64,000 nt of DNA. Source: a virus. The notes under the pieces were generated by a model, which was not told the origin of the DNA, did no database searches, and saw nothing but the letters and a program-made list of their open reading frames with translations. Positions 1 through 64,000 of this stretch are shown one piece after another (position 1 is the stretch's first letter; every line of letters begins with the position of its first letter). The stretch is taken from positions 1-64,000 of the IMG/VR virus record IMGVR_UViG_3300003322_000872. One strand, 5' to 3'. A program made the translations under genes and the position numbers.

Positions 1-3000
1 GCGCACTGCCGACGAAATAGACACCCGCCGTATTGATCAACCCACCTGAGCCATTACCACTTTGGTCCCCTGCCGAAATGACAACTGGCACACTCGCTGT
101 GGCAGCTGACATATCATGTGTTCCCTGTAATCCTCCAGCAGAACTATAACGCTTGACAATGCATGGCTCAACAGCGATTAGGCAGAAATCATAGAGATCA
201 TGAGCAACAACATAATTGTTGGACAATGCAGCCCGTGAACGAGAGTAACTACCATCACCACCAGCACCGTCACCAACTTGCATAGCGCCGCCATCGCCAT
301 CATCAAAGCGGAAATAGACATTAGCGCCACCAACATTGGCGGCATACTCAGCTGTGGGATTACCTGTAGTAAATGAAATCAAGCATTCGTATGATGTTGG
401 TTCAAGAACATACAAATCTGAGCCATTGTTAGCACTATCTCTGCCAATGCAAACAGGTACGTCAGAAGTTATGACAACAGCCTGATTCGAGGAGTAGGTG
501 ACACCAGCTGTAGGAGCAAGTGTTGTTACGGTATCCTTAGCCACAGAGAACGTCTGTGGTGTATTAGCGCCAATTGTAATCGTGACATTACCCGCTTTGT
601 TGGGTGCATAGGCGTAGTAAGTCAGATTGTTGTTGCGTGACCAATAGTCCCAGAAGGCTTTCCCAGCAAAAGCCAGAGGCAACAGATTGTCGGAGCCACA
701 CATAATACCGCAGGGCTTGTTGACCTCAATAACATCTCCAACCGACGCAGAGAAGCTACCAGATGTTGCAGTTGCAGCCGATACCTGAACAACGCCATTC
801 TTGGTGATAACGGTATCGATTTCAGTAGTGGCGTAGTAGACAGTGGCAGCATTCGTATTCCAGACCACCATTGGACCAAGAATAGCATTTGATAACTTAT
901 CTATCAGCCTATCACTAACACCCAGCGGTTTTGTAGCATCGTCAGTTAGCTTAGCAGCCGAGGTTACCGGCCCAGCAACAGAAGTGAAATTCCCGGAAGC
1001 ATCTTGATGGGCAATCCAGTAGTAATAGACAGTGCCCGCCGTAAGGTTATCATCGATGTAATAACCAGCTGTAACCTTCTTGAATGGAGTCGTCGTGCCC
1101 GGCACTGGCGTAGTGTTAACAGTGTTGCGGTAGACGGCGGTGGCCGCATAGTCCGGATATGTCAGGTTATCGACATCGGTCCAATCCACCTTATTGCGCT
1201 TAGTATTGGCAGCGATCGACAGACCCGACGGCGTCGGGATAGTATTGCCCTTCTTGGATCGGGTATACGCTACGGCTGAGGTATAAGAACCAACCTTGTA
1301 AAAGGTATTTATTGCAGCTACTTGATAATTATACGACTGTCCAGTCTTTACCTCCACAGAAATAGAAGTTCCATCGGCAGGAAACTCCCGAACTTTACCA
1401 TTTGAGACTTGGGTAACCTTCAGGATGTAGCCTTTAACAGGTACTCCGGCAGCTGGCGCAGTCCAAGAAACATCTGTGTGTGCCTGAACAGTGCCATCGG
1501 TAAGGACCTCGATGATGCCTGCGCCGACTGTTAAACCAGTTGGTGTATTCGGGGGTGTCGGGTCCGTCTTGCCGTCAACAATACCACCATCCTTAACCAG
1601 CTTCGACGCCTCAGGACGGCAGAACATATGGGACCAAAATACAGTTCCGGCCGTCTGGGTATAGATGTAGGGCTCCAACCTTCCCCAAACAATCGTCGAG
1701 GTAGATGGAACGACTAGAGTGTCACCGTATTCGACCCAAGACGTTGTCAACGAACTATAGAAGTTTAGATCAACAGTCGTGATTTCTGTAAGACTTGCAT
1801 CACAGAAGCTAAGACGATAACCCGCAGCGGCTGCAGCCAACGAGCTATCCTTCTTCATCATACCGCCAATATAGTATTCTTCACCAGCACGAACTGGGAA
1901 TAACAATGTATTGCGATTTGTATAGGACGACCCCCCGGTGCCGGCGCGCTTCATAACATAAGTGCCACGGTAAGCGTTCACAGCGTCGCTAACAATGGTC
2001 GAAGGGTCAGAAAAGCCAACATTAGGACCAAGGCTGAGGTCGCTATTTGCGGCCATGGCCGAAGGATCATTTATATCTTGATCACTAAGGCTGACATACT
2101 TGGCATACCCACTAACCGGTCCAGCTATAGCTGTGAAATTACCAGAAGCATCCTTATGCGCAACCCAGTAATAATACGTTGTCAATGGAACCAGGTTCTC
2201 ATCCAAGAACCGGCCAGACTTTGTCTTTTTATAGGGAGCGGTCACTCCGGGTGTGGGAGTCGTATTGACTGTGTTACGATAGACGAACGTGGTGTCGTAG
2301 TCCGGATAAGTATCCGAATCAACATCGACCCAATCGATAAGATTAGTCTTCATCCCAGTCGAGATCGTAAGTCCCGATGGGGTGGGAATCGTGGTAGAAG
2401 CCTTCTTTACCAGAGTTAGCTGGACCGATGCTGATGCCGCGCTAAGTTGCTTCGAGAACGATGATGCCTGACAAGTTACGGTGTATTGTACACCAACCTC
2501 TCCTGGTATTTGGAACTTACCGTTCAACGAATGCTTGGTTACAGCTGGATTACTAGCATTGTCTGTGATGGTGAAGATGAAATCAGTCTTGGCCGAATAC
2601 CCAGCTACCGAAATCGATCCTTTAAGATAGGTTTTTACCGGGCCGTCCCGATCGGTTTTTTGATACTGGCTAAGCGTGATCGTACCAGGAGTCGCGGGCG
2701 GTGTAGCATCGGTCGCCGCTTCCGTAACGGAGCCTGTTCCAAGGTCGCTTGAGCCGATAAGGGCTCCAGCACTGGATACAGGACCAGCGACAGCTGTGAA
2801 ATTACCAGAACTATCCTTATGAGCAACCCAATAGAAATAGGTCGTTGTCCCTGTATTCTGATCGACGAGCTTACCGGACTTGGTCTTTTTATAAGGTGTC
2901 GTTGAACCTGGCGTCGGTGTCGTATTAACCGTATTGCGATAGACAAAGGTCGTTTCGTAATCTGGATAAGTATCCGAGTCAACGTCTGTCCAATCCACCA

Positions 3001-6000
3001 CATTATTTTTGATACCAGACGTGATCGCCAATCCAGCCGGGGTGGGAATATCTGTGGACGCCTTCTTAACCGGAGTAAGCGGCGTGCTTGCGGACGCAGC
3101 GCTAAAGACACCAGCAAAAGAGATCGCCTGTGCTGTTACTGTATAGGTCGTACCAACTTCGGCTGGGAACTGGAACTTACCGTTGGTGCTATGGATTGGG
3201 TAGGTGGCATTACCCGCGTTATCAGCAACCAAGAACACATACCGCGTACGCGCCGAATACCCGCTCGTAGAGATCGAGCCCTTGATATAGGTGTGGATAC
3301 CACCATGTTTATCGCGTTTTTGATATTGCGCAAGTGTAATAGAGCCAGGAGTAGCGGGGGGATTGGTATCTGTGTCGTCCTCGACAATGCGGATCGTTGT
3401 ACCCACGATCCCCCCGGTATTCGATGCCGGATACTTGGCCGACTCATTCCCTGACCGATCGACAAATGTGATCCAGTAATACCGCGTTGTGCCATTGCCC
3501 AGATTAGCATGCTCCATCCGCGTGCCAGTGATATCGTCTAGCAGCGTTGCGGTGGTAAAATCATTCGTCGCTGATGAATAGACATTGGTCTTTTTGTAAT
3601 CGCTATCCGGGCTGGCCCCCCAGCGGATTACATTCTTGTCATGCCGTCCAACGACCGTGAGCGACGTCGGAGCTGTCGGTGTCGTTGCCTTCTTATTGGC
3701 AAGCAACGTTGCATTGGAGGTATAGTTACCAACTGTGCCGAGCGACGATACCGCTGCCACCGAAATAGAATAGTTTGTGCCGGATATGATACCCCGGATA
3801 CGTTTGCGATGGGTTGTGGCCGTACCGTTACCAATGTCCTTGACCGTGTAATAATCAAAATCTACCCCGTCGTCCACACGGACAACGTAACTGACCTTCT
3901 TGTTCGCGAGGCCGGTAAATGTGACAACGTATTCCAACTCTACCTTGCCATCACCATTCAGGTAGGTGCGTTGGGCAAGGGTCGGAACTCCAGGAACTCC
4001 TGGTGCAGTGCCATCGGTATCTGCCTCGGTGATCGATTGTGTCGTGACGCTCAACCCAGCAGTATTTGATGCCGGATACTTCGCTGACTCATTCCCTGAT
4101 CGATCGACAAATGTAATCCAGTAGAAGTAAGTCGTCAGATTTGATTTATTACCGTCGCTCCAACCAGTACCATGCTTTTCATGGACTTGGGTAGCTGATG
4201 TAAAATCGTTCACGGTCGCCCGGTAATACCGGGTCGTGAAATAGTCCTTATCCGGGGACTTATCATGGTCTAGGACAACGACCTTAAATCCACCGGACCC
4301 GGTTAGGGATGTCGGCGCGGTCGGAGCTATGGACTTTTTCGACACAGTGAGCGACGCCGAGGGCGACCAATCGCCTGCCTCGTTATCTCCATGCAAAGCC
4401 CGAACATAGACTGTATAGGTTTTACCAGATGATACGTCGAATTTGTAGGTGTTATCAGGGCTGTGGCGATAGAACGTGTCGGTGCCATCATCGATCTTCA
4501 GCTGATATTCGACCTTGCCAACAACATCGGTCCATGTAGCTTTCATGCGGAAATCGAGTGTGCCGTCATCCGCCAAATAGGAAGATGCCGACAGTGTTGG
4601 TGCGGCAGGCACATCGACCACGAACATCGTAACCGTCTTCCATCCGGTCCAGTTCGCCTTACGGGAGGAGATTATTGGATCAGCAATAAAACGGATTTCA
4701 TACGATTTATTAAATCGCAGGGCCGAGTGCGTTATTTTACGAGTGTTATCCTCGACGTTATGGAATACTCCGTGTGCGAATACGTCGGTCTTACCGGCGC
4801 GGCGCATTTCCCAACGGATTTGCTTAACATCGATATCGAACGCACCCCATGTCCAACTAACCGAGATTGCAGGCTTGTCACGACCATCACCACCGCCTTT
4901 GATGGTTGTATCGACTTGGCTCGGCGTAACTGTGAAGTCACGATTATAGGGGCTGACAACTTGGTCGTCAAGTGGGCCGACCGATTGTTCCAACTCCATG
5001 GTTGTGTCCCAATTGTAATCATCGGGATCAATCTCACGGAATGTAATAAACTGGTTACAATTGGGCAAATCTTCCTTCTGGATAATAACAAACTTCTTAT
5101 TCACATACCCGTTGCGGTCCGAGTTCCAATTTATGACGTCGTAGACTTCGAGGATCGCAGTTTCGGGCGGAAATGTGGCTTGATGGATGCGCTGTTTGCG
5201 ACTATCGCGGACCGCCGCGCGCATAAGACGTTGGACTTGGTTACGCTCAGATACCATAGGGAATTCGAGAGGCACCGAATACTCATTGCCATCATCCTCG
5301 TCTATGTAGTCCTGTGCCCGATACACAGCAGCATCTTTGCTCTCCCAGCAGGCATTCGGTTCGGGATAAGTAGCATTGGCAGTATTGTAGGTGTCCTGAA
5401 TAGATTTGAACAGGTCATCGTTCTGTTCTTCCGATATCAGAATATCTTCATCAGTGAAGCTATAGACCGACGCACCTGGCCCGCCGACATACATCTTCCA
5501 GAAGCCACCAAATTCGATTGTATAGCCAGAGCAAGAGTTATCGAATTCTTTGAGCGTATCCAGTGGCGGAATGTCCACAGACACTTCCGCACCAGCAGTA
5601 TAACGTTTTACAAAGCCTCCCGCGTTCAATGTTACATGCTCATCACACGTATTCATCGCCGCCATCCAAATATCAGATGGCATGGCTTCGGCCGGGGTGT
5701 CCTGGCCACCGTACATGTGTTTGTTGCCGTATTTAATCCCCATGACAACATTATACGCCATTACAGCCACGTTATCGGAGAACTCATAAGTGGATTGGTC
5801 ACCACGACGATGTGATCCCGAACCACCCGACACAGTGCTGTCTTTACGGATATCATATAGTGGGATACCTTCAACAACCCACTTAAACGTTGGGATACCA
5901 GACCAAACACCATGAGTAGACGACCGCGCCCTTACGATAACATAGGCACAGCCCCGTCCAATCATGTCGGACGACCAAGGCTTTACAGGATCAGCACCAA

Positions 6001-6538
6001 AAGTGTCAATAAGCCACTGATCGGCTACTGTCTGGGTGCCATCATAGAATTTCGTCCAGAGATAATCCTGGTCATTCTGGTAGTATTGATCCGTTACAAA
6101 GAAACCATCAGCATCCGGACCATCACCAAACAAGTAATCGATGATCTTCCCGTTGACAACCTGCTTAGATGAATAGGCTGTGATTGGTAATTCCGATATC
6201 TCGATAACCATAACGAGATATCGATTGTCCTCACCATAGGCATTCACATAATTTAACTTGCCGGAGGTCGCATATTTGCCTATCACGAATGACAACGGGT
6301 TATCGCCGCCGGTATCCATGCGTTGTTTGACACCCTGCGGCTTTGGCTCATCTGGCGCGAACAATTTTTGAAGCAGATAATTCGCACCGATGGATAGCGC
6401 TGTCCCCAAGACGGCAGTGCCAAGCGTACCCAGCCCACCAACAAGACCCCCGATAAGAGGCGCAATCATCGGCATGGCCGCAGCCGGACCAGCCCACGAA
6501 AGGAACATTGCGGTAGTAGCGAATAGGATTTTCTTCAC
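1..6538 (-). CDS. Giant tail tip / host-specificity protein with FN3-like repeats (3' end outside window)
   Basis: Reading starts at a GTG (6538-6536) that overlaps the stop of the upstream NlpC/P60-like gene by 4 bp and stays open to the left edge, giving more than 2170 residues. The N-terminus (MKKILFATTAMFLSWAGPA) resembles a signal or membrane-active segment and is followed by a Gly/Ala-rich hydrophobic stretch. The first third (about residues 60-600) resembles the tail-hub part of lambda J-type proteins. Beyond it lie repeated beta-sandwich modules of fibronectin-III type with motifs such as DWTDVDS..YPDY, YYYWVAHKD.SGNF and FVDRSGNES. The role would be baseplate hub plus receptor-contacting fibre. 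It is the last gene of the structural operon, as expected. The hub/FN3 reading is from motif recognition only; the C-terminus is not visible. Confidence 0.85.
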   Translation of the reverse strand, partial: MKKILFATTAMFLSWAGPAAAMPMIAPLIGGLVGGLGTLGTAVLGTALSIGANYLLQKLFAPDEPKPQGVKQRMDTGGDNPLSFVIGKYATSGKLNYVNAYGEDNRYLVMVIEISELPITAYSSKQVVNGKIIDYLFGDGPDADGFFVTDQYYQNDQDYLWTKFYDGTQTVADQWLIDTFGADPVKPWSSDMIGRGCAYVIVRARSSTHGVWSGIPTFKWVVEGIPLYDIRKDSTVSGGSGSHRRGDQSTYEFSDNVAVMAYNVVMGIKYGNKHMYGGQDTPAEAMPSDIWMAAMNTCDEHVTLNAGGFVKRYTAGAEVSVDIPPLDTLKEFDNSCSGYTIEFGGFWKMYVGGPGASVYSFTDEDILISEEQNDDLFKSIQDTYNTANATYPEPNACWESKDAAVYRAQDYIDEDDGNEYSVPLEFPMVSERNQVQRLMRAAVRDSRKQRIHQATFPPETAILEVYDVINWNSDRNGYVNKKFVIIQKEDLPNCNQFITFREIDPDDYNWDTTMELEQSVGPLDDQVVSPYNRDFTVTPSQVDTTIKGGGDGRDKPAISVSWTWGAFDIDVKQIRWEMRRAGKTDVFAHGVFHNVEDNTRKITHSALRFNKSYEIRFIADPIISSRKANWTGWKTVTMFVVDVPAAPTLSASSYLADDGTLDFRMKATWTDVVGKVEYQLKIDDGTDTFYRHSPDNTYKFDVSSGKTYTVYVRALHGDNEAGDWSPSASLTVSKKSIAPTAPTSLTGSGGFKVVVLDHDKSPDKDYFTTRYYRATVNDFTSATQVHEKHGTGWSDGNKSNLTTYFYWITFVDRSGNESAKYPASNTAGLSVTTQSITEADTDGTAPGVPGVPTLAQRTYLNGDGKVELEYVVTFTGLANKKVSYVVRVDDGVDFDYYTVKDIGNGTATTHRKRIRGIISGTNYSISVAAVSSLGTVGNYTSNATLLANKKATTPTAPTSLTVVGRHDKNVIRWGASPDSDYKKTNVYSSATNDFTTATLLDDITGTRMEHANLGNGTTRYYWITFVDRSGNESAKYPASNTGGIVGTTIRIVEDDTDTNPPATPGSITLAQYQKRDKHGGIHTYIKGSISTSGYSARTRYVFLVADNAGNATYPIHSTNGKFQFPAEVGTTYTVTAQAISFAGVFSAASASTPLTPVKKASTDIPTPAGLAITSGIKNNVVDWTDVDSDTYPDYETTFVYRNTVNTTPTPGSTTPYKKTKSGKLVDQNTGTTTYFYWVAHKDSSGNFTAVAGPVSSAGALIGSSDLGTGSVTEAATDATPPATPGTITLSQYQKTDRDGPVKTYLKGSISVAGYSAKTDFIFTITDNASNPAVTKHSLNGKFQIPGEVGVQYTVTCQASSFSKQLSAASASVQLTLVKKASTTIPTPSGLTISTGMKTNLIDWVDVDSDTYPDYDTTFVYRNTVNTTPTPGVTAPYKKTKSGRFLDENLVPLTTYYYWVAHKDASGNFTAIAGPVSGYAKYVSLSDQDINDPSAMAANSDLSLGPNVGFSDPSTIVSDAVNAYRGTYVMKRAGTGGSSYTNRNTLLFPVRAGEEYYIGGMMKKDSSLAAAAAGYRLSFCDASLTEITTVDLNFYSSLTTSWVEYGDTLVVPSTSTIVWGRLEPYIYTQTAGTVFWSHMFCRPEASKLVKDGGIVDGKTDPTPPNTPTGLTVGAGIIEVLTDGTVQAHTDVSWTAPAAGVPVKGYILKVTQVSNGKVREFPADGTSISVEVKTGQSYNYQVAAINTFYKVGSYTSAVAYTRSKKGNTIPTPSGLSIAANTKRNKVDWTDVDNLTYPDYAATAVYRNTVNTTPVPGTTTPFKKVTAGYYIDDNLTAGTVYYYWIAHQDASGNFTSVAGPVTSAAKLTDDATKPLGVSDRLIDKLSNAILGPMVVWNTNAATVYYATTEIDTVITKNGVVQVSAATATSGSFSASVGDVIEVNKPCGIMCGSDNLLPLAFAGKAFWDYWSRNNNLTYYAYAPNKAGNVTITIGANTPQTFSVAKDTVTTLAPTAGVTYSSNQAVVITSDVPVCIGRDSANNGSDLYVLEPTSYECLISFTTGNPTAEYAANVGGANVYFRFDDGDGGAMQVGDGAGGDGSYSRSRAALSNNYVVAHDLYDFCLIAVEPCIVKRYSSAGGLQGTHDMSAATASVPVVISAGDQSGNGSGGLINTAGVYFVGSA
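964..1258 (-). repeat. FN3-like module, third diverged copy
   Basis: This segment of the giant tail gene encodes a module ending in KKGNTIPTPSGLSIAANTK and containing YRNTVNTTPVPG. It matches the modules at 2111-2406 and 2780-3067 in length and at most conserved positions, but is more diverged at the nucleotide level. Confidence 0.7.
2111..3385 (-). repeat. Tandem duplication of a ~665-bp two-domain unit in the tail gene
   Basis: Two consecutive copies (about 2111-2735 and 2780-3385) each consist of an FN3-like module with YRNTVNTTPTPG and a second beta-domain with the shared motifs GKFQ and SAASAS. Long stretches are nearly identical at the DNA level, for example cggataagtatccga in both. 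This indicates recent internal duplication by recombination. Confidence 0.75.
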
Positions 6539-6972
6539 GGTGTACCGACCTTGAATATTGTGTGGGCCTTAGACAGGTTTACACTCCCCATTCCGCGAGT
6601 ACCGGGGGAGGGCGAAAAAATCCTGTTCTTATAAATCACGCCGACGATATCCTCGTCACCGTATCTAAACGCTCCGAGATCACCAGAAAATCCTTTGCCC
6701 CACTCTGAGACAGATGGAAACAGCGAGGAAATATAGTGCAGGGTATTCTCAAAGCCGTATTCATGAAGGATGGCCTTGGCCCCTTCTTCATCGGAGTAAT
6801 GGCCTCGAAATTGCGCTGCGAAATCGATGTGCGTAAAAGCCAATACAGCATCTGCACAATTAAGAGCGCAGTCGAACTTGCCCCACTCGCCGACTCGATC
6901 GGTTGCGGCGTTCATGTAATGGCTTAGCAGTATCTGCCAATTGGGATCACGAATTACTTTGGACGATACCAT
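6535..6972 (-). CDS. NlpC/P60-like tail-tip peptidase (DUF6950-like)
   Basis: A 145-residue protein with GEWGKFDCALNCADAV near residue 30, the typical Trp-Gly-x-x-Asp-Cys start of phage NlpC/P60-like proteins, whose Cys is the expected nucleophile. The sequence DFAAQFRGHY follows, as in the DUF6950 family. It sits between a tail assembly gene and the tail hub, the usual place for a peptidoglycan-cleaving tail-tip protein that helps DNA cross the cell wall. It overlaps its upstream neighbour by 19 bp and the GTG of the giant gene by 4 bp. The catalytic His and third residue are not certain by eye. Confidence 0.7.
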   Translation of the reverse strand: MVSSKVIRDPNWQILLSHYMNAATDRVGEWGKFDCALNCADAVLAFTHIDFAAQFRGHYSDEEGAKAILHEYGFENTLHYISSLFPSVSEWGKGFSGDLGAFRYGDEDIVGVIYKNRIFSPSPGTRGMGSVNLSKAHTIFKVGTP

Positions 6973-7619
6973 TTCTCTGGCTTCTTTAGATGTTCATCGG
7001 CTGACTTTTCTTCTTCGCCCCAGAATATGCGCCAGATGCCCGAAACATCCAAGTAACGGCCAAATCGATCACCACTCCTGGTCTTAAGGAACTCGTCTGA
7101 ATACTTTGCTCCGCCTATCTTGGTCATAAGGCGGGAATAGGAGGAGCATTCCAGCTCTACTGTACCTTCACCACCCGATTTTGGAACCTTGATTGGGGCT
7201 TTGTTGACAAACCCAGCGAACAGGCAATAGGCCGGAGCTACAATATTGCCTGAGGCGGGATCGAACAATGCCCTGTGTATCTGCACATCCCCCCGTTTTG
7301 GATCATAGGTGCGGATGGCATTCACTACTGGGGCCGGAAGGCGCGAGAAGATAAGGCGGATGGATCGCGCTTCCAACTCGAGCTTTTGTGGGATGGAGGG
7401 AACCTTTAACGAGGGGACTGATTGATATGTCCTGGTCTTTACAGTAAAATCCTTTGGGTCCAAGAGCGGAATACCCTCAGTAAGATCGCCATTCCAGATA
7501 TTTACTGCTTGTGTGGAGCCGTCGCCACGATCCTTCCCCTCAATGCGAAGCATATACCGAACCTCAAGCCGCCGCTGTTGTAGCGCAGCATAAGTATCAG
7601 TATCCACTGACATAACCAT
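6954..7619 (-). CDS. Minor tail / tail-tip assembly protein
   Basis: A 221-residue protein starting MVMSVDTDTY. The ATG at 7619 overlaps the upstream stop as TAATG; a TTG 18 bp further upstream is in frame but less likely. Its beta-rich character, the segment LFAGFVNKAPI and its position just before the NlpC/P60-like gene fit the tail-tip proteins that build the distal tail. No catalytic motif is visible. The function rests on gene order rather than on a domain I can name with certainty. Confidence 0.6.
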   Translation of the reverse strand: MVMSVDTDTYAALQQRRLEVRYMLRIEGKDRGDGSTQAVNIWNGDLTEGIPLLDPKDFTVKTRTYQSVPSLKVPSIPQKLELEARSIRLIFSRLPAPVVNAIRTYDPKRGDVQIHRALFDPASGNIVAPAYCLFAGFVNKAPIKVPKSGGEGTVELECSSYSRLMTKIGGAKYSDEFLKTRSGDRFGRYLDVSGIWRIFWGEEEKSADEHLKKPEKWYRPK

Positions 7620-8287
7620 TAGATTACCTGCCGCCAATCAAAGCCAATGCCGGTTACAACCATACCTTGGCCAACGCCTTCGCGATAGCTCCCAGGTATA
7701 ATTTTTACCTCTACACAGGGGTTGGCAAAGGTCAACACGTCATTTACAGCGGCACCGTTACGAATACGCGGCCGGACTTCGATCCAGTCTGTAACACCAA
7801 ACCCATCAGCTACTTCTTGATTAGACACTATTTGATGATAGGCCCGATGTACAGGATCAGTCCCGAAATCGAAATGGAAGAACACCCCACGTTGGAATTT
7901 AAATCCAACAGGAGCATTCTTAATTTGTATCCGGAGATTATCCGAAGAGATGTCATTGATCTTGATTGTTCCACCCATTCCATTCAGAATAGTCCCATCG
8001 GGATCATAGAATGGGTAAGGCGCGCGGGGATCGCCAAGATAGAAAGAATTCTGACTTTCATCTAGCGAATTGATAAGAGCCTCCACTTCGGCGGCTTGCT
8101 GGAAAGTCATCACTGTGGACTCTACCGAACCAGTCCAGGCACGTGGAGCGATATCGGCGACGATGATGTCGCCCGCCCCGGACGTGCTGATGTCTTGAAA
8201 TCCAGTAAGCCGACGACGGTTACTTTCGATCATCAAACGATCAGATAGCTGGCTTTTATCCAGTGGGAAATTAAGAAGTCCTGCCAT
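7619..8287 (-). CDS. Minor tail / distal tail protein
   Basis: A 222-residue protein starting MAGLLNFPLDKSQLSD; its ATG directly abuts the tape-measure stop (TAA-ATG). The segment YLGDPRAPYPFYDPDGT is of a kind seen in distal-tail and tip proteins of phages with this layout. The C-terminal part (CVEVKIIPGSYREGVG) is beta-rich. It follows the tape measure and is tightly packed with the next two tail-tip genes, so it probably joins the tube to the tip complex. Assignment is by synteny and general character. Confidence 0.6.
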   Translation of the reverse strand: MAGLLNFPLDKSQLSDRLMIESNRRRLTGFQDISTSGAGDIIVADIAPRAWTGSVESTVMTFQQAAEVEALINSLDESQNSFYLGDPRAPYPFYDPDGTILNGMGGTIKINDISSDNLRIQIKNAPVGFKFQRGVFFHFDFGTDPVHRAYHQIVSNQEVADGFGVTDWIEVRPRIRNGAAVNDVLTFANPCVEVKIIPGSYREGVGQGMVVTGIGFDWRQVI

Positions 8288-11200
8288 TTATCCTCTAGCC
8301 CATTTGTCATTCTTTATATCTCTCATCCGCTCTGGGAGAACTTCACGAGAGAAATGTCCCATACCTTGCTCTATCTGTTCATTGGTGTTCTTATGGATTT
8401 GTTCCAACAGTTCCTTATCGCGGACACCGTCCACACGAACATGGCTCTCGTAGGTGATATGGATATTGGTATTGCTCGGCGGACGATTGTCGTTGCCGTA
8501 CGCCGAAATTCCAAGCCGCCCATTGCGACCTCGCATAAGTGGCATGATCGCTTCCGGCCCACGCTCACCCATAAGACCAATGCCGGATGCCATGGGGAAC
8601 AAGGTCGGCCGGTCTACAACACCGCCAGTAGCGAAAGCCGTTACCTGACCATTGCTAAAGGCTGCACCGTTTGCGAACAATCCACCAAAGAGCGATCCAA
8701 AGATATTGCCAATCCCAGAGCCGATGCTCTTGAACAAATTGCCAAGCGAAGATGTGAGTGTTCCGAGTAGACCTTGGGTTTGCTGTGGGACCTGTGCAGT
8801 CGTGGACGCGAGCGAGGTTGCCGAGCTAGCCACCGAACTCGTCGATGTTGTCAGTGCCTTACTCGTGTCCGTAGCGCTACTGGCAAGTTGACCAATATTG
8901 GTGTCGGTCTTCGCCGAGGTTGTAGACAACTTAGACAAGCTTTGATTAGCAGTCTGTGCTGCCGGAAGAAGATTGGTCTGTTGTCCAGCTGTCTGCGATC
9001 CCTGCAAATACTGATTGGAATAATTAAGCCGGTTTGTGTACTGGCTCGCCCCCATCGGATTAGTCGCACTGTAGCCGGATGGACGCTCATATCCGAGCAT
9101 TGCGTTATTGGCTTCGGTAACGTTCGTTGAGGACCGCAGCCGTGCCCATGACGCACTTTCCGAGGTGGCAAACTCATGATCCATAAAGGCGAGTTGGCCT
9201 TGCGGATTGGTCCGCCAATCTGCACCAACGAACCGTTGCATCGCAGGACCACGATCATTCCATTGAGCTAGACCCAACGCATTACCATTGTCTCCAACAA
9301 TCCCAGGATTGAAGCTAGACTCAGCTTTGATATTCCCCATGATCGCGGAGATTTGATAGTTCGGGAGCCCCTGTGCCGCAAAATGCTGCCACACCAATTG
9401 CTCATTAGCCGACAATCCGGCGGGCATGCCCGCAACAGTCGTTGTAGACAATTGGGAAGCTGTTCCATTTACAAGTTGTCCGGCTACATACTCCGGCCGT
9501 ACTCCATTAACAGCCGCAGCCGCCACTGGGTTATTTACAATTCCATTGTTCGTCAGGGTCGGCCGCACACCATTCGTAACAGCATTAGCCGCCGCCCCCG
9601 GCGCGGTCGGGAACATACCTGGCAATCCCCCGAGTCCTGGTACGGCACCATTAACGAACACAGTACCGGCAGTAACATTCATCGAAGCCGTAGTTTGTGC
9701 GCCAGCCAAAGCCGATAATGGCTTGCCACTAAACAAATCACTTATGGTCGGCAAGTTGGTGCCGAACAAGGCGTTCTTAATTGGATTGGCAATAGCGAGC
9801 TGGTTAAAGAACTGGAGGAATTGCATCCCCATATTCTTGAGAGTATCCTTCCAGGACGATCCGACTGTTGTCATACCATTAACCAGCGTATCAACCATCG
9901 ACGAGCCGGTTTGTTGCCACGACTGCCATGCCGCCTGCATCCGCTCATTCTCGAGCTTTGCCTGTGCAAGGGCTGCTGCATTATTCTTGATCGTTTGTGC
10001 ATACTGTGAATTCAGATCGATGCCCTTTTCGGTCATCGCCTGTTCAGCCTGCAAGATAGCCAAACCACGCGCGCGCTCTTCAGCCGAGGCATGGATAAGT
10101 TCACGCTCCCGAATCAACGTGTCCATCTGTTTGGACTGATCCTGAATCATCGTCTCGGCGGCTGTTATAGACTTAAGCCGCGCCATTTCCTCGCCCAATG
10201 CTTTAAGAGCAGCGGCCTGTTGCGGCGTTAGCGAAATATTCTGCGCCGCCGCCTGGTTAATAAGCTTCATCTGCTCTGCATAGACTGAGGCCTCATAACC
10301 AGTCATTTTTAACTGCGTAGCAAGTGTCTGCTGTTCACGGATGTTATCCTGGGCCGACTTCACCAACGCTGTCAAAGCATCTGACATCTTTTGGGTATCG
10401 TCGGCGGCACCGGGGGTAGTCCCCGGTATGGTTGTGGTCGGCGTTGCTCCCGGTTTGGAAAGATCGCCTTTGTGGCCGAACATATCACCCAATGGGTCCG
10501 ACGACATGATGTCCTTGATCCGCTTTTCGCGCTCATCCATCATGGTCTTGAGCTGTTCGAAATAAGGATTTTCCAAAGGTGGAAGTATATTCTCATCCAG
10601 ATTTAGACGTTGTAAATTAACTCCTGGAATGTAGTTTGCAACAGCAATCATCTTGTCGATTGCAAAGCGGAATGCATTGATGAGGCTATTGAGGTTCTCG
10701 ATGATAATATTCACCATCCCGATCATGGCTGCACCAATGATCGTGGGGAAATTTTGAACAACAGTCTTTACATCATCGAAAGCCGCTCGGAATGAATTGA
10801 TGATCGTATTACCAACTGTCTTGAGAATATCACCAACGTCGACCCCGATCGCTTTCTTGATCTCGTCCCGGAAATAATAGATCGCGGTAACAGCGAGGAC
10901 AATACCCTCCAAGATCGCTGTGAAAGGATTTGACAACGTAAAGGTGATCATCGCGCTTGTGGCAGCGCCGATCGCCGACACGAATCCTTCGCCCATTAGG
11001 GTAACTATAGTCCCTAGCGACGTCGCCATCGCCGGACCGAAAGCGACAAGAAGCGCGGCACCAGCGGCGGTAGCGTATGGCGCGATCTTTTCCAAATTTT
11101 CGTTTATTAACGAAATCACATTTACGACCTGTGTCGCTATGTCCACCACATTCTGTAACGCGGTAACAAACCCAGTACCGACAATCGTGACGAAACTTTG

Positions 11201-12142
11201 GAAAGCCGGATTATTGAGCGCTGTGATCAGGCTTTCGATCGACGTGCGCAGGCCTTCGGTTGCACCCTTCCCGAGCTCGAAGAGATTGCCCCATGTGTTG
11301 CCGAGCGCATCCAAAGCCCCGCCGAGCTCTTGGCGCGCGGCTATAGCCGACCCACCAAATTCCCGTTGCAATTCATCAAGGATGACCGCCTGTGCTCGCG
11401 CCAATTGGTTGGAGTTGACAAAGCCGGTGATCATCTGCTTTTGAGTATCGGTGAATTGGATACCAACACGGCTCAGAGCCGAGATGCCTTGGATAGGATC
11501 ATTGAGTGCCTTGCCAACCTGTATGGTAGCACCCTGTAGATCACCCCCCATCGCGGTAGCTAGATCAAGGATCGATTTCTGGGCGCGTTCGAACGTTGTC
11601 CCTTTAATCGAGGTGAACGTGAGCAATAGCGCTTGGGACTTTCCGATTGCATCATCCTCAAATGATGTAACAGCCTGCAGAGCAGCTGACATATTGTTCA
11701 GCGACTCTAATGTTTGCCCCGCCGCCGCGCCTGTGCTTCGGATGACCGCAGCTAATTGGGCCTGGACCTTATTGGCTTCGATCGTATTGGTAACAAATTG
11801 CTTCATTGCGATAATGGAGCCTAGGAAGGCCCCAAGCGCCGCGATCACCCCGCCCATGATGGCGATGAATCGACCAAATCCAGCTGTCACAATTGACAGA
11901 TTACTCGCCATGGCGTTGAAGCCATTAGACGTTCCATTGATCGAATTGCCAAGGTTCTTGAGATTGTCATTTGCTGCCCTACCAGCATCCCCAGCCTGAC
12001 CCAGCGCACGCTTGGCTCGATCAACTTTCTGCTCGGTAGCGACAGCTGCATCACCAATCTCACCGAGAGTCCTTTTAACAACTGCCCCACCGGTCTGAGC
12101 TCCGGTGGGGTCAATACCAATCGCGATACTGCGGTCAACCAT
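8288..12142 (-). CDS. Tape measure protein with embedded tail lysozyme domain
   Basis: A 1284-residue protein, the longest complete gene in the window. The N-terminus (MVDRSIAIGIDPTGAQTGG) and long Ala/Gln-rich helical stretches are typical of tape measures. Hydrophobic segments lie near residues 85-115 and 330-430. Around residues 925-1060 a domain with NIKAESSFNPG, NALGLAQWND and MDHEF matches the phage tail lysozyme type (Phage_lysozyme2-like); the Glu in AESSF is the likely catalytic residue. The C-terminus is Gly-rich with ERGPEAIMPL, a common tape-measure end motif. An AAGGAAAG ribosome site precedes the ATG, which overlaps the GT reading frame by 8 bp. It sets tail length and probably helps wall penetration. 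Confidence 0.92.
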   Translation of the reverse strand: MVDRSIAIGIDPTGAQTGGAVVKRTLGEIGDAAVATEQKVDRAKRALGQAGDAGRAANDNLKNLGNSINGTSNGFNAMASNLSIVTAGFGRFIAIMGGVIAALGAFLGSIIAMKQFVTNTIEANKVQAQLAAVIRSTGAAAGQTLESLNNMSAALQAVTSFEDDAIGKSQALLLTFTSIKGTTFERAQKSILDLATAMGGDLQGATIQVGKALNDPIQGISALSRVGIQFTDTQKQMITGFVNSNQLARAQAVILDELQREFGGSAIAARQELGGALDALGNTWGNLFELGKGATEGLRTSIESLITALNNPAFQSFVTIVGTGFVTALQNVVDIATQVVNVISLINENLEKIAPYATAAGAALLVAFGPAMATSLGTIVTLMGEGFVSAIGAATSAMITFTLSNPFTAILEGIVLAVTAIYYFRDEIKKAIGVDVGDILKTVGNTIINSFRAAFDDVKTVVQNFPTIIGAAMIGMVNIIIENLNSLINAFRFAIDKMIAVANYIPGVNLQRLNLDENILPPLENPYFEQLKTMMDEREKRIKDIMSSDPLGDMFGHKGDLSKPGATPTTTIPGTTPGAADDTQKMSDALTALVKSAQDNIREQQTLATQLKMTGYEASVYAEQMKLINQAAAQNISLTPQQAAALKALGEEMARLKSITAAETMIQDQSKQMDTLIRERELIHASAEERARGLAILQAEQAMTEKGIDLNSQYAQTIKNNAAALAQAKLENERMQAAWQSWQQTGSSMVDTLVNGMTTVGSSWKDTLKNMGMQFLQFFNQLAIANPIKNALFGTNLPTISDLFSGKPLSALAGAQTTASMNVTAGTVFVNGAVPGLGGLPGMFPTAPGAAANAVTNGVRPTLTNNGIVNNPVAAAAVNGVRPEYVAGQLVNGTASQLSTTTVAGMPAGLSANEQLVWQHFAAQGLPNYQISAIMGNIKAESSFNPGIVGDNGNALGLAQWNDRGPAMQRFVGADWRTNPQGQLAFMDHEFATSESASWARLRSSTNVTEANNAMLGYERPSGYSATNPMGASQYTNRLNYSNQYLQGSQTAGQQTNLLPAAQTANQSLSKLSTTSAKTDTNIGQLASSATDTSKALTTSTSSVASSATSLASTTAQVPQQTQGLLGTLTSSLGNLFKSIGSGIGNIFGSLFGGLFANGAAFSNGQVTAFATGGVVDRPTLFPMASGIGLMGERGPEAIMPLMRGRNGRLGISAYGNDNRPPSNTNIHITYESHVRVDGVRDKELLEQIHKNTNEQIEQGMGHFSREVLPERMRDIKNDKWARG

Positions 12143-12883
12143 TTTCTTTCCTTGGTGCGCTTTTGATATTGTGGTCGTCTAAGCGTTTTATGATGTGGAG
12201 AAATTCGATCCTTTCATCAAGATCGTAAATCTGGTGGAAATCACAAAATGCTGCTATCTCCGATATTGTTATCCCCGAGGGGCCGGCAAAGCCCTGGCTT
12301 CGACCAGAGGCCAAGATGGTATACGACTCCAGGAACCATGTAAGATATTCTGGTAGAACCGGTCGCCGTAACCATGCTTTGGTCTCTATCCCTTTTGCTG
12401 CGAGGTTGGCAAACCAGTCGATATGATTGCCAAACTCACGATACCAGTCCAGGGCTGGTATCAGTTTCCCACGACGTCCTCGATGACCGACTTGCGGAAC
12501 AGAGATGCATCCTGTGCGGCCACCCGGATATCCTGCATGAGTACCGGAAGATCGAGTAGCAGCTGTTTCGCATTGTCGACCGTGAACTCCAACAGCTGGC
12601 CGTCCCGCCCACGTATCTCCTCCCAACGGAGAAGGATTGTGCGGGCGAAGATGTCAGCTTCCAGATTGCGCGCCACCTCGTTGTCCAGAGTATTATTCTG
12701 GATTTGCCGAGTGTACGGCTTCATCTGGGCATTGTAATAGTTGATGAACTTCTGGTTCGCTCCCCCGGCGCGGGCGATCCAAATCTTGCCGACTGGACCA
12801 TAGTCCAAGCAGATACCCTCATCTGCTTCAGCCTTGGGGGAGGTTTCGAACGCCTTGTAGATACTTGGTACTTCGTTAGACAC
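12135..12883 (-). CDS. Tail assembly chaperone GT fusion, made by -1 frameshift
   Basis: The first frame (12883-12464, 140 codons) meets the slippery heptamer GGGAAAC directly before its TGA. A -1 slip there continues into a second frame (12464-12135, LIPALDWYREFGNHIDW onward) to give a 249-residue product. The layout of a G-type chaperone and a GT extension immediately upstream of the tape measure is the lambda G/GT arrangement. The extension has no credible start of its own in the overlap, so frameshifting is the natural explanation. The product would coat the tape measure and recruit tube subunits. Confidence 0.85.
12461..12883 (-). CDS. Tail assembly chaperone G-like (unshifted product)
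   Basis: A 140-residue protein read from GTG (MSNEVPSIYKAFETSPKAE) with ribosome site AAAGGAA about 7 nt upstream. It ends in DVVGN just after the slippery site. Acidic, helical segments (DNEVARNLEADIFARTILL) fit the tail-chaperone class. In lambda the unshifted form is made in large excess over the fusion, and the same is expected here. Upstream, at 12908-12937, an 8-bp GC hairpin sits between this gene and the preceding small gene. Confidence 0.8.
   Translation of the reverse strand: MSNEVPSIYKAFETSPKAEADEGICLDYGPVGKIWIARAGGANQKFINYYNAQMKPYTRQIQNNTLDNEVARNLEADIFARTILLRWEEIRGRDGQLLEFTVDNAKQLLLDLPVLMQDIRVAAQDASLFRKSVIEDVVGN
12464..12470 (-). other. -1 ribosomal slippery heptamer G GGA AAC
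   Basis: The transcript reads GTC GTG GGA AAC TGA. The heptamer G-GGA-AAC allows both tRNAs to re-pair one base back on GGG and AAA, and the zero-frame stop follows at once. It is of the same class as the GGGAAAG site of lambda. Confidence 0.88.
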
Positions 12884-12907
12884 TTCTTATTCCTTTCGCT
12901 GGTTGGT

Positions 12908-12937
12908 GGGCGGGGACACCAGCGATTGCCCCCGCCC
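12908..12937 (-). other. GC-rich hairpin upstream of the G chaperone gene
   Basis: GGGCGGGG pairs with CCCCGCCC across a 14-nt loop. No U-tract follows, so this is not a standard terminator; it could tune transcript stability or translation between the small gene and the chaperone genes. Confidence 0.45.
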
Positions 12938-12950
12938 GATGGCAGAGGGA

Positions 12951-13151
12951 TTACTCCTCGGAGGAGGTGGGTTCGCTCGCCGCTGGGCGAGCCCTCGAGG
13001 AAGAGCGTACCCGCTCAGCCAATCCTTTGGCTTCCCAATTGTCGGCGTCTTCCACCGACACCGACACTGTTGTATCGGGTTCAAAGAACTCTTCTTTCCC
13101 GGTCTCATCGTCCCTGGAAAAAGCTTGGAGAATTTTGACTTCTACACTCAT
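12951..13151 (-). CDS. Small protein downstream of the tail tube gene
   Basis: A 66-residue acidic protein (MSVEVKILQAFSRDDETGKE) whose ATG overlaps the tail-tube stop as ATGA, implying translational coupling. The last 20 residues are Ser/Arg/Glu-rich and probably unstructured. Small proteins between tube and chaperone genes are common in siphoviruses, but I do not recognise the family. It may be a minor tail or assembly factor. Confidence 0.6.
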   Translation of the reverse strand: MSVEVKILQAFSRDDETGKEEFFEPDTTVSVSVEDADNWEAKGLAERVRSSSRARPAASEPTSSEE

Positions 13152-14104
13152 GCGACGGCCCTATCGATCTGGAGGGAGGTGGCCTTGGACGTCAGGCGAT
13201 CATAGATCGCGGTGAAGTTCATTTTGGCCATGACATCCTGGTCATTGCCGGCGGTTTCAATGCCGGGATCACCGGTAAGCTTGATCGTCGGAAGCCAGAA
13301 ATGATATTTCTTGAGAGTCGTGCTCCCAAGGATGAAATCGAGTGCCACATCGCTGTGATTGAGATAGGCGTCCAGCAGATTGCCGGAATCGAAATAGGCC
13401 GTGAGCGAACCGGTAATTTCACACCGCCCCGGCGCGATGCCGATGTTGTCGAGGACACCGAGCTGACGCTGACCGCGCAAAGAGTTCTTGACCGATATGG
13501 AAAGCTCGGTCAAACGGGGGGCGGGGCTTCCCATGCCTGTTGCCGACAGCGTGCCGAACTCGGTGACAGCGGCCATGACCGGTTCACTTGATACGGCGGC
13601 ATAGGTCGCGCCGGTGATCGCCGTGGTGGACCGACCGCCGAACTTGCCCATGAAATTCATGTTGCCTTTGATGATATCGTCGGCGGTGATATTCAAGGAC
13701 AGCTCATCGACCACAGCGCCGGTAAAGCGCTGGTAGTCCGGTGTGCCGGTGTTGATCTTGCGCTCAATGGTGAAGGACTGGCCCGCCCCCGCGCCGACCT
13801 TGATCGTATTGGACGACCATGAAGAAAACAGCAGGGACTCGATAAAGGAATCCAGCAGCCCGTAGGAGAGCTCGAACGAAAGCTGTCCATTGGTGTTGCG
13901 GCCGACCTGCAGCTCGTCCATCACATTGCGATTGGAATTGATTTCATCCGATCGCTTGGTGGTCTTTGCCGGCTTGAGATTTTCGCTTGTCAGCCGCATG
14001 GTATTGAACGCAGGCGTGGCAGGCGTTGTGCCCCATGCCGTCTCGATAATATGCGCGACACGGCTTTCGCTTGCACTCGCGCCAGCACGAATTCCTGTGG
14101 TCAT
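13148..14104 (-). CDS. Major tail tube protein
   Basis: A 318-residue protein starting MTTGIRAGASASESRVAHI. It is Ser/Thr/Gly-rich with beta-strand pattern and has segments such as NGQLSFELSYG, VDELSLNITADDI and GNMNFMGKFGG that match tube proteins of the Phage_tube_2 kind. It lies between tail completion genes and the chaperone pair, the canonical place. An AAGGA ribosome site is 9-10 nt before the ATG. It would polymerise into the tail tube around the tape measure. Confidence 0.85.
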   Translation of the reverse strand: MTTGIRAGASASESRVAHIIETAWGTTPATPAFNTMRLTSENLKPAKTTKRSDEINSNRNVMDELQVGRNTNGQLSFELSYGLLDSFIESLLFSSWSSNTIKVGAGAGQSFTIERKINTGTPDYQRFTGAVVDELSLNITADDIIKGNMNFMGKFGGRSTTAITGATYAAVSSEPVMAAVTEFGTLSATGMGSPAPRLTELSISVKNSLRGQRQLGVLDNIGIAPGRCEITGSLTAYFDSGNLLDAYLNHSDVALDFILGSTTLKKYHFWLPTIKLTGDPGIETAGNDQDVMAKMNFTAIYDRLTSKATSLQIDRAVA

Positions 14105-14116
14105 TGCTCGTATCCT

Positions 14117-14524
14117 TTACCCGTTAAACTCGTCGCGCGTGAAGGGACACATCATCGTGCGAGATGTGAATGCACCCATCTCCTGCGGCGCACCACTAAC
14201 GTAAGGCACCAGGAAACGGACGTTCTCGATGGTCCGGTTACGGAACGCAGCCTCGATCGCTTCGGCATACGTTGTGAACCCAACCTGCCCTGCCCCGGTT
14301 GGGACATGGACCTGTATAGCCACGACACCCACGTGGCGAATGACATTGCTACCCGGTGCACCAACCGAACGGTTCTGGGCTTCTCCGTTAAGGATCGATA
14401 CCCTGCACCAAACTTGATCTTCTGGCGCGGTAAAATCCTCATCATCATATTGCACCGGAGTCAAGCTACCCCATGCGTTGACAAAAGCCGTTTGAACAAT
14501 AACTCGCTCAGTTTCATAGCTCAT
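14117..14524 (-). CDS. Tail terminator protein
   Basis: A 135-residue protein (MSYETERVIVQTAFVNAWG) with WCRVSILNGEAQNRSVG and VGVVAIQVHVPTGAG, the pattern of tail terminators of the DUF4128 / gpU-like class. It sits directly upstream of the tube gene. Its start overlaps the stop of the preceding gene as ATGA. The protein should cap the finished tube and form the joint to the head. Confidence 0.75.
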   Translation of the reverse strand: MSYETERVIVQTAFVNAWGSLTPVQYDDEDFTAPEDQVWCRVSILNGEAQNRSVGAPGSNVIRHVGVVAIQVHVPTGAGQVGFTTYAEAIEAAFRNRTIENVRFLVPYVSGAPQEMGAFTSRTMMCPFTRDEFNG

Positions 14525-14940
14525 TTGCTACCCTCCCTGGCTGGAGGGATAAGCATGGCCTGGAGTTCGGCATAGGTAACTGCCACTACCCCGGCGGGAG
14601 CCTGCTGGGAATGTCCATTCTCCAACGCCGAAGCATAGGGCAGATGGTTGGACAGCCAAACGATTTGTTTTGCATCGGCCTTATCGATAACTGCGGAACC
14701 ACGCGCGATTGTGGTGTCTCCAGTCTTGTCCGTGGTGTCTTCCCCGGCGATGGGGGACCCAAAGGATACCGACCAATTTCCGCGGAAGCGTCCGGTGTCT
14801 ACAGGGGATTTCATGACAACCCGCTTAAGGGCCTCGAGCGCGAACTTGCGCACGACTATGTTGAGATACGGCTGTATCTCTTCATCGAAGGCGCTCAAAA
14901 GATCAAGTTTGAAGTCCCGGGCTGTATTGCTCGTGCTCAT
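14521..14940 (-). CDS. Tail completion / neck protein (HK97 gp10-like)
   Basis: A 139-residue protein with the segment SPVDTGRFRGNWSVSFG near residue 65 and LPYASALENGHSQQAP near residue 105, both typical of HK97 gp10-like neck and minor tail proteins. It overlaps both neighbours by 4 bp (ATGA). The role is completing the head-tail interface; no enzymatic function is expected. Confidence 0.78.
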   Translation of the reverse strand: MSTSNTARDFKLDLLSAFDEEIQPYLNIVVRKFALEALKRVVMKSPVDTGRFRGNWSVSFGSPIAGEDTTDKTGDTTIARGSAVIDKADAKQIVWLSNHLPYASALENGHSQQAPAGVVAVTYAELQAMLIPPAREGSK

Positions 14941-15302
14941 ATCAACACCGCCCTGTAACCTTTGCCAGCGGCCAGGAGGTCTAACACCGCCCCTATCTTA
15001 CGAGTCGTGAGTCCCTCCACAGCGACTGTGTCGCCCTCCTGTGGTGCCCATTGCAAACCTTCCAAGAGGACGAGGCGTTCGGTGCCGGTGACCACATAAG
15101 CAGGGAATACATTGCGAATGGCCTGTTCATTTTCCACAACGGCACGGCCCGTTTGGGTGGTAGTCGATGCCGGAGTACGGACGCCTGTGGTCGGGTTGAA
15201 AGACCCAACAGTTGTGCGTGTGATGGTAACAGGCTTGATAACGCCTTCCAGCTTGGCGCTAACCCCGTCGTATGCCTTCTTGAGGATATCACCAACGTTC
15301 AT
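14937..15302 (-). CDS. Head closure / stopper protein
   Basis: A 121-residue protein starting MNVGDILKKAYDGVSAKL. The ATG overlaps the upstream stop as TGATG, with GAGGG about 6 nt ahead; a GTG one codon earlier is the alternative. The segment GSFNPTTGVRTPASTT followed by a beta-rich C-terminus (LLEGLQWAPQEGDTV) matches the stopper-type head-tail joining proteins seen at this position. It should plug the connector after packaging. Confidence 0.68.
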   Translation of the reverse strand: MNVGDILKKAYDGVSAKLEGVIKPVTITRTTVGSFNPTTGVRTPASTTTQTGRAVVENEQAIRNVFPAYVVTGTERLVLLEGLQWAPQEGDTVAVEGLTTRKIGAVLDLLAAGKGYRAVLI

Positions 15303-15796
15303 CACACCCTCAACACATCGAGCTCGGCGACACCGAAGGCTTCTTCGAACAGTACCGAAATAAGATCGTTGATCTTGCGATAGGTCGTACCCGTCGACGC
15401 GCTATCCGCATATTCGGTTTCGACCTCAGCCGGACCAGCCTTAACCCGTTCGCGCTTTACCGCACCACCACGATCCAGGTTTGGACGGAGATCGATGCCT
15501 TGCACAAGGAGGAGCGCAGCCTCGTAGGTCGCAGCTTCAATCTCCCGAGGAACGATCGTATCGTCCAATTCCTCACCATCTAAATAGACACCAGTTGCGG
15601 GCCAATAGCGAATTTGCGTTCGCCCCCCGGTCGGCTTGCCAGCAAACTGCTTGGCAAAAGAATCGATATACTCAGAGGCATTGATCAAGGCCTGTGTACG
15701 GATCGTGTCGTTGGCCGCCGCCCCCCAAGCAGCGTTACCGCGCTCAGTATGGTATGCAGCCGCATCGACCAATGTTCCGTAAAAAGGCGTTGTCAT
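15302..15796 (-). CDS. Head-tail adaptor (DnaT_2 / gp6-like connector)
   Basis: A 164-residue helical protein (MTTPFYGTLVDAAAYHTERG) with ALINASEYIDSFAKQF and IRYWPATGVYLDG. This is the pattern of phage connector proteins that databases often label putative DnaT-like ssDNA-binding (DnaT_2); the position before the stopper gene argues for a head-tail adaptor. It overlaps the upstream gene by 4 bp. DNA binding is not implied. Confidence 0.75.
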   Translation of the reverse strand: MTTPFYGTLVDAAAYHTERGNAAWGAAANDTIRTQALINASEYIDSFAKQFAGKPTGGRTQIRYWPATGVYLDGEELDDTIVPREIEAATYEAALLLVQGIDLRPNLDRGGAVKRERVKAGPAEVETEYADSASTGTTYRKINDLISVLFEEAFGVAELDVLRV

Positions 15797-16239
15797 TTAT
15801 TCAGCCTCTCCACCTGTATTTCCCCACCACAGTTAACATCCATGATGATCGCTGCCTTTACAGCAGCTTCTGCGGATGCTCCGACTGCCATGGCACCAAG
15901 CGCGTACTCCGAGCCTGACCCAATCGCAAAGAAATCGGCCGCAACATCATAGTAGCCACTGCTATCAACAACACGGATACGACCAGAGGGAAATACCCAA
16001 AGACACTGACCATCGGAATCACCTTCCTCTGTTTTATCTGGTTTGGGCATATCTTCTTCTGAGCCACCGCCCACGAACCATGCCATCCACCTTTGGGTAA
16101 AACTGGTCAAGCCAGCTGCTCCACCCAAAGAACCGTCAGTTCGCTTACCAATCTTTTTGCAAGTGCCATAGCGAGTAAAATCCGCAGTAATCTGCGAGTC
16201 CGACGCCATGGCACCATCCCGGTAAGCAATAACAGTCAT
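15793..16239 (-). CDS. Ntn-hydrolase, HslV / proteasome beta-like
   Basis: A 148-residue protein beginning MTVIAYRDGAMASDSQ. Loss of Met would expose Thr2 as an N-terminal nucleophile, and the ASDSQ turn follows as in HslV-like proteins. Further matches are KKIGKRTDGSLGGAAG and FAIGSGSEYALGAM, the conserved Gly-rich regions of the fold. The usual HslV length is about 175, so it is slightly short. It lies inside the head-connector cluster and overlaps both neighbours by 4 bp. A structural or maturation role is possible, but the substrate is unknown. The fold call is by motif only. Confidence 0.7.
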   Translation of the reverse strand: MTVIAYRDGAMASDSQITADFTRYGTCKKIGKRTDGSLGGAAGLTSFTQRWMAWFVGGGSEEDMPKPDKTEEGDSDGQCLWVFPSGRIRVVDSSGYYDVAADFFAIGSGSEYALGAMAVGASAEAAVKAAIIMDVNCGGEIQVERLNK

Positions 16240-16985
16240 TCGCCGCCCTTCTGACGTTCTTCGGCAGCTTCGTCGATCAGCTTCTGGAGATGCTCAACCG
16301 ACCAGCGCTTGTTGGCGGGTTGGCCAGTTGCCATCTTATATTCTTCCCGCTTCTGGTCGATGTTGATCTCCGGCGCTTCGGCATCGCCGACGCGTTCGGC
16401 TTCCTGGGGCTTGTGGCCTTCGGGCTGGTCCAGGTTCTCATCGCCTTCGGAATCGACGAGATAACCGCCCTCGATTTCCTTGAGGCCCTTGGCCTTGCCT
16501 TCGGGATCGCGGCCCATCTGCACCGCCTGAACATTGCGGGACTCTTCCGGCGGCACACCACCATCGCCGGTTTCACCATGAAGCTGCAGGGCCTCATCGA
16601 CACGATGACCGGGGGGCTGGCGGAGATGGTCCTGGACGTCCGGCCGGATTTTCACCAGATCGGGGTCTTCGCCCTTGCCGGGTTCGCCGGGTTCCTCGCC
16701 GTCATGACGCACCGGAATGGGATTGTTGATCGGCGACGTCTGCTCGTCGAGGCGCGCGACTTCTGGCGCGAGTATCTCGACCTTGCGGTTGATAACCTCG
16801 GCGCGGGCCGCACGGATTTCGTCGTAGGACATCGGTGCCGCCGTACCCGACGCATATCGTGCTGCGCGCTGAGCCAGCAGCTCGTTGCGCTGCTTTACCC
16901 GCTCGGCCGTTTCCTGCTCATTGCGGAAGTTGGCCTGTGCCTCGGTTTCCTCGACGACCGCCTGCTTCTTTGAATTCTCAGCCAT
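16236..16985 (-). CDS. Charged low-complexity protein downstream of the capsid gene
   Basis: A 249-residue, strongly hydrophilic protein (MAENSKKQAVVEETEAQANF) rich in Glu, Arg, Gln and Pro, with a coiled N-terminal part and a disordered middle (EEPGEPGKGEDPDL). It ends in a short helical segment (NKRWSVEHLQKLIDEAAEE). No domain is recognised. Its place between capsid and connector genes suggests a minor capsid, decoration or assembly factor. A good ribosome site (GGAGAAAGCC) precedes the ATG. Confidence 0.6.
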   Translation of the reverse strand: MAENSKKQAVVEETEAQANFRNEQETAERVKQRNELLAQRAARYASGTAAPMSYDEIRAARAEVINRKVEILAPEVARLDEQTSPINNPIPVRHDGEEPGEPGKGEDPDLVKIRPDVQDHLRQPPGHRVDEALQLHGETGDGGVPPEESRNVQAVQMGRDPEGKAKGLKEIEGGYLVDSEGDENLDQPEGHKPQEAERVGDAEAPEINIDQKREEYKMATGQPANKRWSVEHLQKLIDEAAEERQKGGE

Positions 16986-17011
16986 TGGCTTTCTCCATTA
17001 TTCGCTAGAGA

Positions 17012-17035
17012 TCAGAGGGCCCTTCGGCCCCCTGA
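17012..17035 (-). other. Hairpin after the capsid gene
   Basis: The transcript folds TCAGGGGGCC-GAAG-GGCCCTCTGA (10 bp, one G-U pair). It has no U-tract and lies just upstream of the next ribosome site, so it may be a processing or partial termination element that sets capsid mRNA levels. Confidence 0.5.
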
Positions 17036-17044
17036 TAATGGATA

Positions 17045-18019
17045 TTAGGCCAGCTTGTGCTTGAAGGCGACCATGCGGATTTGCTTGGCCTCGTACACGC
17101 GCGACCAGTTGCCGGCGGTTGCGAGCTCTGCATTGGTCGGCGTATCTGCGGCCGCCGTTCCGATCCACTTGATACCACGCGGATGCAGCGTGAAGTGCCG
17201 GCGCGAGATCAGATATTCTTCACCACCGCCGACGAGGCCGTTACGCTCGGTTTCGGTCGGCACCTTGGGAGTACCTTCGCCGAAGCCGATCGCGCCGGGG
17301 CCGAAGAAATAGGTGGTATAGACGCCAGAGGAAACCGGCATGCCGTCGTCGATGATCACACGCTTGCCCATGTACATGGCAACCGGCTTGTTGTCGGAAT
17401 CCAGCACGTAGTCGATCAGGTTGAGCTTGCGGAACAGGCGCTCCGTGTTGGAGTGCATGGCGACGGCGGTGAGCACACCTTCAGCGTCGCCGAGCATGCC
17501 CATCGCGTCGATGACTGCTTCCCCGTCGGCGACTGCCGCCGCGCCGGACAGACCCGAGATATCGTAGATGTTCACGTCCGGGGACTCGGCCGCGAGCGCG
17601 CCGAAGGCACCGGCCAGAACGGAGATCAGTGCGGCCTGCATCCGGCGGGACCATTTGGCAGCATAGAGGTCGCCGATAGCAGTCATCGGATCGGAACCAG
17701 CCAGCGGACCGACGAGGTCCTTGGCGCCATAGACCAGCGCACGGGCATTCAGAACGGCGACGTCCTTGGCCGAGGTGATGTTGCCGACGGTCAGGTTGGT
17801 GTTGGTCGAGAGGATTTGATCATTGCCGGCCAGGTCGTTCCAGAAGGGCATCTGGATTTTGTTGCCGCCCTGCTGGGAATTGACATCACCCATGTCCAGC
17901 TCGGGAACCGGGGCAACGATGCCGGAGGTCCAGAGAGCGGAAAGCTCGGCGGTACGATTGATCACATAAGGGGTGAACACATCCGGAACGATTGCGTCCG
18001 AGAGAACTGTGGAAGCCAT
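17045..18019 (-). CDS. Major capsid protein (HK97-fold, gp13-like class)
   Basis: A 324-residue protein starting MASTVLSDAIVPDVFTPYV with an early helical and loop region (TAELSALWTSGIV) and ends with RRHFTLHPRGIKWIG and YEAKQIRMVAFKHKL, features of the P2/gp13-like coat protein family. It lies downstream of a scaffold-like gene. The ribosome site CAGGAG is about 10 nt before the ATG. Its 5' leader holds a hairpin array (18074-18210). Abundant expression is expected. Confidence 0.9.
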   Translation of the reverse strand: MASTVLSDAIVPDVFTPYVINRTAELSALWTSGIVAPVPELDMGDVNSQQGGNKIQMPFWNDLAGNDQILSTNTNLTVGNITSAKDVAVLNARALVYGAKDLVGPLAGSDPMTAIGDLYAAKWSRRMQAALISVLAGAFGALAAESPDVNIYDISGLSGAAAVADGEAVIDAMGMLGDAEGVLTAVAMHSNTERLFRKLNLIDYVLDSDNKPVAMYMGKRVIIDDGMPVSSGVYTTYFFGPGAIGFGEGTPKVPTETERNGLVGGGEEYLISRRHFTLHPRGIKWIGTAAADTPTNAELATAGNWSRVYEAKQIRMVAFKHKLA

Positions 18020-18073
18020 GGTGAAGCTACTCCTGTCGCATGACTTGGTTTCGATTTGGGGAAATTGTTACCA

Positions 18074-18210
18074 GATCAGGCACAGCGCTAATCAGGGCGA
18101 GGGCACAGCGCCTCAGGAGTTTTTCCCTTCCCGGCACAGCGCGGGCAGGGAGCTAGGGCCGACAGGCCCTAGTAGTCTACGACATCGGATAAGGCACAGC
18201 GCTTATCCGA
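18074..18210 (-). other. Array of four hairpins with identical CGCUGUGC loops in the capsid leader
   Basis: In the transcript four stem-loops carry the same 8-nt loop CGCUGUGC on different stems: TCGGATAAG/CTTATCCGA (18210-18185), CCCG/CGGG (18145-18130), GAGG/CCTC (18114-18099) and GATTAG/CTGATC with one G-U pair (18093-18074). Inside each loop GC-UGU-GC can pair further, leaving a bulged C and a UGU triloop. The first stem contains the scaffold gene's stop codon. A fifth hairpin with a UGUC loop lies between the first two. Stem sequences differ while pairing is kept, which argues for a selected RNA structure. Confidence 0.8.
18153..18172 (-). other. Additional hairpin in the capsid leader
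   Basis: CTAGGGCC-TGTC-GGCCCTAG forms a perfect 8-bp stem with a four-base loop, without a U-tract. It lies within the CGCUGUGC hairpin array but does not share its loop. Confidence 0.6.
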
Positions 18211-19066
18211 GCGCATGCGTAGCAGCAAGGGCCGTAGCGCCATCCTTGAAACCAGCGGCCTGAGCCAGCCGGTTAAGCTTGACGGCATCCGAACGAAGCC
18301 TTGCCTGCTCCGTCTTGTTCCAATGCTCCTTGCTGAATGGGTTCGTGCCGCCGCCAGTATTCTGGTTGTTGCGCTTCCCACTCGGGTCGGGGCCGGTTGG
18401 CAGCGAGACATAAATCTTGCCGTCGTCCGAATTGGACCAAGTGGAAATATAGTCCATAACCGACGCTTCGCCTAGATCGGTTTTAAAGAAAGTCCGAATA
18501 TTTTTTTCATCATCCATGTCGAACTGGATTTTGGCGCTGTGAAGCGCACGGACGGCGGGCCGGAACTTGGGGTCGATATTGGCCTTGTCCATCGCGGAAT
18601 CCAGATCGATCTCGGCCTTGTCACGACCACGCGCCTTGTTGAGCTCGTCGATGGTGGCGTCCTTGGCGGCAATGTCCGTCGAATATTTGACCTTCAGATT
18701 GGCGATCTGGGTTTCATAGTTGGACTTGAGTGCGGCAAGTCGTTCGTTCTCCTTGTCATGCTTTTTCTTCTTGCCCTCGGGGTCGTTCGGGTCGATCTCG
18801 TCCTCCAGGGCCTTCAGCCGCAGCCATTCGTCCATGGACCAATCAGTGGGCAGATCGCCCCCGATCTTCTCCTTCAGAGCCGCGAGCTCCTGCTTGGCTG
18901 TATTGCGCTCGGCTTCCTTGCGGTCCATGGCAGTCTTCATCTGGACCACCTGCGGATGGTTGGCGACACCATCCAACTTGAGATAGAATTTGCCGTCCTT
19001 CTCCTCGTACAGGCCGCGATAGGCCTCCTCAACCTCATCGAGATTTGTAACCAGTACCTTAAGCAT
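18203..19066 (-). CDS. Capsid scaffolding-like protein
   Basis: A 287-residue protein (MLKVLVTNLDEVEEAYRGLY) with a long Lys/Glu-rich coiled region at about residues 45-150 (AERNTAKQELAALKEKIGG), then a C-terminal part with GGGTNPFSKEHWNKTEQA, typical of scaffold-like proteins upstream of HK97-fold capsid genes. It should direct prohead assembly and leave before packaging. The start overlaps the upstream gene by 8 bp. Its stop codon lies inside the first stem of the leader hairpin array. Confidence 0.8.
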   Translation of the reverse strand: MLKVLVTNLDEVEEAYRGLYEEKDGKFYLKLDGVANHPQVVQMKTAMDRKEAERNTAKQELAALKEKIGGDLPTDWSMDEWLRLKALEDEIDPNDPEGKKKKHDKENERLAALKSNYETQIANLKVKYSTDIAAKDATIDELNKARGRDKAEIDLDSAMDKANIDPKFRPAVRALHSAKIQFDMDDEKNIRTFFKTDLGEASVMDYISTWSNSDDGKIYVSLPTGPDPSGKRNNQNTGGGTNPFSKEHWNKTEQARLRSDAVKLNRLAQAAGFKDGATALAATHALG

Positions 19067-19643
19067 GCTGTCCTTCCTTTAACCACGCCTCATCGGGCTG
19101 TCCAAAATATTCCTGAGTCCAACCCGACATCGATCGTACACGAGGAATTAGTTCATCGCGAGCCTTAATCCAGGCACCTCGATAATTATCTGCAAATTCC
19201 CAGGGCTTATCACTAAAGAAGTGTGCCTCCTCAGCCAGTAGCGGTATTCCACATAACACAACGTTATCTCGCCATAGCTGTAAGGCAACCAAGGTAGCGA
19301 ATAGCCCGGAAGAGCCCCCGCGCTCCATCCCTGCAGCCACGAGGCACCGGGGGTGATCGATACATCTGCGCTCATGGCTATTGAGGTCCCGGTGGAAATA
19401 CATGCGATCGGGGTCTGGACGATCGTGCGCGCGGCGCTCGGCAAGCCAATTTATCAGTTTTTCGGGATGGAGCGATACCCAAACTGCAATCGGACCATTG
19501 TACACAACGCCTACATCATTGATGGCGACAACATTAGTTACAGAGCCGATCTGCTCCCATGCAAGAAAGTCGTCCCAGACGCATCGTGCGCCGCCAAGTA
19601 TCACTGTTGCCATGGGTTCGCTGGTCCATGTATCGATTTGCAT
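19059..19643 (-). CDS. Rossmann-like protein of unknown function in the head operon
   Basis: A 194-residue protein. After a short leader it reads MATVILGGARCVWDDFLAWE, a beta-strand plus Gly-rich loop reminiscent of Rossmann or DUF115-like proteins, and later NVVLCGIPLLAEEAHFF. The start may be ATG 19643 or 19613; neither has a strong ribosome site. Related-looking proteins occur beside terminase and scaffold genes of other phages, but I do not know a function. Metabolite or sugar binding is only a guess. Confidence 0.55.
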   Translation of the reverse strand: MQIDTWTSEPMATVILGGARCVWDDFLAWEQIGSVTNVVAINDVGVVYNGPIAVWVSLHPEKLINWLAERRAHDRPDPDRMYFHRDLNSHERRCIDHPRCLVAAGMERGGSSGLFATLVALQLWRDNVVLCGIPLLAEEAHFFSDKPWEFADNYRGAWIKARDELIPRVRSMSGWTQEYFGQPDEAWLKEGQHA

Positions 19644-19678
19644 TCAACAATATACGTAATTCGAGTGGAAGTAAAGCA

Positions 19679-19912
19679 CTATGAAAGAACAGTGACCTTC
19701 CCGCGCATCACACAGTGTAGACAGACCAATACACAGGTCCCCCCGGTGATCTTGTTATCCTTTCTCATCGGAGACTGTATAGCCTTTACAGCTAATGAGG
19801 TGCCAAGTCCAATATCTTCCTGACATACACGGCACTCTATCTGCTGATCTTTGCCACGTTTGTGATGGGACTTTGGCTTATTGCCGCCCTCGATGACTTC
19901 GAAGCGTTTCAT
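19679..19912 (-). CDS. Small four-cysteine zinc-finger-like protein
   Basis: A 77-residue protein with CRVC near residue 27 and CLHC near residue 64, a spacing compatible with a zinc knuckle. The N-terminus is basic (KPKSHHKRGKDQQ). Its start overlaps the stop of the preceding HTH gene as ATGA, so the two are probably co-translated. DNA, RNA or protein binding is likely; the role inside a structural operon is unknown. Confidence 0.55.
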   Translation of the reverse strand: MKRFEVIEGGNKPKSHHKRGKDQQIECRVCQEDIGLGTSLAVKAIQSPMRKDNKITGGTCVLVCLHCVMRGKVTVLS

Positions 19913-20103
19913 GCCAACCTAGCCATAACAGCTTTGCAAGCCAATTCTACAACTCTTGGAATGTAGACGGTCGACTGATTATCGAGCCGATAGCCACGTT
20001 CATAATTCTCTATGCTCCCTTTGGACAAGCCAAGCGCTTCAGCTGCATCGGCTTGGGAATAACCGAGCTCCTTCCGCCATTTCTTGAACTCTTCGTTTGT
20101 CAC
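19909..20103 (-). CDS. XRE/Cro-type helix-turn-helix protein
   Basis: A 64-residue protein: MTNEEFKKWRKELGYSQADA then AEALGLSKGSIENYERGYR, a complete XRE helix-turn-helix with the usual Q and S-x-x-x-E-R positions. It is coupled by ATGA to the Mu F-like head gene upstream and to the zinc-finger-like gene downstream. A DNA-binding regulator is clear from the motif; its operator is unknown. Its location among head genes is unusual for a Cro-like switch protein. Confidence 0.8.
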   Translation of the reverse strand: MTNEEFKKWRKELGYSQADAAEALGLSKGSIENYERGYRLDNQSTVYIPRVVELACKAVMARLA

Positions 20104-21167
20104 AACCCCGCCTTTGCAAACGCCTCGGACTCACGCTTACGGAGTTCATCCAGCGTGTACTCCGCCCCATTGCGATCGATGAACTTGTCTAGGGTTAGCC
20201 CGCCATCCCGAAAGAGCTTGGCTTTCTCGACTCCCAGAACATCTTCTTGAAATGCTTGATCTTTGCCGCGTAGAAACTTCTCGTATGTTGTTGATGCAGC
20301 AACTTGCCCATCCATGCTGGCGCGGGTGCCTTCCGGTGCCTCACTAAGATTGATCCCCAATTCTTTCCATGACTTCAACACAGGCGTTGTCGTTGATCGG
20401 CAATTAATATGAGCCGGTGGGCGTGGGCCGCTATCGACTGGGAACGTTTTACCATCGAGGCTAGCGCACAGGATCGTGGTCCGACTATCGAGGGTCGATA
20501 CCCACTGTATCTCTTTTACGAGATCACTATTCGCGCCATACAGCTCGTTGCGTGCACTGTTAGCTGTGTGATTGACAGCCGTACGCACAAGCGCTTCCGC
20601 CCCCCGGCGCGATACCTCCATCACCCCATCCTTGTACTGTAGCGCTTGGGTGCCAGTAATCCGGCGGACCATTTGGTCTATGGTCTGTCCCTCGACCACG
20701 CCGGAGCGAATAACCGATCGGATGCGATCTTGGGCCGCACCTTCTAGCCCGGTGTACCATTCGGACAATATGCGACCCTGGAAGGGGCGGCTATCTACCG
20801 CCGCTTTAAGCTGGCTCGGAGTCGGTGTGACAATATCAAATTTGATGGGAATATTAGCGTTGAACAAATCAGTCTGGTATGTAACCTCATAATCGGCGAG
20901 TGCATAGAGATCGGGGGAGAGCTCGTTCCGGACGCGATCGTATGCCTCAGCGTTGATGTCGCGCAAGGCCTGTAGCAATTTGTTAAGCCGCTTGGCTGTC
21001 CATGATCCGGCGTCATAGGTCGGCTTCTTCATCTCCTCGACAAGATCGAGTTCACATCTATTGATGAGGGCGATGATCTTGTTCACTGTGGCTGTGGACA
21101 GTCGCTGGATACCGATCTGGTGCGATATCTGGGCATCAAGAATAGACTCGTTAACTGTTGCAGCCAT
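20100..21167 (-). CDS. Head morphogenesis / minor head protein (Mu gpF-like)
   Basis: A 355-residue protein. Around residues 185-275 it has TAVNHTANSARNELYGAN, STLDSRTTILCASLDGKTF and PRPPAHINCRSTTTPV, the signature of the phage Mu F / SPP1 gp7 domain. The Cys and His positions of that domain are present. It follows the portal, as in most phages with this domain, and its ATG overlaps the preceding stop as TAATG. It probably acts on the inner side of the portal vertex in DNA ejection or head assembly. Confidence 0.87.
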   Translation of the reverse strand: MAATVNESILDAQISHQIGIQRLSTATVNKIIALINRCELDLVEEMKKPTYDAGSWTAKRLNKLLQALRDINAEAYDRVRNELSPDLYALADYEVTYQTDLFNANIPIKFDIVTPTPSQLKAAVDSRPFQGRILSEWYTGLEGAAQDRIRSVIRSGVVEGQTIDQMVRRITGTQALQYKDGVMEVSRRGAEALVRTAVNHTANSARNELYGANSDLVKEIQWVSTLDSRTTILCASLDGKTFPVDSGPRPPAHINCRSTTTPVLKSWKELGINLSEAPEGTRASMDGQVAASTTYEKFLRGKDQAFQEDVLGVEKAKLFRDGGLTLDKFIDRNGAEYTLDELRKRESEAFAKAGL

Positions 21168-21415
21168 TAATGTACCAACGAGCCTTCATCATAATCGGCG
21201 AAGAAACAGTAGCTCCATTTGCCATCGGGCAGCATAAACACTGTGTAGACGGCATCCTCGATATCTGATACCTCGTCACCATCACTATCACACAGCGATA
21301 CCATTGGCACCACTGTGTCATCGTCCAAGAGCAACAGCCGCTTCGATTTGTTCAAAGCGACAACATTAACCAGACCATCACTGCTGGTTTCCGTTCGGAT
21401 TATTCGGGTCTGCAT
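21167..21415 (-). CDS. Small acidic protein between portal and minor head genes
   Basis: An 82-residue protein starting MQTRIIRTETSSDGLVNVV at ATG 21415, chosen because longer versions would run far into the portal gene. It overlaps the portal stop by 38 bp. The acidic stretch CDSDGDEVSDIEDAVY and C-terminus FFADYDEGSLVH show no known motif. Possibly a head assembly factor, by position only. Confidence 0.5.
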   Translation of the reverse strand: MQTRIIRTETSSDGLVNVVALNKSKRLLLLDDDTVVPMVSLCDSDGDEVSDIEDAVYTVFMLPDGKWSYCFFADYDEGSLVH

Positions 21416-22853
21416 TTGGATCAGCCTGTTGCTGTTGCTTATTACCCGGTTGGCCCGGAGTCTGCTTTGGTGCCGGCGGAACTGCACTCAGCGGCGGAGT
21501 TTCTTCGCTGATCAGGTCCTCTTCCTCCTCGAACGTACGCTCATTTGGGATCATCCCGGCACGCTGGATATTTTCGAACAGGGTCTTCTTCGAGTAAGCA
21601 CCAGACTGCCAGCCACTAACCAAGGCGGTGAGCTCCTGGGCCGATAGGCTGTAATCGATAAAGTCCTGTGAGGGCCTTACGTTTATGGTGTCCGGGTTGA
21701 TCCCTGACCATACTGCTATCTGTCGCAGAGCCTTTTCGATCCCGGCGCATGTATTCTTCGAGATTGTCTTGAGGATCGATTGCTGTGAGCGAAGCCGGAG
21801 CTTGCGGCTTTCGCCGCTTTCCGCCGCTCGGTTTTCTTCCGAGAGGATTTGCGCTCCAAAGAGGACAGCTCGCTCCAGCGAAGACCCGATCGCTTTAGCT
21901 TGCGCCTCAATACCGGGTCCAGTAAACTCGAGAAAACCCGCCTGACCGCCCTTCGGCAGTATCCAGATTTTCGAGGCTCCGATTGACCGGGGGACAATGC
22001 CATCTTGCACAGCCTTCGCAACGTTGTCATATCCTGCCACCCATGGTGTTGGCTCCGAGGTCATATGGAGCGAGTGCGTGTAATCGGCATCCATGCGATA
22101 GATGCGAGTGGATATCTTGGCCAGTCCATATAGTGGCACGTCATCTGGATCAGCCCCAAGATCACCCACGTTGATGAACACGAACGGGATTTCCTTCAAG
22201 GCTTGGCGAGATGGCGTCCGGGCCTCAGTGGCCTCGGTTACTGGCTGTCCTTCCTCATATCGCTTGGCTGTGTAGATGCCGTCGGCGAGGCTAAGCTCCA
22301 AATGGCGCTTCTTCTCGGACCAGAGATTAGATGATGGATCACGTACCTTACGGCTTTCGTCCAGCACCACATAATTCGTGATCCCATCGTCTGTGTCCCA
22401 GTTGATGATTGCCTCGGCACTGTATCCGGCCATATAGAAGGTGCCGTCAGTCAGGACACCTGGAAGGATACCAAACCGGCCTGTGGTCAGTATCTCTGTA
22501 GTAACCTCTTCATGGAAGGATTCGAGTGTGCGACCATCCTTGGTGGCCCGCTCAAGGATATAGGACAGCTTGTCTGGTATCTCATAGGTAGCTGGCATAG
22601 AATGCACTAGCCCCCGCGATCCAGTGATGGTCGGTGCGACAAGCTCGGGGAATTCGGCCCGAAGTTGATAAGCTGCATATGCCGCAGCTCGCAGCTCTAG
22701 ATCATCGATCACCATCATACCCGATTTCATGGGCAAGTAGGTCAAGCCACGATCTTTGATCGTTTCCTCCCCAGCAACACAGTCTCGGAGCAAATGCCAT
22801 GAGTCGACGAAGCTGTCGTACACTGGATTGTGGCTGTCGATATTGAACGCCAT
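21378..22853 (-). CDS. Portal protein (DUF4055-type)
   Basis: A 491-residue protein (MAFNIDSHNPVYDSFVDSW) with YLPMKSGMMVIDDLELRAAAY, TTGRFGILPG and SLERAVLFGAQILSEENRAAESG, matching the DUF4055 portal class. Length and position directly after the large terminase agree. The C-terminus is Pro/Gln/Asn-rich and probably disordered. The start overlaps the terminase stop as TGATG. The dodecameric ring would form the packaging channel. Confidence 0.88.
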   Translation of the reverse strand: MAFNIDSHNPVYDSFVDSWHLLRDCVAGEETIKDRGLTYLPMKSGMMVIDDLELRAAAYAAYQLRAEFPELVAPTITGSRGLVHSMPATYEIPDKLSYILERATKDGRTLESFHEEVTTEILTTGRFGILPGVLTDGTFYMAGYSAEAIINWDTDDGITNYVVLDESRKVRDPSSNLWSEKKRHLELSLADGIYTAKRYEEGQPVTEATEARTPSRQALKEIPFVFINVGDLGADPDDVPLYGLAKISTRIYRMDADYTHSLHMTSEPTPWVAGYDNVAKAVQDGIVPRSIGASKIWILPKGGQAGFLEFTGPGIEAQAKAIGSSLERAVLFGAQILSEENRAAESGESRKLRLRSQQSILKTISKNTCAGIEKALRQIAVWSGINPDTINVRPSQDFIDYSLSAQELTALVSGWQSGAYSKKTLFENIQRAGMIPNERTFEEEEDLISEETPPLSAVPPAPKQTPGQPGNKQQQQADPNADPNNPNGNQQ

Positions 22854-24232
22854 CAGTAGAGCCCTCTTACTTCGGCCGATGTAGCCACAGCCTCGATATC
22901 ACCAACCAACATGTCTGTGATTGCCCAGACCATGGCATCCAGCCGGTCTGGTGATCCTAGACCCTGATACCCAGCGCGGGTAAGAAGGGTCATCTGATCT
23001 TCTAGCTCGGAAAACGTTCCAAGGTGATGGATACGTCCCTGCTCGTACAAGGCCGACACCGGCTCAGCTCGGATAAACTTTCCTCTAGAGGCGTGAACAA
23101 CTCGTACCGGCACGTTGCTGTTAATCGTTCGGATCGTGTGCTCGACCATAGCGCCACCGAAATTGACCTCTGCGATGATTGCATCTGCTCCCCAGCGGTG
23201 ATAGGCATCGACACACCGCTTCGCCCATTCAGCAGGCCCTTCGCGACAAGTGAGGTCTTCGAGAATATACCCATGATCTCCTGCCTTCCCGGCCACGATT
23301 ATACCGATGCTGTCGCCCTCGTCGTCGTCATCCGAAATGCCCGACGGATCGAGCGACACGACAATCTGCTCCATTGGCGGACACTTGTCTATCGTCAGGT
23401 ACGCCTTCTCGAGCATCGCCCGAGTCCAAAGCGCTCCTGGCATATCATCAAGGATTTCCGCCTCAAGCTCCTGCCGACCAAGGCGTGTGCCCTCGTATCT
23501 CTTGATGATCTTATTAAGGAAGGTCTTCGCCAGATTGGCCGCATTGTCCATTGTGCGGCCTTTGGTGATATGAACATTCTCGTCTTTTACCAACTCACGA
23601 ATGAGCGGGATGGGGCGGGGGGTTGTCGTTACAACCTGCCTCGGGTACTCTCCCAGGCGCAAGCCGAACTGGAGCATGTCCCAGGTCTCCTGGGCATAGC
23701 GCCACTTAGCCGCTTCATCACACCACGCGAAGTCGTGTTGTGGACCACGTAGCTGGTCCGGCTCTGTCGCATTGTAGGTGTGAGCTACCGCCCCATTCGG
23801 GAACGTTACTTTCCTCTTGGAGGGCTCGTATGTGGGTTTAAAGTCCCTCGGCGCATTAGCAAGGATACCACTGTCCCCCTCGATGAGGACGTCACGCGCG
23901 TCGGCGGCGGTTTCCGCCACAAGAGCGATACGACCCGATCGGCCCGCCCGCGCCTCGGCTAGAATGGTCTCTGCCCCAACGCGGGTTTTGCCAAAACCAC
24001 GGCCTGCAAGGATGAGCCATGTGTGACAAGAGCCTCCGGGCATAACCTCTGGAGGCATCAATTGGTTTGGGCGAGCATTAAAAGCCCAGCTCTCGATTAG
24101 GGCAACCTGTTCCTCGATCGGTGCACGCGACAGCTCCCTGTAGAAGTAATCGCGGTCCTGCCTACTCCGCCGGAGGATTGTCTGCCGTAAGGAGAGATTT
24201 GAACCGCTCAAGGGCTGCACTCTCGTATCCAT
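22853..24232 (-). CDS. Terminase large subunit
   Basis: A 459-residue protein with Walker A LAGRGFGKTR near residue 73, Walker B HDFAWCDEAAKW near residue 168, and the nuclease core starting VVSLDPSGISDDDDEGD near residue 295, followed by IIAEVNFGG and SALYEQGRIHHLG. These are the Terminase_6 ATPase and RNase H-fold nuclease domains. It overlaps the small-subunit gene by about 70 bp; starts further in (GTG 24220) are possible. It powers and cuts DNA during packaging. Confidence 0.95.
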   Translation of the reverse strand: MDTRVQPLSGSNLSLRQTILRRSRQDRDYFYRELSRAPIEEQVALIESWAFNARPNQLMPPEVMPGGSCHTWLILAGRGFGKTRVGAETILAEARAGRSGRIALVAETAADARDVLIEGDSGILANAPRDFKPTYEPSKRKVTFPNGAVAHTYNATEPDQLRGPQHDFAWCDEAAKWRYAQETWDMLQFGLRLGEYPRQVVTTTPRPIPLIRELVKDENVHITKGRTMDNAANLAKTFLNKIIKRYEGTRLGRQELEAEILDDMPGALWTRAMLEKAYLTIDKCPPMEQIVVSLDPSGISDDDDEGDSIGIIVAGKAGDHGYILEDLTCREGPAEWAKRCVDAYHRWGADAIIAEVNFGGAMVEHTIRTINSNVPVRVVHASRGKFIRAEPVSALYEQGRIHHLGTFSELEDQMTLLTRAGYQGLGSPDRLDAMVWAITDMLVGDIEAVATSAEVRGLY

Positions 24233-24872
24233 GATTTACTTCAGCCTGCACCTTGTCGCCATAGATTTCTCGCTTGTTGCCCTTGAGGAGGAACTCCATG
24301 AGCCGATCGCTGTACACACGGACCTGTAGCGGCTTGGTCGCGTCCCGTGGGTCCATGACAACCCGCCCGTTGGAAACAACCGGCTCCATCACGCCATCGC
24401 GGGCTCTGCGGATGGCTTCACGCTCGAGCGACTCGATCACGTTCGAACGGGCCTGTTGCCATGCCTTGTTGAATTCGGGATCGTCGTTGAGCCATTCGTT
24501 GATATAGACCGTAGAGATACCCATGGCACCAGCGATCATGATGATGTCGAAGTTGAGCTCGCGCATCTGTACGGCATACGCCTTGTATAGCTCTTTCTTG
24601 ACATCATCGCGCAGCTTACCGATGTTGGCTGCCCCCGCTTCATCCTTGTACTGCCGTACAAAGTCATCGAACGGGATCATCTCATCAGTATGCTTTAGTG
24701 GAATTTTACCCATTGCAAGAATCGCGCCGCATTGATCGAATGCATAGAAGATAAATCTCCTGTACCACAAAGTAAAGCTCTTTCTTCTATCACCGGGGGA
24801 TAGTCTATCCACAGAAGTGTCTTTCCAATACGTACGTACGTGCGTAGTAATACTTCGCGTACGTTGAGTCAC
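24162..24872 (-). CDS. Terminase small subunit
   Basis: The reading frame is 236 residues from GTG 24872, but the first ~50 residues look non-coding-like and overlap an inverted repeat; ATG 24713 (MGKIPLKHTDEM) may be the true start. Neither has a strong ribosome site. The core has IIMIAGAMGISTVYINEWL (helix-turn-helix) and DPEFNKAWQQARSNVIESLE, typical of terminase small subunits, then YSDRLMEFLLKGNKREIYGD. It is the first gene of the leftward operon and should recognise the packaging site. Confidence 0.78.
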   Translation of the reverse strand: MTQRTRSITTHVRTYWKDTSVDRLSPGDRRKSFTLWYRRFIFYAFDQCGAILAMGKIPLKHTDEMIPFDDFVRQYKDEAGAANIGKLRDDVKKELYKAYAVQMRELNFDIIMIAGAMGISTVYINEWLNDDPEFNKAWQQARSNVIESLEREAIRRARDGVMEPVVSNGRVVMDPRDATKPLQVRVYSDRLMEFLLKGNKREIYGDKVQAEVNHGYESAALERFKSLLTADNPPAE

Positions 24873-25034
24873 TCGCCCTCACCCAGTAGTTAACAGAAAT
24901 ATCTACTATTTACGGTTTAATATGACTTCTAATACATTGATTGTTTAATGTTATCAATGACTTTATTAGAATATTAGAACTATTACTACTTTTTCCATTT
25001 TCAAAAATTGAATTGTCTTACGCACGTTACGTAT
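24828..25034. repeat. Inverted repeat flanking AT-rich divergent region
   Basis: Left arm ATACGTACGTACGTGCGTA (24828-24846) and right arm TACGCACGTTACGTAT (25019-25034) are inverted copies differing by one CGT unit. About 170 bp of very AT-rich DNA lies between. The right arm is followed by a GCGCGCGTACGCGTG stretch. This is where the leftward and rightward transcription units diverge. Confidence 0.65.
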
Positions 25035-25388
25035 AGGGCGCGCGTACGCGTGAAGACCATCAGTTCTTTGCTAACCCCCGGTGTATACAGGAAAATCAAT
25101 ATATTACTAGGGGGTATCGCAACTACACACGAAAACAGAAAAATGGCTATTTGGACAAAAATGGAGTGTAAGGAAAAACTTACATAAGACTTGCTTTATG
25201 CGATTTTTGTCGATCTGCTCGCGCAAATCAGCTACCGGCAGGTAGTATCAGTGTCTGTGGGATGGTGTCCTCTTGCCAAGGAAATAGTCGCGAGGAAAGT
25301 GGTTCTTGGGCCGAGAATAGGTGGTTTACGAATAGCTTATACAGGCGTAAGGTGTGTGGTTAGCGTCCCCCACACCGAGGCCAAAGCC
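24873..25388. promoter_or_regulatory. AT-rich divergent intergenic region between structural and early genes
   Basis: About 515 bp without a convincing gene; the frame open from 25191 lacks a plausible start until 25389. It separates the leftward packaging operon from the rightward small-gene block. 24890-25020 is strongly AT-rich with several TATTA/TAATA stretches that could be -10 elements, but I cannot assign individual promoters. It contains the inverted repeat described separately. Promoters, operators and possibly an origin or packaging site are plausible here. Confidence 0.55.
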
Positions 25389-25880
25389 ATGCAGCCAGAG
25401 TTTACCCCCTCCCCGTTCCAACAAGCCATGTCCGCAACCCTAGAGCAACTGCCGGCGCTCGCCCGCCCGATCATACTCCAACAGATGATCCTTCAATACC
25501 GGGCTGATCCCAAATCATACGAGAAAGACCTCCATTGGTCCGACCGCCCTCAGGCCGCAAAATACTTCGAAGAGGCCGAACTGATGGTTGTCGAAATGTG
25601 CAAGCTGGCCTTTGTAATCATCCTTAAATCAGATTTCACACAAATTACCAGAATTTCAAACACTGCACATACAATTACCGAGAGACGAGAATCAATGAAA
25701 TCACTCGTAGGACCAGACTTCACTGACAAGCAACTCGACATGCTTTTCGCCTTTGTCCTTGAATGGTCGAAAGACCCAGAAGGATCGCCGTACACGGCCC
25801 GTTACTACCAGCTCATCAAGGATGGAACTCTTATCATTCTCGATGAGTCCCCCGATATCCCCACAGGAATGGTGCAGTAA
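25389..25880 (+). CDS. Unknown protein, first gene of the rightward block
   Basis: A 163-residue protein starting MQPEFTPSPFQQAMSATLE; GAGG lies about 9 nt before this ATG, whereas upstream in-frame starts extend into the regulatory region. It is helical and has SDRPQAAKYFEEAELMVVEM and a C-terminal YYQLIKDGTLIILDESPDI. No known domain. As the first gene after the divergent region it may act early. A 23-bp tandem repeat spans its stop codon. Confidence 0.65.
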   Translation: MQPEFTPSPFQQAMSATLEQLPALARPIILQQMILQYRADPKSYEKDLHWSDRPQAAKYFEEAELMVVEMCKLAFVIILKSDFTQITRISNTAHTITERRESMKSLVGPDFTDKQLDMLFAFVLEWSKDPEGSPYTARYYQLIKDGTLIILDESPDIPTGMVQ

Positions 25881-25929
25881 TAGTCTTTGAATAGGTGCAG
25901 TAATAGTCTTTGAATAGGTGCAGTAAATG
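25871..25929 (+). repeat. 23-bp tandem repeat (about 2.5 copies) across a stop codon and ribosome site
   Basis: The unit ggtgcagtaatagtctttgaata occurs twice head to tail and a third partial copy (ggtgcagtaa) runs into the next ATG. Each copy carries stop codons and an AGGTG that can act as ribosome site for the following gene. Confidence 0.9.
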
Positions 25930-26307
25930 ATCTACAAATACCAGTATGCGTTCCAGATAGACGAGAACGCAGAGCCAATTGCATGGGCAGATGCGACCTC
26001 GTATACAGAGCCCAAGCCTTCTCGCTACATACGCAACATGCGCGTTTTCGACGAGGAAACGACAGAGGCCGTCTACAATCGCAATGTTGAGATCGACAAT
26101 CTGGGTAAACAACTCGACGAAAATGACAAAACGATCAAAGCTCTAGACGAAGAGATTAATCGACTACGAGCCAAGATCATCGATCTCGAGACTATCAACA
26201 AACGCCAGCGTGATCTGCTCGAAGATGTTGATGCCATCTTTAATTGGTCCGCCTTGCGTACTAGGATCATTGAACTAGTAAGGCAGCAGCAGCAGCCAGG
26301 AGAATAG
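25927..26307 (+). CDS. Coiled-coil protein of unknown function
   Basis: A 126-residue protein. The N-terminal 40 residues (MIYKYQYAFQIDENAEPIAW) are globular-looking. Residues about 50-110 form a heptad coiled coil (NVEIDNLGKQLDENDKTIK onward). It ends in RQQQQPGE. It probably oligomerises. The ribosome site comes from the last repeat copy (AGGTGCAGTAA before ATG). Function unknown. Confidence 0.6.
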   Translation: MIYKYQYAFQIDENAEPIAWADATSYTEPKPSRYIRNMRVFDEETTEAVYNRNVEIDNLGKQLDENDKTIKALDEEINRLRAKIIDLETINKRQRDLLEDVDAIFNWSALRTRIIELVRQQQQPGE

Positions 26308-26314
26308 CGTTACT

Positions 26315-26962
26315 ATGCACCAGCGTCACCAAGCAGTCTATGATACCCTTACACAGCCAGAATTCGAATACTTAGCCCAGAACCTCGTAAACAAGCGCCT
26401 CCTCCCCGGTCTACCGACCTCGCGCAAGGAGCTAATCGGCTGGCTGTCGCAGTACTCACATGCCGAGGTAGTGTTAAGTCTTGCCAATGATCCTTCCGAA
26501 ATTGGCATCGACATTGTCGAAAAACTCATAGCCAAGCCGATCTATATGTGTGCTCGCGGGGAAACATCGGAGCAGCTTACCGATATCCAGGGCAATCCAA
26601 TCTTAACCCCGTTGGGCCACCGCCGGCACGAGCCACCCTATACGTCCGAGGGCCTAACGATCAAGATCAAGAACCATATCAAGGGAGTGCAGCGGCGGAT
26701 CGATACCCGTATCGTGACTAAGGTCATCCCCAATCCCAAAAGGCCGGGTAGCGCAGCATACGCGCGCTTTAACGAGTATGTGGTGGGCAAATCGGTGGCA
26801 TGGCACTTGGGCAACACCAATCTTATCCGCCCAGATATCAACTGGGACTCTAAGCATGACTTCATAACGCTGGAGTCGGCCGTGCATATGTCACAGGATC
26901 GCCGCGACGCTTTTGGGCTGGTCGATCACACTGGTCGATATGGGCCGCACAATGGCAATTGA
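26315..26962 (+). CDS. Unknown protein with C-terminal WDSK..FI motif
   Basis: A 215-residue protein (MHQRHQAVYDTLTQPEFEYL) with a CCAGGAGA ribosome site about 10 nt upstream. The mid part is basic (KIKNHIKGVQRRIDTRIV). Near the end it has RPDINWDSKHDFITLE, a motif also found at the ends of two other proteins in this window (49825-50394 and 62651-63340). No domain assigned; nucleic-acid binding is a guess from the basic stretch. Confidence 0.62.
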   Translation: MHQRHQAVYDTLTQPEFEYLAQNLVNKRLLPGLPTSRKELIGWLSQYSHAEVVLSLANDPSEIGIDIVEKLIAKPIYMCARGETSEQLTDIQGNPILTPLGHRRHEPPYTSEGLTIKIKNHIKGVQRRIDTRIVTKVIPNPKRPGSAAYARFNEYVVGKSVAWHLGNTNLIRPDINWDSKHDFITLESAVHMSQDRRDAFGLVDHTGRYGPHNGN

Positions 26963-26964
26963 CG

Positions 26965-26985
26965 ATCTGTCTCTATAAGACAGAT
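26965..26985 (+). other. Hairpin after the 26315 gene
   Basis: ATCTGTCT-CTATA-AGACAGAT, 8 bp perfect, no U-tract. Possible RNA stability or weak termination element. Confidence 0.4.
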
Positions 26986-27071
26986 TGCCAATCACCAGTG
27001 CTTTCGCCATTGTGTAAGTACAGCAGCAAGGATAGCCACCGACTCCGTTCTATGCTATCTTCAATCAACTA

Positions 27072-27102
27072 AAAGAGGATACGAGTATTGGTTATCCTCT
27101 TT
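27072..27102 (+). other. Leader hairpin before the 27121 gene
   Basis: AAAGAGGATA pairs with TATCCTCTTT across an 11-nt loop, 10 bp, ending about 18 nt before the ATG. It sits just upstream of the AAGAGA ribosome site, so it may modulate translation or protect the 5' end. The run of T is too short for a clear terminator. Confidence 0.5.
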
Positions 27103-27120
27103 CAAGAAAGAGAATAACTG

Positions 27121-27528
27121 ATGTTCGACAATCAAACCGAAACAGAACTTACCGAAATCGGATGGTCGCTGGCCAACGTCGGCTACACAGGCCGCACATG
27201 CGATGAGATCATGGCGGCGATACGCTTCCGCCTCGATCATGAGCTCGCAGCCAATCCCGATCTCGACATCACAAATACTGCCCGCGCCTTTATGCTTGGC
27301 ACACTAGCAACTCTAGCGAATGATCCCTTACTAGGGCCGACGCGCGCGGTCGCATCCTTGACAAACGTGGACACACCGCTAAGCGTCCCAACCGGTAAGC
27401 TTCCCCCCGTTCCAGTTATAAATCGCCATCGACGCACAATGACAGAAGCTGATCGAGCGCGGATGCTAGCGGCAGAAGTCAAACGAGCACGCAAGGCCGC
27501 CAAATGGCGGGAACGGGGGGCTCTGTGA
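27121..27528 (+). CDS. Unknown protein
   Basis: A 135-residue protein (MFDNQTETELTEIGWSLANV) with a helical first half and a basic C-terminus (ADRARMLAAEVKRARKAAKW). Its stop overlaps the GTG of the next tiny membrane protein, starting a chain of coupled genes that runs to 28691. No domain recognised. Confidence 0.6.
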   Translation: MFDNQTETELTEIGWSLANVGYTGRTCDEIMAAIRFRLDHELAANPDLDITNTARAFMLGTLATLANDPLLGPTRAVASLTNVDTPLSVPTGKLPPVPVINRHRRTMTEADRARMLAAEVKRARKAAKWRERGAL

Positions 27529-27674
27529 GGCAATCCACCCTCTCTTCCGTTGCGATATCGTTCATCATAATTGCCGTTCTCCACCTCATGCATTGGGTGG
27601 GGTTTGTAGCTGATGTTGATCGAAGCATCATGGTCGCCATCCTGTTCTTTGCTGTATTGGGAGCCAACAGATGA
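27525..27674 (+). CDS. 49-residue membrane protein
   Basis: Read from GTG 27525, which overlaps the preceding stop (GTGA), to a TGA that overlaps the next ATG (ATGA). The product has two hydrophobic segments (VAISFIIIAVLHLMHWVGF and IMVAILFFAVLG) with a short polar turn, so a small inner-membrane hairpin protein is likely. Both overlaps make the reading frame credible despite its size. Function unknown; a holin-like role cannot be judged. Confidence 0.6.
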   Translation: MRQSTLSSVAISFIIIAVLHLMHWVGFVADVDRSIMVAILFFAVLGANR

Positions 27675-27859
27675 CAAAGTTCAAAGACCTGGATAAGGAC
27701 CAACGTGAGCGTTTAACATGCCACAATTGTATCTATAGGTCTGATGACGCCTACGCTGCAGTGTGCCGTCGGTTCCCTCCCATCTGGACTAATGTCGGAG
27801 CACGCTATCCAACATTAGAGAGGAACGTTTGCGGCGAATATGAGGATGAGCAATCATGA
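27671..27859 (+). CDS. Small Cys-rich protein
   Basis: A 62-residue protein with CHNC near residue 17, C near residue 32 and a final C near residue 54, a pattern compatible with zinc binding. Coupled by ATGA at both ends. Unknown function. Confidence 0.6.
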   Translation: MTKFKDLDKDQRERLTCHNCIYRSDDAYAAVCRRFPPIWTNVGARYPTLERNVCGEYEDEQS

Positions 27860-28248
27860 CCGTCTATGTTGACAATGCCATGATCCCCTTCGGCCGGATG
27901 CTGATGTGTCATATGTGGGCGGACTCAGACGTCGAACTTCTGGCTATGGCTCAGAAGATAGGCGTCGCGTCAAAATGGATACAGGGCCACCCCACCCTAT
28001 CCATTGGCAAGCACCGCAAAGCCTCTTGGGTGCACTTCGATGTGTGCAAGGATAAGCAGAAAAAGGCGATCCACTACGGGGCCAAGTTGACGGACGTGTT
28101 TGGACCAGTCGAGCACACCGCTAAGTTGATGCTGGCCAAAGGAAAGATCGAGGGTAACCAGCTCTTGATTGACAATGCGAAAGAGCAGTTGAGGCGAGTA
28201 ACAGATGCTCGTGCTCGAAGACAAACACAAGGAGAATTACAGCTATGA
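27856..28248 (+). CDS. DUF4031-family protein
   Basis: A 130-residue protein that begins MTVYVDNAMIPFGRMLMCHM, the hallmark start of DUF4031 proteins, followed by ADSDVELLAMAQKIGV. The C-terminal half is basic. The family is widespread in phages and bacteria, without a firm function that I know. It overlaps both neighbours by 4 bp. Confidence 0.8.
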   Translation: MTVYVDNAMIPFGRMLMCHMWADSDVELLAMAQKIGVASKWIQGHPTLSIGKHRKASWVHFDVCKDKQKKAIHYGAKLTDVFGPVEHTAKLMLAKGKIEGNQLLIDNAKEQLRRVTDARARRQTQGELQL

Positions 28249-28691
28249 AATCGTATCGGCAACTCGACATCAACGACGGCTCCCAGCCGGATAAAGCCTC
28301 CTGGTCTATCGCTTATCTGATCGACGCACCGTGGGCGCACCCGATCTGGAGCCAATATATTCTTCTCGGCTATCCATTGGATGCGCCGAAGGTTATCCGC
28401 TATCGGGACGACGTCAACCACGAGGTCATGCTATTCGCCCTCGATCCGGAGTATCCGGTAAAGCCGGAACAGCTTCGCGATCAAAAGATCAGCCTCCTGC
28501 AACCGGCCAACTGCGGGTATCAGCTCAATATTCAAAAGGATGATTTCATCATTCTTTTGGATAGGATTATAGAAGACATCGACGCACGGCGGCTATCTCC
28601 CGATACTGACTTCCGATTCATGTGGAATGACATCTTTGTCAGGGAGCATGGTGGCGTGTCATTGCTGAAGAGTGCCTTCGATGCAAAATGA
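28245..28691 (+). CDS. Unknown protein
   Basis: A 148-residue protein (MKSYRQLDINDGSQPDKASW) with alternating polar and aromatic segments (YLIDAPWAHPIWSQYILLGY). No motif recognised. It is coupled to the DUF4031 gene by an ATGA overlap and overlaps the next start by 11 bp. Confidence 0.6.
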   Translation: MKSYRQLDINDGSQPDKASWSIAYLIDAPWAHPIWSQYILLGYPLDAPKVIRYRDDVNHEVMLFALDPEYPVKPEQLRDQKISLLQPANCGYQLNIQKDDFIILLDRIIEDIDARRLSPDTDFRFMWNDIFVREHGGVSLLKSAFDAK

Positions 28692-28890
28692 AATCGCACG
28701 ATTCCACGCCCTTGAGCGCACCTCGCCCAAAGGCGAGCGCTTCATCGGCACATGCTGGCAGTGTGGCCGATCAGGTCTTACGCTGGATGACACATTCAGC
28801 CGTTGCGAAAACATCGCACAACTGACAGAGGGGGAGTCCCTCATCATGGCGATCAAGGGACCAGACAAGGAGAACGACAATGAAAAATAA
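28681..28890 (+). CDS. Small zinc-ribbon-like protein
   Basis: A 69-residue protein from ATG 28681 (MQNEIARFHALERTSPKGER); the GTG at 28672 is the alternative. CWQC near residue 26 and a third Cys in SRCEN suggest a metal-binding knuckle with one ligand possibly being His or absent. It overlaps both neighbours by 11 bp. Confidence 0.5.
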   Translation: MQNEIARFHALERTSPKGERFIGTCWQCGRSGLTLDDTFSRCENIAQLTEGESLIMAIKGPDKENDNEK

Positions 28891-29056
28891 CCAACCCGAA
28901 GTAGTCATGGTCGCTCGCGATTCTACCGTACAACAGCTCGTGGACGACTACGCCTCCGGCAAATTAAGCTATAGCCAACTCGAGGCTGAGTTCTTAAAGC
29001 GCGGCTGGTCTACATTATCGTTGTACGAGAACGTGAGGCATCTGCGCCATGACTGA
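28880..29056 (+). CDS. 58-residue helical protein
   Basis: Starts at ATG 28880 with ribosome site AAGGAG 7 nt upstream and ends at TGA 29054-29056 after the next ATG. The product (MKNNQPEVVMVARDSTVQQL, then DDYASGKLSYSQLEAEFLKR) has a compact helical look similar to short HTH-like phage proteins. Function unknown. Confidence 0.6.
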   Translation: MKNNQPEVVMVARDSTVQQLVDDYASGKLSYSQLEAEFLKRGWSTLSLYENVRHLRHD

Positions 29057-29357
29057 CCATTTCAACGGCCTCACACCCAAGGACGCCGAGCTATTAGCCA
29101 TGCTCTCTGAAGAAGCGGCCGAGATCATACAGATCAAGGAAAAGATCATGCGGCATGGTTTTGATAGTCATCATCCAGCAAAGAGATACGGTCCAAATAA
29201 CCGAATAGAGCTATCAAGGGAAATTGGTGATCTCCTCGGAGTATATGATCGGCTTGTAATGTTGGGGATTATTGATCCGCATGAAGTCGACATATATCGA
29301 GCCTCTAAGATGGATCGCGCCAAGCCCTATCTACACCATCAAGACGATCCGGGGTAG
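29049..29357 (+). CDS. MazG-like nucleotide pyrophosphohydrolase
   Basis: A 102-residue protein with LSEEAAEIIQIKEKIMRHG near residue 20 and RIELSREIGDLLGVYDRL near residue 57, the E-E-x-x-E and E-x-x-D helices that bind Mg in MazG-like all-alpha NTP pyrophosphatases. Likely acts on (d)NTPs or modified nucleotides. Its TAG stop lies within the 5' acceptor stem of the tRNA that follows. Confidence 0.7.
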   Translation: MTDHFNGLTPKDAELLAMLSEEAAEIIQIKEKIMRHGFDSHHPAKRYGPNNRIELSREIGDLLGVYDRLVMLGIIDPHEVDIYRASKMDRAKPYLHHQDDPG

Positions 29358-29437
29358 TAGCTCAATGGTAGAGCACTTGCGTGTAGTGGCCACCCTGGAC
29401 GCAAGGGTTGGAGGTTCGATTCCTCCCTATTCCACCA
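29351..29437 (+). tRNA. tRNA with an oversized (30-nt) anticodon arm; identity not assigned
   Basis: Acceptor GGGGTAG (29351-29357) pairs with CTATTCC, two G-U pairs included, followed by A and encoded CCA. The D-arm is GCTC/GAGC with loop AATGGTA. The T-arm is GGAGG/CCTCC with loop TTCGATT. These are normal. The anticodon arm (29376-29405) has stem CTTGC/GCAAG, extendable to 7 bp CTTGCGT/ACGCAAG, but a loop of 16-20 nt instead of 7, with palindrome GTGGCCAC inside. Either an insertion or intron-like segment or a degenerate tRNA. I cannot name the anticodon. Confidence 0.75.
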
Positions 29438-29453
29438 ATAAAGGATCAACTAA

Positions 29454-29537
29454 ATGCGCACCGCCACGCGTCACCTCATGGGCTGGGCAATTGTTATCAC
29501 AGTTGTCGTAGCTCTCATCTTTCTATTCGGAGTCTAA
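29454..29537 (+). CDS. 27-residue membrane peptide
   Basis: ATG 29454 with AAAGGA about 9 nt upstream, ending at TAA just before the next gene. The product (MRTATRHLMGWAIVITVVVA then LIFLFGV) is a basic N-terminus plus one membrane segment. Short but well placed between tRNA and the Nmad5-like gene. Confidence 0.5.
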   Translation: MRTATRHLMGWAIVITVVVALIFLFGV

Positions 29538-29539
29538 CC

Positions 29540-30031
29540 ATGCGTCTTACCAACGAACTTCGTACCAAGATCATCCGCTCGCTCATCGTCGATACGATGC
29601 AGGCCGAGTACAACCGGATATGCAACGACAGCGCCAAATTTGCCGAGGAAGTGTACAATCTCGAAATCCCGGAATTTATCCGCGATTGTAGGGAGCAGGG
29701 CTGGTTCCCCATAGCCAACAAGATGTACGTCTACAGCCGCGTCGAGCACGACTACCTGCATATGAATGGGGAGTTCATCATCTATCACACGGAGCCAACG
29801 CTTAACCGCGAGCGGATACAATGGCTCAAAGACCCACCGAACGTATCGCGGCAAGTGCCACACAAGCATTACAGCGACTTCCGAGTGTCTTTTAGCGGTG
29901 AACTTGCCGACCGTTATGAGATTATCCGCGATCGGCGAAGAGTCGAGCAAGGTCAACGAGGCTATCCTCAAGGCCAAAACGATCGTCGAGAACTGCACCA
30001 CGACCGAGCGACTGTTGGATGCATGGCCTGA
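29540..30031 (+). CDS. Nmad5-like protein, N-terminal frame (frameshifted)
   Basis: The frame from ATG 29540 (MRLTNELRTKIIRSLIVDTM) resembles the start of Nmad5 (putative nucleotide modification associated domain 5) proteins, which are common in phages. Around base 29930 the frame turns into unlikely protein (RRVEQGQRGYPQGQ), while the family-like C-terminal part continues in the +1 frame to 30131. The gene therefore carries a frameshift: mutation, sequencing indel or programmed +1 shift. Family assignment is moderate. Confidence 0.6.
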   Translation: MRLTNELRTKIIRSLIVDTMQAEYNRICNDSAKFAEEVYNLEIPEFIRDCREQGWFPIANKMYVYSRVEHDYLHMNGEFIIYHTEPTLNRERIQWLKDPPNVSRQVPHKHYSDFRVSFSGELADRYEIIRDRRRVEQGQRGYPQGQNDRRELHHDRATVGCMA

Positions 30032-30131
30032 GATCGAGGCATATATCCCCATCCCCCCGGTCAAATCCCTCCCGATGCTGCCAATCAAGGAAGCGAACGC
30101 AATCTTCGGCCTTCCAAAAGTCGAGGCATGA
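29916..30131 (+). CDS. Nmad5-like protein, C-terminal part in the +1 frame
   Basis: In the +1 frame relative to the 29540 gene, ATG 29916 opens MRLSAIGEESSKVNEAILKA followed by ENCTTTERLLDAWPEIEAYI and PIKEANAIFGLPKVEA. The T-T-E-x-L-L-x-x-WPE segment is the conserved end of Nmad5-like proteins. It may be made as a separate 71-residue protein or as the end of a shifted product. Confidence 0.55.
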   Translation: MRLSAIGEESSKVNEAILKAKTIVENCTTTERLLDAWPEIEAYIPIPPVKSLPMLPIKEANAIFGLPKVEA

Positions 30132-30134
30132 CAC

Positions 30135-30164
30135 TTTACTGCGATAGCAGAATCGATGTATCCT
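30135..30164 (+). promoter_or_regulatory. Promoter of the TTTACA family
   Basis: TTTACT (30135-30140), 18-nt spacer, TATCCT (30159-30164), followed by GAGT. It is the most diverged member of the promoter group seen at 40318, 42836, 46406, 49745 and 63493. Confidence 0.5.
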
Positions 30165-30194
30165 GAGTCTACTTAAAGTCGGAAAGGTAGACTC
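30165..30194 (+). other. Leader hairpin with the ribosome site in its loop
   Basis: GAGTCTAC pairs with GTAGACTC (8 bp) and the 14-nt loop contains GGAAAGG, the ribosome site. The ATG follows immediately after the stem. Translation of the next gene may be gated by this fold. Confidence 0.6.
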
Positions 30195-30488
30195 ATGCCC
30201 TTCAAGCGTTATAATATTGATCCCGATAGTCAGCACGGCCAAGCCGTGTCCCATGGGTTGCGCACCGGTATGCGGGCGATAGAACGGGGGGAGGGGCATG
30301 AATTCGCTGTGGTAGAGGCGATACTCGCCTATGCCGCGATCATGGTTGTGCAAGCTGGTAATATCCAAGAGCAATGGATACAGCTGGCGCGCCGCAATGC
30401 TTATTGGCTGATAGCATCGGTCATTCTCAATGTGGCTTTCGCAACCACAATCTTTATCTTGTTACTCTGGAGGTATATGGGTGTCTGA
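30195..30488 (+). CDS. Membrane-anchored small protein
   Basis: A 97-residue protein (MPFKRYNIDPDSQHGQAVSH) with a C-terminal membrane segment (YWLIASVILNVAFATTIFIL). The N-terminal part would be cytoplasmic. It has its own promoter and leader hairpin. Its stop overlaps the next ATG as TGATG. Function unknown. Confidence 0.62.
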   Translation: MPFKRYNIDPDSQHGQAVSHGLRTGMRAIERGEGHEFAVVEAILAYAAIMVVQAGNIQEQWIQLARRNAYWLIASVILNVAFATTIFILLLWRYMGV

Positions 30489-30673
30489 TGCTAAAACTTA
30501 GGACGTTAGAGCGGACAACGATGGTGGAGTTGCTTGATGCTGTATACAGATATCATGGTTGGAAACGCAACTTTGGAGAGAGCCGAGTTCAACGAGTAAA
30601 AGAGAAATACAAATTGAGCGTTGACTATTCCAAAAATAGATTTATCGCAACACCCAAGAAAGATGTCCAATGA
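30488..30673 (+). CDS. Small basic protein
   Basis: A 61-residue protein from ATG 30488 (MLKLRTLERTTMVELLDAVY), the start chosen because of the TGATG overlap. Basic residues cluster in the middle (YRYHGWKRNFGESRVQRVKE). It overlaps the DUF2786 gene by ATGA. Unknown function. Confidence 0.55.
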   Translation: MLKLRTLERTTMVELLDAVYRYHGWKRNFGESRVQRVKEKYKLSVDYSKNRFIATPKKDVQ

Positions 30674-31656
30674 GCGAAGAATTCACACCGGAACAGTTGA
30701 AGGCCCTCGACAAGATCGAGAAGCTTATGCGGCTTGCGGCCAAGAACACATCGGCCGAGGAAGCTGCTTCCGCCATGGCGCGCGCCCAAGAACTACTTGC
30801 GGCTTATAACTTATCCGAGGAGTCGGTGGGTAAGACTGGCGCAACCGCCGACCAAGCGCGGGAACAGAAGGTTATCAAGGGCGGTTTTTATCAGTTTCAG
30901 CGCGATCTATGGCGCGCGATTGCCGAGCTCAACTTTTGCATGTATTGGACGATAGAACATAAGTTCCCGCGCATGCGGCGTCGCCGGCAAAGCGACGGTT
31001 CGCTCCGCGAGGTATGGTCCAATGGCAAAGAACATCGGCATACAGTCGTCGGTAAGCGGATCAACGTCAAAGCCACCATGTTCATGGCCGAGTACCTCCA
31101 GAGCACGATCGAGCGCCTCGTAAAGGACCGCTATCCGCTTAGTAGCCAGCGCTTTATGAGCGAGGCAATCGCCTTCCGAGAGGGAATCGCAGACGAAGTT
31201 GCATCTCGATTGCGGACCAAGCGGCGCGATAAAATCAAGGAAGAAGAGCGTCGTCGCGAGGAAGAACTTAAGCGGAACGGGGTCTCAACGAGCCAAGCGT
31301 TAACGCTTGGATCACTGGCACAGCAGGAAGCCGATGCCAACGCCGATTTCGTTATGGGCGAAGAGGGCTATAGCGCGCGTAAGCGGGCGGAGCGCGCCGA
31401 ACAGGCACGGCGACAGAAGGAAGCCGAAGAGGCCTATACCCGTTGGGCTGCTGCCAACCCGGAGGAGGCGGCTAAGCTCGAGAAAGAGCAGGCCAAGGCA
31501 CGTAAAGGGCGTAGCCGCAGTTATGGTAGCTATCGCCAGACCGGATCGGACCGTCGCTATAATATGTCCACCTATTGGCAGGGCCGAGATGAGGGCAAGA
31601 ACATCGGCCTTGATCCGCAGACCAAGGAGGCGGCTAAGCCGTTGGCGATTAAATGA
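30670..31656 (+). CDS. DUF2786 domain protein
   Basis: A 328-residue protein. The N-terminal 50 residues (ALDKIEKLMRLAAKNTSAEE then MARAQELLAAYNL) are a DUF2786 domain. The middle resembles the DUF7168-type partner domain (FYQFQRDLWRAIAELNFC). The C-terminal third is highly charged with long Lys/Arg/Glu helices and ends in a Ser/Arg/Tyr-rich tail. The family is common in phages and plasmids; its function is not established to my knowledge. Confidence 0.82.
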   Translation: MSEEFTPEQLKALDKIEKLMRLAAKNTSAEEAASAMARAQELLAAYNLSEESVGKTGATADQAREQKVIKGGFYQFQRDLWRAIAELNFCMYWTIEHKFPRMRRRRQSDGSLREVWSNGKEHRHTVVGKRINVKATMFMAEYLQSTIERLVKDRYPLSSQRFMSEAIAFREGIADEVASRLRTKRRDKIKEEERRREEELKRNGVSTSQALTLGSLAQQEADANADFVMGEEGYSARKRAERAEQARRQKEAEEAYTRWAAANPEEAAKLEKEQAKARKGRSRSYGSYRQTGSDRRYNMSTYWQGRDEGKNIGLDPQTKEAAKPLAIK

Positions 31657-31838
31657 CACTCCAAGAGCACATCGAGAAGATCATCATCCCAACCATCATT
31701 AAAGGCAAGACGGATCACTCTGTAGCGATCCTTACCGCCATGATTGTTGGTGCCTACAAGGCTGGGTATGGTGCACCACACAACCCTAAGCTAGACGATC
31801 GGGTTAGACGGTATCTGGAAGAGGACTGGTGCAAATGA
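31653..31838 (+). CDS. Small unknown protein
   Basis: A 61-residue protein (MTLQEHIEKIIIPTIIKGKT) with a short hydrophobic helix (AILTAMIVGAYKAGYG). Coupled by ATGA at both ends within a run of tiny genes. Confidence 0.55.
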   Translation: MTLQEHIEKIIIPTIIKGKTDHSVAILTAMIVGAYKAGYGAPHNPKLDDRVRRYLEEDWCK

Positions 31839-32056
31839 GCAACCTCCTTCTCATCCTATTCTTTTGGTATCTGTGCGGCCTGGCTGGATCGATGCTGTTT
31901 TATACAGCGCTAAATCGCTGGTGGTATATTAGCACTGGCGAACGACGTCCGTTTTGGTGGATGGACATACCCTTTGCCCTATGGGCGGCATGCAGTGGGC
32001 CGATCGGATTGCTTTTTTGCCTTATCGTCCTATCCAACACCAGACTAGAGCGCTAG
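31835..32056 (+). CDS. Small membrane protein
   Basis: A 73-residue protein from ATG 31835 (MSNLLLILFFWYLCGLAGSM), chosen for the ATGA overlap. Two hydrophobic stretches (N-terminal, and ALWAACSGPIGLLFCLIVL) with an aromatic-rich polar loop indicate a two-pass membrane protein. Function unknown. Confidence 0.6.
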   Translation: MSNLLLILFFWYLCGLAGSMLFYTALNRWWYISTGERRPFWWMDIPFALWAACSGPIGLLFCLIVLSNTRLER

Positions 32057-32076
32057 TCGGCGGCCACTAGCCGACT
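32055..32076 (+). other. Hairpin before the Spo11-like gene
   Basis: AGTCGGC pairs with GCCGACT (7 bp, 8-nt loop). TTATAATG follows directly and could serve as a -10 element. The gene's ribosome site is the AGAGGAACCGG type. Confidence 0.4.
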
Positions 32077-32101
32077 TATAATGTGATCAGAGGAACCGGA
32101 T

Positions 32102-33001
32102 ATGGTTGACAAAGGCACCTACCGCGCATATGGACCCGAGAAGCGACTGGGTAAAGATACTCTCGCTATCATCGATCGATGCAACACAATCATCGAGGAG
32201 TTCGAGTCTCAGGGTTACTCGGTCACTGTCCGACAAATTTATTACCAGATGGTAGCGCGCGGCTATACCGGGGGAGAAAACTCCTTGCGCATGTACAGCC
32301 GTATCCAGTCGGCCCTTAACGAGGGCCGGATGCAAGGTATTGTGTCGTGGACAGCGTTAGAGGACCGGGGCCGTAACTTACGCGGCCTAAATACCTATGA
32401 GACAGTGGCGGACCTCCTAGCATCCGCAAAGGCCGACTATCGCATCGATCTATGGAAAGACCAAGCATGGCGACCCGAGGTTTGGGTGGAGAAGGAAGCG
32501 CTGGTTGGGGTGATCTCGGGCATTTGTAACCGGCTGCGCGTAAACTTCTTCGCGTCGAAAGGCTACAACAGTCAATCCGAGCAATGGCGCGCGGGCCGAC
32601 GCTTCGCCTCCTATATCCAGCGGGGGCAGAGGCCTATCGTATTTCATCTGGGCGACCACGACCCTTCCGGCATCGATATGACGCGCGATAATCAGGAGCG
32701 TCTGAGTCTTTTTGCGGGCACACCGGTTATCGTACAGCGGCTGGCCCTTAACATGGATCAAATCGAGGAGTTCAATCCTCCACCCAATCCGGCTAAATTA
32801 ACTGACAGTCGGGCCGCAGGCTACACCGCCATGTTCGGCGACGAGTCCTGGGAATTGGACGCGTTATCCCCCCGCTACATCGAGTCGATAATCGAGAGCG
32901 CTATCCTCAAGATACGCGATCCCGATATCTGGCAACAATCATTAGAAGAAGAGAATGCCGATCTTGAGCGATTAGACCTCATCCTGGAGGATTTGAAATG
33001 A
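32102..33001 (+). CDS. Spo11 / topoisomerase VI A-like protein (Mini-A type)
   Basis: A 299-residue protein. Near residue 43 it has SVTVRQIYYQMVARG, which matches the 5Y-CAP motif T-x-R-x-(I/L)-Y-Y of Topo VI A and Spo11, whose second Tyr attacks DNA. Near residue 125 EVWVEKEALVGVI and near residue 183 FHLGDHDPSGIDM resemble the Toprim Glu and DxD motifs. The length fits the short single-subunit Mini-A class reported in mobile elements. No Topo VI B-like ATPase gene is seen here. It would make or shape DNA breaks; activity is inference. Confidence 0.7.
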   Translation: MVDKGTYRAYGPEKRLGKDTLAIIDRCNTIIEEFESQGYSVTVRQIYYQMVARGYTGGENSLRMYSRIQSALNEGRMQGIVSWTALEDRGRNLRGLNTYETVADLLASAKADYRIDLWKDQAWRPEVWVEKEALVGVISGICNRLRVNFFASKGYNSQSEQWRAGRRFASYIQRGQRPIVFHLGDHDPSGIDMTRDNQERLSLFAGTPVIVQRLALNMDQIEEFNPPPNPAKLTDSRAAGYTAMFGDESWELDALSPRYIESIIESAILKIRDPDIWQQSLEEENADLERLDLILEDLK

Positions 33002-33117
33002 GCTGGGTAGATGATCTGGCTCTTGGGTGTATATTTATCTTGCCAGGGGCTCTCGGTATTGTAGCGTTGATTTTGGCAACAAGGAGAATCCGAAACAATG
33101 GGCGAGAAAATGATTAA
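32998..33117 (+). CDS. 39-residue membrane protein
   Basis: ATG 32998 overlaps the Spo11-like stop (ATGA). The product (MSWVDDLALGCIFILPGALG then IVALILATRRIRNN) has one membrane helix followed by a basic tail. Function unknown. Confidence 0.55.
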   Translation: MSWVDDLALGCIFILPGALGIVALILATRRIRNNGREND

Positions 33118-33412
33118 ACAATTTCTCACCTGTGAAGGCCGATGGTGTGACTTTCGAGGTTGGAACTGGAATGCTGTGCCAAACGATGAACGGAGATATC
33201 GAAGGATGACTAGCAATGACAGACCCTATTACATGTGCGACCTCGCTCGAGGAACAATACGTACAACAGCTTGGATTGATGCCTCCGGCGCTCGCATCGG
33301 TGCCACTGTCCGCATGGAAGACGGTGATCTTTGGATGGTTGTACAAGTCAGCGATATAGCGCGGCCGAAATCCGAGATCGATAGCCGCAGTTCTTTCGGA
33401 TCACTAGCATGA
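33098..33412 (+). CDS. Unknown protein
   Basis: A 104-residue protein (MGEKMIKQFLTCEGRWCDFR) with an AAGGAGA ribosome site 10 nt before the ATG, overlapping the preceding gene by 20 bp. The C-terminal half has beta-like segments (GATVRMEDGDLWMVVQVSDI). No domain recognised. Confidence 0.55.
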   Translation: MGEKMIKQFLTCEGRWCDFRGWNWNAVPNDERRYRRMTSNDRPYYMCDLARGTIRTTAWIDASGARIGATVRMEDGDLWMVVQVSDIARPKSEIDSRSSFGSLA

Positions 33413-33732
33413 CACAGTTCCAATTCTGGCTATTCGTAGCGGCTGTATTTTTCCTTGGGTTCGTATGCGGCGTTTCCATCACACACGCCCACGACGCCCC
33501 CACTGGTTGGCACTACGATCTACAGTGTTGCAGCGGGATCGACTGTGCTCCGATCGCGGCTAGCCGAGTAAAGGAAGGCCCCACCGGCTATACAATGCCG
33601 AACGGGGAGGTCGTCCTTTATGGTGACCGCCGCATCCATGAAAGCAAGGATGGCAGTTATCATTGGTGTACTCCCGGCGGCAACCAAGCCGGGTACACGA
33701 TCTGCCTCTATGTTCCGTTTAGGGGATACTGA
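33409..33732 (+). CDS. Secreted or periplasmic Cys-containing protein
   Basis: A 107-residue protein with an N-terminal signal or anchor segment (FWLFVAAVFFLGFVCGVSI) ending near THAHDAPTG. The mature part has YDLQCCSGIDCAPI and later HWCTPGG and TICLYVP, several Cys that could form disulfides in the periplasm. Proteins of this look occur in alphaproteobacteria and their phages. Function unknown; superinfection exclusion would be a guess. Confidence 0.62.
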   Translation: MTQFQFWLFVAAVFFLGFVCGVSITHAHDAPTGWHYDLQCCSGIDCAPIAASRVKEGPTGYTMPNGEVVLYGDRRIHESKDGSYHWCTPGGNQAGYTICLYVPFRGY

Positions 33733-34097
33733 TGTCAATAGTCATGTGGTTTGTCAAAGACTTCGCCGATGGCTGGATAGCCTTTGATAATGAGGAAGAA
33801 GCCCGCCACGAAGTTGCCCAAACCGGAGCGATCATGCTCGTCGGATACCGACCAAAGGAGAGTACTATGATCAAGCCAGAAATCGAACAAGCATTCCTCG
33901 ACATGGTCGAGTCCCATGGTGCGGATCGCGTCGGATTGGGAATGAAGCAGCTAACGACCCGACGAGCCTATGCGGAAACCACTGTCCTGGTAAAGCAGAC
34001 AGAGCGTCTTTTAGAGGCGCTCATAGAAGCCGGATTCGGCGAGCTTACACTCACCGAGCTCTATAATGAAATCGCAGGTGAGGCACATAGGCGATGA
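33732..34097 (+). CDS. Unknown protein with a strong internal start
   Basis: A 121-residue frame that starts at the TGATG overlap (MSIVMWFVKDFADGWIAFDN). An internal ATG at 33867 (MIKPEIEQAFLDMVESHG) has a better ribosome site (AAAGGAGAG, 5-6 nt), so either two products or only the shorter 76-residue one may be made. The second half is helical. No domain recognised. Confidence 0.5.
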   Translation: MSIVMWFVKDFADGWIAFDNEEEARHEVAQTGAIMLVGYRPKESTMIKPEIEQAFLDMVESHGADRVGLGMKQLTTRRAYAETTVLVKQTERLLEALIEAGFGELTLTELYNEIAGEAHRR

Positions 34098-34363
34098 AGA
34101 CCGTATACAAATACCCGTTGGAGACCATCGAAAGACAGAAGATCGATATTCACAGGAACGCCATGTTTCTTAGCGCGGGCATCGATCCCAGCGGCGGTCT
34201 TTGCCTATGGGCCCTCGTCGACACTGCGGAGCCTATGGCAACAAGAACGATCTTCATTGTCGGCACCGGCTTCCCGATCGCTGATAACATTCCCATGTTC
34301 TTCCTGGATACCGTTAAGAACGGGCCGTTCATGTGGCATGTTTTCTATATGAGTGATGAATGA
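34094..34363 (+). CDS. DUF7352-like small protein
   Basis: An 89-residue protein with the start MKTVYKYPLETIERQKIDI, then GGLCLWALVDTAEP and FIVGTGFPI. This arrangement of a short beta-rich protein is the phage DUF7352 type. Function unknown. Coupled by ATGA at both ends. Confidence 0.65.
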   Translation: MKTVYKYPLETIERQKIDIHRNAMFLSAGIDPSGGLCLWALVDTAEPMATRTIFIVGTGFPIADNIPMFFLDTVKNGPFMWHVFYMSDE

Positions 34364-34620
34364 GCAAGCGCCCAAAGCCCGAGCTGTCCGAGCGTGCCCG
34401 TAAGGGACGCCTTACCGCACAGCACTCGTTTATCAACAAGATGTTCCCTGGTTATAATGTCTGGGTAACAGATGCCAAGCTGTTCGTCTATCGCCGCAAG
34501 GCAATGACACCAATCGCCACATTCCTCCGTAAGGGTCCGGACTACGTTCACGATGGCAGCAACACAAAGGTCAAATCTGTAAAGGAGGCCGTGGAATGGG
34601 TCAAGAACAATATTGGGTGA
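34360..34620 (+). CDS. Small basic protein
   Basis: An 86-residue basic protein (MSKRPKPELSERARKGRLTA) with a beta-like middle (NVWVTDAKLFVYRRKAMTPI). It may bind nucleic acid; no motif identified. Confidence 0.55.
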   Translation: MSKRPKPELSERARKGRLTAQHSFINKMFPGYNVWVTDAKLFVYRRKAMTPIATFLRKGPDYVHDGSNTKVKSVKEAVEWVKNNIG

Positions 34621-34629
34621 GCAAGGCCA

Positions 34630-34857
34630 ATGAGTGATGTCATCGACCTTGCCGACCGCCGTGCGCCGGTATGCTTCAGCATCGACTTCGAGGTCCGATG
34701 GGACGGGAGTATGGTATTCGGAGTGAACGATGTAGCCTTCGAGCCGCGCTCCATGCGATCGGTGGCCGATGCTTTACTCCGGGCCGCGTGCTGCATAGAG
34801 CAACAAGCCGCCAAAGAGGAAGGGAATTGGCATGATCCTGACAGCAACCCCAGCTGA
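34630..34857 (+). CDS. Small unknown protein
   Basis: A 75-residue protein (MSDVIDLADRRAPVCFSIDF) with a beta-strand-like first half and a helix (SVADALLRAACCIEQQA). It overlaps the HNH gene start by 26 bp. Function unknown. Confidence 0.55.
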   Translation: MSDVIDLADRRAPVCFSIDFEVRWDGSMVFGVNDVAFEPRSMRSVADALLRAACCIEQQAAKEEGNWHDPDSNPS

Positions 34858-35278
34858 CATAAAGCGCTTCATGTTGTTTGTCGAGTTCCTACCCAATGGA
34901 TGTTGGTTTTGGACCGGGGGGCGTAGCCGGGGCAAGGGCAATAAGAAGTGGTACGGCTCGTTCTCATATGGAGGAAAGGTCGTTAGAGCCCATCGCTTCG
35001 CCTGCGAGCAGATTAAAGGCATCGCGCTACCCGACGACCATCATCGCGATCACCTCTGCCGCTTCAGCCTCTGCGTAAACCCAGATCATATCGACGTTGT
35101 CCATAAGGATGTCAATCAGGCCCGCCGTCACAAACCCCATCCCCCGGTCACCCTGCATTATGCCTATGTCGAGGGCGAGCTTGTCTTGTCCCTGAAAATA
35201 ATCGACCCTTCTGTTGCTTATGACTTTACATTACCGCAGAATACCTTTATCCCTGAGATCATAAACGAACCGGAGTAA
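34832..35278 (+). CDS. HNH endonuclease
   Basis: A 148-residue protein with CWFWTGG, AHRFACEQIKG, DDHHRDHLCRFSLCVNPDHI and VHKDVNQARR, the ordered elements of HNH_3 homing-type endonucleases: Cys pairs for zinc and the His-Asn-His core. The extra C-terminal 45 residues are beta-rich. It could be a free-standing homing endonuclease or serve in DNA processing. The ribosome site is AGAGGAAGGG upstream. Confidence 0.85.
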   Translation: MILTATPADIKRFMLFVEFLPNGCWFWTGGRSRGKGNKKWYGSFSYGGKVVRAHRFACEQIKGIALPDDHHRDHLCRFSLCVNPDHIDVVHKDVNQARRHKPHPPVTLHYAYVEGELVLSLKIIDPSVAYDFTLPQNTFIPEIINEPE

Positions 35279-35568
35279 TGCAGATGCCTCGTAAGCCCCC
35301 AACCTATACCCCGCGCGAAGTTACCGCCCTTAAGGCAGCCGACCGCGTTGTTGCCCGTACCGTTATCACAGGTACAGGCCGTTGGGCCGAGCAGGAGTTC
35401 TATCCTGCCCCCGGCCAATCGATCCGCGATAAACTGGCCGAGATACAGGCCGAGATTGCCGCTAACCCGGCCCTTAAGCGGGTAGCGCTCTATGTCGGCG
35501 GTATCGTTAATAACGAGCGCATGATCGCGAACGTACCGCATAATTTTATCCCGGAGGAGCTAGCATGA
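35278..35568 (+). CDS. Small unknown protein
   Basis: A 96-residue protein; the ATG at 35278 overlaps the preceding stop (TAATG), and ATG 35284 (MPRKPPTYTPREVTALKAAD) has the better spacing from CCGGAG. It has KLAEIQAEIAANPALKRVAL and a beta-like end (YVGGIVNNERMIANVPHNF). No domain recognised. Confidence 0.55.
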   Translation: MQMPRKPPTYTPREVTALKAADRVVARTVITGTGRWAEQEFYPAPGQSIRDKLAEIQAEIAANPALKRVALYVGGIVNNERMIANVPHNFIPEELA

Positions 35569-35786
35569 CCGAAGATCGCGTCGCATTCCTGCGCCGACAG
35601 GTACAGTTGGAAGTGAATAATTTCACAGCCCAAACCGGCCTCAAATCAGTCGATGGCGATAGCATCCTCGAGCTCATGCTCGATATGTACGAGGATGATG
35701 CCGATCAACAGATACTGCATTATCTCTGCGATGGCACGCTGTATGCGAAGCCGGTAGCGATTCTACCAGGAGATTACGACCGATGA
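35565..35786 (+). CDS. Small acidic protein
   Basis: A 73-residue acidic protein (MTEDRVAFLRRQVQLEVNNF) with SILELMLDMYEDDADQQILH. Coupled by ATGA to both neighbours. Unknown. Confidence 0.55.
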   Translation: MTEDRVAFLRRQVQLEVNNFTAQTGLKSVDGDSILELMLDMYEDDADQQILHYLCDGTLYAKPVAILPGDYDR

Positions 35787-36073
35787 ACAAGCGCATTCTC
35801 AAGGCGATTATCGCCAATCTCATGGATGCTCTGGATGATGAGCCGGAATCAATCCTTACGGCTAACCAGCTAGATGTGGTTCGACAAGTCGTAAGGGATG
35901 TTGAGCAACGAGGAGATTTCCTCTTCGACGATCCCTCCGAGGAATACGAGCTCGGCGTCGTGCGCGCCTTTATCCGACGCAAATCAAAGTTGCAAGGTGG
36001 TTGGCGTCTGGATATACCACCAGAAAAACATGAAGAATTTATCCAAGATGTTTACGAACAGCTGGTTAAATGA
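35783..36073 (+). CDS. Small acidic helical protein
   Basis: A 96-residue protein (MNKRILKAIIANLMDALDDE) with an acidic middle (FLFDDPSEEYELGVVRAFIR). It is the last gene of the coupled run from 33409. Unknown. Confidence 0.55.
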   Translation: MNKRILKAIIANLMDALDDEPESILTANQLDVVRQVVRDVEQRGDFLFDDPSEEYELGVVRAFIRRKSKLQGGWRLDIPPEKHEEFIQDVYEQLVK

Positions 36074-36107
36074 TCGCTAGCCTGTCCATGGGGGACAGGT
36101 AACGATC
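36072..36107 (+). other. Long leader hairpin before the 36127 gene
   Basis: GATCG/CGATC closes an inner CCTGTCC/GGACAGG stem with an ATGGG loop. No U-tract; AAAGGAGA follows. Likely an mRNA boundary or translation element. Confidence 0.5.
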
Positions 36108-36126
36108 TTGAAAGGAGAATGGTCAA

Positions 36127-37020
36127 ATGGCGAGAATTTCCATATCGAATGCCGAGCGCGGGCTGGGCATTTACCTGAATAGCGACGCTGCTTCGCACTT
36201 GGGCGGCATCAGCACGCGGGTTGTCATCCATGTAAAGCGTATCGACGACAAGGTCGATATGTTCCTGGTGACTTTGCGCGCCAACATGAACGGCCGCAAT
36301 AAGATCACCAATCAGGCCAACTCGAAGAAAACGCCTTTCAGGGTATTCTTCACCGAGGTCGATGGTTGGCTTAAGCGCTGGCCGCGAACCCCGGTCAACA
36401 AGCCGGTTGAAGTCTCATATAACAGCGAGCAAAAGGCAGCCATCCAATTCTATATCACCAAGCAGGAGCTACAGGGTTTTTCCGATATGCAGGAAAAGCC
36501 GCCGTATCCGAAATCATCACTCAGCGAGCAAGTTCGTACCGGTATGGGCAAGCCTGCAGAGCCGATCAAATCGTTCGAGGAGCTCAAGGCCGCTCTGCAA
36601 CCCGAGATCGATACAGTCGCGACCGCGATGGCGTCGGCATACGAAAAAGCTGGGCAATATGAGGATCGGTCAAGGCGCGATTTCAAAGCGCCAGAAGTCA
36701 AGATGCTATCCCAACAAGACATCGAAGATCGCATCCAAGCCCAAATCGAGGGCAAGGCCAAGGCTCCAGCTTATCCAGATCAAGCGAAAGCCGTACAGGC
36801 TGCGCGATCGGTCGCCATCTTCCAGTCTGCCACCCCGCACGATGATCTCAATACGGCGCTGAAGAGTTTGAATACGGCGCTTATCCCAGAGGTCAACGAT
36901 GTCGAGCTCTTTATCGAGGAGATCGACAGTCTTGGTAATGTTACCAAGACCATTAATCTCCCGCCGCCGGGAAACATCCGCATCCGGGGCCGCATCATAA
37001 GGGAGGAAATCCTTGGATAG
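36127..37020 (+). CDS. Unknown 297-residue protein
   Basis: MARISISNAERGLGIYLNSD at the start and a long Ala/Gln/Lys-rich middle (YEKAGQYEDRSRRDFKAPEV). The end NIRIRGRIIREEILG is basic. AAAGGAG lies 8-10 nt before the ATG. The N-terminal 110 residues look globular, the remainder helical. No domain recognised; a DNA-associated role is only suggested by the charge. Confidence 0.6.
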   Translation: MARISISNAERGLGIYLNSDAASHLGGISTRVVIHVKRIDDKVDMFLVTLRANMNGRNKITNQANSKKTPFRVFFTEVDGWLKRWPRTPVNKPVEVSYNSEQKAAIQFYITKQELQGFSDMQEKPPYPKSSLSEQVRTGMGKPAEPIKSFEELKAALQPEIDTVATAMASAYEKAGQYEDRSRRDFKAPEVKMLSQQDIEDRIQAQIEGKAKAPAYPDQAKAVQAARSVAIFQSATPHDDLNTALKSLNTALIPEVNDVELFIEEIDSLGNVTKTINLPPPGNIRIRGRIIREEILG

Positions 37021-37054
37021 CGCTCTGAACATTGTTCTAAGCTGAGGATAACCC

Positions 37055-37459
37055 ATGGAAGCAGCTCCCACTATCGACGCCTTTGTCCGTGGCCCCACGC
37101 TGTTTAGGCGTGGGGTTATCTACCACGGCGAAATGCTCTACGGCGATCCTGTTCTATTGGTACGCGAACCCAATAATCCCAAGGACTCCAATGCTGTCTT
37201 AGTGACAGACCAAGACGATCGCCCCATCGGATATATTCAACGGGATAAGGCCGCTGTCCTGGCTGTCTGGATGGACAAGGGATGGGTGTATACGGGTCGG
37301 GTTATAGTACCAGCTAAGATTACACAGCAAGGGAATAAACGGTTCGTTCACCCAGATACTCTTGTTGTACGATGCACCCCAATCGCGCCGCTTAACCAGT
37401 CGGTAACTACAAAGAGAACCGAAACTTTACCAAAGGTCAAGGAAGAGATATCCTGGTAG
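37055..37459 (+). CDS. HIRAN domain protein
   Basis: A 134-residue protein with FRRGVIYHGEMLYGDPVLL, VREPNNPKDSNAVLV and PIGYIQRDKAAVLA, the complete HIRAN signature. HIRAN domains bind ssDNA 3' ends or stalled forks in larger enzymes; here it is stand-alone, as in several phages. GAGGATAACCC precedes the ATG. A role in replication or repair is inferred from the domain. Confidence 0.85.
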   Translation: MEAAPTIDAFVRGPTLFRRGVIYHGEMLYGDPVLLVREPNNPKDSNAVLVTDQDDRPIGYIQRDKAAVLAVWMDKGWVYTGRVIVPAKITQQGNKRFVHPDTLVVRCTPIAPLNQSVTTKRTETLPKVKEEISW

Positions 37460-37479
37460 CAGTAAACCGGAGATGAACC

Positions 37480-37662
37480 ATGATCAAAGTTATCGCCATC
37501 GCTGTCGCCTATTATCTACTGGGTCTTGCTGCCATCCTTCCGACGGAGCAGAACCTTAAGGCGGCATGCCATCCTACGTTCACAGATCGCCAAGCGCTGG
37601 TTGCACCTATCGTTTGGCCCATCACGTACCTTTCATCATTGGAGCTCGAAAACAAATGCTGA
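37480..37662 (+). CDS. Small membrane protein
   Basis: A 60-residue protein with an N-terminal membrane segment (VIAIAVAYYLLGLAAILPT) and a second hydrophobic stretch. AACCGGAGATG precedes the start. It overlaps the next membrane-protein gene by 7 bp. Confidence 0.6.
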   Translation: MIKVIAIAVAYYLLGLAAILPTEQNLKAACHPTFTDRQALVAPIVWPITYLSSLELENKC

Positions 37663-37907
37663 CAGCTATCATCTTTCTTCTCGTCATCACCATCTATATC
37701 CTCATCGCATGTATCGCTTTCGGGATTTTAGAGGCGTATGAACTGGCACCCTATAACGATAGGCCAGTTGTAGCTGCCTTCTGGTTTCTAATCCCGATTT
37801 CCTATCTAACGATGAAGATCACAGATGCAGCCGCGATTCCAATCGGTTGGTTGGCCAATCGTTCTTTTGAATTGGTCAGAGCTTACCGTTTAAGGGCGAA
37901 TGGATGA
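37656..37907 (+). CDS. Two-pass membrane protein
   Basis: An 83-residue protein from ATG 37656 (MLTAIIFLLVITIYILIACI) with a second hydrophobic region (VVAAFWFLIPISYLTMKI). Start chosen because it follows directly on the previous gene; the longer upstream frame is not protein-like. Unknown function. Confidence 0.6.
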   Translation: MLTAIIFLLVITIYILIACIAFGILEAYELAPYNDRPVVAAFWFLIPISYLTMKITDAAAIPIGWLANRSFELVRAYRLRANG

Positions 37908-38155
37908 CTTGGCCCCTCGTAATACTGCGTGTGCCTTTAGCCGCCTATCTTTTGATAGAAGCGGCTTTGGCCAAATCTGGCGACGAGGGATTACTCCGGA
38001 TAGACAGTCCCTCTCCAGGCCATCTAAACTTGGATGGCGTGGTTTTGGAGCCAGACCCCTCGACGCTCGACATAAAAGTGTGGCCTTGCTGTGGCCACCC
38101 TATTGCCGAGGGCCACAACAGTTCCTGCACTTTCTATGGATTGGACAAATCATGA
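37904..38155 (+). CDS. Small protein with CC..C pattern
   Basis: An 83-residue protein (MTWPLVILRVPLAAYLLIEA) with a hydrophobic N-terminus, then PCCGHPIAEGHNSSC, a possible metal or disulfide site. Coupled by ATGA to the preceding membrane protein and to the phosphoesterase. Confidence 0.55.
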   Translation: MTWPLVILRVPLAAYLLIEAALAKSGDEGLLRIDSPSPGHLNLDGVVLEPDPSTLDIKVWPCCGHPIAEGHNSSCTFYGLDKS

Positions 38156-38751
38156 GCAACACTTTCTTCATCGGATGCACCCACTTCGGCCACGAGAATA
38201 TCATCCGGTTGGCCAATCGGCCTTTCGCCTCTGTCCAAGAAATGGACGAGACGATGATCGAGCGGTGGAATGCTGTCGTTAAGCCCAATGACGAGGTTTT
38301 CCATCTGGGTGATTTTGCATGGCATCACCATCAAGAATACAGAGATCGCCTTAACGGCAAAATCGTCGTCATTATCGGTAACCATGACCCAGATTACCTT
38401 TTTGGCATCCATGGTATCCAGGATTTTTACAACTACAATGTCATCGAGCGCAAGGATCACAAGTTCGTCCTGTTCCACTATCCGATCGAGGACTGGGACA
38501 TGCGCTATCGCGGCTCGATCCATCTACACTGCCATACCCATCAGTCGGCCTTGGAACGTCCCGCACTTCCATACATCATCGGGTCGGGACTTACCCGGTC
38601 AAATGAAGGAAGCTCTCCCTTGGAGCTCCCAAGTAATTATCCAGAGGGACTCATCTGCAACCGCTTCAACGTAACCGTCGAAGCCACAAATTACACCCCC
38701 GTATCCATCGACGAGTTGCTTGACCGGGGGTATGGGAGATGGCAGGGATGA
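38152..38751 (+). CDS. Calcineurin-like metallophosphoesterase
   Basis: A 199-residue protein with FIGCTHFGHENII, EVFHLGDFAWH, VVIIGNHDPDY, LFHYPIEDW and HLHCHTHQS, the five metal motifs of the phosphoesterase fold in order. The first motif has GCTH where D-x-H is usual, so one metal ligand differs. Start ATG 38152 overlaps the previous stop. Phage members may act on nucleotides, RNA or DNA; the substrate cannot be read from sequence. Confidence 0.85.
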   Translation: MSNTFFIGCTHFGHENIIRLANRPFASVQEMDETMIERWNAVVKPNDEVFHLGDFAWHHHQEYRDRLNGKIVVIIGNHDPDYLFGIHGIQDFYNYNVIERKDHKFVLFHYPIEDWDMRYRGSIHLHCHTHQSALERPALPYIIGSGLTRSNEGSSPLELPSNYPEGLICNRFNVTVEATNYTPVSIDELLDRGYGRWQG

Positions 38752-38900
38752 AGGTTCTCCAAACTCTGATATTAATCATCCCAGCATCGATCTGCCTTAT
38801 CTTTGCTGGTATGCTCGCATTACATGGTGGTATCTTTTTTCCGATCGTCTTTTTGATTGTCGGCGTTATGGCACTCAAGATTGAAGTTAGGTATTGGTGA
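38748..38900 (+). CDS. 50-residue membrane protein
   Basis: ATG 38748 overlaps the phosphoesterase stop and the TGA overlaps the next ATG. The product has two hydrophobic helices (VLQTLILIIPASICLIFAGM and IFFPIVFLIVGVMAL). Both overlaps support it as real. Unknown function. Confidence 0.6.
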   Translation: MKVLQTLILIIPASICLIFAGMLALHGGIFFPIVFLIVGVMALKIEVRYW

Positions 38901-39181
38901 TGAATGCAATCCCCATAATGACCGATCCCCTCGGCAAATATTGGAAGCAGCCCCTCGACATCCGATCGGCCCCGATGGACGGCACCCATGTGCTGTTGTC
39001 TATGCGACAGTTCAAGGAGCTCCTCGAGTATTCGGAATCATTCCCTTCGGGTGTTTACGAGGGTAAATGCTGGAGACGACAGGAACCATCTACCTGGTTT
39101 CTTTGTTGGTATGAAAATAAATCCGAGGATCGGTGCGCCATTAAAGCACGCAAAATCCTTATCGGGAGGTTACGGCAATGA
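38900..39181 (+). CDS. Unknown protein (DUF551-like character)
   Basis: A 93-residue protein starting at the TG-ATG overlap (MNAIPIMTDPLGKYWKQPLD). The segment DIRSAPMDGTHVLL and later WFLCWYENKSED look like the short phage proteins that describe P-x-D-G-T and W-x-x-x motifs (DUF551-like), but the match is partial. Function unknown. Confidence 0.5.
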   Translation: MNAIPIMTDPLGKYWKQPLDIRSAPMDGTHVLLSMRQFKELLEYSESFPSGVYEGKCWRRQEPSTWFLCWYENKSEDRCAIKARKILIGRLRQ

Positions 39182-39381
39182 TCAGAGTTTGGTGGTATAC
39201 TGTAGATAAGATTGATGACTTCTTACGATGGCTGGCAACTCCACGTATCTATATGCGCTGGGATACAAATGCCTATTTCGTATCCGGTTGGCTAATCGGC
39301 GAAGGTAAGCTATGGCAAGCCATTGCGGCCTTTATCATTATCGCAGCGATCGGAGTTTTTCTGGAGAAAGTTTATGAGTGA
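39178..39381 (+). CDS. Small membrane protein
   Basis: A 67-residue protein (MIRVWWYTVDKIDDFLRWLA) with a C-terminal membrane helix (AIAAFIIIAAIGVFL). Coupled by ATGA. Unknown. Confidence 0.6.
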   Translation: MIRVWWYTVDKIDDFLRWLATPRIYMRWDTNAYFVSGWLIGEGKLWQAIAAFIIIAAIGVFLEKVYE

Positions 39382-39700
39382 ATGCCCCTTCGATACAATC
39401 CTTTACCGGACACCCTATCTGGTGTTGCCCAAGCTCGCAATCCAGTCCATGCCGATGGAATGGCGCAATCGTCTAGCCACGCTGCTCGATGAGGCGCGGG
39501 ATGTTGGTATGGTAACACCAAGCTATTATGTCCTACGGCAGGATAAGAGCTACACCATCACCTCCAATTACGACGAGTCAGACCCCTACAGTCGTCAATA
39601 TGAGTTCACCTCAATTAACGAAGACCCCTGGGCAAATTATCGCCGAGGCGATATTAACGAGCTCTGCCCGACATTTAAAAATCCCCAGCAGAAGGACTAG
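39374..39700 (+). CDS. Unknown protein
   Basis: A 108-residue protein from ATG 39374 (MSECPFDTILYRTPYLVLPK), with GGAG about 8 nt upstream. It has MPMEWRNRLATLLDEARDVG and a C-terminal polar region. No domain recognised. Confidence 0.58.
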   Translation: MSECPFDTILYRTPYLVLPKLAIQSMPMEWRNRLATLLDEARDVGMVTPSYYVLRQDKSYTITSNYDESDPYSRQYEFTSINEDPWANYRRGDINELCPTFKNPQQKD

Positions 39701-39777
39701 CGCGACTCTGCGATCCGGGTTATGCTGTGTTTGTTAGTAAGTCGCTAACTGCTCCAACCCCGGAAGGATTTTCTCCG

Positions 39778-39897
39778 ATGAAAAAGGTAAAGCCCCAGCA
39801 TGTACGGGCTCCTCGTAAACCGACGACCAAGATCGTCGATGTCTGTGTCCGTGTGATCACGGGCATCAAAACGTGCTTCGCGACTTCTTCCATGTGA
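39778..39897 (+). CDS. 39-residue basic protein
   Basis: ATG 39778 with CGGAAGGA about 10 nt upstream; TGA overlaps the next ATG (TGATG). The product MKKVKPQHVRAPRKPTTKIV is very basic at the start and may bind nucleic acid. Confidence 0.5.
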   Translation: MKKVKPQHVRAPRKPTTKIVDVCVRVITGIKTCFATSSM

Positions 39898-40082
39898 TGG
39901 AGGTCCCAATGGTCTTCCATCCTCACCCGGTCCTCCACAGAAGGATCAAGCATACAATCGAAGTCTGCCATATCGGTTACTTCGGCTCTCTGTCCATGGG
40001 CTTTCATGAGTTCTACACCATGGTCGGCGGTCTGCTTTGCATCCTTACGATCGCCACCTGTTTGATGGGGAACGACGAATGA
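39897..40082 (+). CDS. Small protein with C-terminal membrane helix
   Basis: A 61-residue protein (MEVPMVFHPHPVLHRRIKHT) ending in a hydrophobic segment (MVGGLLCILTIATCLMG). Starts at a TGATG overlap and ends in an ATGA overlap. Unknown. Confidence 0.55.
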   Translation: MEVPMVFHPHPVLHRRIKHTIEVCHIGYFGSLSMGFHEFYTMVGGLLCILTIATCLMGNDE

Positions 40083-40231
40083 AGTGCCACCGTATTTGGC
40101 AGATTGTTCTAACTGCTGGATCGGTACTAGCTTATAGATACACTCTGCATGATCCCGAAATGTCGGCGTTGATTAGTTTGGGTTTAACGCTTTTTTGGGT
40201 GTGGGAGCCGCAAGATATTCCACACCTGTAA
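40079..40231 (+). CDS. 50-residue membrane protein
   Basis: From ATG 40079 (MKCHRIWQIVLTAGSVLAYR) to TAA 40231, with a second hydrophobic part (ALISLGLTLFWVWEP). It ends the run of small genes, just before a strong terminator. Confidence 0.58.
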   Translation: MKCHRIWQIVLTAGSVLAYRYTLHDPEMSALISLGLTLFWVWEPQDIPHL

Positions 40232-40234
40232 CCG

Positions 40235-40277
40235 GATGGTGGGTCGGAGCTACGCGCTCCGGCCCGCCATCATTTTT
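40235..40277 (+). terminator. Rho-independent terminator
   Basis: A long stem GATGG..GGAGC / GCTCC..CCATC around a TACGC loop is followed by ATTTTTC. It ends the 37480-40231 gene run and directly precedes a new promoter. Confidence 0.85.
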
Positions 40278-40317
40278 CAAGCTTGCAAGAATTTTTTCGT
40301 TCATTGTCTAAACTCAG

Positions 40318-40345
40318 TTTACATCTCTGCGGAATGCCTTATAGT
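40318..40345 (+). promoter_or_regulatory. Promoter of the TTTACA family with leader hairpin
   Basis: -35 TTTACA (40318-40323), 16-nt spacer, -10 TATAGT (40340-40345). The leader has ATGGC-GAACG-GCCAT, then ACGAACCGGAGATAGTC and the ATG at 40385. Confidence 0.75.
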
Positions 40346-40384
40346 GTCATTCATGGCGAACGGCCATACGAACCGGAGATAGTC

Positions 40385-40525
40385 ATGGACCAAGCTACCA
40401 GATACCAACTGGAGACCAAACTCGGCCTAGCCGAGTTCTCCCTCTCCAACTCCAAGGACCCTGTCCTTACCCAAAAACTCATCCACATCATCAACAACCT
40501 CAAAATCGCCCTCGGGTATTACTAA
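40385..40525 (+). CDS. 46-residue helical protein
   Basis: ATG 40385 follows the AACCGGAGA ribosome site by 6 nt. MDQATRYQLETKLGLAEFSL then KDPVLTQKLIHIINNLKIAL suggests two helices. It has its own promoter. Unknown. Confidence 0.65.
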   Translation: MDQATRYQLETKLGLAEFSLSNSKDPVLTQKLIHIINNLKIALGYY

Positions 40526-40533
40526 TCACTAGG

Positions 40534-40553
40534 TATACGGCTTCAGCCGTATA
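40534..40553 (+). other. Hairpin between the 40385 gene and the DUF932 gene
   Basis: TATACGGC-TTCA-GCCGTATA, 8 bp perfect with a four-base loop, no U-tract. Probably an RNA processing or stability element. Confidence 0.5.
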
Positions 40554-40588
40554 TCTGGCAATTAGGCCAAATCGGAAAGGATACACAA

Positions 40589-41524
40589 ATGTCTCACGCT
40601 GTAGAAACAATGGCATTCGCCCACGAAGTCCCCTGGCATGGTCTGGGCAACAACATCGATCCCGCAGCCTCGATCGATACATGGCTGGAAGTGTCCGGCC
40701 TTAACTGGGAAGTCGAGCGTATCCCGGTCTATACCGGCGACAACAAGGACCCCATCCCGAATCACCTCGCCGTCCGCCGCGCTACCGATAAGCTGGTGTA
40801 CGACATCGTCTCGCCCCGCTGGAAGCCGGTGCAGAACCGCGAAATCCTGGAATTCTTCCGCGAATGGACCGAGGCGGGCGACGCCACCCTCGAAACTGCC
40901 GGCTCGCTTCACAACGGCAAGGAAGTCTGGGCACTCGCCAATCTGAAGACCGGCTTTACCCTCCCCGGCGGCGACGCGGTTAAGGCATACGTGTTACTGC
41001 GTGGCTCCCACGAGTCCGGCAAGGCAACGATCGCCCGCGATACATCGATCCGCGTGGTTTGCGCCAACACCATGGCGATGGCTTTCGACGAGGCCGCCAC
41101 CAAGGAGCTCCGCTGGTCACATGCCAAGGAGTTCGATCGCGAAGCTGCCAAGAAGGCGTTCGGCTTGTCCCGCGACAATGCCAAGAATTTCGAGAAGGCG
41201 ACCCGCACCTTGGCCAAGATGAAACTCGATATGGACAAGACGCTCGAAACGCTTGCTCCGATCTTCATGCCGAATGTCGAGGCCGACGATATCTACGACG
41301 AAGCCAACTGGGGTCCGACGATGGACAACATCATGTGGGCGATCAACAAGGCCCCCGGCGCGGTCGGCCTTACTGGCTGGGGTGTGCTCAATGGCGTAAC
41401 CTACGCCCTCGATCACAAGGCCCCGACCAAGACTCCGGACGGTAAGTTCTATGCCGCCCAGTTCGGCCATCAGGCCAAGAATAAGGAGAAAACCTTTAAA
41501 GCCCTCATGGCGCTTGCGGATTGA
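40589..41524 (+). CDS. DUF932 domain protein (phage/plasmid-like TIGR03299 type)
   Basis: A 311-residue protein with the family start AFAHEVPWHGLGNNIDP, then WKPVQNREILEFFREW, YVLLRGSHESGKATIARDTS and IRVVCANTMAMAF, as in DUF932 proteins. These are frequent on plasmids and phages beside replication and recombination genes; the biochemical role is not settled to my knowledge. GGAAAGGA lies 8 nt upstream of the ATG. Confidence 0.9.
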   Translation: MSHAVETMAFAHEVPWHGLGNNIDPAASIDTWLEVSGLNWEVERIPVYTGDNKDPIPNHLAVRRATDKLVYDIVSPRWKPVQNREILEFFREWTEAGDATLETAGSLHNGKEVWALANLKTGFTLPGGDAVKAYVLLRGSHESGKATIARDTSIRVVCANTMAMAFDEAATKELRWSHAKEFDREAAKKAFGLSRDNAKNFEKATRTLAKMKLDMDKTLETLAPIFMPNVEADDIYDEANWGPTMDNIMWAINKAPGAVGLTGWGVLNGVTYALDHKAPTKTPDGKFYAAQFGHQAKNKEKTFKALMALAD

Positions 41525-41551
41525 TCCCTTTATATAGATATAGAAGTATTG

Positions 41552-41575
41552 CCCCCGGTCCGGCGCGACCGGGGG
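41552..41575 (+). other. GC-rich hairpin after the DUF932 gene
   Basis: CCCCCGGTC-CGGCGC-GACCGGGGG, 9 bp. No U-tract, so a weak or factor-dependent stop, or a stability element. The next ribosome site AAGGAGAACCGG lies 8 nt further on. Confidence 0.55.
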
Positions 41576-41598
41576 ATAGCTCTAGAAGGAGAACCGGA

Positions 41599-41787
41599 AT
41601 GATTAACCTCACCCCATCCCTTCCCGATATGATGGTGTCGCTCGCCTGCATCATCGGGCTCATATTCTGCGTCCGGCAGATACCCAAGCGGTCTCCGCCC
41701 CCGAAATCTATCCGTATGGTCGCTCGGCACAACGACCGTATTACCCGGCTATCGTGCCTCAACAAGGAGAATGGCAATGCGCCATAA
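41599..41787 (+). CDS. Small membrane protein
   Basis: A 62-residue protein from ATG 41599 (MINLTPSLPDMMVSLACIIG then LIFCVRQIP), one membrane helix and a basic cytoplasmic tail. The start is set by GAAGGAGAACCGGA. Confidence 0.62.
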   Translation: MINLTPSLPDMMVSLACIIGLIFCVRQIPKRSPPPKSIRMVARHNDRITRLSCLNKENGNAP

Positions 41788-42166
41788 AAAGCACCCCCTG
41801 ACCGAAAAAGAACTCGAGCATATCAAGTCCGTCGGCAATTCGGTCGCAATCGGCACCGACGCATTCGTCCACAAGGGCGAGCTCACCGGCAACCGACCAA
41901 CGCTCGACGACGGCCAGACCCCGGATGACTCGGCCGAGCATATCCAGCTCCGCGTCTGGATCGGCAATCCGACCATCGTCCAACCAGCGCTCGTTTCTGG
42001 CAAGGACTACGGCGACCCCTACAAGTACAACGGCGAGTACGACAAGGACTTCAACAACGAGGACCTGCGTGTCGATTATCGGAACGAGAACTTGCCGGCC
42101 GACGATGACGATGACGACGCGCCTGATGTGTCCCAGGACAGTCCCGCGCCGGAACCCGCATCCTAA
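41777..42166 (+). CDS. Acidic unknown protein
   Basis: A 129-residue protein. ATG 41777 (MRHKKHPLTEKELEHIKSVG) is favoured over ATG 41771 because AGGAGA lies 6 nt before it. The middle has beta-like segments and the last 35 residues are very acidic (six Asp in a row, then Pro/Ser/Glu). No domain recognised. Confidence 0.58.
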   Translation: MRHKKHPLTEKELEHIKSVGNSVAIGTDAFVHKGELTGNRPTLDDGQTPDDSAEHIQLRVWIGNPTIVQPALVSGKDYGDPYKYNGEYDKDFNNEDLRVDYRNENLPADDDDDDAPDVSQDSPAPEPAS

Positions 42167-42215
42167 TAACCCATCGGCCCCGGCGGTGTCGGGTGCCAGA
42201 ATTGGAGACACTGGC

Positions 42216-42344
42216 ATGCTTGCTAATTTCTTTACATGCAACGTATATGGCTGGTTAGAAGTCGTTGTTCCCTTTGATCGTTTCGGGAAGAGGTACGAGA
42301 AATCATACCTTGTGCGAACGATCGGATTGGATGGTGTAATGTGA
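42216..42344 (+). CDS. 42-residue protein
   Basis: ATG 42216 with TTGGAGA about 9 nt upstream (MLANFFTCNVYGWLEVVVPF). Ends TGA overlapping the next GTG. The reading frame on this strand upstream of the ATG is a shadow of the 41777 gene. Unknown. Confidence 0.5.
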   Translation: MLANFFTCNVYGWLEVVVPFDRFGKRYEKSYLVRTIGLDGVM

Positions 42345-42520
42345 TTACTATCAGCAAAATCCGATCCATCCTTTACGGGTCGGCCAAGGTTCTTGGCGAT
42401 GTCCAGGCGATCGACAAGGCTGTGGAAACGCAGTCGCCCAAGCCGGTGGTCAAGCGTATCGGTCGACGGCTAGCTGGAAAATTTACGTCGCGCCTGCTCG
42501 GTCAAATGTTCCGATGGTAA
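42341..42520 (+). CDS. 59-residue basic protein
   Basis: GTG 42341 overlaps the previous stop (GTGA). The product (ITISKIRSILYGSAKVLGDV, then KRIGRRLAGKFTSRLLGQMF) matches a type of short basic protein common in phages. The C-terminal amphipathic helix could bind DNA or membrane. Confidence 0.6.
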   Translation: MITISKIRSILYGSAKVLGDVQAIDKAVETQSPKPVVKRIGRRLAGKFTSRLLGQMFRW

Positions 42521-42529
42521 GCCCAGAAT

Positions 42530-42560
42530 AAGCCCTAGTCAGGTAGGGCTTCTTCCCCTA
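42530..42560 (+). terminator. Possible weak terminator
   Basis: AAGCCCTA-GTCAGG-TAGGGCTT followed by CTTCCCCT. The stem is good but the U-tract is poor. Confidence 0.45.
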
Positions 42561-42594
42561 TATTGATCTTGCATCTAACCCAAAGGAGACATGC

Positions 42595-42723
42595 ATGCTC
42601 GAAGACCCGAACGATCCCAAGACCAATACCGATACCAATGCTGATGACCAAACCACCAACGACGATGTCGGCAACAGCGGCGACGATGCGAGCGGCGGCG
42701 ACGGCAACAGCGGCGACGACTGA
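42595..42723 (+). CDS. 42-residue Asp/Asn/Gly-rich acidic peptide
   Basis: ATG 42595 (6 nt after AAAGGAG) is preferred over the overlapping ATG 42591. The product is MLEDPNDPKTNTDTNADDQT then Asp/Asn/Ser/Gly repeats such as GNSGDD twice. It could mimic nucleic acid or bind Ca or basic proteins. It has its own good terminator. Confidence 0.55.
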   Translation: MLEDPNDPKTNTDTNADDQTTNDDVGNSGDDASGGDGNSGDD

Positions 42724-42745
42724 TCGACGCGGACCTGATCGGCCG

Positions 42746-42777
42746 AGCCCTGGGGTAATTCCCAGGGCTTTTTATTT
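42746..42777 (+). terminator. Rho-independent terminator
   Basis: AGCCCTGGG-GTAATT-CCCAGGGCT followed by TTTTATTT; 9-bp stem. Ends the transcript of the acidic peptide. Confidence 0.92.
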
Positions 42778-42835
42778 GAGTCTTCCATTAGCAAATGGCG
42801 ATATAACATTCGTGAGCCGACTCTCATTTTTCTGC

Positions 42836-42863
42836 TTTACATCCCTCAGAATATCTTTATACT
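42836..42863 (+). promoter_or_regulatory. Promoter of the TTTACA family with leader hairpin
   Basis: -35 TTTACA (42836-42841), 16-nt spacer, -10 TATACT (42858-42863). The leader contains CGGGA-TGG-TCCCG and then AGAACCGGAAAG before the ATG at 42913. Confidence 0.8.
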
Positions 42864-42912
42864 GGTCATCGTGAGGTCGGGATGGTCCCGCCTCCTAGAA
42901 CCGGAAAGTAGC

Positions 42913-43155
42913 ATGATGACAAAAGAGGAATGCTGGCAATCCGCCGTGACCCAGATGGAGGACGAAGGCTTATTAGAGCCGGAGGGCTATCTGGTCGGTG
43001 GTATTATGAAGGCCGCTATATCGGCTAAGCCAACGCATGCCTTGGCCTTTGTCCAGCTGTTGGGAATGCGCTTGTTCGATGCCGGGTATTACGACCCCAT
43101 CGACCTTGGCATGATCCCATATAGTAACGACGAGGTCATCGTCTACATGAACTAA
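42913..43155 (+). CDS. Small unknown protein
   Basis: An 80-residue protein from ATG 42913 (MMTKEECWQSAVTQMEDEGL); upstream starts lie in the leader. It has KAAISAKPTHALAFVQLLGM. First gene after its own promoter. Unknown. Confidence 0.62.
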   Translation: MMTKEECWQSAVTQMEDEGLLEPEGYLVGGIMKAAISAKPTHALAFVQLLGMRLFDAGYYDPIDLGMIPYSNDEVIVYMN

Positions 43156-43170
43156 CCAGTTCATGGCGCT

Positions 43171-43188
43171 CCTCCCCTACGGGGGAGG
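43171..43188 (+). other. Hairpin with TACG tetraloop
   Basis: CCTCCCC-TACG-GGGGAGG, 7 bp, between two small genes; a stable UNCG-type loop. The AAACCGGAGA ribosome site of the next gene follows. Confidence 0.6.
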
Positions 43189-43227
43189 GGTTGCCAAAAC
43201 AACCCCTAAACCGGAGAATACATCATC

Positions 43228-43455
43228 ATGACAGACATGCTCGAAGCCGCCCTCGCGGAAACGATTGCTACTATCAAGACTTTCGATGTCGACAGCAAGG
43301 GCTATGCCCTGACCTCGTCCGGCTACGTTACGCTCGACGAATATGGCACCATCGGCTATACGCGCGACATTACCCATGCCGCGCCCATGCACATCGACTT
43401 GTACACCTCATGCCGCAAGCCGAGCTGGGTTTGGGTGCCGCGCGTCGACGGCTAA
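43228..43455 (+). CDS. Small unknown protein
   Basis: A 75-residue protein (MTDMLEAALAETIATIKTFD) with a beta-like middle (YALTSSGYVTLDEYGTIGY). Start set by AACCGGAGA 10 nt upstream. It converges on and overlaps by 4 bp the end of the leftward nuclease gene. Unknown. Confidence 0.6.
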   Translation: MTDMLEAALAETIATIKTFDVDSKGYALTSSGYVTLDEYGTIGYTRDITHAAPMHIDLYTSCRKPSWVWVPRVDG

Positions 43456-43874
43456 CTGAGTAGCAACTCGTTAACCGCACCCCAATCCCACTTGCTACTC
43501 CCCCCGGTATAGAAGAGGACCGGGGGGTTTGTCTTTAGGCCGTCCGTAGCGACCATGCGGATACGATCGGCCCGGTATATCCATAATTCGTCCGCGCTCT
43601 CCCTGCGTACTCCAGCGACACAGTGGCGTCGCACAAAAAGGAATACTTTACCACCATGTCGCGCGCGGCGCTCTGCCCATGCGATCTGTTCTGGGCGGAT
43701 AAACGGTTTCCAACCATCTGTTGCCTTGAGCTCAATCCAGACGTCGTGGCCCAACTTGCAGCCATTAACATCCGGGACACCGAGGCCGGTGAGTCCAGTT
43801 TCTATACGTTGAAAATCCCATCCGACTAGATGGGATTTTACAACTGGCCACAGTCCGCCATCGATCTTTGTCAT
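43452..43874 (-). CDS. PD-(D/E)XK nuclease (VRR-NUC / resolvase-like)
   Basis: A 140-residue protein with GLGVPDVNGCKLGHDVWIELK, the PD...(D/E)xK catalytic core, and RPEQIAWAERRARHGGKVFL, the conserved helix of phage VRR-NUC or Hjc-like enzymes. Its ATG overlaps the tail-spike stop (TAATG). It could act in recombination, debranching or host DNA degradation. It is unusual as the last gene of a tail-spike cassette. Confidence 0.78.
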   Translation of the reverse strand: MTKIDGGLWPVVKSHLVGWDFQRIETGLTGLGVPDVNGCKLGHDVWIELKATDGWKPFIRPEQIAWAERRARHGGKVFLFVRRHCVAGVRRESADELWIYRADRIRMVATDGLKTNPPVLFYTGGSSKWDWGAVNELLLS

Positions 43875-45685
43875 TAGCTTACGGCGGGAAGACCATAGGT
43901 CGGTGCGACCGACTTATAGGGGTGGCTCGCCCGGAGCAGCGAGGTAAGCCCCATCTGCGAGGCCAACCATCCAGATAGCCTGTCAGCAACCTTCTGGCTG
44001 ATCCGGTAATTGATCCGCATGAAGTGCTGCGCCGTCCACGGGCAGTAATTGCCTACCCCGCCGGAGTTGGTGGCGTCTGCGCCGTAGACAATGCGCGTCG
44101 GCGTCGTGGTGACACTGCACCGCCGTCTGTTGTTGGTCGTGAACCACGAGCCGTTAACGGACACTTGAACAGTCTGGTTATAGGCGGTGTCTTGTGCAGG
44201 CCCGATTGCCACGATGACGGATGCGTCGTCGCCGCGTAAATCGGTATCGACAACCGGTTGTGTGCTGACTGGGAAATCCACGCCATTGACATTCGATCCT
44301 GACACAGAGGCAGACGTTTGTGTCCGCAAGATGCCGCCATGCACACCGATTGCGTGACGACTAACGGTCGCACCACTATCCGCTTCCGCCGTGATGTATT
44401 GAAAGCCACTCGACCCGGCGTTGAGAAAGCCCTGCAAGACTATCGTCTCTTCTTCGTTCATGTTCGGCATGAAGGAAGACATCACCGTCTGTGACAACGT
44501 GTCATTGCCGCCGTCGAAAACAGCAGAGCCTTTGCCATTGCGCGTGCCGACCGTTGGGCGTGCACCCGCACTGCCGTTGGCGGCCGCACCCGGAGACCCA
44601 GCGCCCTTGTTGGTGATCGAGGCGACTTCCCCGCCGGTATTGGTGATCGTGGCCGCATCGGTAAAATCGAGCCAGCCATACAGGTTCTGGCCAAATTCGA
44701 GCGTCGGTGTCCAGGCTACGGGCGAGCCTTTGAATGCTGGCCGGTATGCCGCCTCTGCCTGGACTTTAGAACCATCCGAAATGCGACAGGAGAAGCTCGG
44801 GGAGTTTTTGTCCCAGTAGGCAAAGAACATCACAGGGTTTTCATCGGCCCACTCATATACTCGGTTAATGAACCCTGACAGGCGATCGTCGTCAATCCCC
44901 CATTCGGAAAAGCCGATGGGTAGCGCTAGCTCCGCCCCCCATTTCGTATAGAAATTGACACCAAAAGGCGCAGTGAACATGTAGTCGATAGCTTGGGGAA
45001 CGGTCCTTCCAGTACCGGTTACGACGTTGCCATATTGCATGTAGCAGTCGGGCATGATGGCGTCGACATAGCCTGTCCCAGGGAACCATGGACGCGGATC
45101 GATGTCTACATTACCATCCCCTGTCACATTCCAATTTGGACAATGCGCCCACTTGAATCTGTTCGAGATCGCCCGAGCTCGATCCTTGACATATTGGTCC
45201 AAGGCGACATATTGCTGCGGCGTAAGATACGCAGCGCCCCACGGATACGCGCTGTAGAAATTGTGCTCATGGCCGACCCGGACCCAGATATCACCTGTTG
45301 GAACCGCTGCTGCAAGCGCTGTAAAGATCGTGTTGATATAGCTGTCGTGCAGCCCTGCGAGCACATCAAGGCCGCTTTCGCCTGCTGTTTCTGTGCAGGG
45401 AAAAAATGTCCACAGCACAAAGCGATTGAGCGCCGCGTAAGTCGTAATCTCCGCCAGTGCGCCGGTAATGACATTGGCCATGGTGTCAGCAGCGCCGCCG
45501 CTTCCACCAAGGAAGGCCAATAGCCCACCGGCCTGGCCGCCAAGCCACGTCTCGTAAGCGGACAGTCCGGCGGAACTGGAAGCGTTCAACCGGACAGCGG
45601 CGCGCTTGACAACGCTCGGGATCGCCCGTGGACTGGTCATGCGGGCGATATCGTCACCGGAAAGAATGTTGTCATCTGTGCCCAT
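43874..45685 (-). CDS. Tail spike / fibre with GH26-like glycosidase and lectin-like domain
   Basis: A 603-residue protein. Residues about 40-310 resemble a GH26-type (beta-mannanase-like) TIM barrel: WVRVGHEHNFYSAYPWG gives the acid/base Glu and GFSEWGIDDDR a candidate nucleophile Glu. Residues about 330-570 form a LamG/ConA-like module (YGWLDFTDAATITNTGG, ATNSGGVGNY). The protein ends in SDRLSGWLASQMGL-like wording found in phage fibres. Role: binding and cutting host capsule or surface glycan. Exact substrate unknown. Confidence 0.72.
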   Translation of the reverse strand: MGTDDNILSGDDIARMTSPRAIPSVVKRAAVRLNASSSAGLSAYETWLGGQAGGLLAFLGGSGGAADTMANVITGALAEITTYAALNRFVLWTFFPCTETAGESGLDVLAGLHDSYINTIFTALAAAVPTGDIWVRVGHEHNFYSAYPWGAAYLTPQQYVALDQYVKDRARAISNRFKWAHCPNWNVTGDGNVDIDPRPWFPGTGYVDAIMPDCYMQYGNVVTGTGRTVPQAIDYMFTAPFGVNFYTKWGAELALPIGFSEWGIDDDRLSGFINRVYEWADENPVMFFAYWDKNSPSFSCRISDGSKVQAEAAYRPAFKGSPVAWTPTLEFGQNLYGWLDFTDAATITNTGGEVASITNKGAGSPGAAANGSAGARPTVGTRNGKGSAVFDGGNDTLSQTVMSSFMPNMNEEETIVLQGFLNAGSSGFQYITAEADSGATVSRHAIGVHGGILRTQTSASVSGSNVNGVDFPVSTQPVVDTDLRGDDASVIVAIGPAQDTAYNQTVQVSVNGSWFTTNNRRRCSVTTTPTRIVYGADATNSGGVGNYCPWTAQHFMRINYRISQKVADRLSGWLASQMGLTSLLRASHPYKSVAPTYGLPAVS

Positions 45686-45686
45686 G

Positions 45687-45812
45687 TTATGCCGCCTTTA
45701 GCCAGAATTTACCGTCAGGTTTACGCCAAGGAGTGCCATCAGGCTTTCTCCAGACGTTAACGGGAACTGCCCCCTTTAATAGAGTGACAGTATGGATTGG
45801 TGCACCCCACAT
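45687..45812 (-). CDS. 41-residue protein with WRKPDG repeats
   Basis: Reads from ATG 45812, just after the stop of the upstream gene, to TAA 45687-45689, two bases before the spike ATG. The product starts MWGAPIHTVTLLKGAVPVNV and contains the direct repeat WRKPDGTPWRKPDGKFW. This Trp/Lys/Gly repeat is like those seen in phage tail and tail-hub accessory proteins; probably a small virion component. Confidence 0.6.
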   Translation of the reverse strand: MWGAPIHTVTLLKGAVPVNVWRKPDGTPWRKPDGKFWLKAA

Positions 45813-45823
45813 ATCCGCCCCCG

Positions 45824-46333
45824 TTAATTCTGCATAACTTCTAGGGCGAAGTTAAATTGCTCAGCCGAAACCGGTGCATAAGCCGCGCGCGCCTCGACCA
45901 GACCATAGTAGATATCAGTTGTGAAGATGAGCTCGCTGCCTACAACAGGCAGGCCATATCCAACGACCCCATCTGAAAAGGCGCGATCGAGTGAGAAATC
46001 GATCGCACCAGCATATTTGTCGGATTGGTTACAAGCAAGCGCCACCCCGTCCCCGCTGGTAATGGTCGGCAAAGCCGCGAATAGGTGGAGCCGGAAAAGC
46101 GCATTGGTTACGGACAACCCGGTCTTGCGCATAAACCCACGTCGGATCATACCGCCGAACCATGGCTTGCGCGCCAGATTAAACGTGATCGGCACCACGT
46201 TAGCTGCCACTGTATCGTTGGCCACGAGCTGGCCAGTAGCATATGCCGTGGTGTTCGCCGGGCGAGTAAAGCTAGCTGCGCCTTTAACGCGTGCCACGTA
46301 CCCCCCGACCTGTTCCCTTACGCTATCAGCCAT
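45824..46333 (-). CDS. Putative virion structural protein
   Basis: A 169-residue protein (MADSVREQVGGYVARVKGAA) rich in beta-prone residues, with FTRPANTTAYATGQLVAND, FRLHLFAALPTITSGDG and FALEVMQN. Proteins like this are encoded beside fibre and spike genes of several phages. AAGGAGA is 7 nt before the ATG. It is the first gene of the inverted spike cassette. Exact role unknown. Confidence 0.6.
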   Translation of the reverse strand: MADSVREQVGGYVARVKGAASFTRPANTTAYATGQLVANDTVAANVVPITFNLARKPWFGGMIRRGFMRKTGLSVTNALFRLHLFAALPTITSGDGVALACNQSDKYAGAIDFSLDRAFSDGVVGYGLPVVGSELIFTTDIYYGLVEARAAYAPVSAEQFNFALEVMQN

Positions 46334-46360
46334 TTGCGCATCTCCTTATAAATCCCGGCG

Positions 46361-46389
46361 ATCATACGCGATAAAAGGATTCTGGTAAA
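46361..46389 (-). promoter_or_regulatory. Promoter of the inverted tail-spike cassette
   Basis: On the minus strand TTTACC (46389-46384), 17-nt spacer, TATGAT (46366-46361), about 28 nt before the start of the 46333 gene. It is divergent from the plus-strand promoter at 46406. Confidence 0.65.
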
Positions 46390-46405
46390 ATCTTTTAAAT
46401 CTGAC

Positions 46406-46433
46406 TTTACATACGCCGAGAATCGACTATACT
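46406..46433 (+). promoter_or_regulatory. Promoter of the TTTACA family
   Basis: -35 TTTACA (46406-46411), 16-nt spacer, -10 TATACT (46428-46433), then GAGCTGCATAGACGAACCGG and the ribosome site. Near-consensus for a sigma-70 type promoter. Confidence 0.8.
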
Positions 46434-46463
46434 GAGCTGCATAGACGAACCGGAGATACGAAA

Positions 46464-46610
46464 ATACCAAGTTTCGCAAAGTATGAAAATACCCAGGAAA
46501 ACTCCATCAAGTATGGTTGGGCCTATTTTCCTGAATATGTTTTCGGCGACAAAAGTTTGCCTTACATTATCCACAACCATATCAAAGGGATATGGACATA
46601 CAGCAACTAA
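46464..46610 (+). CDS. 48-codon reading frame with no canonical start (ATA)
   Basis: After AACCGGAGA, at the spacing where sister cassettes have ATG, the sequence has ATA (46464-46466). The frame then reads protein-like PSFAKYENTQENSIKYGW and FPEYVFGDKSLPYII to TAA 46608-46610. Either an AUA start or a gene whose start codon has mutated. No in-frame ATG, GTG or usable TTG exists before most of it. Confidence 0.4.
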   Translation: MPSFAKYENTQENSIKYGWAYFPEYVFGDKSLPYIIHNHIKGIWTYSN

Positions 46611-46621
46611 GGAGAACGAGT

Positions 46622-46810
46622 ATGGAAAAAAGATATATCGGCGACGGAGTTACCGCCTCGTTTGATGGCTACCAGATTTGGCTTACCACACAAGAAGGCC
46701 ACCGAATCGCACTCGATGATAGCACCTATCACGCTCTGGTCGACTACTGGACCGCGATCCAGGTCTATCGCCGAGAAATTATGGCAGGGAAGATCAGGAC
46801 GAATGGCTAA
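46622..46810 (+). CDS. Small conserved phage protein (MEKRYIGDG type)
   Basis: A 62-residue protein from ATG 46622, with TAAGGAGAA 6-8 nt before it. MEKRYIGDGVTASFDGYQIW then ALVDYWTAIQVYRREI is a form I know from many phage genomes as an unnamed short protein. Overlaps the next gene by 8 bp. Function unknown. Confidence 0.68.
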   Translation: MEKRYIGDGVTASFDGYQIWLTTQEGHRIALDDSTYHALVDYWTAIQVYRREIMAGKIRTNG

Positions 46811-47006
46811 GTTCTATTACATCAAGAGTAAGGACCAGGAGGGCCTCTTCCTGGTCGAGAATAACAATCAGCTCATGATTGGACAGCGACCGACCTTATT
46901 CCCGTTCGGGGGTGATGCGTTTACTGCCTATGAAAGCTGGCGTACACTGACAAAATTGGCCGGCAAAGAAACCGGCCAATGGGAAATCAAGGATGTAGAA
47001 CTATAG
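46803..47006 (+). CDS. Small unknown protein
   Basis: A 67-residue protein from ATG 46803 (MAKFYYIKSKDQEGLFLVEN), out of frame with the preceding gene and overlapping its end. Beta-rich. It ends one base before the end of the oppositely oriented reductase gene. Confidence 0.58.
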   Translation: MAKFYYIKSKDQEGLFLVENNNQLMIGQRPTLFPFGGDAFTAYESWRTLTKLAGKETGQWEIKDVEL

Positions 47007-48767
47007 CTATTCACAGCTCTTCTGGCCAGTCGTTGGATCGAAGGTGCATGCCATACCCAACGACATTTCCAACTCACGATCCAACGACGGAAACGTTTGT
47101 ACTGGCGTTTCCGTCTTGGCTTTTTTCAACAGCCCCATTCGCCGCCCTTCCGGATTGAAGGTCGTAATGCCCTTGCACCCGAGCTCATGTGCCTTGCGAT
47201 AAACCCCCTTAAACTCATCCCAGGGCATCGCCGGGTTAACATTGCAGGTTTTGGATACCGCGCTGTCCACATAGCGCTGGGCCGTCGACAAGACAGCAAT
47301 ATGCTCGTCGATCGTAACTTGTTCGGCAAGCTTAGGGATCGTGCCGAACTGCGAATAAGCATAATCGGGGAGTCGCGCCATGACAACACCATCAGGGGTG
47401 TTAATGGGTCGCTCAGTTTCCAGGGCGAACACCGGCTCCGCACCAGATGAGATGTTATCAGCCGCCATTGATATGGTGCCGGTTGGTGCGATCGATGTAA
47501 GGTGCGAGTTGCGAATGCCAAAGCGCTTGATAAGCTCGAAAACATCCTGATCCAAATTGCGAAGGAAGGAGCTCTTCAGATAACGGTCGTCGTAGAGCGG
47601 GAAAGCGCTCTTAGTCGCCGCCAGCATGGCAGATGCCCGGTAAGACTCGTTCATTAAGGTCGATCCGATCGCGGCCTGGAAGTCGAGGAACTTCTTGCTG
47701 CCATAAGGCATCCCCAACGTCTCCGCCGCGTTCGCTAGACCGGTATATCCTAGCCCCATGCGACGCTTGTTCTTGGCCTCCCTCTCCTGTTCCGGCAACG
47801 GATAGATCGCAACATCGATAACGTTATCCATCGCCTCCACCACGACCGGGATATCCTCGATAAAGGTATCCCAATCAAATTCGTATTGGCCGAGAGCATT
47901 GACCTCGATGTAACGGACCAAATTGAACGAGCCGAGCAGGCAAGCCCCAAAGGGCGGTAACGGCTGCTCGCCGCATGGATTGGTAGCGGCAAGTTTTTCA
48001 CAGTACCAGAGATTGTTCATCCGGTTGATCTGATCGATGAACAGGACTCCTGGCTCGCCCCAATCCCACGTAGAGCGCATGATCTGTTCCCATAGCATCA
48101 GAGGGTCGATCTCTCCAAAAGACCGACCCTCGAACCGTAACGTAAATGATTTGCCGCTGTCCAAATGCTCCATGAATTCATCGGTAACAGCTGTCGATAT
48201 ATTGAACCCTGATAGGGTGTCCTGATCATGCTTGGCATTCACGAATTCAAGGATGTCTGGATGATCGATCCGAAGCACACCCATCTGTGCCCCTCGCCGA
48301 TGCCCTGCCGACGCTACGGCTTTGCCGACCGCATTGTAAATCTTCATAAACGCGATGACACCGGATGAGCTCGACTGGAGAGTCTTGATCATCGCCCCAT
48401 TCGGCCGCAGAGTAGAGAAATCATAACCAATCCCCCCGCCCACGCGCATGGTCGCCGCCGCTTGTTCGGCACGATGCATGATCGATGAATTGTGCTCGTT
48501 GTCTCTATCAACAAAACTGTCGGGAATGGTGCCCGACACGAAGCAGTTATACGGAGTAGTTTGGCGGGTTGCCCCGATCGCGGCCTGAATACGGCCCGCC
48601 GGGATAAACCGCATAGACAGCAAAATTTCGCGAAGATCGTGATAAGCCTCACGCGTATCAGTAAGTACAGCCGACACTCTGTTCATTGCATCCCTAAATG
48701 TTTCACCGTGCTGGCGGTATTTCATGGCGTGCAGATCGTCGCAAAATTGCAATGCTGGCCCAAACAT
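47007..48767 (-). CDS. nrdJ: Class II (adenosylcobalamin-dependent) ribonucleotide reductase
   Basis: A 586-residue protein from ATG 48767 (MFGPALQFCDDLHAMKYRQH), with AGGAGA 6 nt upstream. It has TPYNCFVSGTIPDSF, GGGIGYDFSTLRPNG, AATNPCGEQPLPPFGACLLG and APTGTISMAADNISSGAEPV, all conserved in NrdJ-type reductases: active Cys in NPCGE and the redox Cys in YNCF. No beta subunit gene is near, consistent with class II. It supplies dNTPs from host ribonucleotides during phage DNA synthesis and depends on host B12. Confidence 0.88.
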   Translation of the reverse strand: MFGPALQFCDDLHAMKYRQHGETFRDAMNRVSAVLTDTREAYHDLREILLSMRFIPAGRIQAAIGATRQTTPYNCFVSGTIPDSFVDRDNEHNSSIMHRAEQAAATMRVGGGIGYDFSTLRPNGAMIKTLQSSSSGVIAFMKIYNAVGKAVASAGHRRGAQMGVLRIDHPDILEFVNAKHDQDTLSGFNISTAVTDEFMEHLDSGKSFTLRFEGRSFGEIDPLMLWEQIMRSTWDWGEPGVLFIDQINRMNNLWYCEKLAATNPCGEQPLPPFGACLLGSFNLVRYIEVNALGQYEFDWDTFIEDIPVVVEAMDNVIDVAIYPLPEQEREAKNKRRMGLGYTGLANAAETLGMPYGSKKFLDFQAAIGSTLMNESYRASAMLAATKSAFPLYDDRYLKSSFLRNLDQDVFELIKRFGIRNSHLTSIAPTGTISMAADNISSGAEPVFALETERPINTPDGVVMARLPDYAYSQFGTIPKLAEQVTIDEHIAVLSTAQRYVDSAVSKTCNVNPAMPWDEFKGVYRKAHELGCKGITTFNPEGRRMGLLKKAKTETPVQTFPSLDRELEMSLGMACTFDPTTGQKSCE

Positions 48768-48833
48768 AGTTATTCTCCTGGGAATCAATGGGTTGTGGAA
48801 CCCCCTTACTTTATATCGGCAAGTAACTGCTAT

Positions 48834-49586
48834 CTATAGCTTTAATTCGCCTTGCGAACGTAGCCAATGTGCAGCAGTATGTCTTGCATCGACATCGACC
48901 TTATCTGGATTCTTTACGACCCATTCAAGATAATCCTTTGGAACTACACGCCACTCCATATCCCTATACTTCTTTAGCCGACAAATACGCTGAAGTACAG
49001 GCAAATTTGGATCGGATAATCTTGCAAGCTCTTCGATTGGCTTGAGTTCTAGCATCTTCAACAAGATTTCAGTCGTGATGATAACGTCGAACAATGCCCG
49101 ATGCGGCGCGACAGCTTCCGCCGGTAGGTCCGGGGGGACGTAGAAGTTGCGGCCAATGCCCAGGTAATAGCGGAGCTTCTGGTTGCCATAACCGGGTGCG
49201 TCGGGATAGAGGTGGGCCGCGATCCGGTATGTGTCCAACCACCGCGCCGGGTCAGCATAGCGCGTGCCGAGTCGGCACAAGAACCCCCGGTCAAACACAG
49301 CATTGTGTGCCACCCAATAGTCGGGATCACCGCCGAGCTCTTCATGGGCGGTTTTGATCATCTCAGCTGGTGATGGACAATCGGCTACATCCTCGTCCAT
49401 GATATGATGAGTCGCCATTGCATCCACCGGGATTGGCTTGCCGGGGTTACACATCCAACTGTGATATCGCTCATGGCACCAACCGATATCTTTGTCATGG
49501 ACAATATCGTGGCAGGCGTATTCAACCAGAGACTCTTGCTCGGGCTCGGTGCCGGTGGTTTCCGTATCGATAATTCTAAGTCGCAT
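48834..49586 (-). CDS. DnaQ-like 3'-5' exonuclease (ExoX-type)
   Basis: A 250-residue protein from ATG 49586 (AGAGGAAAG upstream). RIIDTETTGTEPEQESLVEY gives the ExoI motif, HNAVFDRGFL the ExoII motif, and PHRALFDVIITTEIL the ExoIII H-x(4)-D. The C-terminal 70 residues (YRDMEWRVVPKDYLEWVVK) resemble the DUF3820-like tail of ExoX-type proteins. Acts on DNA in replication or repair, upstream of the reductase on the same strand. Confidence 0.85.
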   Translation of the reverse strand: MRLRIIDTETTGTEPEQESLVEYACHDIVHDKDIGWCHERYHSWMCNPGKPIPVDAMATHHIMDEDVADCPSPAEMIKTAHEELGGDPDYWVAHNAVFDRGFLCRLGTRYADPARWLDTYRIAAHLYPDAPGYGNQKLRYYLGIGRNFYVPPDLPAEAVAPHRALFDVIITTEILLKMLELKPIEELARLSDPNLPVLQRICRLKKYRDMEWRVVPKDYLEWVVKNPDKVDVDARHTAAHWLRSQGELKL

Positions 49587-49744
49587 CTGCTTTCCTCTCC
49601 AGATCATCTGCCGCGCGCCGCAGCATAGCCGCCCAGTCGCGCATTTGGTTACGGGATGCCTTGCGGCGCTCTAGAGCCAGGGACATCATTTGAACGACCC
49701 GGCATAGTATCTGAAAAATATTTTCCGCCTCTGTTGATTTTGAC
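49587..49744. other. Intergenic stretch between exonuclease and the 49825 gene
   Basis: About 160 bp between divergent genes. I see no gene. A plus-strand promoter begins at 49745; a minus-strand promoter for the exonuclease must lie here but I cannot place it. Confidence 0.4.
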
Positions 49745-49773
49745 TTTACATCCATCAGAGCTGGCCTTATGTT
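49745..49773 (+). promoter_or_regulatory. Promoter of the TTTACA family
   Basis: -35 TTTACA (49745-49750), 17-nt spacer, -10 TATGTT (49768-49773), then a leader with a short GGC/GCC hairpin and TTAAACCGGAGAACTAAA before ATG 49825. Confidence 0.72.
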
Positions 49774-49824
49774 GAGTTCAGAAGCGAGGGCATCACCGCC
49801 TAGCTCTTAAACCGGAGAACTAAA

Positions 49825-50394
49825 ATGACCATCGACCTTAACACCCTTTCGCCCAAGACCATCGTCGAGCTGTTTAACCTTGTTGCCGAAAAGCCGACCA
49901 AGAAGTTCGAGTCCAAGACTGTCGGCATCAAGCGCCTTACCGCCGCTCTCGCCGCCGCGAACAGCGAAGTTTTCGAGACCTCCGGCGAATACGATGTTCG
50001 GCCGATCCCCGCGCCGGAGCCGGTAAAGATCGAGGTAGACCATTCGGCATCTAACGCCCTTATCGCCAATGCGATCGCCAACAATCCGGAGCTCGCCGCC
50101 ATGGTTAAGGTCGATGAGCCAAAGAAGGCCAGGAAGGCCAAGGCCACCAAGACCGAAGGCAAAAAGCGCACGGGCCGCGTAACCCACCTTACTGGCAAGA
50201 AGCTCACGATCCTGCGGGAAGCCAATCCGAAGCGTCCCGGCAGCAAGTGCAACATCCGTTACGAAGTCTACCGCGAGTCCAAGACCTCTGACGACTTCAT
50301 CAGGCTCTGCACTGAGCGCAATCTCGGCAGCCGCCGCGAAATCCTCGGCGATCTGTCCTGGGACAGCAAGATGCAGTTCATCAAGTTGTCCTAA
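49825..50394 (+). CDS. Basic protein with C-terminal WDSK..FI motif
   Basis: A 189-residue protein (MTIDLNTLSPKTIVELFNLV) with a short helical N-terminal domain (ESKTVGIKRLTAALAAA), a Lys-rich linker (KKARKAKATKTEGKKRTGR) and a C-terminal domain ending GDLSWDSKMQFIKLS. The basic linker suggests DNA binding. It has its own promoter and converges on the polymerase gene. The end motif recurs in two other proteins here. Confidence 0.68.
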   Translation: MTIDLNTLSPKTIVELFNLVAEKPTKKFESKTVGIKRLTAALAAANSEVFETSGEYDVRPIPAPEPVKIEVDHSASNALIANAIANNPELAAMVKVDEPKKARKAKATKTEGKKRTGRVTHLTGKKLTILREANPKRPGSKCNIRYEVYRESKTSDDFIRLCTERNLGSRREILGDLSWDSKMQFIKLS

Positions 50395-50396
50395 CA

Positions 50397-52412
50397 TCAT
50401 GCAGCCTTCCGCATCTCAAAAATCTCGCGGTTGCCCTTGCCTCTGTTACGCCGGACCTCTTCGAAAGATAGGGGTTCGGCTTTTTTGTATTCCTCGATCT
50501 CTTGGGATGCCTGACCCCAATTCCATCCATATTGAAGATCAACCTTCATCGGCACCTTAAGGTGCACGACATCGCGCATTATCTCGGCAAACAACGTACC
50601 TGTCTTGGCGTCCCCGATTGGTGCGCATAGCTCATCGTGCATCTGTAGAGCTGGTAGGATACCTGCGCGATAGCACGCTAGCATGGCTAGTTTTGTCTGC
50701 CGCGCGGCGGAGCCTTGGATAAGCCGGTTCATAGCCTTATGCGTAAATGCGCGCCGTAGTCGCTGCCCTGGCCATTGAACACGGGCCTGCTCTATCGGCA
50801 TGGGTGGCTTGTATTCGGACTCCTCATCGCGCCATGCCAGCTCATACATATCGAACCGGCAGCGCGCACCATCCAGCAACCGGATATAGCCACGGTTATT
50901 AGCCCGCCGCGAGCAGAACTCGGCCAGCTTCTTAACGAACGGCATACGGATATGATACTGGGCAACGATCTCCTTAGCCTCATCGATCGGAATACCCAGC
51001 GACACAGCCAACTTAAACAGGCCCATGCCGTACATCAGGCCGAGGTTGATGATCTTGGCCTTCTTACGCTCAATCCCGGTAAGCTCGGCCACCATCGTAT
51101 GGAAGTCAGCATCGGGATTGTTCATGTAGTAATCAACCGCCGCCGTAGACCCCTCCAATTCACACAGGGCGGAGAAGTGAACAGCGAGGCGTGGCTCTTG
51201 CTGGCTATAGTCGCCCGAAGCCCAAAGTGTGTCGAGCTCCGGAAGGAATATCCCCCGGACCAGCGGCGATAGAACCGGATCGCGCCCAGGCATTTGCTGC
51301 AACGGGGGATTGCTGTAGCTAAATCGGAACGATCGAGTGCCACCATCATCGTCCCTAAGCTGATGCACTTCGGCGTGAATGCGACCAAAATGCGTGGAGC
51401 CTAGCAGGTAGCCTCCAATGAACTTTTCAGACATGTTGTTGTATTCACGAGCCGATGCCACCAATCGCGGTAGCCAGTGCTCATGCTTTTCCATCCAGTC
51501 CGACTGGAAGCTACCCTTCTGGGTCTTCGGTGTCTTGGTGTACGGCACCTGCTCTTGCTGGAATGCGCGTTCGAGCGATCCGGGCGAGTTCGCATGCTCC
51601 ATCGTAAACTGGCCCCATCCAAGGTTACGGGCCAGCTCATTTAATATCTCATCGCGTTTGGCACGTAGCTGCGCCATGGTGCCGTCAGCCGCGTTTTCAT
51701 CGATCGGGATGCCCCGCTTACGCATAGCGAGGACCATGGGGACCAGATCGCATTCCAACCGGTATGCGGCTGTTAAATCCTGCGCATGGATTTCCCCGAG
51801 CATGTCTTCCGCCGCAAGTAGCGTGGAGACCGCGTCTTGTTCGGCATATCCACCGACATGACGAGCCGGGAGTTTGTACATTTCAGCTTTTGGATCGATG
51901 CCAAAAGCCGCCGCTGCTTCGCGAAGAGCATCCTCATCCTTACCGGGGACACCACGCCAACGGCAGATAGCATCCAAGGAATAGGACAATCGATTTTCAT
52001 CGAGTAATACCGCCATTGCATGTGTGTCATCTGCCTTGTCGGATGGTATTTGGACGTCTTCGGTTGATAAGCCGCCTTCGTCGTACGAGCGATTTTGAAA
52101 GTATACCCGTTTAGCATTATCGAGGACAGACTGGAGCCAACGGAAGGCTTCGTCGGACGGAAAATTACGGGAGTCAGGATGTCGGACAGGAATGTATGTT
52201 GATTTGACTTCATTGTTAACCTTCCATGCCAGCGAAAAACCGGCGACATAAAAGTCTTCGTCATTAAATACCCAGCCCGGACCCCTCTTCTTTAGCAGGA
52301 CGTCCTTGGTTTCAGTATCCAACGCCACGGGTATCCCACGCGGGATCGTGGGATAATCCTTGGGTTCCTGCCACTTTGTTTCCGGTTCAAATAGGATAAG
52401 TTGATCAGACAA
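50397..52412 (-). CDS. DNA polymerase I-like (family A) replicative polymerase
   Basis: A 671-residue protein. IPVALDTETKDVLL near residue 30 is the 3'-5' exonuclease ExoI motif. The polymerase domain has motif A SGDYSQQEPRLAVHF, motif B KKAKIINLGLMYGMG and motif C ALQMHDELCAP. No 5' nuclease domain is present. The length fits phage family A enzymes. The start overlaps the nucleotidyltransferase stop by 8 bp. It replicates the phage genome. Confidence 0.93.
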   Translation of the reverse strand: MSDQLILFEPETKWQEPKDYPTIPRGIPVALDTETKDVLLKKRGPGWVFNDEDFYVAGFSLAWKVNNEVKSTYIPVRHPDSRNFPSDEAFRWLQSVLDNAKRVYFQNRSYDEGGLSTEDVQIPSDKADDTHAMAVLLDENRLSYSLDAICRWRGVPGKDEDALREAAAAFGIDPKAEMYKLPARHVGGYAEQDAVSTLLAAEDMLGEIHAQDLTAAYRLECDLVPMVLAMRKRGIPIDENAADGTMAQLRAKRDEILNELARNLGWGQFTMEHANSPGSLERAFQQEQVPYTKTPKTQKGSFQSDWMEKHEHWLPRLVASAREYNNMSEKFIGGYLLGSTHFGRIHAEVHQLRDDDGGTRSFRFSYSNPPLQQMPGRDPVLSPLVRGIFLPELDTLWASGDYSQQEPRLAVHFSALCELEGSTAAVDYYMNNPDADFHTMVAELTGIERKKAKIINLGLMYGMGLFKLAVSLGIPIDEAKEIVAQYHIRMPFVKKLAEFCSRRANNRGYIRLLDGARCRFDMYELAWRDEESEYKPPMPIEQARVQWPGQRLRRAFTHKAMNRLIQGSAARQTKLAMLACYRAGILPALQMHDELCAPIGDAKTGTLFAEIMRDVVHLKVPMKVDLQYGWNWGQASQEIEEYKKAEPLSFEEVRRNRGKGNREIFEMRKAA

Positions 52413-53139
52413 TTTCCATTTCCCCGGCTTCTATAGCAGCAGGAGTCCCGTAAGAATGCATAGGTGTCCAGCCACTATAGCCATCCAGCCGTTCTGGTAA
52501 AAGATTGAGCGCGCCGGAAAGATAGAACTCGCCGTTGGTATGGCGAATATCGGAGCGTATCTGTTCGGCGATGGCTTTGTGGATCGATCCTGCACGATTA
52601 AACCGCCAGAAACCAGATTGTGCCCAGCTGCCAATACGGTTCTTCTCGGCCACCTCTAAAACTCTATTAACGTCGTCTTTATCCAGACGAACATAGCTAT
52701 AGATCGGATCACCTTGTGGGTGATGATGGACCATGGTAAGGTTGGCATTAGTCGACAAGAACTTAGCCACGGTGTTCGGATGAAACTCCACGTCGCAGTC
52801 TGTAATCGCCACCGGCTTAGCCGCATTAAGCCCCAACAACCCTCGCAGGACAGTGTGCGATTGACCTTCAGTTTCCCCGGCGATCGATAAAATCTCAACC
52901 CGGCCGAGGTCTTCTTTGAAAATATCAGCAAACCGGTGGTAAAGTTCCTGGGGAACGATGATCCGAATTTGCCAGTCCAACGGAATAGACCATGCAATCC
53001 GCTTGATAATTGGAGCCGAGCTATCCCGCCCGCGCTCCCTTACGTTGATAAGAGCCTTATGTTCTTGATAGCCAGCAGCCTTAAACCGTTCCGACCGACC
53101 CATCGCCGGAATGATTACCGTACCAGAATAGCTGTCCAT
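52405..53139 (-). CDS. Sugar or alcohol phosphate nucleotidyltransferase
   Basis: A 244-residue protein with VIIPAMGRSERFKAAGYQEH near the N-terminus: the G-x-(G/S)-x-R-F pyrophosphorylase loop followed by the Lys in EHKALINV. VAITDCDVEFHPN gives the D-x-D-type metal site. This is the GT-A nucleotidyltransferase fold (GlmU, LicC type). It likely activates a phosphorylated group with CTP or another NTP. Its neighbours (HAD, kinase, glycosyltransferase) suggest a shared pathway to a DNA modification. Confidence 0.78.
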   Translation of the reverse strand: MDSYSGTVIIPAMGRSERFKAAGYQEHKALINVRERGRDSSAPIIKRIAWSIPLDWQIRIIVPQELYHRFADIFKEDLGRVEILSIAGETEGQSHTVLRGLLGLNAAKPVAITDCDVEFHPNTVAKFLSTNANLTMVHHHPQGDPIYSYVRLDKDDVNRVLEVAEKNRIGSWAQSGFWRFNRAGSIHKAIAEQIRSDIRHTNGEFYLSGALNLLPERLDGYSGWTPMHSYGTPAAIEAGEMEIV

Positions 53140-53558
53140 TTTGTATCTTCCCTTACTCGCTGGATTGTTCTAAGGCTGTCATCAAAATAACAGCCTGGTT
53201 CTTCTTGGCCGTTAAGCCAGTCGATTTTATCTTGGAGTGTTTTACCCCAACGGATATCGGCCGAACCTAACACAGGAAAAGTGTCACGAACAGCATTAAC
53301 AGTGGCTTCCGACGCTGATGTTAGAATCGTCCCACCATTGTTTATCCAGAGCTGCATAACTGGTCCTGGCTTACCTAGCATGCGAATATAATGAGCTGTT
53401 ATCCAACCTTTACGCTGATGGACAGATTCATCGGTCCATTCGCTCCAATGTCGCTCATAGAAATCCTTTGGAGGCTTTACACCGAGAGACTCATAAGCCC
53501 ACTCGTTAGCGGCCTTTGTATCAACGATGGTCCCATCCAAGTCCCAAACGAGCTTCAT
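53115..53558 (-). CDS. HAD-superfamily phosphatase
   Basis: A 147-residue protein from ATG 53558 (MKLVWDLDGTIVDTKAANEW) with motif I DLDGT, motif II in TILTSAS, a Lys in GKTLQDKIDW and the motif IV acid pair in GCYFDDS. A small HAD without an obvious cap domain. It overlaps both neighbours. It probably dephosphorylates an intermediate of the sugar or nucleotide pathway encoded around it. Confidence 0.78.
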   Translation of the reverse strand: MKLVWDLDGTIVDTKAANEWAYESLGVKPPKDFYERHWSEWTDESVHQRKGWITAHYIRMLGKPGPVMQLWINNGGTILTSASEATVNAVRDTFPVLGSADIRWGKTLQDKIDWLNGQEEPGCYFDDSLRTIQRVREDTKWTAILVR

Positions 53559-54267
53559 TTTCCAGCCCCAGTACCTTTCCAATCTCGATAGCGACTAACG
53601 ACGCCCATTTACCGAGCGCTGTTACACGGTTATTGTAAGTAGACTCCCGGTATACGATCCGAATAAAATGCATCATACACCAGAACATAGTCCGCCGCAG
53701 GGTATTCTCGTTCATCCCATGGAAGGGATTAAACTGCACATACCCATTGTACAGGAAATCCTCCTTATGTTCATTGGGCGATCCCGCCATGTAGTAGAGC
53801 GCTTGCTCCCATCCAAGAAACGACTGCATTACCTTCCCTCGGTCCACCGAGGGGTACGGGGGGATGCCGTTTCCGGCTGGCCAAGGATCGATAAAGCGCA
53901 TGAGTCGCCCATTCCAGCGCATGTTGGCTAGTGTCGGGTCGCCGTGGGTAAGGCATGGCTCTTCGTCGATCCACTGCGGCACATTAAAGCTAAATCGTTG
54001 CAGAAACCGTTTGCGCCATTCTCGATGATCGAAAGGGTAGGGATTTGACCGCACCCAGACATGATCTTCGAGGGTCTCCATGCCACGGCACAACAGATCG
54101 TGCTCCACCCTTAAGGGCAGATACTCCATGACGATGAAGCCCTGATCCGAGTTGAATTCGCATCGACCCGTGTGGTAGACATTGGGCGCGATCGACCCCA
54201 ACAGCTTATTGTGGGCAACCTCAGTCTCGATCTCCTGATATGGGCCTTCCTTGAGCATCACGGGCAT
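53521..54267 (-). CDS. APH / choline-kinase-like phosphotransferase
   Basis: A 248-residue protein. ATG 54267 or 54258 (MLKEGPYQEIETEVAHNKLL) is chosen because the longer frame would overlap the glycosyltransferase by 275 bp. FIVMEYLPL resembles the kinase hinge, CLTHGDPTLANMRW the catalytic loop (H-G-D-x-x-x-x-N), and LMRFIDPWPAG the Mg-binding D-x-W region. Resembles LicA-like kinases. It may phosphorylate a small alcohol or sugar for transfer to DNA bases; inference. Confidence 0.72.
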   Translation of the reverse strand: MPVMLKEGPYQEIETEVAHNKLLGSIAPNVYHTGRCEFNSDQGFIVMEYLPLRVEHDLLCRGMETLEDHVWVRSNPYPFDHREWRKRFLQRFSFNVPQWIDEEPCLTHGDPTLANMRWNGRLMRFIDPWPAGNGIPPYPSVDRGKVMQSFLGWEQALYYMAGSPNEHKEDFLYNGYVQFNPFHGMNENTLRRTMFWCMMHFIRIVYRESTYNNRVTALGKWASLVAIEIGKVLGLENEARLGLGWDHR

Positions 54268-55123
54268 CACGGTCGACTTTGACCGGCCGAGGATGTCCGC
54301 TGGAGATGAGTGCTTTCTGCCAGTAGACAACGACTTCTTTACGGGGATGTCCTTTATAAGCTCGATCGACGACGCGCACAAGGCCGGGATGGAGTCTTGC
54401 AAGTTTTTCTGCGTCAGCATCGCTGCTCTCCGTTGTGCGCTCGTCGCTAGCCCCGCCGGGGGCGGCATAGGATTTTTGGCCGACGGCGAAATCATTGGTA
54501 AGGACGTTCGGATGGCCGCGCTTTAAGAGCTGGAGCGCGACATCCATATCTTCGCGGGTATCGATGCGATCGAACTCTGCGTCTGCCATCACAGTAGGAA
54601 CATGATAGGCCAGCGCAAGCATCATCCGATTGCCGCCGGTAAGCCATCCGCCATGGCACTTGTCGTTGCCCTGTCGAGGGCCGAAGCCACCATGCGGAAC
54701 CTCCGGAGTGATCCGCTCCATGAGCTCGTTGATCCAGAAGTTGGTGTGATCGGGATCGGAGTCCAGAAGCCGCCAGTCACCCTTTACCTCCTTGTGCTTC
54801 CAGAACCGCGACGTCTCCGACCAATAACGATAATAGAAGAACAAATCATCGTCGAGCATCAAGATTTTTTCGAAGCCGTTATCGACTGCGTACCGCATCA
54901 TCCAAGCACGCTTGGCAGCAATCCGCATGTTGTCATCTGGTTGAGGAACAACCCAGAGATTACTGTAACCGCGATCGTTAGCCAGCCGGACAAGGTGATC
55001 AGCTTCCGATCTCGGACAAAACATGAACGTCCTGGTCCGCAGCTCCGGCGACAGCGACATAAGCGTCTGCTGGTTTAGCACTCGCCCGCGCGTTGGGATA
55101 AAAATTTTGAAGTTGTCCATCAT
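54221..55123 (-). CDS. TET-associated-type glycosyltransferase (TAGT-like)
   Basis: A 300-residue protein from ATG 55123 (TGATG overlap; MMDNFKIFIPTRGRVLNQQT). It has IFIPTRGR, RWA-type helix AAKRAWMMRYAVDNGF, KILMLDDDLFFYYR (D-D-D metal motif), then HGGFGPRQGNDK and ATP-independent GT-A features such as REDMDVALQLLKRG. This pattern fits TET-associated glycosyltransferases encoded beside DNA base-modifying enzymes. It likely glycosylates a hydroxylated pyrimidine in DNA. Confidence 0.75.
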   Translation of the reverse strand: MMDNFKIFIPTRGRVLNQQTLMSLSPELRTRTFMFCPRSEADHLVRLANDRGYSNLWVVPQPDDNMRIAAKRAWMMRYAVDNGFEKILMLDDDLFFYYRYWSETSRFWKHKEVKGDWRLLDSDPDHTNFWINELMERITPEVPHGGFGPRQGNDKCHGGWLTGGNRMMLALAYHVPTVMADAEFDRIDTREDMDVALQLLKRGHPNVLTNDFAVGQKSYAAPGGASDERTTESSDADAEKLARLHPGLVRVVDRAYKGHPRKEVVVYWQKALISSGHPRPVKVDRDARDAQGRPISGDRD

Positions 55124-55959
55124 CAGTCCTTCGGCTTGAAGCGGGTGCCGGATGTTTCGCCCGAAGCATACCGACAATATTTGTCCCACTCACACAAGTT
55201 ATGTTCGATTTCGAACATGGTCATCTGCGGGCCTAAGCGATCCCTCGCTTTGGCCAACAGATCATTAAGAGTAACCTGTAAATTCGGCGGAATTTCGATA
55301 CCGACCGTTACAGCGTTATCCCGACGTTCCTGGTTGGTCATAGGCTTGTAATTGCCCGCCATACGGGACAGTCCGCGTAGCGCGCCGGGGCCGATATAGG
55401 CCCACGACAATTCGTCCTCGTACGGTCCCCATAGCCAACGCAGGTCTTGCATCGTTTGATAAGCGACGAATGGGCCGAGGCCTTGTTTCTTGAGAAGCAG
55501 AACCATTTCCTTGGCCGACGATCGCTTTGTTGGCTCCCAATCGATAATTCGCATTGTGAACCCGAAAAGCTTCTCAATCAAGGTCGCTACACCCGGACGA
55601 TTGTAAAGTCCCCCCGGCACCATGATCCGATATGCATTAGAGAACAATGGTTTGGTATCCTCAAGGATTTTGAGAACATCCTTCTCGTTGAACCACTCTC
55701 CCTCTACAACCGCCTTTAACGAAGTGGTGCGGTTGAGTAGGCGAAAAAACAAAGCGGCATGAAGCTGTTTCAGACCATTTCCGCCAAGACCTAGAATATA
55801 ATTCTTGGCCTCGACAGATGTCCTGTCATCATCGCGAATGACCGAACAGAACTTGTAGGTGTTGATCACCTGATCATCCGACCATGGCCGGGGGGAGCCT
55901 TCCTTCCGGCGGTCAGTCGCGGCCTGTCGCCGCACCATGTATTCTACAATGTCGATCAT
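55123..55959 (-). CDS. 5-hmdU DNA kinase helical domain-like protein (copy A)
   Basis: A 278-residue protein (MIDIVEYMVRRQAATDRRKE) with SPRPWSDDQVINTYKFCSVI then RDDDRTS, later GPFVAYQTMQDLRWL, GPGALRGLSR and FEIEHNLCEWDKYCRY. These match the helical, base-recognising domain of 5-hydroxymethyl-dU DNA kinases (HMUDK_hel type), known from thymine-hypermodifying phages. No kinase P-loop is seen here, so it may be only the DNA-recognising subunit. A paralogue lies at 60086-61006. Confidence 0.75.
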   Translation of the reverse strand: MIDIVEYMVRRQAATDRRKEGSPRPWSDDQVINTYKFCSVIRDDDRTSVEAKNYILGLGGNGLKQLHAALFFRLLNRTTSLKAVVEGEWFNEKDVLKILEDTKPLFSNAYRIMVPGGLYNRPGVATLIEKLFGFTMRIIDWEPTKRSSAKEMVLLLKKQGLGPFVAYQTMQDLRWLWGPYEDELSWAYIGPGALRGLSRMAGNYKPMTNQERRDNAVTVGIEIPPNLQVTLNDLLAKARDRLGPQMTMFEIEHNLCEWDKYCRYASGETSGTRFKPKD

Positions 55960-56474
55960 GCTCGATTTCCATCACCGCCAAGGATATTGGCTTCCGGCGG
56001 CTCGCTCCACTTCTTCATGAACTCTGGCATATCCGACTCCGGTGCTGGCTCTTCAAGGTTAATTGCCTCGACGATTGCTTTGTCCAAATCCTGATCCCGC
56101 TTGGACTCGGCGATCTTGGCAAACCGAACCACTGCCTCCCGCCGCGATATATTCCAGGCCACTGCCAAGGCGGCGAAGACATCCTTGGTGATGTCGAGAG
56201 GATAGACCGGCTCGGTACAACGATCGGATGCCAATGTGGCATATCCGGCGATATCGTTCCAGTGGTCGGGCTCATTCGGATTGCCGGCGAGAATACGCGA
56301 CAACTTGTGGACGATCATATAGCAGGCATGGCGCTTGGTGTCGTCCAAGATCGGCCAGTTCGATTGGCCCATCAGGATACGCATCATATCCCATGTCGCC
56401 GCCGAGTTCTCGCTGTATTCACCATGCGTACCGGCGCGCGTATTGATCAGTTCTTGTGGGGTTACAGTTCCCAT
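55956..56474 (-). CDS. DUF6378-like protein
   Basis: A 172-residue protein (MGTVTPQELINTRAGTHGEY) with CYMIVHKLSRILAGNPNEPD and HWNDIAGYATLAS, the common core of DUF6378 phage proteins. The C-terminal part is acidic. Starts inside the end of the HD-domain gene and overlaps the copy A gene by ATGA. The family is frequent in phage nucleotide-metabolism clusters; the function is unknown to me. Confidence 0.75.
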   Translation of the reverse strand: MGTVTPQELINTRAGTHGEYSENSAATWDMMRILMGQSNWPILDDTKRHACYMIVHKLSRILAGNPNEPDHWNDIAGYATLASDRCTEPVYPLDITKDVFAALAVAWNISRREAVVRFAKIAESKRDQDLDKAIVEAINLEEPAPESDMPEFMKKWSEPPEANILGGDGNRA

Positions 56475-57046
56475 AATGCGATCCTCTTCTTTACATATTG
56501 CGATGCTCGTGCGGCAATCGCTACTTTGAATTGCTCCTCATCGGTCGGGGTTATTTTGGTCCCCACTAACCAACATTGTTCAAGTCGCTCCTCTACCACC
56601 TTCCGGCAGCGGAGAGCGACAAGCCGGGCAAATACGTTGCCCAGCAATTTCTCTTCCTCGCCCCATTCCCACATCTCGATGAATTCGGCGAGCTTAACAG
56701 CCCATTTTTCGTCGGCTGTTACGTCGGGGCCAAGATGCAGGAAGCCCTGCATCCATTGCTCTTGAAGTGACTCCTCCTCCACCCGGTTCATGCCGCCCGC
56801 GATATCCGGGTTATTAGCCTTTACAGGATAGGGTGCGTCGCCGGTCTTAATCTCGCCGCAGTCGTGGCGCACAACGTATGCCATCACATGCGCCGGAACG
56901 TCCGGCCAAATGCAGAGTAGGATGCGAAGGAGCTGCCAGCTGTGCTCGGCGACAGACTGCTCCTTGATATGTGGCCATGTGTGGTAACGAGAAACCCGTC
57001 CGGCCAAGCGGGCATCATCACGGACTTGTGGAACAATATCGGTCAT
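56462..57046 (-). CDS. HD-domain hydrolase (YfbR / 5'-nucleotidase-like)
   Basis: A 194-residue protein with RYHTWPHIKEQSVAEHSWQL, YVVRHDCGEIKTGDAPYPVK and later KLAEFIEMW, giving the H...HD...D metal motif of HD phosphohydrolases, closest in look to YfbR-type deoxynucleoside 5'-monophosphatases. It may remove competing dNMPs and so favour a modified nucleotide in phage DNA. Overlaps its neighbours (ATGA with the 57043 gene). Confidence 0.82.
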   Translation of the reverse strand: MTDIVPQVRDDARLAGRVSRYHTWPHIKEQSVAEHSWQLLRILLCIWPDVPAHVMAYVVRHDCGEIKTGDAPYPVKANNPDIAGGMNRVEEESLQEQWMQGFLHLGPDVTADEKWAVKLAEFIEMWEWGEEEKLLGNVFARLVALRCRKVVEERLEQCWLVGTKITPTDEEQFKVAIAARASQYVKKRIALWEL

Positions 57047-57411
57047 TTGACCTCCTCATAGGTCGCCGCGAAAATATCAGGCTTGCACGGATAATGCTCA
57101 CCCTTCATTCCGGTGATGATCCAGTCGCCGGGGCAGACAATATGTCCGCCCTCCAGCGTGTCGATCCAGCCGTGATAATGCATTCGAATCCCGCAATATT
57201 TACAGGCCCACTCACAATCGACTGCAGGGGAGCGATAATATCGAACAATCTCGCCCTCCCAGCCAAGAACCTTGGCTTCAGCACCCGATATTGTGGTGGG
57301 TTGATCATCTTCGATGGCAGGACGATCGTTGGCATAATCGAGTGGGTGGTCGCCGTTCTTAAACCACTGGGTGGCCTCGATCTCAACAGGCTTCTTGCGA
57401 TATTTGGTCAT
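57043..57411 (-). CDS. Conserved phage protein (PGDWIITG type)
   Basis: A 122-residue protein with the start MTKYRKKPVEIEATQW and the end GDWIITGMKGEHYPCKPDIF. This is a very common, unnamed phage protein family. Three Cys and an HYHG element in the middle could bind metal. Function unknown. Overlaps both neighbours by 4 bp. Confidence 0.78.
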   Translation of the reverse strand: MTKYRKKPVEIEATQWFKNGDHPLDYANDRPAIEDDQPTTISGAEAKVLGWEGEIVRYYRSPAVDCEWACKYCGIRMHYHGWIDTLEGGHIVCPGDWIITGMKGEHYPCKPDIFAATYEEVK

Positions 57412-58541
57412 TTCATCCTCACATCGTCAAAGCGACGAAGCTCCTTGTTCATGCGGCGCGTTATCCACTGGGACGCTGCGATCTTCCAATCAGTCCATTC
57501 GCCCTCCTTCAGCATGGAGAGCGCCTTGCGGTGGTCTTCGCGCCATGCATCGTGCAAGTGTAGCATTGGCTTGGCGATATCATGGAACCAGCCTGAATAG
57601 GCCGTTTCCTTGCCCTCGATGAATTCCTCGCACTGAACGATAAAGTCTTTCGCCGCATCCCGCACTCGCTTGCGGCCGTCGACAGACTTGTAATAATAGT
57701 CAGAGTCCATACCAAGCAGCGATCGGGGCTGTGCCATTCCATATGTGTACGGGTCCATTGTATCAACCGGCGGCCACACCTGATCGAGGACGTTGAGATA
57801 GACGTGGAAATTGTTGGAGACTTGATAATATTTACCAAGTCGCATCCCGGCGAGCCCCGCCACTACTTCGGCCATAACCGACATGTGGACAGCATTAGCC
57901 CCGTATGTCCCCCATACTACATCATTCGACCGGCACGACACCGTAGTGTCTAGTTCCCACACAGAGTCCATAGCATTCCATCGACCCCGGAACATAACAA
58001 GGTCATTACAGGGGATATCCTTCTTCTTGGCCCCAAGGTCTATCGCCGGGTCCCACATAGCCATGACCGCTTGGCGCGACAAGGGATCGTTGAAGAGGAT
58101 TTCACCGCACAACGAAATCTGGTCGACCGGGGGGAATTCCCACATTGCGATCTCGTTGCCTTGAGAGTCAGACGTGCTTTCGCCGACACGAACAGCCTCC
58201 CCCCGGAAATGCTTCCGCCAACGATAGCCATATGCACCGTGGGCTTCACCATTGTCCTCGGCGAACCGCGAGGAGAAGTCCTTGACGAACCGATCGAGGT
58301 AGGTGGCATCGCGCCGCCCCGCCAGCATCCAGATCGACTCGAACAAATGAAAGAACGGATTGGCATCCCGATTCGGCTCGAACAATACCCGCTCGTTCGG
58401 CCGATAGTAAACAGTTGTAACCGGCTCGGACGAAACCAATACATCCCCTGCTCTTGAGGAGCTACGCGATCCACTATGGATGAGGTGCTCCATACCTGCT
58501 TTGTATGCGTCGTTCACATTCCGAGCTTTGATTACATGCAT
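57408..58541 (-). CDS. Thymidylate synthase-like / dUMP hydroxymethylase-like protein
   Basis: A 377-residue protein. FFHLFESIWMLAGRRDATYL and GAYGYRWRKHF match the folate-dependent TS fold. DIPCNDLVMF carries the catalytic Cys. DTTVSCRSNDVVWGTYGANA matches the R-S-x-D and Asn region. The Asn in GANAVH lies where dUMP-specific TS has Asn and dCMP hydroxymethylase has Asp, which favours dUMP. Larger than typical TS (about 260-300). Given the cluster it may make 5-hydroxymethyl-dUMP; plain TS activity is the alternative. Confidence 0.82.
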   Translation of the reverse strand: MHVIKARNVNDAYKAGMEHLIHSGSRSSSRAGDVLVSSEPVTTVYYRPNERVLFEPNRDANPFFHLFESIWMLAGRRDATYLDRFVKDFSSRFAEDNGEAHGAYGYRWRKHFRGEAVRVGESTSDSQGNEIAMWEFPPVDQISLCGEILFNDPLSRQAVMAMWDPAIDLGAKKKDIPCNDLVMFRGRWNAMDSVWELDTTVSCRSNDVVWGTYGANAVHMSVMAEVVAGLAGMRLGKYYQVSNNFHVYLNVLDQVWPPVDTMDPYTYGMAQPRSLLGMDSDYYYKSVDGRKRVRDAAKDFIVQCEEFIEGKETAYSGWFHDIAKPMLHLHDAWREDHRKALSMLKEGEWTDWKIAASQWITRRMNKELRRFDDVRMK

Positions 58542-58559
58542 CTGCTATCTCCTTCTTTG

Positions 58560-59165
58560 CTATCGTCGGGCAGCTCTCTGCCAATACTTACGTCGTATCA
58601 GTGTTAATGGTATCTCAATTTCGTGCCCGTCGATCAACGCAATTACACTGTCCGATTTGGTTTCTAATACTAATGCGACGAGGTCATCATGCGTAAGGTA
58701 GTCTCCTGGATTTGGAGTAGGTCCGGGCCAGATTACTGTAATATGTGGCGTTTCCTTCCAACAAAATTGGTGATACCACTCCCAATCCTGATCAAGTAAG
58801 AACTGCCTATGTGAAGCATGTAGTTGATCCCAACCCAACCATGGTGGTGGCCTATACGGGCCAAGAACAAGCTGGGGATCGCTATATCCCATTTCTTTCG
58901 CCAACTTCTCCGTCTGTGGCACATAGTAGTTATCGAGGAATCCTCGACGTAACCATTCTGTATTAAGACACTTCATATATTTGAGTAGAGCAGGTTCATA
59001 CCCGCGCCACATCTGGGATACAATGTTATAGGAGGCTTTGGTCTCCTTCTCTGGCGATAACACCATGAGATAGTACATGCAAATCGTACGCTGCCGGGAT
59101 AGCTCTGGTGAACTAAAACAATGCGCCGACATAGCGAAGTTTGGATAAGGCAACAGAGTAATCAT
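58560..59165 (-). CDS. Pyrimidine-dimer DNA glycosylase-like (MSMEG_6728 type)
   Basis: A 201-residue protein beginning MITLLPYPNFAMSAHCFSSP, then ELSRQRTICMYYLMVL and MWRGYEPALLKYMKCLNTEW, which match the MSMEG_6728 / Pyr_excise-like family. A DNA glycosylase reading is by family resemblance; the phage protein could instead act in base modification or its protection. It overlaps the 59162 gene by ATGA. Confidence 0.65.
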   Translation of the reverse strand: MITLLPYPNFAMSAHCFSSPELSRQRTICMYYLMVLSPEKETKASYNIVSQMWRGYEPALLKYMKCLNTEWLRRGFLDNYYVPQTEKLAKEMGYSDPQLVLGPYRPPPWLGWDQLHASHRQFLLDQDWEWYHQFCWKETPHITVIWPGPTPNPGDYLTHDDLVALVLETKSDSVIALIDGHEIEIPLTLIRRKYWQRAARR

Positions 59166-59578
59166 TCTGTCGCCCTGTAATACAACTCCTCCATCAAAAT
59201 CTCGGCTGCAGCCTGATTATATTTGTTGTCGTAGAACGACGTGTATTTACCAGGTGCGGGTATCATCCCGATCGGGCCACGCAAACACAGCTTGGGGAAC
59301 GTATCCAAACCAGTCGCGCGGCGACAACCCTCCCCTACAAGAACGAGGATATCACATTCATGTAATATCTCGCCCTCGATTTCTTGCCAACGATCGACAG
59401 CCTCTACCGGCTGCCAAGCGCCATAAAATAGGCATTTGCGCTTGAACACGCGTAAATAATCCTCCTCGCTAACATCTACCCTCTCCCGCAACAGCGAAAG
59501 AAGGTCTATATCTATCGGAGTAAGGGCCTCACCCTCCTCCGGTGCGATATCTCCGAGGATCATCACTCGTTCAACCAT
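59162..59578 (-). CDS. Unknown protein, possible uracil-DNA-glycosylase-like fold
   Basis: A 138-residue protein (MVERVMILGDIAPEEGEALT) with ECDILVLVGEGCRRATGL and GMIPAPGKYTSFYDN. The order of a GD-x-AP start, a strand with LVLVGE and a P-x-P-G-x-x-x-x-Y-N end loosely resembles UDG-superfamily proteins (as ...HPSG..YN). The catalytic residues are not clear. I would not claim activity. Neighbours deal with pyrimidine nucleotides and DNA repair. Confidence 0.45.
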   Translation of the reverse strand: MVERVMILGDIAPEEGEALTPIDIDLLSLLRERVDVSEEDYLRVFKRKCLFYGAWQPVEAVDRWQEIEGEILHECDILVLVGEGCRRATGLDTFPKLCLRGPIGMIPAPGKYTSFYDNKYNQAAAEILMEELYYRATE

Positions 59579-60089
59579 GGCCGACGCCGCTCTTAGCGGC
59601 TACCGGGCCGCGCTCTTGATTTTGATACTTTCCAGTATCGGGATAAGCCTGTTCGGTCGGCTCGTCCAGACGATGGAAGATTACTTGAGCGATCGGGGTG
59701 CCGGCGACCAGTTTTGTCCTCGTGTACTCGGTTCCGGGCCAAAACTTTTCCCACATCTGCCGATTAACTGGGATATTGCATGATATCTCCAGTGTAAGAA
59801 ATCCGGACCACCCAGGCTCTGCCACTGTATTCTGTACTGCGATCCCGCGCCGCGCCCATGTAGACTTGTCGTGGATGATCCCAACCACATCTGTCGGCAT
59901 GTGGAAGCGTTCCATCGTCGAGGCCAGTGTAAAGCCGCCCGGTTCGATGACGATATCCTGATCCAGCCGCAGATCATATCCACAGGCCGATAGGCCAAAA
60001 CTGCAGCCAGACTCCGGATGTTGCTGGCGCTCAACCATGGGATCGAGCAGCTTAAGGCGACGGATAGTTTGTGCAGAAAGAATGGTCAT
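59571..60089 (-). CDS. dcd: dCTP deaminase
   Basis: A 172-residue protein with SACGYDLRLDQDIVIEPGGF, GIIHDKSTWARRGIAVQNTV, EPGWSGFLTLEI and GTPIAQVIFHRLDEPTEQAY, the complete Dcd pattern including the R-R-G and E-x-G-W-x-G catalytic areas. It turns dCTP into dUTP, feeding dUMP to the TS-like enzyme. Overlaps both neighbours. Confidence 0.9.
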   Translation of the reverse strand: MTILSAQTIRRLKLLDPMVERQQHPESGCSFGLSACGYDLRLDQDIVIEPGGFTLASTMERFHMPTDVVGIIHDKSTWARRGIAVQNTVAEPGWSGFLTLEISCNIPVNRQMWEKFWPGTEYTRTKLVAGTPIAQVIFHRLDEPTEQAYPDTGKYQNQERGPVAAKSGVGHG

Positions 60090-61006
60090 TTGAACCTCTG
60101 TCTCGGGGCACCTTCCCCGGTTTTCACCCGCATATATTTATCGAGTTCGCAAAGCGAATGCTCGATATCCCGCATTTCCAGGGACGGCCACTCAGCGGGC
60201 CAGAGCTCACGATCTTCGGACAAGAATAACAGCTGCCGCATTTCCTCGATAAATTTGGCCTTGGGTTGCTTGAACTTAAGATCGCGGCCGAGTAGCCGGT
60301 TAAGACCACGCATCGCGCCGGGGCCAGGATTGGCCCACGTCATGATGTCGGGAGCCTTGTTAAGCAGAGGCGTATGGCGGAGATCGGTTACGATCTCATA
60401 GGCCATGAAGTCACCGAGGTAGGGAAACTGACGGAGCCAATACCATACATCTTCAAGCTTCATATTGTCTTCAATAAGCATACGAACAGTGGCCCCCTTC
60501 CAATCATATGCTTCGCTCATGGGAAAATGCCTATAGAACGTATAAAATTGCTCAACGCACCACAGTACACCATCCAACTTAGATTTCCCATCCGGGGTCT
60601 TGATAATATACGACCCTGTCACATACGGACCCTTACCGCAGTAACTGACAAGAGCCGATCGGATCGCGCCGGTATTCCCCCCGGACCCGACAAATTCGTC
60701 CCACGCGGTGGCACCGGGGGGAGACGTGTCCATGCGAGTTTGATCAAAGATGGCTTCTCCGGCTGCGATCCGGTTAAACCAGCGAAAGAGGACAGTGGCA
60801 AGCAATACATTATCCACTGGCACTCTTTTGCGGACATGTTCGCGCAGCCAGATCGTGGTGCGATCTAACTCACGGAACACATTACAGAAGCGATATTCCT
60901 GGAAAATCGGATCGTTGGTCCATTGCCCGCGCGGCAACCCGGCCTGCCGATTTAGATAAATCTGGTGGCGAGCGCGCATGTAGTCAAAGAGGGGCGAGGC
61001 GTCCAT
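60086..61006 (-). CDS. 5-hmdU DNA kinase helical domain-like protein (copy B)
   Basis: A 306-residue protein from ATG 61006, which has AGGAGA 7 nt upstream; the frame upstream of this lies near the terminator. RHQIYLNRQAGLPRGQWTND then EYRFCNVFRELDRTTIWL is the clearest form of the HMUDK_hel-like signature in the window. YLGDFMAYEIVTDLR, GPGAMRGLNRLLGRD and IEHSLCELDKYMR follow as in copy A. Probably recognises or modifies 5-hydroxymethyl-dU in DNA. No P-loop is visible. Confidence 0.8.
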   Translation of the reverse strand: MDASPLFDYMRARHQIYLNRQAGLPRGQWTNDPIFQEYRFCNVFRELDRTTIWLREHVRKRVPVDNVLLATVLFRWFNRIAAGEAIFDQTRMDTSPPGATAWDEFVGSGGNTGAIRSALVSYCGKGPYVTGSYIIKTPDGKSKLDGVLWCVEQFYTFYRHFPMSEAYDWKGATVRMLIEDNMKLEDVWYWLRQFPYLGDFMAYEIVTDLRHTPLLNKAPDIMTWANPGPGAMRGLNRLLGRDLKFKQPKAKFIEEMRQLLFLSEDRELWPAEWPSLEMRDIEHSLCELDKYMRVKTGEGAPRQRFK

Positions 61007-61046
61007 CGGTGATCTCCTGTTTAGATCGTTTATGCCGTATGAGGTC

Positions 61047-61088
61047 ATAAAAGAAAAGGGCCAGCACCATCTCTGGTTACTGACCCTT
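61047..61088 (-). terminator. Rho-independent terminator downstream of the structured RNA region
   Basis: Transcript AAGGGTCAG / CTGGCCCTT (one G-U pair) around a 15-nt loop, followed by TTCTTTTAT. Ends minus-strand transcription from 61880 before the copy B gene's ribosome site. Confidence 0.85.
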
Positions 61089-61226
61089 CCGGATACTTCG
61101 AGGCGCTCTGCCCGGTCATGGAGCCCGGCTGTACATTACCTCCCTCTTGTACCCACAGCGACGAAATCTAAGCAGATTCCTCGGATGCTTAATCCGAAGC
61201 TTTGGTTTGGAAAGCTGTAATCCGCT

Positions 61227-61527
61227 CAAGCATTCGCTGTATTCTTTGGTGGGGTTCGATAGTTCCAACAGGAGAGCCCAACGAGCGTCCCTCGATCTGG
61301 TACAAAACCTTTAACACCACCCCGACGATGATCAATCGCCGGTATAGAACTTTAGGAGAACCGAACGACTAAGGCTATTAGTCCGATCCTCCACATACCC
61401 ATCAGCGACGAGTAGTGTATAGACGTTTACCGCGTCCTAACCACTAGACGATCACTCTTGGCAGAGCGAGTCGGACTCGAACCGACGTTTCGGGCTAGCA
61501 AAGCCTGTAGTCCATACAAGCATTCGC
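61227..61527 (-). repeat. Imperfect 26-nt direct repeat within the structured RNA region
   Basis: On the plus strand, agcctgtagtccatacaagc plus attcgc (ending 61527) and aagctgtaatccgctcaagc plus attcgc (ending 61237) share about 20 of 26 positions, with caagcattcgc identical. The copies are 290 nt apart and each lies at a stem-loop. Confidence 0.6.
61413..61446 (-). other. Compound hairpin in the structured RNA
   Basis: TAGTG...CACTA encloses GGACG-CGGTAAA-CGTCT, giving a 5-bp plus 5-bp stem with a 7-nt loop. Upstream, GTCTAGTGGTTAGGAC looks like a tRNA D-arm. Confidence 0.5.
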
Positions 61528-61566
61528 CAATGGGTGACACAGGGCTTACGCCCAGTGTTTCGCTCT
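61459..61566 (-). ncRNA. tRNA-like element with CCA inside the structured RNA
   Basis: AGAGCGA (61566-61560) pairs with TCGCTCT, followed by G and CCA (61461-61459). A perfect T-arm GTCGG-TTCGAGT-CCGAC (61486-61470) is present. The rest does not fit a normal tRNA: 108 nt in all, with a GNRA-capped hairpin in the D-arm place. A TTTGCTA loop on CAGGC/GCCCG could mimic an Ala (UGC) anticodon arm. It may be a tRNA embedded in, or a tRNA-like part of, the large RNA. Confidence 0.55.
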
Positions 61567-61881
61567 TGTGCGGTAGAGCTCATCAGACCCGTATTCGGTG
61601 CCCGCTACGCTCTTCGTCCTATGTTACACTCGGACTCCGGGTACGTAGCGGGCGGTCGGCGTTGTTCATTTCCCCGATATTTTTACAGCCTTAACCCTCG
61701 GGGTGAGCGGGGTATTAACTCGATTTTAGTTTTCCCCGGCTCTGCAGTCCTGAGCTTGGGGAGGGACGTATCCCAGATTTATCCTATCTCTAGAGGCCTT
61801 CTAAGCGGACTTGCAGGTTTGCGGTCGGCTAGTGCTGCGGCCTAGGTTCAAGATAAGGCAAGAGGAATCACAAGTAAAGGC

Positions 61882-62313
61882 TCATTTCTGGGCTTGTTTC
61901 ATCCACTCATCGAAGCGCGCCATTCGTTCGTTGAGATTATCCTCACCATACTTACGAACGAGCTCCTTAACCCGCGTCCAATCGGGTACGGATTTAGGAT
62001 TGGTTTCCACCTTGGAATAGGACAGCCCTCGAAGGAATCCGTAGGCGATTAGGGCCGATCGCGCTTCGGACCGCACTTCACCGGTGCGATGGTAACGGAG
62101 GCCCCAGAAAATCTGGAGGTTACGATCGGAAGGCGCGATCAACTTACGGGTAAGTTTTTGGCGCTCGGTATCGGTAAGGTCGTTGGACCGGGCAAGCATG
62201 CGGCGAGCACGCACTCGGCCCCGATGCCCCACGTTATGTCGGCGCTCCTCACGATGAATCATCGTGGCTTCAGCAGCGAGGGACATGATTTTGATTTTCA
62301 GATAGGTATGCAT
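61882..62313 (-). CDS. Conserved small phage protein (MHTYLKIK type)
   Basis: A 143-residue basic protein from ATG 62313, chosen for GGAGAAAATC just upstream. MHTYLKIKIMSLAAEATMIH then REERRHNVGHRGRVRARRM and DRNLQIFWGLRYHRTGEVRS suggests RNA or DNA binding by charge. I know similar starts in other phage genomes as unnamed proteins often near tRNA genes. It lies between the tRNA and the structured RNA region. Confidence 0.65.
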   Translation of the reverse strand: MHTYLKIKIMSLAAEATMIHREERRHNVGHRGRVRARRMLARSNDLTDTERQKLTRKLIAPSDRNLQIFWGLRYHRTGEVRSEARSALIAYGFLRGLSYSKVETNPKSVPDWTRVKELVRKYGEDNLNERMARFDEWMKQAQK

Positions 62314-62385
62314 GATTTTCTCCATTGTGTTATATGATGATGGGGAGGAGAAAATCTAGGTGGTGATCGGGCAGTCTACATGGAA

Positions 62386-62460
62386 TGGTATCCTATGAGG
62401 GAATCGAACCCTCCCACTGGGTTTTAGAGGCCCTGCTTCAACCACCGAAGCTCATAGGAC
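62386..62460 (-). tRNA. tRNA, anticodon loop reads C-U-[CUA]-A-A (possible amber suppressor)
   Basis: 75 nt. Acceptor GTCCTAT/ATAGGAT (first pair G-U), discriminator A, encoded CCA. D-arm GCTT/AAGC, T-arm GAGGG-TTCGATT-CCCTC. The anticodon region AGGGC-CTCTAAA-ACCCA has three G-C pairs and puts U33 before CUA with two A after, the normal loop layout. Mismatches at the stem ends (A-A and C-A) make the reading less safe; a UCU (Arg) reading would put C at position 33. Many phage genes here end in TAG. Confidence 0.72.
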
Positions 62461-62560
62461 TTAAATTTGTTCCCTCACCCAAGAGCAACTTGATCTATAA
62501 CCGTCCGGCCCTTACTATCGGATACCGGCTGAGAGCACATGTTTTATAAACCGATCACGG

Positions 62561-62600
62561 TAAAAAAGAAAACCCACCTCTTCTCGAAAAAGAGATGGGT
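62561..62600 (-). terminator. Rho-independent terminator
   Basis: Transcript ACCCATCTCTT / AAGAGGTGGGT (11 bp, one G-U) with a 7-nt loop, followed by TTTCTTTTTT. Ends the 62651-63340 transcript. Confidence 0.92.
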
Positions 62601-62650
62601 CATCGATCTGCACTTGCTTACCCAGGATCGCACCCCCTGGAGGCGACCGA

Positions 62651-63340
62651 TTACTTGATGTTGATGAAGCCCTGCTTGGTATCCCAGTTAAGGTCGGCGC
62701 GGACGATACCGGCTTCCATGGCTTCCTTCACGGTCATGCCGGATTTGTACTTGAGAAACCGGTTGCCGGCGGCGGAGCCCGCGCGCTTCGGGCTGTAGAA
62801 CGTGCCGTCGGACTGCGGGCCGTAGGTCTTGTTCTCGTTGTCCTTGCCGAACGTGATCACGCCAGTTTCCGGGAACTTAGCGGTCTTGGGTCCGGTGGTG
62901 GTGGCTTCGCCATTTGCGGCGGCCTTCTTGGTTTTGGTGGTTGCGGCGGCTTCGTCGGCCATTTTGGTACTCTCTTCTGTTGGGTGGCGACGCTGTATAA
63001 CGCCCTCCACGCGGGTTTTCTGTCGATCAAGGGCTATGAGACGCAGTACCTCTGCTGGGTCCGAAGGAGGCCGCTGGGCATGGGATACTAGAAGGTTCCA
63101 CAACCGTTCCAGGTACTCCGTCACTCGCTTCTTGCCATCTAATTCGAGCGCCAACCTCTCTTCACCGAGACGATAGGCGATCCGAACCAGTTCTAAATTC
63201 GACCAGAGCTTTGGGATATCCGAGGGACCTCGGCATAGGGCATCACCATATTGGATAAGGGCATGCTCGTCCGCTTTTTCGAGGCTATCAAATAACCATA
63301 AATCGCCCAAGCCTCCTCGAGTAACTGCGATGCACTGCAT
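62651..63340 (-). CDS. Two-part protein with Lys/Ala/Thr linker and C-terminal WDTK..FI motif
   Basis: A 230-residue frame from ATG 63340 (MQCIAVTRGGLGDLWLFDSL), with AAGGAT 7 nt upstream. Longer starts are ruled out because a TATAAT promoter lies at 63429-63434. The first 120 residues are helical. A strong second start at ATG 62962 (MADEAAATTKTKKAAANGEA) could yield a separate 103-residue protein with a histone-tail-like linker and a globular end GIVRADLNWDTKQGFINIK. Probably DNA binding; unknown role. Confidence 0.6.
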   Translation of the reverse strand: MQCIAVTRGGLGDLWLFDSLEKADEHALIQYGDALCRGPSDIPKLWSNLELVRIAYRLGEERLALELDGKKRVTEYLERLWNLLVSHAQRPPSDPAEVLRLIALDRQKTRVEGVIQRRHPTEESTKMADEAAATTKTKKAAANGEATTTGPKTAKFPETGVITFGKDNENKTYGPQSDGTFYSPKRAGSAAGNRFLKYKSGMTVKEAMEAGIVRADLNWDTKQGFINIK

Positions 63341-63428
63341 TCTCATATCCTTACCTGACTGATCTATATTCGGTGAGTACAGATATAAAAAGCCCCTGTT
63401 CTCGACATTTGTAAGCCATGTATCAGAT

Positions 63429-63437
63429 ATTATAGCA
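63429..63437 (-). promoter_or_regulatory. Extended -10 promoter for the 62651-63340 gene
   Basis: Minus strand TG-C-TATAAT (63437-63429) is a perfect extended -10; no good -35 is seen. Divergent from the 63493 promoter. Confidence 0.6.
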
Positions 63438-63492
63438 TAATCCACAGAAATAGCTAGTCAGCTGAAAATCGGACGTTTCTGTCGATTCTGAC

Positions 63493-63519
63493 TTTACATT
63501 CGATCAGAGGCATTATAGC
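63493..63519 (+). promoter_or_regulatory. Promoter of the TTTACA family with leader hairpin
   Basis: -35 TTTACA (63493-63498), 15-nt spacer, -10 TATAGC (63514-63519), then GAGTTGCATAG, hairpin GGGCG-ATC(C)-CGCCC and GAACCGGAGAAAGACT before ATG 63565. Confidence 0.72.
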
Positions 63520-63564
63520 CTGAGTTGCATAGGGCGATCCCGCCCGCTGAACCGGAGAAAGACT

Positions 63565-63726
63565 ATGCGCTATCTTGTTGAACTCGCAATGCACTACAAA
63601 GGCCGCTTTGCAGGCTGGCAGGAATTTGGCCCATTCGAATCTAAGCGTGCAGCCTGGGAATTCATCCAGTCCAAAGGATACACAGCATCAGACAAAGGCG
63701 AAGAATGGATGGTTTCAGAAGTCTAA
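63565..63726 (+). CDS. 53-residue protein
   Basis: ATG 63565 follows AACCGGAGA by 7 nt. MRYLVELAMHYKGRFAGWQE then FGPFESKRAAWEFIQSKGYT suggests a small alpha/beta domain. It is driven by a promoter of the repeated family. Function unknown. Confidence 0.68.
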   Translation: MRYLVELAMHYKGRFAGWQEFGPFESKRAAWEFIQSKGYTASDKGEEWMVSEV

Positions 63727-63745
63727 ATCTATAGTGATAACGGAG

Positions 63746-63765
63746 TATCGGCCTTCGGGCCGATA
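63746..63765 (+). other. UUCG hairpin between two small genes
   Basis: TATCGGCC-TTCG-GGCCGATA, 8 bp with the very stable UUCG loop. Followed by ATTCGG, so not a clear terminator; probably an mRNA stability element. Confidence 0.7.
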
Positions 63766-63798
63766 TTCGGCAATCACGCCGACAAAGGAGAACCGGAA

Positions 63799-64000
63799 AT
63801 GCAACAGATATCAATTCGCGAGATCGTTCGCGCGGGCCGTCTCAAGGCGCGCCAACGGCGAGTCGCCATCAAGGTCCAGGATCGAGCATTCGTCCGGCCG
63901 GATGGAACCTGGATCACCCATCACACCAAGGGTATCCTGCACCGGATGCTTTCCTCAGCAATCATCGATCTTCGCACGCAGGGCAAGGCCAGCCCGGATG
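63799..64000 (+). CDS. Unknown protein, cut by the window end
   Basis: ATG 63799 with AAAGGAGAACCGG about 5-8 nt upstream. The first 67 residues (MQQISIREIVRAGRLKARQR then RVAIKVQDRAFVRPDGTWIT) are basic and may form a small nucleic-acid-binding fold. The frame is open at the right edge. Confidence 0.6.
   Translation, partial: MQQISIREIVRAGRLKARQRRVAIKVQDRAFVRPDGTWITHHTKGILHRMLSSAIIDLRTQGKASPD

Follow-up and report, generated by a model that had tools for sequence, protein, structure and literature searches.

Hairpins with a common, lineage-specific tip in the capsid leaders of SPP1-gp13-type phages suggest an undescribed RNA switch

The window, by which we mean the whole 64,000-nucleotide stretch analysed here, is part of a 77,484-base IMG/VR virus record and encodes a head scaffolding protein and a major capsid protein on its minus strand. 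The leader between the two genes holds a series of small hairpins, four of which share one loop. In the order of the minus strand, the features are as follows.

18203..19066, minus strand: head scaffolding protein (phrog_206, E 9e-15)
18185..18210, minus strand: HP1, 9-bp stem with loop CGCUGUGC at 18194-18201; the 5' arm overlaps the scaffold stop codon (18203-18205)
18153..18172, minus strand: an extra fifth hairpin between HP1 and HP2, perfect 8-bp stem with loop UGUC; membership of the array is uncertain
18125..18150, minus strand: HP2, 4 bp, a G-A mismatch and 4 bp more, with loop CGCUGUGC at 18134-18141
18098..18115, minus strand: HP3, 5-bp stem with loop CGCUGUGC at 18103-18110; a joint HP3/HP4 fold competes
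18074..18093, minus strand: HP4, 6-bp stem including one G-U pair, with loop CGCUGUGC at 18080-18087
18046..18052, minus strand: GAAACCA segment 5' of the Shine-Dalgarno sequence, common to loci L001, L264 and L401
18030..18034, minus strand: Shine-Dalgarno-like AGGAG of the capsid gene
17045..18019, minus strand: major capsid protein, SPP1 gp13 type (PF20036, phrog_247)

The sequence GCGCUGUGCC appears four times on the minus strand of the scaffold-capsid region, against an expectation of 0.12 in the window. GCGCTGTGCC was found exactly four times in the 64-kb window, always on the minus strand (18079, 18102, 18133 and 18193); shuffles gave a mean of 0.12 copies and none reached four, and the rest of the 77-kb record contained no further copy. 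Every copy of GCGCUGUGCC forms the tip of a hairpin whose stem is different each time, and dinucleotide shuffles of the window leader never produced four identical-tip hairpins on differing stems. The four minus-strand hairpins with an identical loop and differing, paired stems that the initial annotation had described from this leader are thus real, although some of their particulars required amendment. It had given the stems as 9, 4, 4 and 6 bp, which is accurate for HP1 and HP4, while HP2 continues for a further four pairs beyond its mismatch and HP3 has five. It had placed all the hairpins between the scaffold stop and the capsid start, as is the case for HP2 to HP4, but the overlap of the HP1 5' arm with the stop codon means that HP1 is not strictly intergenic. 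Finally, the perfect UGUC hairpin stands among the four that it had counted.

As had been proposed, the CGCUGUGC loop closes further in RNAfold, giving a bulged C and GC[UGU]GC. The thermodynamic model assigns HP3 and HP4 a probability of only ~0.2 as separate hairpins, since a joint fold (window positions 18093-18121) outcompetes both, and the free RNA may therefore differ from the bound RNA. HP4 ends at 18074, with AGGAG at 18030-18034 and the capsid AUG at 18019, so that the array does not overlap the start site. In L001, L264 and L401, the 3' arm of the final tip hairpin is a possible pairing partner of the GAAACCA segment; the corresponding competing pairing in the window is weak (-1.2 kcal/mol). 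No promoter-like site was found in the window leader. Neither this leader nor the capsid leaders of 20 related loci matched Rfam 15 above the gathering threshold, in agreement with the earlier statement that no described family covers the array.

A capsid-protein search returned more than 200 loci, some of them sharing one contig, to which named phages were added. Leader length divides this capsid family. In many SPP1-like phages and prophages the scaffold and capsid genes are ~10-60 nt apart, whereas scaffold-capsid leaders of a Queuovirinae-like group are mostly 124-423 nt long and those of the window's own neighbours often 70-220 nt. The element is absent from close capsid relatives whose leaders span 10-60 nt. 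One of them, L366, has a capsid protein 59% identical to that of the window and a leader of only ~25 nt, which indicates that loss or gain of the element is possible inside the clade. In seven Queuovirinae-like leaders (L160, L161, L162, L164, L166, L167 and L168), a TTGACA/TTGACC-type promoter-like sequence, with a TA-rich hexamer ~17 nt further on, precedes the hairpins and overlaps long inverted repeats.

The exact array of the window is not kept in its relatives. A search of viral contigs for CGCTGTGC-N8-38-CGCTGTGC revealed no second array among the matches listed (at least 120 stretches); the sole case there with two complementary-flanked copies was a repeat-rich stretch, L088, in which all stems are the same AATT. 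What the relatives do have is the same kind of hairpin, directly 5' of the capsid ribosome-binding site and, in certain phages, also 5' of the one for scaffold, with a tip that varies by lineage (UGU, GAU, AGU, AAU, AUGG, ACGG or AGGG) and is usually common to the hairpins of one phage. Loop drift of this kind, which the initial annotation had itself set against its reading, defeats the version with a fixed CGCUGUGC loop, as different tips take its place, in most cases throughout a leader; the version with lineage-specific recognition stands.

The Queuovirinae-like group has the tip C-AUGG-G, with ACGG in both hairpins of Seurat and yong3 and AGGG in both hairpins of L190, L200 and L210. Most tips in the window's half of the tree are triloops, namely GAU in L001, L003, L257, L258 (three copies) and L259; AGU in L264, L286/L393, L295 and L401; AAU in L305 (three copies with the same 2-nt bulge) and L389; and UGU in L388, with an AANC tetraloop in L394 and L395. 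The window's own tip is also found in L002, whose capsid is 65% identical to that of the window and whose matching genome record is Paracoccus siganidrum (L155); here the UGU hairpins are GGGGC[UGU]GCCCC before the scaffold gene and GGCGGC[UGU]GCCGUC before the capsid gene. Bulges occur in tip hairpins of L305, L286 and L184. Hairpins of one phage disagree in L205 (AUAA/AUGG), L192 (AGGG/GUGG), L392 (CAUU/CAUU/AUC) and L264, where a UGU hairpin precedes the scaffold gene and an AGU hairpin the capsid gene. A tree of 51 capsid proteins implies ~15 changes of tip class, a rough guide only, as the class of each tip was assigned manually, support is weak at many forks and short-leader phages lacking the element were counted as one class. 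UGU occupies three separate places on that tree (the window, L002 and L388), and tips differ even between phages with capsids 80-85% identical.

The repeated tips are far more frequent than chance would provide. Among 96 long, non-redundant leaders of SPP1-gp13-type capsid genes, 20 contain two or more hairpins whose tip and closing pair are identical although their stems differ, against 1.4 expected from shuffles, which extends the earlier claim of repeated tips on different stems to the relatives. The same pattern was seen in 2.3% of 861 random 170-nt windows from the same loci and in 3/54 other gaps. This non-redundant count supersedes an earlier strict array test that included near-identical leaders (13/98 versus 0.45). 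In the Queuovirinae-like group, 84 leaders contain 52 C-AUGG-G hairpins, compared with 2.35 in shuffles. Counted in 200-nt bins over the 7 kb examined in 79 loci, 37 AUGG hairpins lie in the bin that precedes the capsid gene, and most of the remaining bins are empty. Within-leader tip agreement in the window-type (triloop) group was 6/18 pairs against a permuted mean of 1.5 (p=0.004); in the AUGG group, where almost every tip is AUGG, the same permutation (p=0.32) therefore lacks power.

That the array behaves as an RNA element, as had been suggested, is borne out by the stems. With both pair types allowed equally, 88 tip-defined hairpins contain 73 G-U and 17 A-C pairs (p=2e-9), where base composition predicts a ratio of 0.89, so that RNA of the coding strand, not a DNA palindrome, is likely the selected form. 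In an alignment made from sequence only, 83.8% of the cells of the second hairpin are paired; its covariation score of 0.375 compares with 0.192 in shuffled alignments (0/500) and with at most 0.139 in slid versions. Among other candidate identities for the array, DNA palindromes were dropped on this G-U bias, terminators because no intrinsic terminator (a G+C-rich hairpin followed by a U run) lies at 17900-18500, and CsrA sites because the window tips lack GGA.

The element had been described before the capsid gene, where it is indeed found; in relatives it also occurs before the scaffold gene. C-AUGG-G hairpins form a second, small cluster directly before the scaffold start, in 9 of the 79 loci (L180, L184, L188, L198, L208, L225, L230, L238 and L253), and L258, L401 and L002 have GAU, AGU and UGU hairpins, respectively, at this position. 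The 56-kb genome G001 has only three AUGG hairpins of at least 7 bp, one before the scaffold gene and two before the capsid gene. There is no tip hairpin before the scaffold gene of the window, where the upstream gene overlaps. Some further structures were noted in passing. Providencia phage PSTCR7 (W02) has a perfect 10-bp AUGG hairpin at 50499, 13 nt before a 111-aa ORF that is a possible further target gene, and a 20-bp near-perfect inverted repeat on the minus strand of G007 (~8609-8621) consists of two AUGG-type hairpin units. Upstream of the scaffold gene in the viral contig L184 lies a permuted alphaproteobacterial tmRNA gene (L184:1428-1807; Rfam RF04321/RF01849).

We favour, with confidence that is about evenly balanced and on the strength of sequence comparison, the reading that the array is an RNA operator whose shared tip would be read by a lineage-specific, probably phage-encoded factor, for which a head protein is the simplest candidate. 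Stem-loops could also serve to stabilise the capsid mRNA or, through RNase processing, to shield or set its 5' end, in which case the tips would matter little. Such a role would suit an mRNA that has to be abundant, the TTGACA-type promoter-like sequences directly 5' of the hairpins in several Queuovirinae leaders, and the position of the hairpins tens of bases 5' of the AUG and not over it. However, tips are conserved and common within a leader while stems vary, and the window leader has no promoter-like site. Moreover, the stable UUCG leads among tetraloops elsewhere in the loci, yet AUGG dominates within leaders, which shows that the choice of tip is not one of mere stability. We consider a role confined to mRNA stability unlikely. 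Inverted repeats acting at the DNA level, or recent hairpin duplications with no RNA function, are very improbable given the 73:17 asymmetry of G-U over A-C, compensatory stem changes around constant tips, and a position conserved in deeply diverged phages. This is despite the overlap of promoter-like sequences with inverted repeats in Queuovirinae and the appearance of some repeats, such as HP1 and HP2 of L388, as freshly duplicated. Shared tips could also come from hairpin duplication followed by stem drift, as L388 suggests, but selection would still have to hold the tip.

If the tips are read, the reader could belong to the host. CsrA, which many hosts carry, has the consensus CANGGA; in the Queuovirinae-like group the C-ANGG-G tip is similar and likewise lies near a ribosome-binding site, as though the phage borrowed host control through a CsrA/RsmA-type protein or another host factor. 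Nevertheless, G follows the tip in nearly all hairpins in place of the A of GGA, leaving CANGGG, and the tips of the window and its neighbours (UGU within CGCUGUGC, GAU, AGU or AAU) have no GGA core, that of the window group being wholly different. A search of 10 of these phage records revealed no csrA gene, and the difference in tips between phages with such similar capsids also argues against a host factor, which we consider decidedly improbable. The same difference indicates that the factor is probably phage-encoded. It need not be a head protein, as a dedicated phage regulator might read the tips in the way that N reads lambda boxB, and lineage-specific tips at few sites per genome are the expected trace of one. 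The recurrent sites are found only at head genes, though, and a non-exhaustive search uncovered no candidate regulator gene, and so we give a dedicated regulator a small but real chance.

In anatomy, the hairpins recall the coat operators of ssRNA phages (MS2, Qbeta, PP7), which are likewise small phage hairpins, tied to capsid production, with a bulge 2-3 bp below a tip of 3-4 nt. The bulged C in the window is an unpaired base ~2 bp below a short loop of this kind. The coat operator, however, has a bulged A and an ANYA-type loop in place of a bulged C and UGU, covers a start site where the window array lies upstream of the Shine-Dalgarno sequence, and precedes the replicase gene instead of capsid and scaffold genes; the leaders described here also have several copies and belong to tailed dsDNA phages, whose capsid fold is unrelated. 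As the array is upstream of the start, has a different tip and resembles the operator in anatomy only, we have not filed it as a member. Lambda boxB (nut) offers a phage hairpin with a lineage-specific tip matched to a phage protein, a match that we infer here, but it is a pentaloop working with boxA and N. Modelled tips in the present hairpins are 3-4 nt and differ from it, the copies are clustered before head genes, and antitermination is not indicated. The P22 scaffolding protein is a precedent for a tailed-phage head protein that autoregulates head-gene expression after transcription, albeit in an unrelated phage and with no hairpin array described. In T4, the phage proteins RegA, gp32 and gp43 act as translational repressors of phage genes, in the case of gp32 and gp43 autogenously (PMC3014915). 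RegA sites are unstructured, A+U-rich and hold the AUG, and the T4 targets are replication genes (PMC3014915), unlike the present hairpins upstream of the Shine-Dalgarno sequence at head genes. A literature search, mostly outside subscription journals and excluding the 2017 survey of 224 structured RNAs, found no capsid-leader RNA of such a kind, and the element is likely, though not proven, to be novel.

Under the operator reading, the scaffold-capsid mRNA would fold into several small hairpins with a shared tip, which in the window is the bulged C with GC[UGU]GC. A lineage-specific, probably phage-encoded RNA-binding factor would read this tip; the stems would merely present it and so be free to vary, and the several copies may provide avidity or a graded response. 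As the hairpins sit upstream of head-gene ribosome-binding sites, the factor most likely controls translation of those genes. The last tip hairpin has a competitor in L001, L264, L305 and L393, where its 3' arm can pair with a segment beside the Shine-Dalgarno sequence; in L305 and L393 the energies of the two folds are similar. Tip occupancy could thereby switch the structure beside the ribosome-binding site. We infer such a trans-acting factor, its identity and the direction of its control. We tentatively propose that the binder is one of the head proteins, either capsid or scaffold, and that it regulates its own synthesis so as to keep assembly in balance.

To our knowledge, it is poorly understood how scaffold and capsid synthesis are timed and kept in proportion in tailed phages. 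The leader element suggests a so far undescribed RNA switch that tunes capsid output and, in some phages, scaffold output. It is possible, although we hold it with less than even confidence, that in SPP1-gp13-type tailed dsDNA phages the capsid or scaffold protein is a tip-specific RNA regulator of its own head genes, acting through multi-hairpin operators whose code has been switched many times. A widespread, unannotated RNA element with a lineage-switching code makes scaffold/capsid control testable in culturable phages (Seurat, 9g, CA8 and JG054), and capsid-leader hairpins might supply new orthogonal RNA-protein pairs.
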